Assembly (NCBI GenBank): GCA_960531495.1
Contig: OY482851.1
Coordinates: 23,243,533-23,307,532, forward strand
DNA: 64,000 bases
Source of the DNA: Zeus faber
Lineage: Eukaryota > Chordata > Actinopteri > Zeiformes > Zeidae
Reading direction: 5' to 3'
In this document: positions 1-64,000 of the stretch, one piece after another
How the letters are laid out: every line of letters begins with the position of its first letter
How positions within the stretch are numbered: position 1 is the first letter of the stretch
Program-made: the position numbers and the translations under genes
The notes under the pieces: generated by a model
What the model was told of the DNA's origin: nothing
What the model saw: only the letters and a program-made list of their open reading frames with translations
The model's database searches: none

Positions 1-518
1 GCTTGTATGTCTCTTCATTTTACAACTTTGATAAACGGACAGAATTGTGAAGCTAAATAAAATAAAATTATCAGCAAAAGTGTTGTCATCAGCAGCCTAA
101 CCTCAAACTATTTAAAATAAAGCGAAATTTAAAAAGGGTGGGTGTGCAAAAGGATGATATTGAAGGATGATTTTTTTATAATGTCCACGGTAAAATATGA
201 CTTATGGCAATAAAAAAAAGTGCCCATTAAGGTTCTTCTCATACGGGCATAGTTTATTAGTTTTTTTAATAGAGCCTTTATTTGGTTATAAACTAACGCG
301 TTATCCTTTGTCCGACAACAAATGTAAGCAAAGAGTATTTACAAGAGGCGGCGACATCTCAGGTGAGGGTTTAGAATTCTTGTAAATAAACACTACAGAA
401 GCTTAATGCGAGCCATTTAGACACGTTCTGGTTTCATTTGTGTATTGAAAGGAATGAGATTTTTTTTTAAATGCCTTTTCCTCAATGCTTTGACTTTGGT
501 GTCGCCCCGTCCCGCCAG
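1..518 (+). other. kctd9: kctd9 last intron (3' part)
   Basis: AT-rich sequence upstream of the kctd9 terminal exon. It ends in a pyrimidine-rich acceptor (CCCGTCCCGCCAG) at 518. I see no pentapeptide-repeat exon in it, so the preceding kctd9 exons lie left of the window. Confidence 0.6.
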
Positions 519-635
519 AACTGCGACCTGTCCGGCTGTGACCTGCAGGAAGCCAATCTGAGAGGCTCCAACGTGAAGGGAGCCATATTCGAAGAGATGC
601 TGACTCCTCTGCACATGTCACAAAGTGTCAGATAA
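519..635 (+). CDS. kctd9: KCTD9, last coding exon (partial gene)
   Basis: This is the terminal coding exon of the BTB/POZ potassium-channel-tetramerisation-domain protein 9. It encodes 38 residues from NCDLSGCDLQEANLRG to the terminus LHMSQSVR, then TAA at 633-635. The first half shows the A/C-D/N-L-x-x pentapeptide-repeat rhythm that forms the right-handed beta-helix of KCTD9, and the LTPLHMSQSVR ending is the family C-terminus as I know it. KCTD9 is a substrate adaptor of CUL3 ubiquitin ligases; its BTB domain would be encoded left of the window. The exon opens directly after a CAG acceptor at 516-518 and reads in phase 0. The next gene on the same strand is gnrh1, the same order as in human 8p21, which supports the identification. 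Confidence 0.9.
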   Translation, partial: NCDLSGCDLQEANLRGSNVKGAIFEEMLTPLHMSQSVR

Positions 636-2205
<1,570 letters not shown>

Positions 2206-2211
2206 AATAAA
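2206..2211 (+). terminator. kctd9: candidate poly(A) signal for kctd9
   Basis: AATAAA hexamer about 1.57 kb after the kctd9 stop and about 270 bp before the gnrh1 TATA box. Assigned by position only. Confidence 0.35.
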
Positions 2212-2480
2212 TTGTCGATGAAGACGATCATCTTTCGCAATGTTGTTTCCCTCCCCCCCATTATTACCAGACACAAATAACCAAGCTTTTAATTATTGAA
2301 CGTGAGCAAAACAAGTGACTGTTTTTCGCCGGCGAGGAGAAGCCTAAAACGCAAACTTGAGTATAATCTGTCTTTGAAAAGCTCAGTGGGTTGCCACTAG
2401 ATACACTTTGAGAGGCGATAAACAGCACTTTGTGACCCCATGCAGAGAAGCCCTGGGCTGAGATGGAGGCGTGTACAGTA

Positions 2481-2488
2481 TATAAAAA
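2481..2488 (+). promoter_or_regulatory. gnrh1: gnrh1 TATA box
   Basis: TATAAAAA lies about 30 bp upstream of a short untranslated first exon (about 2510-2559) that ends at a GTAAGAAT donor (2560). Teleost gnrh1 genes normally have a TATA box and a non-coding first exon, so the promoter layout is preserved although the coding part is damaged. Confidence 0.6.
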
Positions 2489-2635
2489 GCCTCTAAAAAC
2501 CAAGCGCAGCCACATTCACACAGCAGCTCGGATGAGAGCAGATCTGAGAAGCCACGAAAGTAAGAATGTGTACGATTTTTATGATGAGCGTGGTCCTATT
2601 TGGCTCACTGACGCGCACACCGCTTTGGTTTTCAG

Positions 2636-3190
2636 AAGGGACAGGAACTGCTTTGTCGTGTGTCTGCTGCTTTTGGGGACTTTTGCGGCGCAGGTCTGTG
2701 GTCAGCACTGGTCCTACGGCCTGAGCCCCCGGGGGAAAGAGGCAGCTGGAGCTGGAGCCACTCTCCCAACCTCTGGACGATGTAAGAAGCCACTGGTCCT
2801 CCTCTTTATTTGATCCCTCACCCTCTACTAATACACACTTTTACCATATGAAGTTTATTCCAGCAGATAGTAAAGCAAGCCGGGAAAATAGAGACGCCCG
2901 GTCGTGTTCTGGGCTGCACCAAAGGCTCGCCTACGCCAAACATTACAAGATGAGGGTGCTACTGGTAATTATTATTATTATTATGGTAATTCTGTGTTAA
3001 GTTCACTGTGTGCTCAAATGTGATGGTTTTTCATTGTCATTCTTAAATTGTGCAGTTGCTCATTATTAACATTATTATGTATAATCATTTGGTACAATTG
3101 AAATTGTCTTATTTGAATTGTTAAATTCTCTTTTAGGGCAGCGTCATCGCCAGAGAAAAGGAACACAACGTATTAGGAAACGGTTGCTAA
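2636..3190 (+). pseudogene. gnrh1: gonadotropin-releasing hormone 1 precursor, damaged
   Basis: The four-exon gnrh1 layout is visible. Exon 1 is untranslated, exon 2 is 2636-2781, exon 3 is 2864-2964 and exon 4 is 3137-3190 with TAA at 3188. Exon 2 has a hydrophobic signal peptide (FVVCLLLLGTFAAQVCG) followed by QHWSYGLSP, the start of the seabream/mammal-type GnRH decapeptide. Three lesions are seen. No ATG occurs in exon 2; AGG stands where a start would be expected (2637-2639). One extra C or G in the CCCCCGGGGG run (2726-2735) turns the expected P-G-G-K-R into P-R-G-K-E, removing both the amidation glycine and the dibasic site. In exon 3 the GAP residues QIVKQAGKIETPGRVLGC are in the corrected frame but LAYAKHYKMRVLL is one base off, so 1 nt is missing near 2920-2930. 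The two indels cancel, leaving an open frame to the native stop. GnRH1 normally drives pituitary gonadotropin release. An assembly error at the homopolymer is the main alternative for the first indel. Confidence 0.8.
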
Positions 3191-3199
3191 GTCCCCCAA

Positions 3200-3205
3200 A
3201 ATAAA
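3200..3205 (+). terminator. gnrh1: gnrh1 poly(A) signal
   Basis: AATAAA ten bases after the stop codon of gnrh1 exon 4. Teleost gnrh1 has a short 3' UTR, so the position is natural. Confidence 0.6.
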
Positions 3206-6200
3206 GTATTAATGAAGCACACGGATCATTCTAAGGATTTTTTGACACTCAAGCTGTGATTATTTTCCTCGATTTCTCCAACATCCTCTAACCACCTCAT
3301 CATGTCACATACAACAGTTTATTATTATTATTATTTTTTTTTTTGGTACAATTGTACCCATTCAATTTTTTTGAATGGGTACAATGATTCTAACAAGAGA
3401 CTTTTTCAGAAGATATTCTATGTTATATATATTATATATTTTAGGCTGCCGATACACACAACCAGCCTTACCCAGTATATTTCACCTGTCCATCGTTCAG
3501 GGCTTCCTAACTGAAACACCAGAGGGCGCTAGATAAGTTCGTTGAGTTTTCCAGTTTGAAAAATGTTAGATTAGGGAGTTCATTTCAAAGATGTTTTTAT
3601 TTATTTATTTATTTATTTTTGTTAAACTGCCTCAACAACTAACTGGATCACATTTATATGAATATGAACTGATATGCACTTAACAGTATTTGTTATTCGA
3701 AGGGCCGCAGCATGTTTGCCCGCCCCTGGCTGTACAAACATTTTCAGATTGCAAAAGTGATTCTTTATGGCTGGATCAGCGATATTTAATTATTCAATTA
3801 AGTGGAACATGCGTATGTTTGCCGATTCAAACAAATCGAAGAAACGCAGCGAAATGAATTCATCACGGAAATGTGACAGTGAACTAACAATCTCCTGTTG
3901 ACCGCTGAGCGCTCCCAACGTGTCCTTATCTCGAATGGAAAGTGTATTACGAAATATTTCAATCTGTCATTTGACTGGGCGGGTGCTTGGCAAACACCGG
4001 ACGGATAATCACGTCCCCGTTGCCCCTCGTCTCGTCGAGACCACAGCCCCGTCCATTGAACATGCCCCGCGGGCCATATGGATGAGGTATTGTCCTTTAT
4101 TGAAAACCGATTTGATAAGGATTAAATATGTGACACTCGACTGCACCGCAGGACATAAAATATTTGCACAAGTTAAACGCGGGCGTGAGCAATAAGTCTG
4201 ATCCGCGGTGGCCTTTTGCCTTTTGATATCAAACCGAAGGGCCATAAAAACACGATAATTTACGATTGTCCTCCAAAGTGGGAACATCAAAGTGCCTCCA
4301 TCTGCATCATTAAGGTGTATATTAAAGCCGAGGACGGTGTATCAGCCTGTCGGAGACGGGGACCCTGCTGGGCCCGACCACCAGCAGAAGCTGACGGGCC
4401 CACCAGGCCGCCTCTAATTGGTCTCGGCGAGACCGCTCTCCGAGCAGATGGATGAATAAAATATAAAAAAAAAAAAGTTGGGAAGAGAAGTCCCTCAGCC
4501 GCATTTAGACAGAAAGAACCGCAGCACGCTGGGACAGTCGAGGCAGCAAGTTGGGTTAAAGGCTGTCCAAGCAGGGGCTCTGTGAATTTACTTGGGGTCG
4601 GAATAAATATCTGATCCACGAGCTACATTTAGTTGTGTTTTTCTTCATATACTGTAAGTCCTATAATCAAGAGCGTTAGATCTTCTGTAATATGCTATAA
4701 TTGATCTGATCGGTCTTCTCTGGCCCTTTAGATGAGATAAGATAACCCAAGTATCCATTTATGGATGTTTTTCTTGCATACTTTCACTTTTTCCATTTGC
4801 AATATACCCATTCCAAGCTGGGGCTAGAGTGCTTATTAAACACAGTCATGATAAAGGCTTGATGTACAAAGTATGCTTTTCTTTTGAGCCGGTGCAATTG
4901 GTTACGAATAACATCCCTGAACTTTCTTCTGGCGCTGCTCGTGGAACCGGGGCCGAGATCCCCGATTACCCAAACATACTCACGGACATGAAGAGTGTGT
5001 CGGCCGCGCTGCAGTCCTTCGGCTGGGACGCCGGCGCTCCGCCAGAGGGTTTGATAACGTGCCTTTAATCGCTGGTGCTCCTCATTCTCAAGGAAACCCA
5101 TTGAAACCCCCCGAGGAAGCTGTAACCAGGCAACTAGGGGAGCGGGAAGCGGACAACCACTAACTGTGATCAGAGCAGATGGGAGGTCAGACACAGAGGC
5201 CATATCCCAAGTTGAACTGTAGGAGATTGAATCTGTCCGTCCGTCTGTCTGTCTTGTCTGTCTCTATTACTCTCCATGAAATTCATATAATGTCGCACCT
5301 TTAATTTGTACGTGTCAGGTCCCAGATTGCAATTTTTCTGTGGAGAGTGAATGTACGCATGCAAATGAAAGTGCAAGCTAAGTGCAAGCTAAGACAAATA
5401 CGATCCTGAGGGAGCACCGGCTGACACCAATCAGGGGTTCTGCTATTCCCGGCTGCCATGTCTGCTCGTGTTACGCAAGGCAGAAAATGTGTGTGTCTGA
5501 ATGTGTGTGTGTGTGTGTGTGCGTGCGCACGCATTTGAGTGCATGTGCAGTGGTAATCCTCCAGACGATGTATAGTAAAAATAAGATCACATTTCACAGC
5601 AATATGTACAGTATAGGTGATGGTGAAGATTCCGTTATAAAAGCACAAGCACAGGCAACACATAGGATTTCATTTTGGAATACCAAACACATTTTATGTT
5701 CTCTGTGAGGCCAAAACGGTTTAATGGAACCTGTGGGAGCTGACTATTTCGGTACCAGGCGTCTGATTTCAAGCACAATCACACGGGCAATTTGATCGAA
5801 TCAAAGCAGGAACTCAGAAAAAGCAACGCCATATGTCTATGTGTCTGTCCGCAAGGTGAGTCACCTCCATGTTTCAATCCATTCTCATACATGTACGGGT
5901 GTGTAATGCCAGGATTAGAATTCCACAGGCGGTGGACCAACTGTCTCTGACCTTTTTTTATCTGTCCTCTGCCCCCTTTAGGAAAATTAAACAATATTGT
6001 TTTCTCTTCTCAAATCGCCAGCGATGCACAAATGCCAGCCCAATACGAAGTTTTTTTACGCCTGGCTTGAGGTCTCTACTGACCTGTTGAAATGGAAACA
6101 TGATTTCAAACATGATACTATGTCGATGGGTAGGAGATATTATTATTAGAATCAATAGAATATCTCACACAAACAAATCTCTCTCCCAGCTGACAACCAA

Positions 6201-8460
6201 GATGCCTGTCATTGACATCGGCCAGGCTGCCTTTGGACAAAATATTGGCAGGTTTGCACAGGATATTAGTCACGAGGTGTTTGTTGAGATTAATAAAAAA
6301 ATCTTAATAAAAAACTGTTTTTTTTTTCTCTGTTTCCTTTGGTGTTAAATGCCCAATCTACTGATCTCCACTCTGTTTTCTTTATACATGACATTTGTTT
6401 TCACATTGGATTTAACTGGCGGTGCAGACGTGTTCTCAGGTGATTCCCGGGAACGGACCAAGAACCATTGCACTGCACTAGACCTCTAGCCTTGCCAGAA
6501 ATGGAATGACAGATTTTGAAATATTGTGTATATGAAAGGCGGCACACAACAGTGTTCCCATACTTGTATTACACCCGTAATATATTGAGGTCACTAATAT
6601 ATATATATATACCTCAGAGTCAGCTCATGTTTGGATGCGCTTTGATACGTGTACCTCTGATGAATGGGCACCAGGCATGAGGGGAACGTCACCTCTTGCT
6701 GGATGGATGAATTGACAGACCAACTGAAAGTGATGTGAGTATAAATAGTTCATGATGGGGTTGGTGGGAGGTGAATTTTGGTTGAATGACAATCATAATC
6801 CTAAAGTGTATCATCATATTATTCCAATTAGTAATTGCGATAATGCTGAAGCCTTAAGGCCGCTTCTCACCAAATGCATAATTGCATCCGAACAGTCGGA
6901 TCCTCCCCCTAGTGGCTGTCGGCTGAATCACAATCACAACAGTACAACAGCGAGTAGTTTGATCTGCTGAACATTTACCATTTGACATGAATGAGAATTT
7001 ACCCCCCCACACCCGCATAATGACATCCAAGGTTGTCGTTAGCATCATTATTTTATATTTGTGACTTATTTGCTTAGTTTTAAGCCCAGTTCCAACTACT
7101 ATCTGAACTTGTCGCACAAGTTGAAAAATTTGAATGCACCCCAGAGGCAGAAATACCGCACCACAGGGCGTCACGTCTTTTTGCGTGCGGAGTCGGCCTC
7201 GTTAGTTGTATTCGGTGTGAAGCAAGCTATAGAATATTGCAGCCAAAGAAGAAGAACCTTCCTGGGTTTGCACCATTATCATCGAATGAAGCAATCATCT
7301 TTGAGATGTATGGACTGAGAAAAGAACTTGTACCAGAAAGTATCAAGAATGTGTCAATAATATCGACATGTTGTGGCAGCCACTCCAGGGTTAAATACTT
7401 TGTTTAATTTGATTCAAAACTGCAAGTTACTTACAATACATTTTAAAGACAACAATATATACCGGTAATGCTACATACATATAGTATTGCAATCGTGTGT
7501 TATGCATACACAAATAAGCAGTAGATTATACAGGGGAAGAGCCCTGAACTGACAACGATCTTTACTGCCTGTTGCATTTTGTTTTATGGCACTTGATATA
7601 TGATTGTTTCATGGCACATTTTATTACAAATACATCCTGGCACACTGCAATATATCGGAGCGCACACCTTGCTGAACAGCGTGGAGAGAAGGTTTACAAT
7701 CACATCCCGAGTCAAGGTTCTCAAAAACATCTCATGGGAGTATTTTTAAGAAACTTTAATAACATCACGAGGACTTTGAGGATGTATAAACATATTAAAT
7801 GCCCAGAAGCAGCATTCAATGCTCTAATGCACTCGCCATCAGATTTGCAATTAGGTTCTGTCTACGGATAATCATTAACACATTATGGTTCACAATCCCT
7901 TAACAAATGCTTATGTTTTCACTGGTGCGATTAACATACAATAGTGAATTCTAGAGTTAACATAAGTTACATTTGCAGTGACTCCTTCATCTCAATACCA
8001 TTTGTGTGGTACAGTAACATTACTAATAATAAACTGGTTAGGCCTAGGTCCTATGCTTTTGGTAAAAAACAAAACAAAACAAAAAAAAAACAGAGCACGT
8101 AACAAATGATGTATTAAATAGCATCCGATGTTGTGTTTACATTTATATGAGTCCATATCTTTTGAATTGAACTTCAGAGACCATACATTAGAAGTGCTTT
8201 TATGAATTGTCTTAATTTATCCTACAACACTGGCACTAAACAACCTTTGTACTGTCATTCAGCTACGTATCTACTTCCTCTTACAAGTCAAACCGTATTG
8301 AAAAGAGGGCATGGCGTCGTGCCAGTTAAGTGTTTTTAGTCTTCCGTCGGCTAAATCATTCCAGGTGTGTTACTTTGTGAAAGTCATCCTGTCGTTAGCG
8401 CGTGACGTCACACAATGGATGGCCAACGCTATGATGGCTTTCTCGCTGAAAGGCCATAAT
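3206..8460. other. intergenic region gnrh1-npy8r
   Basis: No gene is recognised in these 5.2 kb. Visible items are a CTCF-like motif at 3516-3530, a short ATTT repeat near 3597-3620, a short GT run at 5503-5522, a short AT run near 6598-6612, and a non-coding stretch at 4900-5070 with no recognisable protein. The stretch 6860-7270 has the look of a decayed non-autonomous transposon, but I could not define its ends. Confidence 0.5.
3516..3530 (+). promoter_or_regulatory. CTCF-like motif
   Basis: ACACCAGAGGGCGCT closely matches the CTCF core consensus (CCACCAGGGGGCGC, with A for G inside the G run). It lies about 300 bp after the gnrh1 poly(A) signal. Motif match only; no binding evidence. Confidence 0.45.
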
Positions 8461-9558
8461 TTAGGAATTCACACTAATAGATCCTTTGCTCAATATTGAC
8501 CCTTTGGTGACCTCTGTGCTCACCACGGAGAGCGGGAAGCTCTCGTACCTCTCCACTGTCCCCCAGCAGTGACAGCGCAGAAGAGTGGCCTTGAGCTGCT
8601 TCTGGAAGTTGTTGTTCAGGAAGCCGTATATGATGGGATTGACACACGTGGAGGCCATGGCTGTGAGGTGGCAGACGGAGAAGATGGCGTCGTGCTGGCA
8701 GGAGGGGATGACCTCGTGGTTCCAGTCGAACACGGTGTTGAAGACGTTGAGCGGGAGCCAGCAGAGGGCAAACACGGCCACGATGGAGCCCAACATGGCG
8801 TTGATCCTCTTTGAACCCTTGGTCTTGTTGTCTCTGGAGTCCCTCGCCCGGTCCACCATATCCCTCCTCCTCTGCAGGCGCAGGAAGATGCGCAGGTAGC
8901 AGACCAAGATGAGGACCAGCGGGAAGAAGTACTGAAAGACCAGCAGCGAGGTGGTGTAGGCCAGCCGGTTGCCATCAGACGGCCAGCGCTCCATGCAGAC
9001 CAAGTGGTCGCTGAAGGGGAAAGGGACAGTCATGTTGTGGAAAGGCAGGTTAGTGAGGACGCTGAAGGAGAGGAAGGGCAGAGACATCAAGCAGGCCACC
9101 ACCCAGGTGACACCCACCGCCAGGTAGGACTGGCTCACCATGGGCTTCCACCCCGTCGGGTGGATGATGAGCTGGTAGCGCTCCAATGCAATAAGGACCA
9201 GGGAGAAGATGGAGACGGTCACCGAAACACACTGCACAAAGGGGGTGATCTTACAGAGCGCTTCTCCCAAGATCCAGTGGTCCATCAAGGTGTAGATGAT
9301 AGTGACGGGCAGACACACGATGCACATGAGGATGTCGGAGCAGGAGAGGTTGGCGATGAAGATGTTGGTGACGTTGCGCATCTCCTTCTGCCGCACAATG
9401 ACGAACACAAGGGAGGCATTGCCAATGACCCCCACAGCGATCAATGCGCTGTAGGCGACGATGAGGAAGGTGGTGCCACTCACCGAGGGTTGGCACATCT
9501 CTGACGTGAAGTCCCATGTTAACTCCTCACTGTGGTTGATTTTGCGGTGGAACTCCAT
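8461..9558 (-). CDS. npy8r: neuropeptide Y receptor, Y1/Y4/Y8 group (probably Y8)
   Basis: A 365-residue class A GPCR encoded by one exon. Seven hydrophobic segments are visible. The N-terminus carries a sequon (NHS). TM1 has GNASL, TM2 has LSCSD, the conserved TM3-ECL2 cysteines are in ALCKI and LVCME, TM3 ends in ERY, TM6 has [12 protein letters not shown] and TM7 ends [13 protein letters not shown] pair suitable for palmitoylation lies in the tail, which ends with a [13 protein letters not shown] stretch typical of the Y1 subfamily. Such receptors bind NPY, PYY or PP and couple to Gi at the plasma membrane. I chose the ATG at 9558 because the frame extends upstream only to a GTG. Assignment to Y8 and not Y4 rests on the neighbourhood: kctd9/gnrh1 is a human-8p21-type block and Y8 is the receptor expected there. 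The a/b copy cannot be told. Confidence 0.85.
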
Positions 9559-9698
9559 GATCCCTTTGCTGGGTATTATTTCATAGGCTGCGATCTCGAT
9601 GTCCTGCACTTATTATTTCTTATGAACGTTGGCGTTCATCACAGGTTTTCATCATCTCTAATTGGGGCAGTTGTTATTGAAGTCTTCCATTTTTCTGC
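9559..9698 (-). other. npy8r: npy8r 5' UTR with three upstream ORFs
   Basis: A 3' splice site (TTCTTTCAG) reads into 9698 on the minus strand, so 9698-9559 is probably the leader part of the coding exon. It holds three short upstream ORFs, each closed before the main ATG: 9690-9658 (10 codons plus stop), 9655-9620 (11 codons plus stop) and 9639-9613 (8 codons plus stop). Such a leader would be expected to lower translation of the receptor. Confidence 0.5.
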
Positions 9699-11413
9699 CT
9701 GAAAGAATGAAGTACAAGGGAATTCAGAAAATGTTGCTGTCATGCAAATGGATGCACATTTTTATGACATGTCTTTATGCATTAAACATTACCATTGAGG
9801 ATTCATGAAACCTGCAGGAGGCATTTAATTGTCCCTTACATCAGGTCCAAATAATAGCAATAAAAAAAACAATTTTCCTCATTGCTTCCAAGAAGTGAAT
9901 ATACCACATCTTGATAACTCAGCAACTGTGTACCTCGATAAATTTCTAATTCATGCAGCACTTGTCCTGTATTCCGATATTATCGGTTTAATCTTGAGAT
10001 ATTTTCAGTGGCACTACAGCAGCTGTGCAAACACTGTCAGTGGAATCTGGCAAAAGAGGGAATAATGAAGATAATAATTAATCTTAGCAGGCATATACAG
10101 TATCATGAGGTCCTGAGAGCAAAAAAAAAAACATTCAAAATGTTTTGAATATGAGCTGAAGCAACAAATGATTCTGTGATGGCACATCATTAAGAAAACA
10201 GCACAGATCAAGACTTTGTGGAATCATTATAATAGCATGATGAAATAAATTTCCTCTCAGCATTGATGACTACTCATTTCAGATACAATCGCTCCTCTGG
10301 GTTTGTCCTCTCTCCTTATTAAATTTATTCATTTTCTTTCCTTCCTTCAACAAAAGATAGATTTAGGATATGGATTCTGGGGAAGATGTGGTCATAGAAC
10401 CAAAAAAATGAGTGCGCTGGAAAGCGGAAACACTATTTATTTAAACTTAGCCTCTGGAAATCAGCAAAGTGTGTGTAGGTATGAAGACTGTGTGTTGTGT
10501 GTGTACGTGCTTGTGTGTATGCCATGCACCTGTGTATACAGGTATATATTCACATTAGTGTGTGTAGCAATAAAACCAGCACTTATCAAGCAGGATACTC
10601 TGCCCAGGGCTTAACAAACCAGAAATTAGATTTGTGTTCAGGGGATTGTGCTCCCAAAATGTAATTTGGGTTTGATTTATAACTTATGAATGCATAATTC
10701 TTAGTGGAAATGGTTGACATCAATTGCTTGGCAAAACACATTTAATGATTTGTTTATTCAAATATGAAGTGATTAAAAATTTCCTTTGGCCCGATATTGC
10801 GGTATTATAATCCTCTTTGGAGCATTTTTTCTAGATGTTAACCTATGGTATGTTATGTGACCTAAATGTAACATACCCACCAAGTCCACTTGATGCTGAT
10901 AATTTGTCTTGTAGTTTGGGAGGTTGATGGAAAATATCTCCGAATGCAGCAGAATAATTGATCTATCAGATCTAGCTCATCTGATAAAATTGTCATGATA
11001 TGTCCGAAAGATTTGCCCAAAAGCTCAAAAATCAAATAAGGACAAAACCATGAGAGGCTAATCTGCATTTTTTTAAACTTGGTAATATGTAACATATATG
11101 TACTTAATACTATGTAATATGTCCAAAATATGTCACAGGAAAGGCAATTTAGAGTCAGAATGGAAAACAAAGAATAAAATAAAATGGAAAAAATATATCA
11201 ACAGAACCTCTTGGTGGGTATTCCATGTGAGGTATACATATGTAAAAAAAACAACAATAAATAACAAAAAAAAAAAAATCCACGATTTCGGGCTGTTATA
11301 TATTAAAATAAATAATGATAAAAATGATGATGCTGATGATGGTGATGATGACGACGATGATAATAATAATAATAATGATGATGATGATGATGATGACGAA
11401 GACGACGACGACG

Positions 11414-11483
<70 letters not shown>

Positions 11484-11552
11484 CAACTATACATTTCCCA
11501 CCCTTTAGGATAATTATATATATTCAAAGAAATAAGAAGAATTTCAACATAC
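9699..11552 (-). other. putative npy8r 5' UTR intron
   Basis: AT-rich sequence with no recognisable exon, between the acceptor at 9699-9700 and a CAG/GTATGT donor at 11551-11552 read on the minus strand. It contains a TG-rich patch at 10468-10566. It includes most of the GAT/AAT microsatellite (11321-11486). Confidence 0.4.
11321..11486. repeat. compound (GAT)n/(AAT)n microsatellite
   Basis: A tract of ATG/GAT/GAC trinucleotides followed by about 70 bp of pure AAT repeats. Long Asp/Asn/Met or His/Tyr/Leu readings across it are artefacts of the repeat. Confidence 0.97.
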
Positions 11553-11770
11553 CTGAAAACCGGATTCAAAGTGTGAAAGTGCCCGATGCCTGGATCGGCG
11601 CGGTTGTCCGACACCCCAGCCCGGCGTGCACGCTGCTTCTGCAAGAGGTGAGGTTCCGCCGCCCGGACAGGTTGAGCGTGCGAGCCGCGCTCCCTACTCC
11701 GGCGTCTACTCAGACTGAGACTCGGACTCCGACTGGATCCACTCCGCTGTCCTCCGTGGAAAAAAAGGAA
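11553..11770 (-). other. npy8r: putative npy8r untranslated first exon
   Basis: A GC-rich block between AT-rich flanks. Read on the minus strand it ends in TTTTCAG followed by GTATGT, a strong donor. No recognised protein is encoded. Its position 2 kb upstream of npy8r on the same strand makes a 5' UTR exon the simplest reading. The 5' end is a guess. Confidence 0.35.
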
Positions 11771-12879
11771 AAATCCATCACCTCTATTGCCACAGTGATA
11801 ACAACACCTGTTTAATATCCTCTTCATAAAATAAGACACAGTTCATCTACAATGTGATCTCTATCTGGAGCATGCGGCGAAATAGGATAAATAATAATAA
11901 GGAACAGCAGGTGTCACAATACAAATTGTTTTCTCCTCCAGATAAAATGCATTTTTGTTGTCATGCACTTACCGACACATGCTCTTTCCCTAAACTTGGA
12001 ACAATGGCTTGGTGTGTGTGAGTTTTTGAGCGAGCAGAGGGAGGAGGTGTCCACCCAGAGTCACCGAATCCACACATCTCTTAAAGCGACCTTATACCTG
12101 GAATATAAAAACCCAGGATGTGACTGGAAACGTGTTACATAATCCCATGAAGGCTGAGAGGCGCGAGTGCACGTGAATGCCCGAGTTGTCTTGGAAAAGC
12201 TTTGCAACGTTAGGTTGACTGAGGTGTGCAATTGTGCAAGTGCACAATTTTGGCATTTGAGATATAGTATTGTTTTATACTGTATATATAATATTATATA
12301 AATGGATAAATGGATCTGCCGCTGCAGTTCTACAAACTTGTATGGAGTAAAGTTTATGCTGTGAGTGCAAGATGAATGCAATTGTGTACACAATATAATT
12401 AGAAATAATTAAGGGAGTTTCAAGAAAGGGTTTCAATTGCAAATGGAAATGGAAAGGCATTGGGTTTTCACATTTGGACTAGTCCATTAGTTCCTGTATC
12501 AAGTGAAGAAGACGTCCAATATCCACACAAATGGTTTTTGAAAGGATGGCAATGAGTATCTCTCACTTAATGTGGTTTCACGTTAAAGTGGTAATCCGTA
12601 TCCGTATCCGTAGTTATTGTTTGTTGAAAAATCTCATATTCAATACTTCTTTTTTTAGCTGACACTTTTTTATAAAAGAAGCCATTCATTGTATTTGTTA
12701 TCTATGTACTCCTCTGTAAGCTGTTCCCATTGTCGGTGGCAGGGTCCGCCTTTCCCGACAAGAATAAAGAGATTAGGCACGGAGGAGGCGGCGCAGCCGT
12801 GTGAATTTGATAAGCCAGCGTAAGTAGCGTAGCTACAACAGCACCACACCGTTTTTACACATTTTTTTACACCATTTTT
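11771..12879. other. intergenic, nothing recognised
   Basis: AT-rich sequence without recognisable coding or RNA features. It contains a short TATATAATATTATATAA patch near 12283-12300. Confidence 0.5.
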
Positions 12880-13131
12880 AGCACGTTTTATAAAACGAGT
12901 ATGCCGTATCCATGCCCACACCCGCACATCTGGTGCTGCCGGTGTGCTCTGGTGCTTCGGCAGCCGGGAACGGAGACGCTCCTCCGGTTCGGAGACCTGC
13001 TTGGGGCAGTGCTGGAGTGGCTCGGATCCCAGCGTGGCGCGTGGGGGGTTCTCCACGGCCCCCAGGGTGCGGTCCCCACACTCAAAACATTTCATAGTCT
13101 CGCAGGCGTGAAAAAGAGTATATCTTCTGAA
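12880..13131 (-). mobile_element. LINE ORF1 (zinc-knuckle) relic
   Basis: On the minus strand this reads ...ETMKCFECGD, the start of the CCHC zinc knuckle found in ORF1/gag-like proteins of fish non-LTR retrotransposons. It is followed by a Pro/Glu-rich stretch. The later knuckle residues (G-H and the last C) are not recognisable, and no reverse transcriptase is attached, so this is a dead 5'-part fragment. The same sequence in diverged form occurs on the plus strand at 28066-28260. Confidence 0.6.
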
Positions 13132-15522
13132 TTCGATTTTGGATTCTAAATCGGATACGAGATGATCAAATGATACCCCTGTCTATTTATGCGCCAATGT
13201 CCAGAACTTCAACACGCGTCGCATCGTGTCAGTTTAGGGTCCAAAATCAGCGTGTCTACCTGTGACTACTGCAGAGTTATTCGTCCTGGGACTGAATGCC
13301 GGGTGTAACCTTTCCCCCTGAAGACAAAAGCAGCACTTTTGCGAGTGTTGGCAGGTTTTTTGTGCAAAATATCTTATATTATAGCACAAAAACAAAATAG
13401 ATGATCACAAGAAGGATACTTTCGAGAAAAAAAAGTGTTGCGGTTTTGAATGGAATTCTGGGATTCGATGTGATGTGGTGTAATCCACCCAACACAAACA
13501 CTTGTGAGACTACCACTTTAAGTTACCGTGGATCAACATAAAGTCACTCAACAAAGTAAACTACATATATGTTGTTCGCAGTTCCGTCAAAAGCAGATCC
13601 AGTTCACGTTCAATTGATCCCGTCATCATTGTCCGCGGTGCAATGCCCTCTGGGACTGCAGGGACACATCCAAGGTCGTGGCACTGCATTTGTCATTTTA
13701 TTTCTGAAGCTATTTCTAACAGGACGACAGAAGGTTTATTTATGTGCTGGAAAATGTCTCACTCGCATATTCAAAACGAAACAGCGTCACGTGTAGAGGC
13801 ACACCGCCACGTCCCACCGACGCTCACACGTTACAAACTATTTTAAATCAGGGTTTTTTTGCACCTTTCCAGCTCAGAGATGGTGGTGCGTCGCTCCGCT
13901 TCACGCTGTCCCCCGCACGCTTCTGTTGAGCTTCACGGCGAGTCTTCTTCAGTCTGAAAGGAAAGAGAAGCGAAACCACCTGAAGTGGCAACAACGCCGG
14001 CCCGCAGCCGTTCCACTCGCTGATGGTCCGATGTAGTTGAGCCGCGCACAGATTTGGGCCGGCGCCGGTGACGACGTGGTACAACCGCAGGGGCCTCAGA
14101 GCGTCCATTTAAGTCCCTCCGCGCACTCTCCATCACCTTGACGAATGGCGACCTCTCACTGTACTTACTCATTTGGCTGGTGAGGAAGGATGGCGAGGGA
14201 GGACGGTGACGGGAGGGAAGGAGCACATAACGTCTAAAATGTTTTGTTTTTTTGTGTGTCTGTCGGAGTTGTGCGATCGCGCCGTTCATAAGTTAAAAAG
14301 TCACTTTCGGACGGCTATATTCGACACACCAAATTTGGCCATGGAAAATTCGGAAAAACTGCAAAAGGGAAGAAAGGAAAAAGACCTTTCATGGAAGGCA
14401 GGAAGCGGGTACCATGTCGGTCTGAAAAAGCCGAAAACACATGCACACACACACCCTAAAGAAGACGGATTCAGCCAGTGGAACAGATGGCTTTTTTCTT
14501 TTGCATAGGCGATAAAGAGAAAACGAGAATGGATAACGCGTTCATAACATTTTCGGAAACACTATCTCACATTGTCACTTAAACCCTGTGAGAGGTCCTT
14601 GTACGGCTCCTTTTTATTTGGTCTAAGTCGTATCAGTTGTCCGTCCACCGTCCGATTATCTGCACAGACAGCGCGTACTCTACCTCCCTGCGAGACGAGA
14701 TGACCGTATTTGGGATTTTTAGCGAGACTTCTCTTACATAAGCCCCTCGCCGTACATGTAGCTCTAAATGAAAATGGTAAATTGTTGTATGTGTCGCTGG
14801 CAGTCTGAATCAATAAAAGACCCAGCCCAATAAACACTAAATCGTTCCCTCGCCATGGCCCAAGATATCCCTACTTGAGGGAGAGGCTTCTCTTCCATAT
14901 TGCAGAGTGTCGTCTGCTTTTGTGTGATTTATACGTCTTGACAATAACTCCCGTTTTGAAATACCTCTCGTGTCCCCTGGCGCCCGGTGGAGCTCCGGAG
15001 CGCTTGTTTGATTTACTTGTCGACTAAAATAATACCAGCCATCAAAACACGTAGAAGAGAAAGCGCTATTGCTCATCATAACTGTGTGAAAATGTAGTGG
15101 TCAAAACAGCGCAACCTCTCGCTATTAATGGTCTCGGCAGACGCCCCCCCAGAATGCAAAAGCGGAATTTCCGTTATTGTACGACCATGTTGGAAATGTA
15201 CACAACATCCGCTGAAAGTCGGCTCGGTTTTGTCTTGAGGTCGATCCTGATTCCATCCCAACGTCCTTCTGGATGCTCATTTCACCCGGGCGCGAGCACC
15301 GGCTCCGACGTGAGCTAGCGAGTTAAGGTGATCCTTGACACCGCCGCTGCATCACGGCCCCTTAAATCCCCCGAGGCTACGAATAACCCCCACCGAGAAC
15401 AAGGGCCCCGCCGCCTCTGGTACCCGGGCATGACAAACAGCCCGCTCAGTCACACAGATCACATCTGACACCGACCTCACCCTGATGCTCCTTCCGCTTA
15501 AATCGGGCTATTTGGAATGCAG

Positions 15523-15556
<34 letters not shown>

Positions 15557-18500
15557 GAGAGAGAGAGGGGAACTGATTTGTGAGGACGACATAGAGAGGA
15601 TAAATTGTGAGCCGTGCAATCAAGCAGGCAAATTTGATTAACCTGAAAATAAAGGCTGCGCCCAAAAGTTGTCAGTCGGGACAATTCATTTTTGTTCTGT
15701 CTCTCCCTGGAGTGCCGCGGCGAAGCCTGGTGACGTCTCGGCATCCCCCTGGCTCCCTTGGTTATATTAGTGTCTAAATGACTAACAAATAGATAACTTC
15801 TACGTAGTGGCTCCGCACACGAAATAGATGATCTCAGCCGTAGTGCTTCTGGACAGAGCCGGTGTAAATGTTAGACACAGAAGGAGCGGGAGTATGTATT
15901 TATGTTCTGATGTCTGGGGCGCATCGATTTAAAAGCCAAAAAACAGGACGGGAAGGAAGTGAGTCCCGGGGAGAGCCAAAGGGGTGCATCGAATTTTAAT
16001 TCGGTTTTCGATCCCCGCGAACATGAGACACGTTGACCGTCCTCCGGCCGAGCCACATAGAAGCCCCGCGTGCATCTGAGGCGGCGTTCAAGGCGCTCGA
16101 GCAGGCGGGCGCAGGTCGAGTCGCCCGCCGTCTGATTCCGAGCGAAGGGCGGCGGCTCGGCTTCTATTTCCGTCTCGCCCATTTTCCTCGGCGCTCCGTG
16201 GTGTCACAGCGCTGTCACGCTGAAGAGGGTGGGAGGTCGCACCTGAAAATAGGCGTCAATAAGCCAGAGGCGGGGGACGGGGGGACTAACTGTATTCAAA
16301 GCTGCAATAACCTGATAGAAGAATGAGGACAAGTTGATATTGATTTCCTAAAGCCACCTTTAATTTGCCGCCAGACTCTTCTGACACACGCTGGCTATGA
16401 GGTGCCTGGCAACACATACATCATGGACAAATTAAAAGCTTTTTCGGCAAGGTGCCCTAAGGACGTGTATTTTTTACTCGTGGGACCCAGCACATTTGAA
16501 AACATCTGACATGGTCGGTGGTGACCAGAGACACGTTTAAATGTATTTATTTATTTATTTATTTATTGTTATTGCAGAACTGTGAAAAATGTATAAAATA
16601 CGGAATCGACAGAGAAACCCGGGCGAGTCGTGACGAGCAGGTGTGACCGAAGGCGTTTGCGAGAAGCGTAAGTGCGGTCGGCAGGGAGACCGGGGCGTAG
16701 GATATAAAACCCAAGACCTTGCGAACCCAAGAGCATTCCGATTGATTCTCTCATTTTATTATTCATAGCCTTGTAAAGCAATCACGCAGAATTCCCTCAA
16801 ACGAAAAAAAAATAGAAATTTTATGCTGACCGTTAATTTTTTTTAACGCTGCTTTTCTCTTCAGCGGGAGGTCATAGAGCCCTTTTTATGGCCTTTAAAT
16901 AAAACACTGATGCATGGTTACGAGAATGCTCTCCGTTTTTCAGCCACGTTCGAAACAAAAGCCCCGATGTGAGCGCGTTAACGTGTTAACCCTGTGTTCA
17001 AACTTCAATACCTTGGGTGATTGCAAACTTCCTGTTTGCGTTTCTTTTTCCACCCGTCACAGCCCTCGCGCCGCGCCGTGCTCTACGTGTACTCGGAAGG
17101 CTAAATGTTTGTCCTGTTAAACTCAATGACATTGATCTCGGCTCCTGCCGGCTCCTACCCTGCCCCGACTCCCCTGCGAGGAGGGGAAATGTCCTGGCCT
17201 TTTGCAGAGATGACTCAAGTGTACACCTTTGACCCCAGACAAAGACACGGCCAAGTAAAACTAAAAAGAAAAGGAAGCACCTTATTACTGGCAGGCTGCC
17301 ATTAGGACTGTACATTTGAGGCGGTTATGAACGTACAATTTCCCATTTTAATCAGATTTCCTCATCCTTCTGATTCTCTGAAACTCCAACACAAACCAAT
17401 TACAGTCCGTGATCTATATTTCAACCGAATAAATGTGCCCGCGTGCAAAAGCGTGGTTGTGATTCATGGCCGGAGCTGATGTACCCGGTTGATCCGTCAA
17501 AGATTCCAGACCGATCCGGCGGCGAAAATCTGCACGACATCCCCCATAATTTATCATTTGAAGAGCGAAGAATTATGCATCCACCCAGAGTCCTGCCATC
17601 TTACGGGCCAGGGCTAGTTTCCGTTACGGCGTGCAGTCCTGTGGGTTGTCATGTTATAGGATCTTTGGCGCAGGGGGGGAATTGATTGTGCACTTTGCAG
17701 TCGCCAAGCGGTGACAGCAGAACCATACCTGCCAGGGTCAAACCTCCGCCATTCATCCAGTTTACAAATCACACATGCGTTGAGATTGTAAAATATACCG
17801 GAGACGCTCCATTACCCTTCTTCCCGCGCCTCTCGCTACCCCGGTATCGGTTTGAATTAAAAACGTTCCCATCAAATCCGCATGCTGTGTGTGCAATGCA
17901 TTTTAGTAAATAAACAGAAATGGAACCGCTGTTTTTCAGACTCGACTTTGGACGCCGATAATGCGCGAGCGCCGGCAGTAGAGCAGAGCCCTTGTCCTAT
18001 CACAGCAAGCCAATCAACTCTCCAGTACCACATCGGAGTTGGCAGGTAGATTGGCATGGAAACCATCTTGGTGGGGACGTGGGCAGAATGAACGGCACCT
18101 CTGGAGCTCGGCAGTCCCAAACTAATCAGCTGTATTGTCCTCTGCTCCGCTAGTTCCTTCTCATATCAGATGCAGGCTCCAGAAGTCATGCTGCTGCCAC
18201 GCCGGCTTTTTCCTGGAAGTCGGCGGCGCCGACATATTTCTGATGAAGTCCCTCTCAAGTGCAGGCTTATCCCCGCGCTCATTGTGTGGTTTTACCGCTC
18301 GTGATCTTGGTATTGAGCCTCGCATGTTAACTTCTACAAGACAATCAATAGCGTCACAGCAGCTTGTTTGTCATTTCTTCCTTCGGCTGTTTTACTGCAT
18401 TTTTTTTTTTTGCCTGCGACGAGAGCGCGGGCCGAGCGCGATACTGATGTTCGGCAATGCTCAGCTCCAGGTAGCGGCGGTATCTTGGCCCTGCAGCCTT

Positions 18501-19489
18501 GAGGGAGGTCCAGCACGAAACAAACAACTTATCTTCACACACTTACATTGACTGGTCCTGACAAGGCCTGTGATGTTGCAACGGGTTATTCGAGCATCAG
18601 GTTATTCGTACGTCAGAGCTTTGACTGACGTACAAAGTATTGAAATTAGATGAAATTCCTTGATTTACAGCAAATGTTTTTTTCCTCTTTTTTATTGACA
18701 AAGGATGCTGAAATTTGAGAAAAAAAAAGAAACACGTTAGGGTGATGGGTGTATTGACTATAGGAAGGGGGATAATCCAATATTGTTTTGAAGCAATAAG
18801 CAATATTTTTTTCCATCTGAAAAAGGACCATTGCTGGCAATTTGAAGGGACAAAATCCACACATTGATCATTTTTTTGAATACGTCAGACCGCAATGACA
18901 AAATAGATTTTGTTTTGAAACATTAAAATCAGCAACTTTTAACTCGGACAACGAGATAATGAATCAGTGGAGTTATTTTTTCTTAGTTTTATTTATTTCG
19001 CTTTGAAATGTTTAAGGCTCTGTAATAATACTATAATCATATTATAGTAATAATATGATAACGCAAACATATGTTCCATTGGCCAGTGCAACTTTGTATT
19101 TGCGGATAATTTCCCTATTTCCAGACTGATGAATATGTGTTATATCCAAAACTTAAACGTGTGTCTGGGGAATAAATTAAATAATGGGTTATTTCTAAGC
19201 GGGTTTGACTTGTAAAAACTCTCTCTGTTGTGGCAGGATTTGATATATGTAAAGGGAATCCATGTCAGAAGATGAATGACCGAGGAACCAAAGCAAACCG
19301 TAAAAAAAAAAAAAAAAGTAACGCTGTGATGTGCTGCCTAAAGAAACCCGGGTTATGGCTCAACAAGTCAAAATCTGTGAACCGTTTTATTAGATACAAG
19401 ACCAAATGTCAGAGGATAAAGCATAAACCACGTATACACTGCGTACAGATGTTAATGTTAATTAATTCTGTCTGGATTATATCAATTTG
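13132..19489. other. gene-free region with conserved-element appearance
   Basis: No coding exon is recognised. Apart from a GA microsatellite (15522-15567) and short ATTT and poly-T tracts, the sequence from about 13.5 to 18.2 kb is complex, of balanced composition and low in repeats, unlike the rest of the intergenic DNA. It holds homeodomain/Cdx-like words such as TTTTATGGCC (16884-16893) and ATTATTCATAG. This is what a cluster of conserved non-coding elements looks like, but only alignment can show conservation. Confidence 0.35.
15522..15567. repeat. (GA)n microsatellite
   Basis: About 46 bp of GA dinucleotides with one GC interruption near 15544. Confidence 0.95.
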
Positions 19490-19838
<349 letters not shown>

Positions 19839-20059
19839 TTTTTTAGGGACGCTGTATGTGATAAAATAAAAATATCAATAATGGTCCAGCGCTTCCTCCC
19901 AGTAGATACACGGAGATCAGAGTCAACCCACAGTGCAAATTGCGTTGACCTTTATATAGAGGTTAAATACCGAAATAAAACAGCACCCTCTTGTGTCCAA
20001 TGGAGAGGATTGCAGAAAGAAAGCGGTTTTGCTCATGCAACGCAACACCCAAAAATGAT

Positions 20060-20088
20060 CACACACACGCGCACGCACACACACACAC

Positions 20089-20151
<63 letters not shown>
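20060..20151. repeat. (CA)n microsatellite
   Basis: CA dinucleotides with a few CG interruptions at the left end. It lies about 75 bp upstream of the klhl22 promoter GC box. Confidence 0.97.
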
Positions 20152-20153
<2 letters not shown>

Positions 20154-20225
20154 TCTATTATAGAGACGCCTTATTATCACAATGGTCAAACTTAAAGTCC
20201 ACCCCAGCAGACGCATTACGGAAGT

Positions 20226-20259
20226 GGGCGGGGCATAGGAAAACAGATTGTCACGTGAC
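20226..20259 (+). promoter_or_regulatory. klhl22: klhl22 proximal promoter: GC box and CLEAR E-box
   Basis: GGGCGGGGC (20226-20234) is a consensus Sp1/KLF site. GTCACGTGAC (20250-20259) is a perfect 10-bp palindrome identical to the CLEAR element bound by TFEB/TFE3/MITF and by USF. No TATA box is seen. A noncoding first exon probably runs from about 20270 to 20378, where a CTGT/GTAAGT donor lies; the next exon begins at 20465 after a TTTCTTTTTAG acceptor. Confidence 0.55.
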
Positions 20260-20661
20260 CCCGCAGTCGGACAGCAGAAAGTAAACAGCGTTGTTTTGAT
20301 TTGCAGCTCCTCGGGCTCTGCGCCCTGGCCTGGGCTGATCCGGAGGGATCTGCCAGACACACTGCCACAACAGCCTGTGTAAGTCGTGCACTCACCGTTG
20401 GGCGATGTGTTAAATGTATTTCGTCGAGATCTGAGATGTTTGCGTGTTTTCACTTTCTTTTTAGCCACTTCCTACTTTGGGCTAGTTGAGTTAGCTCACC
20501 CTCTAGGATAAGCAACGCTGACCTTCGCAGCTAAATATAAGGCAATGTATAATCCATTTGGTGTTTGATTTAGTTACAGCCACATCATATTGATGACCAT
20601 CAAGATGGCGAGATTCAGTCAGACACAGAAACCTTAAAGCCACGACCCAGAAGGATTCACC

Positions 20662-21880
20662 ATGGCCGGTCCCATGCTGGGACCTGCTGGCTCGTTGGAC
20701 CGCCATAATGGCCGGACCTACCGGAGCTCTGGCCACTTCGGGAGCCTGATGAGCCGCCTGGACTCCCTGAGGCACGGTGGCATCCTGTTCGACGTGGTGC
20801 TGCTAGTGGACGGCCGTCCTCTCCGGGCTCATCGCATCCTCCTGGCAGCCTCCTGCGACTACTTCAGGTGAAGGCTCTCTTCTCACCTGACCCTCCTCGC
20901 TTTTGAACCCACGGCGGGGGCTTCGTTGACCTTCCTTTTCATTCAGTGCAACAGCGTTTCTGTTTCTTGTTGTAGGGGGATGTTTGCCGGAGGGCTTCGG
21001 GAGACCCAGCAGACAGAAATACCTGTGCACGGTGTGACCCACACGGCCATGACCAAACTGCTTGACTTCATCTACACGTCAGAGATCGAGTTAGATATTG
21101 ACCACGTGCAGGAGGTCCTGGCTGCTGCCACTCTGTTGCAGGTAGGTCGCTCTCCCCCCTTCTTACACTTGCTTCAGGCAGGCTGCGCTCACATCACAGA
21201 TAGACCGAACCCTTGCTTGTCCTTCACAGGTTGACGACGTTATCAGCTTCTGCTGTGACTTCCTCTTCTCCTGGATGGATGACAAAAACATTTTGGAGGT
21301 GCACAGGCTGGCTGACATGTTTGGGCTGCAGCAGCTGGAGGCCAATGTTCACTCCTACATCCTCAGAAACATCCAGACTCTGTCCAGGACCGACGTCTAC
21401 CGCCAGCTCCCTCCGGACAGAGTCTTCCGTGTGCTGTGCAGCGACGAGCTCGAGGTGAACAGCGAGAACGAGGTGTACGAAGCCGCCCTCCACTACCACT
21501 ACAGCCCTGAGCAGGTGGAGACGGACCAGGTGTGCTTGCAGGTAATACTCCCGACTCATGCTCCATTCACTTGGAAAGCAGGTGTCTGCTCATACCTCTC
21601 AGGGTAAAGGAGAGTCAATTTAGAAGAGATGTAATTGCGTCTGCTCGTAATAGAGCCCATTTGTATTTTGCCGTGAACAGACTCAGTCATTTTAGGGGAG
21701 CTGAGGTTTTGAAGGTATCTTTTTCCAGAGATATGCTTTTTCCTGTAATGCTGCAATTTTCAACTCCATTTAGACTCATCAAAGAACCAAAAAGCTGAAT
21801 GCAGTACAAAAATACAAAGTGAAAGGGTGATGTCTGCTCTGTTATCATGGCACCAAGTCTAAAAATGACTGATTCGTTTT

Positions 21881-21921
<41 letters not shown>

Positions 21922-24587
21922 GATAACCTGAAGATGCTGAAAGCTGTGCGTTTCTGCCTGATGGAGAAGCATGTGCTGCAAAGGCTCTACGGGAGGCTGA
22001 ACCAGTGCCCACTGAAGGAGTCCGTGGCTGCGGCGCTGCGCTACCATGAGCAGGAGATCTGGCAACCCGTCCTGCAGGGCCCGCTCACCCAGCCCCGTTC
22101 CAAGTGCCACTGCATCCTGGGCTTCGGAGGCATGTTCACCTCCGGCTCACACTCGGACAACGAGGATTCGTTCCAGGTGTTCCAGGTGTTCCACCCCAAA
22201 TGGGGTGAGTGGAGGACCCTCAGTGCGGCCCAGTCACCCCACATGTCCAACCAGGGCATCGCCGTGCTCAATAACTTCATCTATCTGATCGGAGGTGACA
22301 AAAATGACAGCGGCTTTCGTGCAGAGACCCGCTGCTGGAGGTGAGATCCCACAACGTCAGTTGCCTTTCAGCTCAGTTTGAATAAAGCACCCCAAACCAA
22401 AATTTGGTGTGATCCCATTGTGTCACATTTACTGTTACATTAAGTCATTTAGCCTTTATCCAAAGTGACATCCACTGGCTGCATTTGTAAGTAGTAGTTG
22501 AAGTGACTGTACATGACAGTCATTGTCAGCAAAGCCTTAAATAACTTATAAGATATTGCCTTCCCCGGACACAATAGTAACCTGTGGGGGTCAAGACAGG
22601 TTTATTCATATAGGCCTTAAATAGGTCTTATATAACCAGCACAGTCTCAAATGGCTTCATAAGCTTCACATTTCACATGGGAGTCAACGGCATCCCCTGG
22701 TCCCTGATGGAAAAACGCTTTTGGGGAAGAACAGACCTTGGCCAGACTGCATTTTATGAGCATGATATGACATTATTAATAGTGTAAGATACTAACTCAT
22801 ATGCTACGTATTAGGACATATACTATACAATATGCATGTTATTGTTGAACAAATGCTATGCCCTAATAAATTAATTATGGCTGATTTTTTTCTTAATATA
22901 ATAAACATTCAGTGGAGTATATTACATTTCTCATACAAAATGGTGTTTTGCAGCAATGAAAAGGTCTGAGGATAGAATTTTCTCTGACTCTGAACCAACA
23001 CGATTGACATTTTATTGCAAAAAGGTGATCCTACCAGACCGCTTTGAACCTTAGAACGGTGTGCCCCTCACAGATATGACCCTCGACACAACAGCTGGTG
23101 CAGAATCAAGTCCCTGCAGCAGCAGCACGCCGACCACTGTGTGTGCGTGGTGGGCGGCCACATCTACGCCATCGGCGGGCGCGACTACAGCAACGAACTG
23201 GACTCGGTGGAGTGCTACGACCCGCACACCAACACCTGGGAGTACGTGGCTGCTCTCAAGAGAGAGGTGAGACTTTGGAAATGTGGACAGGCGTGGGGCA
23301 GGGTCGCCGGCCATACACAGCGAACTGTGAAGTCGATTGGATGAACTGTTGTTGAGATAATCAAAGGACAGACAGACAGTTTTCTAGAATAGATATATAT
23401 ATAAGTATACCATACATTTTTTAAATTCATAATTATTATTAATTAATTAAAATTAATTCATAATCCCATATTAAAAGATGCAATTGAGGTTCATCACATT
23501 GACCTCTATGGCATTGATACCTGACCAAAAGTAGAGTTTTATTTTTTTTTTGTTTTGGTTTTTTATATTAAATGATATATTTAGAATTTGATATTGGGAG
23601 AGATTTTAGGTAATATCTTCTTCTCAAGATAAGTTAAGATCAGATATGTTCAGACTACAAGATTGTATGTCCCAAAATTTATTATATAATCAGATAATTG
23701 CCCAGCCCTACCCCAGTGGAAAAACTAGCCTTATTTTTGGTAAAGGAAAGCAGTACTCCAAAGATTCACATGGGGGCCCTATAATCCCACTGAGGGGATG
23801 CGCTCCACCTCATCAGGTGCCATGCTCCTCTCTGCTAAACCTCTCACCCACGATTTCCCTGACCTAGTCTAGCCTCTCCCCTATAGGTGTACGCCCACGC
23901 CGGAGCGGTGGTGGACGGGAAGGTCTTCATCACGTGCGGTCGTCGAGGGTCGGTGTACCTGAAGGAAACCTACTGCTTTGACCCTGCCGCCAACCAGTGG
24001 GCGGCATGCGCAGAGGGCCCCGTGGCGCGGGCGTGGCACGGCATGGCCTCCGTGCACGGACGCGTCTACGTCATTGGCGGTAGCCACGGCGAGCAAGGGC
24101 ATCGACACGACGTCCTTAAGGTATTCCTTACTGTACCTGCTGAGGATATTGATTCTGAGGAGCGTATGGTAAACACTGAGGTGATGCAGAGGTGGGGAGT
24201 TCCAGGCCCAGGGAGTTAAAGTGCCACCATTTTTCTTTTTTCCAGGTGGCGTGTTTGGACCCAGAGACTGACTCCTGGTCCCTGGTGAGCCCCCTCCCGG
24301 CTGGACACGGAGAGCCCGGCGTGGCGGTGCTGGACGATCGCATCTACATCCTGGGAGGGCGCTCGCACGACAAAGACAGCCGGATGAGGTACGTCCACAT
24401 GTACGACGCCAAGGCGGACGACTGGCAGACGGCGGCGCCCTTCAGAGGCCGCATCTCGGGCCTGGCTGCCTGCGTGGTGCCCCTGCCCCCCTCTGTGGTC
24501 AGCCAGGCCAAGAGCTGGGAGCTGTACAACAAGGCCTCGTGGGAAGAGATGAACATGGAAAACTCGGAGTACTCCAGTGAGGACTGA
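20662..24587 (+). CDS. klhl22: Kelch-like protein 22, CUL3 adaptor
   Basis: Seven coding exons with GT-AG introns and consistent phases: 20662-20867, 20976-21141, 21230-21541, 21922-22340, 23074-23266, 23887-24120 and 24246-24587. They encode 623 residues (human KLHL22 is about 634). Order of domains: BTB/POZ (about 40-150, LFDVVLLVDGRPLRAHRILLA), BACK (about 155-270) and six Kelch repeats (about 300-600) with repeated GG-Y/I-x-G and W motifs (YLIGG, YAIGG, YVIGG, YILGG). The C-terminus ends in a Ser-Ser-Glu-Asp motif, as in the family. KLHL22 is a substrate receptor of CUL3-RBX1 ubiquitin ligase. Known mammalian targets are DEPDC5, whose loss activates mTORC1, and PLK1 at kinetochores. The ATG at 20662 has a good context (CACCATGG). 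The intron-3 acceptor is built from a CT microsatellite. Confidence 0.95.
21884..21921 (+). repeat. klhl22: (CT)18 tract forming the klhl22 intron 3 acceptor
   Basis: About 18 CT units run directly into the AG at 21920-21921, so the microsatellite is itself the polypyrimidine tract of the 3' splice site of the exon starting at 21922. Confidence 0.9.
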
Positions 24588-26295
24588 AGACTGAAAGTGA
24601 CGAGCACTTTGCTCTGTAGAATGTACAGGTGAACCTGACTTCGGGACCGTCCTCGGTTTTCTTGTTACACCGATCGTGGCCGACGTTGTTACCCGTTTGC
24701 ATGTAGTCCTCTTTGACTTTTTTCAGGTTTGCCGTTTGAAAACATGGGTGGCGCGGTCAGCCAGCGCACAGCCATAGAATCCCATCAGCAAAAAAAACCA
24801 TCCAAGGGTGGTCTGGGAAGTAGGTAACTATAGCGATTGTGTAAACGCATACGAGGTCCCGACCACTTATGACGGCTGCGTTCGTTGTCTGAGCACGTGT
24901 TTATTCATAGAAATGATATTTGAAAAAATACGAGGACACAACTCAACTCAATCAAAAATTGTTTAAACGTCTGGAGAAGAAAATCCTCAGATCTGTCAAC
25001 TCTTGTCAAAATTTGCTTGAGTTCTGACTGCTAGGAAATGTTTGTTACATCAATTTCATTCATTCATTCTTTTCTTTTTCTTGAGAGTCGTATGCGCTCA
25101 TTCCCACGGCTGCGTTGTAAAACAAATGGGCCAAATTGCCCTTCAGCCAAAAACTTTGTCTTTACCTGTGTCATCCTTAGGAATGGACTCGACATGTAAA
25201 GAGAACCAATGTCCTCTCTTAAAATTTAGAAAGAGCTCTTTGTGCACTGCTTGGATGGAGAATGCAGGCATAGCAGGCTTTTAAGTGCAAAACTGGAAAA
25301 TGGCAAATTACTCAATAGTCGTTAATGTCAGTCTAGAACAAAGCTACAAATGGGAATTTCCCATTAAACAGGTGGCTGTATGCTATATGCTATATGCTGT
25401 ATATGATACGGGAAATCAAATTCTGCACACAAAGTATTCATTTGAAACATGTTAATGTCAAGTGTGAATCCATCTGGATGTCGGGTCCCAACGGGGTCTT
25501 GAGTTTCTGTAAACCAGCGTGTCAAACAGGACACTCCTTTTGAAACTGGTGAACGTTGCGCTTTCGCAGACTTTTAATGGGTCTTTGCCACACTCACGTG
25601 AATTCTCTGACCTGGCAAACTACTGATGCTACAGAGAGACTTGAGTTGTCTTTTGAAATAGAGCAGTACTCAATGTCCGCAATGCAATATGGTGATAATA
25701 TGAAGACTATTAATGGTACTGAATGTTCTGCTCAAATTGCAACGTTCAGTAACACATGAACAATCTTGTTTTACCGGATTTGTCGAACTCTGAGTTTAAA
25801 AGGTGAATCTTTTGCATTTTCTTTTCGCTTTTTTTTCTTTTTTTTTTTTTTTTTTCTTTTATATTGTTTATTTCCTATCTAAAATAAGCATGAGCCTGAT
25901 GGATAGTAACCATACAGCATCATTCATGAAGCAGTTGCCAAATGATGAAACCCAAGGGCCCTGAGAACTCTCCAACTAACCAACACCTCAGAAGATTTCC
26001 TTCCCTCCTCGTTGAGCTGGTAATGGCTTTATGATTCTATTTTGTCAGGTTTCTCAAATGATAGACGTCAAAAAGTCCTTCCTTCAAGGTGTATTATCCT
26101 GCTCTTCCTCGGGGGGGCGTTTGAAGCGAGCAGCAGTAGGGACTGATTTAATGTTCCGTGTCGAATAGCCGCTGTGGGTCTCTCTGGATCTACAACTACT
26201 CGTGGGGGTGGTGCTAGACAGCAAAGAGCTGTGATTGGTCCGCTATTTCCCGCTGTGTGTTTCCGCTTGATTTCCCCCAACAGTGAAAAAACAAA
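24588..26295. other. klhl22 3' UTR and intergenic
   Basis: No coding sequence is recognised. It contains the klhl22 3' UTR of unknown length and a T-rich tract (25823-25860). Convergent with tbx16 on the other strand. Confidence 0.5.
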
Positions 26296-26538
26296 ATGGA
26301 ACCCATCGAGGAGCGGCTGGCTGAGGCGGTCCGGGAATATGTCGATTGATACGACACGTCATCTTCCCATTAACTAACTAACTGCAAAGACCAACAAATG
26401 ACGCTAAATTTGTGGTGTGAAATAGCCGCGAGCATTGGATGTGACACCCCGGAATGTATCCGTTTTTATTGCGTCCGAGCGAAAATGGACTTGACACTGC
26501 CATCTAGCGTTTCGGCGCTCTATGTGCAAAATCACTGA
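26296..26538 (+). pseudogene. broken MADF-domain reading frame
   Basis: One unshifted frame reads MEPIEERLAEAVREYVD, stop, YDTSSSH, stop, LTNCKDQQMTLNLWCEIA, then ASIGCDTPECIR and on to a TGA at 26536. The order L-x-EAVREY...YD, then W-x-EIA-x-S-x-G...ECIR, is that of a MADF (Myb/SANT-like, BESS-associated) DNA-binding domain. Two in-frame stops (TGA 26347-26349, TAA 26371-26373) interrupt it, and the expected second W-x-x-LR segment is degraded to RFYCVRAKM. MADF proteins in fish are often linked to Harbinger-type transposons or their domesticated relatives. I saw no transposase or terminal repeats here. An intron covering 26347-26373 is unlikely, as it would be too short. Confidence 0.65.
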
Positions 26539-28065
26539 CGCGGAACCATAAATACAAGCACCGGCGTAGACACCCACGGCGTACCTATTAGACGCAGAAC
26601 TATAAATCAGCCTGAAGGTGGTGTTTTAGCCATGAGAGCAGCTGTGGTCAGGCTTCCAGTGCTCCCAACCTGGGAGTCATTGGGCACCCACTGGCTTGAC
26701 GGAGCAACCATTAGAATCCAGTTCTTTTGTCACTCTTCACCCCACCTGTTTAAATGGAATAGGATCCAGGCGGTTCAGCAGCGCTTGGAGACCTGCAAGA
26801 AGCATCAGGTACTGCGGTGCCTTTCTTCAAATCCGTTGTGTCATACAGCTCTATATTATCAGCTGAGGTCAGAGCGACAGAGAGGCATGTTTCGGCCATT
26901 GAAGTGGGAGAACAAACACCCTGGGGGTTATCATCCCGTGTCTAGACAGAAACACCCGTCGAATCCTGTGCTTTGTCACTCTGGCTTCATTCTCGCTAGC
27001 TCTGAATGAAGATGTGTGAGCAGCACCAGGCGCTGAGTTTGCCTCGAGTGAAGCCCATTTCCATGAACTCAGCCACAACCAGAGAACCGAAACTTTCTCA
27101 AGGAGCTGAGTCTTGAGAGCTTCCTCCAGATCCTTCTGGTGGGCCTCTGATCTGCCGGAGACGGCCGACCCTCATCGCACACAGGCGCCTCTGGAGACCG
27201 AGCTCAACCAACCCCCTGTGTTGGACTGTGGTGCCTGGAGGTGAACAAGTTGGGTCATCACAAGCGTATTGGATGTTGGGTGTTGCCTGGAACACGGCCC
27301 AGAGAGGTGACAGGAGGTGGCGAAAGGAAGCGGGATGTCTTTGCTTGAACCTCCAGCTTGAGGTGACCGAACTAGCACTGTAGTGCCTCATGTGGCCTGG
27401 CCTCTTCCTCCATCCGGACCCCGGGGGCTCGCTGCTGCCCCGGGCGAGCACGGAGGATGTCGGTCACGTCCGCAGCAGTTGGCTCCCTGGCCTCCACTCC
27501 TTCAGCACCCATAACACCTTCAGTTGCTCCATCCGTAGCTCCATTGTCGATCGTCAGTGATTGGAAACCTGACATCCGTAGGTGGACACGCAAATGTTTG
27601 CCCCTTTTCCGGACGTTTGCGCGAAAATAGACAGGATTATCCGCGTATCATTCGATCATTTCATGTCCCATTTAGAATCCAAAATCAGAAGTTATATTGG
27701 AGAAGATTCCCTTTATTCATAACACGGCACACACACCACAAAACCTGCACTTTTGCGGGGACAGCGACCAACACAAACACACACACACACACATGCTTCA
27801 AATGGTCGCCAGTGAAAGGTACTCTCTGCTTTTAACTCATCCTGGCTTGTCCTTCCTCCGGGGGGCAGCCAGGAGCGGTGGGCAGCGTACAGCGACCTGC
27901 CCCGGGGACCAATTACAAGTGTCCGTCGCTGGTCAGATGACGATGTTCTGCATGTTTTTGATGGGGGTCCTTACTGATGTTTCATGGAGGAAACCCCAGG
28001 TGAACCCCAATGTGAGTAGACTTTTTCTTTTTTTTTTTTTTTTTTTTTTTTTTCTCCCCCCCCGC
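26539..28065. other. intergenic, unassigned sequence
   Basis: A moderately GC-rich stretch without recognised genes. An ATG-started frame of 125 codons at 26632-27009 (+) matches no family I know and has no good codon or domain signal. Short CA runs lie near 27777-27793. A 29-base T-rich run (28021-28053) leads into the LINE relic. Confidence 0.4.
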
Positions 28066-28260
28066 ATGCTGGACCATGTTTTGAGTGTTGGGCGCGCATG
28101 GAGAGGAGAACCCCCATGCTCCTCACCGGGCTCCGAGCCCCACTCCAGCACACCACCAAGCCGGCCTCCGAACCAGAGTAGCGTCACCAATCCTTGTCGC
28201 CAAAGGACCAGGGAGCTGGCGGTGCGGGCACAGATACTCCGTGCCGCTCTCTACTGTTTT
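28066..28260 (+). mobile_element. LINE ORF1 relic, second copy
   Basis: The plus strand here is a diverged copy of the minus-strand element at 12880-13131. It shares ATGTTTTGAGTGT, then CCACTCCAGCAC and CTCCGAACC in the same order and spacing. The first CFEC pair of the zinc knuckle is still readable. It is truncated and frame-broken, with no reverse transcriptase nearby. Confidence 0.55.
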
Positions 28261-28606
28261 GTTTTTTTTCGAATCACACTGGCAACATGACACGCCCCTG
28301 TTACGGTGTGTTCGCGACGTCGAATGTGACACACCAGGAAAAAAAAAGAAAGTCGTGCTTGTCGACTGGCAATGGGAAAGGAGTCAATCGCCTAATTTTA
28401 GCAGGTTTACCCGCGTTTGGAAAATCCTGCATGTACAAACACATTTTGGTGACAGATTGTGGGGTTGTATCCAGTATGTAGGTAACCTGGCCAGGTTTAC
28501 TTAGAAGTCCAAGTGAAATTAAGACACATTTTATGTAAAAAGAAAAAAAAAAAAAGATTGTAGTCTGTGTGTGACTACACACACACACACATTTCACTAT
28601 ACGAGT

Positions 28607-28670
28607 GAGACCATATACAGAGCATAGCTGAGACCATATACAGAGCATAGCTGAGACCATATACAGAGCG
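28607..28670. repeat. 23-bp tandem repeat, about 2.8 copies
   Basis: The unit GAGACCATATACAGAGCATA + GCT is repeated at 28607, 28630 and 28653. Diverged single copies recur at 28777 and 28977, next to the larger duplications described separately. Confidence 0.9.
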
Positions 28671-28680
28671 GGCACACACA

Positions 28681-28778
28681 CATATATATCTATATATAAA
28701 ATAATAAATGTAAAATTGTTCTTTTTGTAATGCCGATTTAGAACAAAATGACTACTTACTAACACAGCTGCGACCATA

Positions 28779-28830
<52 letters not shown>

Positions 28831-29025
28831 AAAATTCTGTTGTGTGAGTACATACACATACACACACATATCTATATATATATATATATATATATATATA
28901 GATATATAAATAAAATAAATGTAAAGTTGTTCTTTTTGTAATGCAGATTTAGAACAAAATGACTACTTACACAGCTGAGACCATATACAGAGCATATATA
29001 TACAATATGTGTGTGTGTGTATGTA

Positions 29026-29078
<53 letters not shown>

Positions 29079-29132
29079 TTTTATATATATAGATATATAT
29101 ATACAAAAAGAACAACTTTACATTTATTTTAT
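28681..29132. repeat. direct and inverted duplication block with GT/AT repeats
   Basis: A unit of about 90 bp (28690-28780) containing TTGTTCTTTTTGTAATGC and GATTTAGAACAAAATGACTA is repeated directly at 28904-28996. Part of it (28910-28940) recurs as an exact 31-bp inverted copy at 29102-29132. GT microsatellites lie at 28783-28828 and 29009-29077, and an AT tract at 28874-28900. Confidence 0.9.
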
Positions 29133-29133
29133 A

Positions 29134-31767
29134 TTTCTGAAATGACAGTGACACCTATATTGCTGTTTTCCAATAGGATTTTTGATGTATATTTATTTCT
29201 CAAATATGATCAAATTGTTATATTATTTGTTATTATGTCTCTGAAGAGTGAAAAGTACAGAAAAGGGTGGATAAATTTAAAAGATTACAAATAATGGAAA
29301 CTGAATAAATTTATGTTTATTAATGTTTAATAAAATCAAGGTTTCACCCCTCCAATTCTAGACGACTTGGCCTAAATGGAATCAAATCTAATTGGGGGGT
29401 TTGTACTCCGTAATCGTTAAGTTGTTTATCATTTTCTAACCCGGATATTTCAACATCGTGCCTTGTCCTCTTGGCTACACTCAACTATTTTGTTTTTTGT
29501 TTTATTTTAATTGACAAATGGTGAATGTCAGTTTTGTGCCTCTGTTGTCATATTTTATTTCTAGTTATTAATCAACCAAAGTCTAAATGTAGTTATGTTA
29601 AAAATGTAAGGTATATGCACTATTGGGTTTTTAACGTCTTCCTGAACGAATTTGCCATAGCTGTAAGTTCCTGGTGAAAATTATTTCGGCCTTTTCTGAG
29701 AGAAAAAATAAATGTCAAAACCAGTATGATTTTGATTATTACTATCCACTGCTTTGTCGCTTTGAAGAAACTGTTCAGCGTTGCAATCCAAAGAAATATG
29801 CTAAATTTTCTACAAATAATCCTTGATTTTATTTTAACTATTTTATGAAGCCTTTACCACTATGCAGACTTTATTGTTGTATCAAGGAAAGATGAAGTAA
29901 ATTCTGAACAGAATAAAAAAATAATCATGAAGTGTAAGTCAAATAAGAGATAAGATTAAGTCTTGTTTTCCTCAGCAATTCACTGTCATCCTTTGGATTT
30001 AAATAAAATTGCATTCTTCATGTTAATCATAAATTGCATTCTTTTGGCATGTGTGTGCGTGGGGTTTTACTTTTGAATGTTTCTGACGGTTTCAGGTTGT
30101 TTTTTTGCTGTCGTCGGTATAGTCTCACTATAACCCAATCCCATTTGAAAAGTCTTCCGGGTCGCTCGCTCTGTTTGAGCGCAAATGAAAGTGAGTTTAT
30201 CCGGCCGGAGCTGCGGCTGCCTTTCATCCTGCCTCGGTCTCTCCCAGTTCCTCTCCATTTGGCCCTTCAGTTCACTGACTTTATGAAGTCTCACTGCTGC
30301 TTTCCCCTCTTGGGCTGTTTCACTTACATCTGTCACCCCTCCACCGCCCCCCACACTTCACACTGCCGCGTCAGACCCCACGGTGCTGTCTGCACAGTTC
30401 TGCTGACACCTGAGCTGAACTGGACATCCAGGCTGGAAAAAAAAATGTGTGGGGGGGGGGTGCGCGGTTCTGTCGATGCATTTATGGAGAGCGAGCTGTC
30501 CGTTCTGCAGCCATTGCCGCCGAGGGAATAACTGAGACATAATGCCACGCACCACTTAGCCTGCTCGCGGGCTTGGTGCACGTCAATCCGTTGCTCTTAG
30601 CTGATCCATTATTAGAGCAATTAAAAGACCTAAAAGGCTCTGTTGTGTTGGGCTGAGCGGTTTACGAGGGGTGCAGTTTTGGAGATGAGCGTCAAGGGAG
30701 GCGCACACTTATTTTTCGCCGTTTCACCTGCAGTGTATGTGCTGGAACAAGCCAGTTTGTGAGTGCACAACTTAAATTAAATGACGATGAACGAGCAAGA
30801 TGCAAAAGTCCTGGGCCCTGGGCCCTATACTTGCCACACATCCTTGAACTACCAGTGGTCCCGACAAAGCTCGAAAAACCCTTCCAAAGGCAGTCGCTGA
30901 AGCCAGAACAACAGTCTCCAGCTTTAATCTCACCAAGTCCTGTCATTGCCAATACAGCTACTCATTTCTCATTTTCTGCCGTGGCCATTGGAGCACAGAT
31001 TATTAATTGGTAATAACCAAGTGAATGATCACCCTACCGTGTTGGTGGATTTTGAGCGCCCCACATCAGCCGGGGGGGGGGGGATCTGGTGCCCAAGAGG
31101 AAGGGCCTGAAATGGGTGCTTAGTGGTTCAAGGAGCCTCCGAGCTAATGAAATGGGCTGAATAAAAGCCCCACATCACACTTTACATCCCTAACCCCACC
31201 GGCCTTTACAGCGGTCATTAACGGCTCATATCCACCCCGGGCGCGGGGGGGCGGGGTGGTGAGCACGGCCCGGTGCTTTTCAGCTGCAGAGTGGGAGCCG
31301 ACGTCCCCGCCTTCTTTCATGCGGTTTAATGGTCATTGAGATGGAAAACGTAGGCCGTGCACGCACTTTATGGTTCTGGTGGGTAAACCTCAGCAGGTGA
31401 GGCCTTTCACTCTGCCCAGTGAGCTTCAGTCACCATTATACAGGGTCTGTAATGCATGCTGAGCCTCTGAATACTAGAGTGTGCTCCTCATTAGATCAAC
31501 AAAGAGGAAATACAAACAAACACAGCGGCAGTCATTGCTGTGTATTGTTTTCAGGACCGGCCTAAGATATTTAAATAAGCACCGTATAATAAGCTTGCAT
31601 CTTTAGAGGCTCATACCTGGAACCCCCCCACCCCACCCCACCCCACCATATATCGGCTGTCTCACTTCTGTAACCTGCTGTAGCTTAGGGCCACTTGCAG
31701 TCATTTTCTGATTTTGTGTAAACATATTTGAGAAGGGAATATCAAAACTCACGGAAACTTTTAAGCT
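29134..31767. other. intergenic region downstream of tbx16
   Basis: 29.1-30.0 kb is AT-rich with nothing recognised. From about 30.05 to 31.6 kb the sequence is more complex and contains words such as ATTATTAATTGGTAAT (30998-31013) and GAGCTAATGAAATGGGCTGA (31140-31159) that look like conserved non-coding DNA. Short G runs lie at 30451-30460 and 31072-31083. No exon is seen. Confidence 0.4.
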
Positions 31768-31773
31768 TTTATT
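31768..31773 (-). terminator. tbx16: candidate poly(A) signal for tbx16
   Basis: AATAAA on the minus strand about 445 bp after the tbx16 stop codon. Confidence 0.45.
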
Positions 31774-32217
31774 TTCACATCACAATTCCAAGACAAAAAC
31801 TTAATTGCACACTGTTTTTATATTTTACTTTCTTTTCTACAAAAATAATATTTAAACTTAAGCCGAAGCCTAAATTCAAATACAAATAAATAGACTCATT
31901 CAACAATTACACAACAATTCACCATGGCACAATTTAGTTTGCAGTCAGCGCTGATAAGACTGAATCCTGCAGGACAGAGGTCTGTGCAGGCAACCCGGGT
32001 CTAAGTAGGAGTCACTGGTCTCTCTTCACCTTCGGCTTTTCCAGTTCTTGTTTTGTTATTTGTACACACGGGCACCCTGGCGCTCGGCACTTTTCTAGGC
32101 ATGCATCGTCACAGCTGTGAAGCTTTGGTGTCGGACATTCTGATAAAACGGCACGGCAGCGTCTGGGAAGTTCCCTCCGGCTCAGTCGCGTCTCTCCCTG
32201 GCAAAGACCGTGGCCGC

Positions 32218-33230
32218 TCACCAGCAGGAGTATGAGAAGAGCGGGTACTGGCTCCACTCAGCCACGTTGCTGTGGTGATAGCCGTGGTGCACGGCCTGCG
32301 CGGTGTAGTCGGCGGTCAGGTGGTGAGGCGGGGGGTACTGCGCGGGGCCGGGGCCGCTCCACTGGCCCAGGGGCTGCTCGGTGCCGTAGGGGTTGTAGAT
32401 GTGGTGGCCGATGACCCCCGCTGGCTTGCCGGCCTGGGCCACGGTCATGTTGAGCACCCCGGGGTAGTCCTGGGGGGCCGTTGCCAGGGGCGGCTGGGGG
32501 GCGCAGGGAGACACACCCATGTCGTGGCCGCGGGACTTTGAGGCGTCGTGGTCCGGCACGGTGGCCACGTCGGGGACCCTCGACTCGAAGCTGCTGCGTC
32601 CCGATCCGCCGTTGCTGCTGCAGATGCTGGACGATGGGGACGGAGACTTCCCGTATTCGTGGAACCTGGAGAAAAGCGCAACGGCAACAGGAGGGGTTTG
32701 TTATTGCCGTTTTTCAGAGGGCAGCGGTCACAACACAAGTCCCCCCGTGTCAGACAGGATGCGTATCGTTCCAGCTCTACTGACCTGTACGGTTGATATG
32801 AAGCCGGAGCAGGAACCAGCTGCTCGGCGTTGTATAGGTCTCTGGCCTCAGCCCCGACTGGAGAATCCGTCCTGGCGCCGTGCTCCCTCTCCGAAGTCCA
32901 GGGGGAGTAGCGCTCCTCCTTGACCACTTCGGCTTCTTTCCTCTTGGGGAGCTCCATTTCCTCACCCTCGTAGCCATCGTACGACGACCGGCAGAAGTCT
33001 ATGGGGAAAAGGCAAGGGGTCATTAGTGCGACCGAAACATGATGGAGATCGGAGATCATGGAGGGAATGAGGGTGGAGTAAGTACCTGGAGGGCTTTCCT
33101 CCTCGGAATCTCTGCTCACAGCTGCCGCCTGCTTGGGTCTCTTCTCTGGACAGACCGGGAGTTTGTTTGAACGCCTGCAGAGAAAGATTGAGTGTCAACA
33201 CAAGTGGGTCTACATGACGGATGTAATAAC

Positions 33231-33264
<34 letters not shown>

Positions 33265-34320
33265 TAGGATAAAAGATGTGAGATAAAATAACATGAAAGG
33301 TATAATAGTTACCTTTTGGTACTGGTCCCCTCATCCCGGAAACCTTTTGCGAATGGATTGTGGTCGATCTTCAGCTTTGTCACCTGGGAAAAGGGTGCGG
33401 CAGAATAACAATCACAATTCCATTACTCCCCAGTAGAAAACTACAGACATTGTTTGAAAGAAAAGGGAATTGTGATTTTCTCCCACCGGTTAAAAAAAAA
33501 AAAAAAAGAAAAACGAGCCTGACCTTGGCGTTCTGGTAGGCGGTGACTGCGGTGAAGGAGGTCTCTGGGAAGGTGAAGGTCTGGAAGACGCTCCAGCGAA
33601 CGCTGAACAGGTCGTCCGCCTGGATGATGTGGAAGCGTGGATGGTAGTGATGCATGGAATGCAGAATGATCTGGAGAGAGAAAATAATGGGTTTTATTCA
33701 TCGTATTTGTTGCCTTGGTACTTTGTATGACACTTCTGTTCCATTATTAATGTACATTCAGGATATATAAATCCTGTATGTATAAACACAAACATCAGAT
33801 AAACATATGGTGAATTATGCGGTTTCTAAAGTTTTTATTTTTAGTCACCCACTAAACTTTCAAACTATATTGCTGAGCAAAAAGTGCCCCCCTCGACATA
33901 CATGTCCGTGTTGGTCCAGGGTGTTGTTGGTGAGCTTGAGCTTGAGGAAGGAGACGGACTGCTTCATCCAGTGGCACCCCGGGGCTGGAGAGTCTGGGTG
34001 GAGGTAGGTCCTGCAGGGTGGCTGGGGCTCCGCTTTTCCCGCCACCTCCCATTTCTCTTTATTCCACTGGAAGGAGACAAAAAGATAGCCGGCGTGCCAT
34101 TAGCCCTCGTCTGTCGCGCAAGGGTGATTTACAGGAGTACCGTCTTCCCTTCCCACCGTGCTAAGAGAGTGGCGTGATGCTTCGGCCGGCGACCACCCGC
34201 TGGGGCGCCGCCCGAGTACAGTGGGGCCCCAGCAGGGGATAGAAAAACAGGAAGAGATAACAGCCTTTGATGTGCGATGTCAGGGGAGGGAAGGAGGGAG
34301 GGGTGGAGGGGTGGGTGGGT

Positions 34321-34354
<34 letters not shown>

Positions 34355-35100
34355 TGTGGGTGGGGGTGTAAACAGGGGTAGGGGATGCATCGTGTCTGGG
34401 GATATCTGGCACCAAGGCCATGGTCATTTGATAGAAGTGAGAACACAAACCAAGTCTGCGGTTTGGACTCGACACAGTGCCACGGGCCGGATTGATTTTG
34501 ATAAATAGAAGGATAAATGGTTCTAATTCTCACCTTATACCTGAAGCCATCCTCAGGGACCATGTCCACCAACAATATGTACTTGGCGCAGGGAATCAGG
34601 CCCGAGAGGTTGATCTTGCAGTGTGGAAACATTCGCCTGAAAAATACAGACCCCCAAAAAAATAAATAAATAAATAAAAGCCCCAATATCAACCTAAATG
34701 ACCATCATTCACAAGTTACTTGGAAAAGTCTCAAGAGCGTTTGTGCGTTTTGCCTGCGCTGGAGAAACATCTCATCTTCCACCTCCGTTCGACTGACCTG
34801 CCCGGCTTGGTGATGATCATCTCCGTTCCTATTTCGTGAAATGACTTCCAGAGGTCGGGATCCTCCAGCGTCATCCTGATGCTGCCCTGCAGGTAGGCAT
34901 CGGGGCCGCCCGCCATGGAGGACGGAGGGGCAGCGCTGAAGTTGGGCTTCAAGTCTAGCAGCACAGGACACGAGTAGGAGACAAATTTGATCGAACGATC
35001 GATTGTAAAAAAGAAGCGGGTAGACTTCCACAAAAGATCAAGACATTAAAAGTTCTGCAGAAGGTCCCACTGGGGATTACGTACCTCTGATGGACTGCAT
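32218..35100 (-). CDS. tbx16: T-box transcription factor Tbx16 (spadetail/VegT group)
   Basis: Nine coding exons on the minus strand, in transcript order: 35100-35085, 34954-34798, 34636-34534, 34066-33902, 33670-33524, 33383-33313, 33174-33086, 32998-32785 and 32665-32218. They encode 469 residues. Phases agree at every junction. The protein starts MQSIRDLKPNF. The T-box (about residues 38-218) runs from [19 protein letters not shown] through [35 protein letters not shown] and [19 protein letters not shown] to [17 protein letters not shown] basic/acidic linker and a Pro/His/Tyr-rich tail ending SYSCW follow. In zebrafish Tbx16 is a nuclear activator needed for paraxial mesoderm formation and acts with Tbxta and Tbx6l. 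Choosing tbx16 over tbx6l rests on the MQ-x-IRDLK start. The AAT microsatellite at 33225-33264 (intron 6) and the GT repeat at 34323-34353 (intron 3) are noncoding. Confidence 0.93.
33225..33264. repeat. (AAT)n microsatellite in tbx16 intron 6
   Basis: About 40 bp of AAT repeats between coding exons 6 and 7. Confidence 0.95.
34323..34353. repeat. (GT)n microsatellite in tbx16 intron 3
   Basis: A GT repeat of about 31 bp, preceded by GGGTGG repeats. Confidence 0.95.
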
Positions 35101-35370
35101 TCTTCAGATTCGGAAAGATCTTACTAATGAAAAAAGGAGGCTGGAAAATGTTAGAACCAAGAGAGGGGACTTCATGCACGGACAGCCTCCCACCGAGCCC
35201 AACTCTCAGAGATATCCGAAGGTCTGCTCTCCCTATCCAGTCATCTGCTCTTCTGTGGGGGAGTAAAATCCAGCAGCTCGTGGAGGGAGTGGGGAAAGCG
35301 GCCAGTCGCTCTTGTGGCACCGGCTGTTGTTGGGGATATCTGCAGACCTGCGATCTGGGGATGTCCCTGA

Positions 35371-35483
35371 CTTTTAAGGGGAGCCCGGGAGTGGGTGGGG
35401 TCAAGAGGGCCATTCCCAGGCTTTGAAGTGTCACAAAGATGAGCCAATGTCCCGCTGTGATTGGAGGCTGCGGGAAATCAAAG
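35371..35483 (-). promoter_or_regulatory. tbx16: tbx16 proximal promoter with TCF/LEF-like sites
   Basis: On the minus strand a TTAAAAG TATA-like word lies at 35371-35378, about 275 bp upstream of the ATG. CCAAT-type words are seen at about 35444-35448 (plus strand) and 35460-35464 (minus strand). A perfect TCF/LEF core ATCAAAG occurs at 35477-35483 and a weaker CACAAAG near 35430-35436. tbx16 is a known Wnt-responsive mesoderm gene in zebrafish. The sites are motif matches only. Confidence 0.4.
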
Positions 35484-36032
35484 AGACTTAACAGAGCCTT
35501 GATACCCTCCCCACAGGAAGGGGGACGGAGGAAATGCATCTTTATTAACTGCTAAAAGAGTTTTAAACAAATATGGACATCGCTTTCGGCGGCACCAAAA
35601 ACCCAGTGGAAATATCATTCACAGACACCACCACACACAAAAACACCCATTTAGTGTGCTCATGCAATGTGGCAAAATATCCATTACAATAAATTTACCA
35701 AAAACAGATAAAAAAATATATACAGTTAGGTTACATTCACAAGTCAGATTATTAAATGTAATACACATGCTGCAAAGATTTATAATAAGACAAAAATTCC
35801 ACAAAAATAAGTATTTTATAGATCCCCCCCCCCCATCCAAAATTATTATTCTTACATCTACCATTGTACAAATGTGGTTGGTCGTAATCTAAAATTGCAT
35901 AAAATGAACAGTTCAAAATGTAATATAGAGCCCCCCCCCCCCCCCCTTTTTTATTTTTTTTTTTATTTTTTTAATATACACACTTCATGTCTTTGCTTTG
36001 GCCTGTTCTTCAGTCATAGAAATTGAGGTGTG

Positions 36033-36066
<34 letters not shown>

Positions 36067-36178
36067 GGGGGGGGGGGTGCGTGTGTGTGTGAAAACCAAT
36101 TATGGTGTAATGATAACCCGCGTTCCAGGTGGGCTTCACCTGGGGGCACGTCCAGGCAGCGGGATGGCAGGGCGGCTG

Positions 36179-36190
36179 CCAGCAGGGGGC
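36179..36190 (+). promoter_or_regulatory. CTCF-like motif
   Basis: CCAGCAGGGGGC is an exact match to the CTCF core (CCASYAGRKGGC). It sits about 1.1 kb upstream of the tbx16 ATG. Confidence 0.45.
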
Positions 36191-39100
36191 TGTGTATTGG
36201 GGTGTCTAGACAGACCCAGGCCCTGATAGATAATCTCATTAGGCTGGTTTCTCCCTCAAGGCTGTAGTTTCTGCATGGGGAGAAAGCCACTATATGGGAT
36301 AGCAATTAACAGCCAGTTAGCACCACAAGCCCAAGTCAGCTTTGAATGGGCCAGGGGGGAAGCGGAATAAAGACTCCGACCGTCCTCCTACCGCCCCCCA
36401 ATTTCGGGGCAGCTCTACTAGCGCTTATCATGGGCTGTCTCCGCTGGCATCATACCCCATTACCGCGTGCAGAACACAGGACACGCGGCCCAAAACAACT
36501 GAACCGCCACCCCCTCTTCCTCCACGGTCAGGACTGAAGTTACTGTGGAAATTTGAATTGAATTGCGTGAATTCCCCACAGCACTCCACGCAGCCTCACT
36601 GTGCCCGCCCCCCCCACTTCTAATTATATTTGCTATTGAAATCTCATGTCTGTGTATTGCATACAATACCTTCTGTAGTCCCATTTTTCTTTTTACATGC
36701 ATCGACAATGGCAACTACTGTTTGCGCCTAAGCAATACTGTATGGAGAACTCAGTCACAAAAACTATGATGTTGACGTTGTGAAAAGCGCATTAGGGTTC
36801 TCGGTCAACAGTATTCCAATAACTATGAGAAGAAATGAGAAGAGGAGATGCTTTTGAAGCGGAGCAAAGTGGTTAAGTGTGAAGAAATAGATATCCGCTA
36901 TCCCTCCGTGTGAAAACATTGATTCACTTGTTTTAAAAGGGTTCCTACGTTGGGTCGATGCCGAATGAGAGGATAATGGCATCAGGACAATAACGCAAGC
37001 TACCGCACGTAAGGATGCAGCGCTCCCTTTTCAATACCAGAAGTGTTTTGGTTTTGTTTTTTGCACAAAGGGTTTATAAACCCTGATGCAGCGCTGACCC
37101 CATAATCCTTGACCGTCTGGTAAACCTTTGGCCTTGAAGGAGTGTTTTTCTCCCTTTATCCTTCTTATGTGAAACCAATTGTTGGAGGAGTTATTAATCG
37201 CGGGTTTGGTGTTGCTCTCCTCACCTTCACTATTTCTAAAGGGCAAAGTCTTATTCCCAGGGACATCTTAGCTGCTCTTCCCTTACCAGCTGATGGGAGG
37301 GGGGGGGGGGGTCATCTAAAATACTAGAGCGAGCAAATGAGCCGATCTTGAATCGAGAAATGGAGACTGGTACAAAAAAAAAAAAAACCCCACAACAACC
37401 GTTTTTCATGAGAAAAACCCCTCTCCATATTGGGTTCCATGCTTCTGAACTCTAAATGCTAATGTGTCGTATCGGATAGATAGGTGTACGTTTCAACAGC
37501 AGCAGTGTCGAGCCCGTTACACACCGGGCCTGGAGGTGACGGCTTCTACGTGGCGGCTGCAGGCGCACGGACAGCTCACTTCAACGCATTTGGACTTGGG
37601 ACGACACACTGGGAAGACATGCAGCAGCCTGGAAAAGACCGACAGCGACATGTACAAACGTCGTCACCAGCTTGAGCCATAGGGCCAAGAACTACAATAC
37701 CTCGGAAGAATAACAGATACATGCATATTACTGATCGGGTGTTAGCACGGTTCAAGATCTCCCGCGTGAGGACCGTCAAGGTTCTGAGAGAGGACAGATC
37801 AGAGAAGTTCCAAGTTCAGTGAATATCTGCATTCAGCCTCTTGGTTTTTTTTTGTTTGTTTGTTTTAATACAAATATGCTCTAAGGTTGCCTCTGCTCAA
37901 CAACCTCCATGGGCCCTGATGTTCTGCCTCCCAGGTGTCCGTCTCTGGCCATTTGCTTTAACTGCACAGATCCTCTCGTGCTCACTAGTTAACAGCTGCC
38001 AATACACAGCCCGGTCCCAAGGATCAGACGGCTCTCTAGCAGCCCAATAAAGAGCCCCCGGAGTGGGCTGACGAGAAATCTCACACCTTTCGCTCACATT
38101 AGCCATGCAGCATGCCCTTTTGATGCGTAATTGGCCACTTTGAGGGGTCTGCGGCGGAGCAGCCACAGGCTGAAAAAAAAACAACAACCCGATGTCACAC
38201 ATCGCAAGGAGAATCGGCTTTACCTGACCACAGGTCGATCGGGTCTCGGTTCCCAGTTTTTTGTTTTGGGTTTTTCTCGCGACTGGGAAGGATTTCATAA
38301 GCCTGGGCCTAAAGTTCTAAGAGGGGTTTCTTAAGGTGTGAAATAAAATAAATAAATAAAATAAAACATGACATTTTTAAAAAGAAAGACATTTTAGAGC
38401 TAGAGGTCTGTTAATGTTTTTTTTTTGTTTTTTTTTAAGATCTACTTAGCCAAGTGGACATATAAAAGCTTATTATTTATTTTTTTAATAAAGGGAGGTG
38501 TTAAACGTGTTTACATTTCCTCTCCAAATTCCCTTCCCCAAACTAGGAAGGACTGAGGATTGAGCGAGCACACATTTGGCCGCCCACATAAGAAAACAAA
38601 CCCTCACATCGAGCCTGGCAAAGGGGGCAAATGACGATTTCACAGCACTTCATAAGAAACTCCTGGAAGTTGCTAATGAAGACTAATGACTTCCCTCGTG
38701 TCGGAGACTTCACACCAGAGTGGACAAGCCCTTTGCCCACACCACCATGGGCAACAGGGTGGTCTGTCAGCTCCACAAATTAGCGGGGAGAAGTCAAAAC
38801 AGAACTGCTACAATGGAGACTAAATAAATAAAGAAATTGGATCCATCCCCAGGATTTACATTTGATATTAAAATGAACGACAATAATGAGAACTAAGTAC
38901 AGTGCAGTGATTAAACAACTGATATTGCAGCCATTATATAATATTCTGGGGTAATATTTTTTAGTTAAACACAAGGTTAATCTATCAGAGTACAAAAATA
39001 GATTTAAATATCTCTTTATTTCTAATCAACAGGACTTGATATCGAAAAAAAATAAAATATTGAGCCCGTTTGCTGTTGTATGTGTATATGGCCGCAGTGA

Positions 39101-40672
39101 TAAAAACTACATTCATGACGGTGACATTGAAACCAGCTCATTCCTGTAAAACGGAAGCTTTTGTTTTTTCCCCCTCTCGACACAAGGGGGGTTGGGGGCA
39201 CCAAAAGTGGCCCAAGACTGCACTTGGCACATTGGATGTGGGTCAACTTAAAGCAATGAAAAATAAATCCTCCAAACGAGAGGGTTTAGAAAGAACCACA
39301 GCCATAAGAAAGGCCTAGTGTATAAAAACAAGGTGTCAAGGGTGTGTATTTTTGTGTCTCTGTCTTTGCCACAACTTTACATCACGGAGTACAATGAGAA
39401 AACAATCAAAAATAAGCATTTGATGCAGTCTTTTTATGCAGGGAGACATTGATCAAAACTAATGTTAAACCTGTCTGACTGCATCTCAGTGGATTCTTGG
39501 AGCAGTCATAAGAGGGGGCAGCCAATAATTCTACTGGGTTCATTTATTCATATGAAAGTTAGAAAAAGTTGTAATTGTAGTTCTCAAGGCAATGAAAAAA
39601 TAAAATATTGAAAACTTGGAAGATTGTGTAATCTTTGAATATCAGCTGTGGAGGTCCATTCCTAAGAAGGGAAGGTGATTTGGTAGCTGGTTTATCATAT
39701 AGTCTGATACTCGGGATCCCGGTTTTGCAATTTTCTTGAAAGGTGAAGGTTGCTCCCACCCCCCCGAATCCCCAAAAGCCGTTGCTTGGAAATCAAATAA
39801 ACACCAACCTAAATGGAATCAAATCTAGAGCGGAGACATAAAAATAGTATACTTCAGATATGAAGATTATGACTTTTCAGGCAGGACAAAGACCCGGTGC
39901 AGCTTTCTCAAGTATATTTTTGGTTTTGTTACACCGTCAATGCATTCAGTCCAAACTGCAAAGAAAACAAAAAGTCCCCGTAGCGAGATACTTCCACTTG
40001 TTTGCGCCATAGTACATTCCCAGAAAACACAGAAAAAAACAATCCCATACGCATGCACACAAAACTCCAACCATCGTCTCATCCAGGGTGCTGTTTACCG
40101 TTGTCCCCCCCCCCCCCCCCCCCCCTTTTTTTTTTTCCTTAAAAAGTTCTCAAATAGCCTTCAAGAAATAATTTGTAAACATCCTTTTTCGTTGTTTTTT
40201 TTTTTTTTTTTATAGAAAACAAATCTGTACAAAAACATTCTATCGTCTTTCTCTGAGTTTGGCAAGAATTTAACAAATTTATCAAATTGGATCCATTTGA
40301 AAAAGGCATCTGTACCGCAAGGTGTTTTCACCTCCACCTGCGTTTCACTTCCATCCCACTCAGGAAATGTGAAAAAATACGTGTTTTTTTTGTTTGTTGT
40401 TTTTTTTCTGAGTCGAATGGAACGGAAACTGACCTACGAACGCTCCCGCAAGCAGACCGCTGTCTGCAGCGCGGAGCGATGCTCTTCACCATTAAAGCCT
40501 TTGTGTCAGAAAGATTTTTGGATAAGGATATGTACAAGAAGCTCATTTCTAACAATCAGACTACCTTTTTCTACTCATTTAGAGCAATGCTGGTGGCAGG
40601 ACGGCTTCTTGGCTAAGAGCTGTTCCTCCGGGCTACAGATACACAAACAAAAACGAAAATAAAAATCTCACC

Positions 40673-40675
<3 letters not shown>

Positions 40676-40716
<41 letters not shown>

Positions 40717-40736
40717 CGCACACACGCACACACGCA
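40676..40736. repeat. (CA)n/(CACACACG)n microsatellite
   Basis: A CA repeat whose right half has a regular CG every eight bases. Confidence 0.95.
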
Positions 40737-41287
40737 CCAAAATTATTACAACAATAATAGCACAGAAATAAGTGACAAAATGAAAGACATCCCACATGTT
40801 GAGTGTAAACATTTCCAATCTGCCAACCTGGGGTCTACTCTGTGTCCCGGTTGGAAATACGTTGTGTATGAATATCAATAGTTTCCATGCTGATGTGTTA
40901 ATGTGGTCAAAGTGGAGGAAAACGGCAGAAAACAGAGAGGTTCAGACTGACACACCTGAGGTTCTGCATAGCAAGATCCAGGGACCGGGTGTCGCACGGA
41001 TCGTTCCGCTTAGCGAGAGGCTAACCGTGAGCCATGCTGTGAGAACTAAGGATATCGCACGCCAAAAAACAAACAAACAAACAAACAAAATACTGCATTA
41101 CATGACTTCAGGAGTGCCATTTTCCAAGAGAATTGTGAAACGCACGCTTTTGAACAAAACAAAGAACGCCATCTACATGGACAAGGCAACCGCAGCGACC
41201 GGAGACAGGGCACACGGGAGGGGAGGGGTTTGGCGAAGTCAGGGGTGTGTGTGTTTGTGCGCGGGTGTGTGCGCGTTTTCCGGAGGT

Positions 41288-62542
<21,255 letters not shown>

Positions 62543-64000
62543 CTGAGGAGAGGAGGGGGGAAAAAGGAAAATAAATATAAAACATATACGGACATTTATG
62601 ATTATAATAACAGTGAATAGCTCTCGCCACCTGAATAAGACTGAACAAATGACATGTTGCGCCAAAGACAAAATGTCTTGTGGTGTATAATTTGCACTCG
62701 GCTGCCAGATAGGAAAGAAGGACAGAACGAGAAAAAAAAGGGCTCATTTGCAATCTGGAAAATGCAGACATCTATTTGCAGCACGGTATGACTCACATAT
62801 CCATGTCTACCCCGGTGCTCCGCCTGGAAAGATAGTAGGCAGACGCCACATTACATTTGTACCTGGGAGAACCTGACGGTAGATAACATGAGATTAAAGG
62901 CTCGGTTCTCTCATCCTCCTAATGGAGCCATTCACAGCCAGTCACTGCAGCCAGAGCACAAAACAGGGGTGCAAAGGCTTTTAACACGACCCGCAGTGGG
63001 CTTTTTGAGTGGCAAACCTATGAGATCAGCTGCATCACATCAAGGGAGTTTGTCATCAAGTCACTGCAAGCATGACTTGGACACATTTACCTTCATCCAG
63101 CCCGCAGGGAACCCCCTCAATCCCCCAAAACACTTAAGAAAGAAATGGGGATGGGTGGCTCACCAAATTGCAATTTTCTAAGCAAGGCCAGTCCCTAGCA
63201 ATGATATCAACCTAATTAAAAATAATTACAGACGTGCTCATGGATGCTGGAACAAGTATTAAGAAAAAGATAAAACGTAAGACGAAACGCAAAATTGAAT
63301 GAACGAGTAATGAGTCTTCCCCATATTAACCAATCATAAAGTGAAACATCCAATTATTTTTTAGTAACACAAACATTAAGTACCAGCACAGTGTTGATAT
63401 CGAATTGTTCCTCATACTTCTTGTCCTTATCGACTCGGGATCAAGGCTGCAATGGGGTGGTTTAGACAAACAGAATGCCGACAGAAGGATGCCACGGCAG
63501 TAAAGCTCAACGCGGTCTCCCTGTGCCAAGCCGGCTGTGTGCGCACGGTGCTGCCGCCCACGCACACCTCTGCCCACGGCGCCTTGTGGCCAAATCGCAC
63601 GCCGCTTCAGCAGTTCCTGTAGCACCGCAGAGAGCCCCCAGGCAGCACGTTCAGTTTAAATAGGCCTAGTTTCGATGTTCTGACACAAATAATGAAAAGG
63701 GTAATTCAGTGTTGGGAAAGTGTAGCAGTTGGAGAAAAGTAATATCTCACTTCCTGTGAACTTCACGGGAGACACTGATGACAGAGCATAAAGCATCAAG
63801 TAACCTGTCTGCAGCTATCAGACAGTTAAAATTCATGTTTTTAAGACATTTTTGGATAAATCATCCTCTTCTATTTAATAAAGTATTGCAGGTAGGCAAA
63901 ATATATTTGGTACAGGGCAGACTATGAACTAGATGATTCTATGGAATGTTACTAGAGTAGTTTCCTTTGGGTCAGATAACCAGATAAGGTATTAGAATAA
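62543..64000 (-). other. cabin1: cabin1 intron, continuing past the right edge
   Basis: No cabin1 exon is recognised here; the exon expected before NLQWARD is not found. Two splice-flanked open pieces (62797-62862 and 63384-63446) fail on phase or identity and are listed as rejected. A GC-richer patch at 63470-63640 is unassigned. Confidence 0.5.

What the first reader, a model, noticed from the sequence alone, without database searches (positions are those of the whole stretch)
2721..2964. gnrh1 carries two compensating frameshifts that destroy the hormone processing site
Seen: exon 2 reads QHWSYGLSP then R-G-K-E, where one base fewer in the C5G5 run gives G-G-K-R followed by a plausible GAP (QLELEPLSQPLDD). 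Exon 3 continues that corrected frame to VLGC and then needs one more base to reach LAYAKHYKMRVLL and exon 4. The +1 and -1 cancel, so the genomic frame stays open to the native stop with about 65 foreign codons between. Known: GnRH needs Gly-10 amidation and a dibasic cleavage site. Inference: no normal GnRH1 peptide can be made. I recall reports of non-functional gnrh1 in cod, so the loss may be known, but the compensated pattern deserves a look.
Basis: partly seen in the sequence, partly recalled or inferred. Interest (0 to 1): 0.8.

Follow-up and report, generated by a model that had tools for sequence, protein, structure and literature searches.

The report
John Dory's broken GnRH1 hormone gene
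The brain hormone gene gnrh1 of the John Dory fish carries two frame-breaking changes and seems to have lost its start codon, so it can hardly make the hormone; two sister hormone genes look whole, which adds another fish line to those known to have lost this gene.

Summary
gnrh1 (about 2479-3205, + strand) has an extra C in the C5G5 run at 2726-2735, turning Pro9-Gly10-Gly-Lys-Arg into Pro-Arg-Gly-Lys-Glu, and a one-base deficit near 2933. The shifted stretch is about 39-40 codons, not 65. The species is not cod: chromosome and mitogenome lengths identify Zeus faber (John Dory, Zeiformes), assembly fZeuFab8.1 (HiFi, QV 52.6), so two chance base errors are very unlikely. A decapeptide pattern finds three GnRH sites: broken gnrh1, plus gnrh2 and gnrh3 with open frames. 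Best explanation: a rather recent unitary pseudogene, its role most likely carried by gnrh3. gnrh1 loss is known in cod and other fishes; I found no report for Zeiformes in the open-access library searched. The 'compensation' is compatible with chance. Intact splice sites, TATA box, polyA signal and nine hormone codons suggest a loss much younger than the cod-dory split. Reads, expression, the other haplotype and related fishes were not examined.

The parts
2479..2487 (+). TATA box (TATATAAAA) of gnrh1, intact
2532..2559 (+). 3' part of exon 1, with the only ATG of the spliced message between the TATA box and the hormone codons; out of frame with them; opens a 38-codon ORF that stops inside the decapeptide codons
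   Evidence: list of ATGs; corrected uORF; one search had cut exon 1 one base short
2560..2635 (+). intron 1 (GT-AG); if retained, ATG 2532 is in frame with the hormone
2636..2781 (+). exon 2: signal peptide without ATG, nine decapeptide codons, shifted processing site and start of GAP
2637..2639 (+). AGG at residue -22 from Gln1, where the start codon of a 22-residue signal peptide is expected; no other in-frame ATG upstream in exon 2
   Evidence: compared by eye with this genome's gnrh2 and gnrh3, whose ATG lies 0 and 5 bases after the exon-2 acceptor
2703..2729 (+). codons for QHWSYGLSP (GnRH residues 1-9), unchanged from seabream-type GnRH (QHWSYGLSPG)
   Evidence: seabream GnRH sequence printed in PMC6283897
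2726..2735 (+). C5G5 run with one extra C: +1 frameshift between codons 9 and 10; Gly10 and Lys-Arg go out of frame
   Evidence: Pfam GnRH 18.0 bits, profile 1-9 of 10
2782..2863 (+). intron 2 (GT-AG; a second CAG acceptor ends at 2866)
2864..2964 (+). exon 3, rest of GAP; TPG where the two recalled fish precursors have a Cys (recalled comparison)
2932..2934 (+). one-base deficit (-1), best placed after SP in SP-x-AK; returns the reading to the first frame
   Evidence: the exact place depends on recalled homologues (the other precursor puts it at 2942-2943)
2965..3136 (+). intron 3 (GT-AG)
3137..3190 (+). exon 4 coding part, GSVIAREKEHNVLGNGC-stop
3200..3205 (+). polyA signal AATAAA

Best explanation
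This is the gnrh1 orthologue of the John Dory, decayed into a unitary pseudogene. Shown in the assembly: one base too many between codons 9 and 10, one base too few in exon 3, and no in-frame ATG in exon 2. Inferred: no amidated GnRH1 decapeptide is made; the order of the lesions is unknown, and any later ones were free to occur once the gene was useless; the GnRH drive on the pituitary is carried by gnrh3, as reported for cod and zebrafish. Also inferred: the loss is young compared with the Zeiformes-Gadiformes split, hence independent of the loss in cod.
For: Frames and lesions. Controls in the same genome: gnrh3 has a complete 90-codon open frame and its exon 2 scores 23.3 bits on Pfam GnRH over all 10 positions; gnrh2 exon 2 scores 21.5; gnrh1 exon 2 gets 18.0 over positions 1-9, below the 18.5 cut-off. 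gnrh2 exons 3 and 4 are open where I read them, junctions judged by eye. The decapeptide pattern, exact matches only, gives 3 sites in 803 Mb and none in the reversed control; the gnrh1 stretch itself matches only its own place. Species: contigs C5, C7, C16, C22 and the mitogenome have the published fZeuFab8.1 lengths. Base quality: QV 52.6 expects 0.004 errors in 760 bases, P of two or more 8.7e-6 if errors are even. Age: 3 hits against about 81 effective sites give 0.037 neutral changes per site (0.008-0.108) at an assumed 0.12 indels per substitution; 3 or fewer at 0.2 has P 7.9e-5. gnrh1 loss with gnrh3 as hypophysiotropic form in cod: PMC5943551.
Against: No reads, transcripts, second haplotype or second species were examined, so fixation and silence are unproven. 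Promoter, splice sites, polyA signal and nine hormone codons are intact, so the gene may still be transcribed. The two frameshifts compensate each other, which a reader could take for selection. The GAP piece on its own matched no Pfam family, so its homology rests on the two recalled precursors. The age estimate leans on a recalled indel ratio and recalled substitution rates, and on my choice of constrained sites. Placing the start-codon loss assumes the usual fish layout (ATG near the start of exon 2).
Confidence: 0.85

Rival explanations
1. The loss is polymorphic: this haplotype is null, while intact alleles still circulate in the John Dory.
For: The sequence is still close to working: nine decapeptide codons, all three introns' splice sites and the TATA box are intact. 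The assembly is of one haplotype.
Against: Three lesions on one haplotype fit an allele long free of constraint.
Confidence: 0.1
2. The loss is ancient and shared with Gadiformes (one loss in the common ancestor of cod and dory).
For: gnrh1 is a pseudogene in cod, and Zeus faber sits in Zeiogadaria (that gadiforms are inside this clade is recalled).
Against: Only 3 disabling hits where long neutral decay would give many more: P 7.9e-5 at 0.2 changes per site, 5.3e-11 at 0.4 (assumed indel ratio 0.12; 5.5e-4 at 0.2 with ratio 0.08).
Confidence: 0.08
3. The indels are assembly or read errors and the gene is whole.
For: One indel is in a C5G5 run, the kind of place where long reads err.
Against: 43-fold HiFi, QV 52.6; P of two errors 8.7e-6 if even; the second indel is not in a long homopolymer, and the missing ATG is a third lesion of another kind.
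Confidence: 0.02
4. The compensated frame is kept by selection and encodes a new secreted peptide.
For: The frame stays open from exon 2 to the exon-4 stop.
Against: No in-frame ATG in the spliced message; chance of an open stretch about 0.26.
Confidence: 0.02

Closest known systems
gnrh1 pseudogene of Atlantic cod (Hildahl et al. 2011, not read; cited in PMC5943551 and PMC10924128, passages read)
   Same: gnrh1 reported non-functional or lost; gnrh2 and gnrh3 kept; a related order
   Different: Another order (Zeiformes); the cod lesions could not be seen, so sharing is untested; the low lesion count here argues for an independent, younger loss
gnrh1 pseudogene homeolog of Atlantic salmon (PMC10700215, passages read)
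   Same: No start codon, and further mutations
   Different: In salmon one active gnrh1 remains in the genome; here the only gnrh1 found is broken
gnrh1 loss in cypriniforms and characids (PMC10924128, passages read)
   Same: gnrh3 remains; in zebrafish it is the hypophysiotropic form
   Different: There gnrh1 was not found; here it is almost complete, an early stage of decay

Membership tests
gnrh1 orthologue | Seabream-type decapeptide codons QHWSYGLSPG | tested here: inconclusive
   Residues 1-9 match, residue 10 is out of frame; Pfam 18.0 bits against a cut-off of 18.5, profile 1-9 of 10
gnrh1 orthologue | Four-exon gene with GT-AG introns, TATA box and polyA signal | tested here: met
gnrh1 orthologue | Distinct from gnrh2 and gnrh3 loci | tested here: met
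   Three pattern sites on C5, C7 and C16; those on C5 and C16 are gnrh2- and gnrh3-type
gnrh1 orthologue | Next to a KCTD9-like gene (synteny recalled) | tested here: inconclusive
   Pentapeptide-repeat exon near 519-635; the name KCTD9 is recalled
functional GnRH precursor | Gly10 plus Lys-Arg in frame with the decapeptide | tested here: not met
   reads RGKE
functional GnRH precursor | In-frame start codon and signal peptide | tested here: not met
   no in-frame ATG in exon 2; exon-1 ATG out of frame
unitary pseudogene | Two or more independent disabling lesions | tested here: met
unitary pseudogene | No working copy elsewhere in the genome | tested here: inconclusive
   The DNA matches only its own place and no other seabream-type site fits the pattern; but the pattern took exact matches with Tyr or His at residue 5 only, so a Phe5 form would be missed, and the alternate haplotype was not seen
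unitary pseudogene | Fixed in the species and not translated | not testable with these tools
   needs the alternate haplotype, more individuals, RNA-seq and peptides
gadiform gnrh1 pseudogene | Found in Gadiformes | tested here: not met
gadiform gnrh1 pseudogene | Same lesions as in cod | not testable with these tools
   no cod sequence at hand

The most novel reading that the evidence does not exclude
The ribosome slips by +1 on CCC-CGG at the C5G5 run, which would restore Gly10-Gly-Lys-Arg, and an intron-1-retaining message supplies the in-frame ATG at 2532, so that some GnRH1 is still made from a seemingly dead gene.
Probability: 0.01. Interest if true: 0.85.

Novelty: new member of a known kind. 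Interest (0 to 1): 0.4.

Why it matters
Which GnRH gene drives the pituitary has changed several times in fishes. PMC10924128 (passages read) holds that gnrh3 took over where gnrh1 was lost, and uses cod, a non-acanthopterygian, to date the later loss of the preoptic gnrh3 enhancer. A young, independent loss in the John Dory would be a second case from the cod side of the tree, caught early, and predicts preoptic gnrh3 expression in Zeiformes. It is useful to comparative endocrinologists but not a new kind of event.

Tried and rejected
Tandem-repeat content as a cod test: 3.6% of the window, not decisive; dropped. Relatives of gnrh1 in GTDB genomes and IMG/VR: 194 and 24 stretches matched a short pattern, none confirmed by tblastn. 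A third frameshift in exon 4: drawn by the aligner with both precursors, not supported by a separate score. A further frameshift drawn in the signal peptide with the cichlid precursor only (2654-2657) was taken as spurious: the other precursor does not show it and the region is poorly conserved. Exon-1 ATG as a rescue start: out of frame; one search had cut exon 1 one base short, so its uORF is wrong. Literature: all 10 searches used. The one paper holding both gnrh1 and Zeus faber is a heavy-metal review (listing only). (two of GnRH, Zeiformes, gene loss) matched 124 papers; the 15 listed hold Zeiformes zero times, the other 109 were not seen.

Full report
What is there. The window holds a near-complete gnrh1 gene on the + strand: TATA box at 2479, an exon 1 that ends at 2559, exon 2 at 2636-2781, exon 3 at 2864-2964, exon 4 from 3137 with its stop at 3188-3190, and AATAAA at 3200; all three introns are GT-AG.

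The lesions. In the frame of QHWSYGLSP the message goes on RGKEAAG..., while GGKRQLELEPLSQPLD lies in the next frame. The C5G5 run at 2726-2735 has one C more than a Pro9-Gly10 junction needs; one G fewer instead would leave Arg at position 10 (inspection). Exon 3 keeps the second frame to VLGCTKGSP, and the first frame then reads LAYAKHYKMRVLL. Scores with and without shifts are 160 vs 110 and 124 vs 67, and 137 and 101 at a penalty of 20 per shift; exons 2 and 3 alone give 140 vs 90; 30 shuffles of each precursor reach at most 16 and 19. As controls, this genome's own gnrh3 peptide gains little (66 vs 60, and nothing at penalties of 15 and 20), while gnrh2 exon 2 gains some (66 vs 50; 55 at penalty 20), which I take to be the first shift again. 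With the cichlid precursor the aligner also drew a shift in the signal peptide, which I take as spurious, and with both precursors one in exon 4, which a separate score does not support.

Upstream of Gln1, exon 2 reads RDRNCFVVCLLLLGTFAAQVCG with no Met; the codon at -22 is AGG. In this genome's own gnrh2 and gnrh3 the ATG lies 0 and 5 bases after the exon-2 acceptor, judged by eye. Between the TATA box and the C5G5 run there are four ATGs, at 2532, 2566, 2581 and 2584; the last three lie in intron 1. The one at 2532 in exon 1 is out of frame in the spliced message, and its 38-codon ORF stops within the decapeptide codons. Only a message that keeps intron 1 would have an in-frame ATG.

Which animal. 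The genome is held as G000, 803.5 Mb in 153 contigs, the window being C7:23243533-23307532. It has one MHC class II beta and one alpha match, both without stops, and its mitogenome has tRNA-Thr and tRNA-Pro side by side; both speak against a gadid (recalled hallmarks). Contig lengths C5 37.98, C7 36.10, C16 31.67, C22 25.41 Mb and a mitogenome of 16,722 bases equal chromosomes 5, 7, 16, 22 and MT of the Zeus faber assembly fZeuFab8.1 (PMC11179049, outline and passages read). The published total is 804.7 Mb in 190 scaffolds, so the held copy presumably lacks some small pieces. That assembly has 43-fold HiFi coverage and QV 52.6; 760 bases would hold 0.004 errors, P of two or more 8.7e-6 if errors are even. 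Errors cluster in homopolymers, so this is a guide, not proof.

The other GnRH genes. A degenerate decapeptide pattern, exact matches only, finds 3 sites and none in the reversed control: gnrh2-type on C5, this gene, and gnrh3-type on C16. The pattern allows Tyr or His at residue 5, so a Phe5 form would be missed; the gnrh1 DNA itself matches only its own place. gnrh3 has a complete open frame of 90 codons. gnrh2 exons 2, 3 and 4 are open where read, though its exon junctions were judged by eye. Pfam GnRH gives 23.3 bits (gnrh3 exon 2) and 21.5 (gnrh2 exon 2) over positions 1-10, and 18.0 for gnrh1 exon 2 over 1-9, under the 18.5 cut-off; the gnrh1 GAP piece on its own matched no family.

Is the compensation special? 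The shifted stretch is about 39-40 codons; with its base composition it is stop-free with probability 0.26. A second one-base indel has roughly an even chance of the opposite sign (my estimate), so a pair like this would arise in roughly one case in ten. No selection need be invoked.

How old? I counted places whose loss would disable the gene: 30.3 nonsynonymous sites in 13 hormone and processing codons, 12 splice bases, 3 start-codon bases, and 297 coding bases open to indels. Three hits (start, two indels) give 0.037 neutral changes per site (0.008-0.108) if there are 0.12 indels per substitution; ratios of 0.08 and 0.16 give 0.043 and 0.032; counting a third indel gives 0.049 at 0.12. At 0.2 changes per site, three or fewer hits have P 7.9e-5 (5.5e-4 with ratio 0.08). 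With recalled fish rates of 2-5e-9 per year this means of the order of ten million years, against roughly a hundred for the split from Gadiformes (recalled).

Known or new. That gnrh1 is a pseudogene in cod and gnrh3 its hypophysiotropic form is stated in PMC5943551, and that cod lost gnrh1 in PMC10924128, both citing Hildahl et al. 2011, which I did not read. Loss in cypriniforms and characids is in PMC10924128, and a salmon gnrh1 pseudogene without start codon in PMC10700215. I saw passages only of these, and of PMC5126056, PMC8927807, PMC3591744, PMC7750530 and PMC6283897, where the passages shown say nothing on gnrh1 in zeiforms. My searches found no paper on gnrh1 in Zeus faber or Zeiformes (of the 124 papers matched only 15 were listed); the library is open-access only. 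I file this as a new member of a known kind.

Limits. No reads, second haplotype, transcript or related fish was examined; the homologous precursors were recalled, so the exact place of the second indel and the lost Cys (TPG for a recalled PC) rest on memory. That the hormone is absent and that gnrh3 has its role are inferences.

Noticed in passing
8461-9609 (-): Single open frame of a neuropeptide Y receptor, closest among solved structures to NPY receptor type 1, then type 4.
   Followed up: partly
20638-24587 (+): Pieces of a multi-exon BTB-BACK-Kelch (KLHL-type) gene.
   Followed up: partly
33380-35045 (-): Two pieces of a T-box transcription factor; the best hits of one piece in solved structures are TBX3 and TBX5, and the member was not settled.
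   Followed up: partly
52588-54161 (-): Long open frames with no Pfam family over its cut-off; what they encode is not known.
   Followed up: no
2532-2781: If intron 1 is retained, one frame is open from ATG 2532 to the exon-4 stop (135 codons with the stop), with a long extension before the signal-peptide remnant.
   Followed up: partly
1719-1867, 42174-42309, 46692-46824: Long GT/CA microsatellites; tandem repeats make up 3.6% of the window.
   Followed up: no
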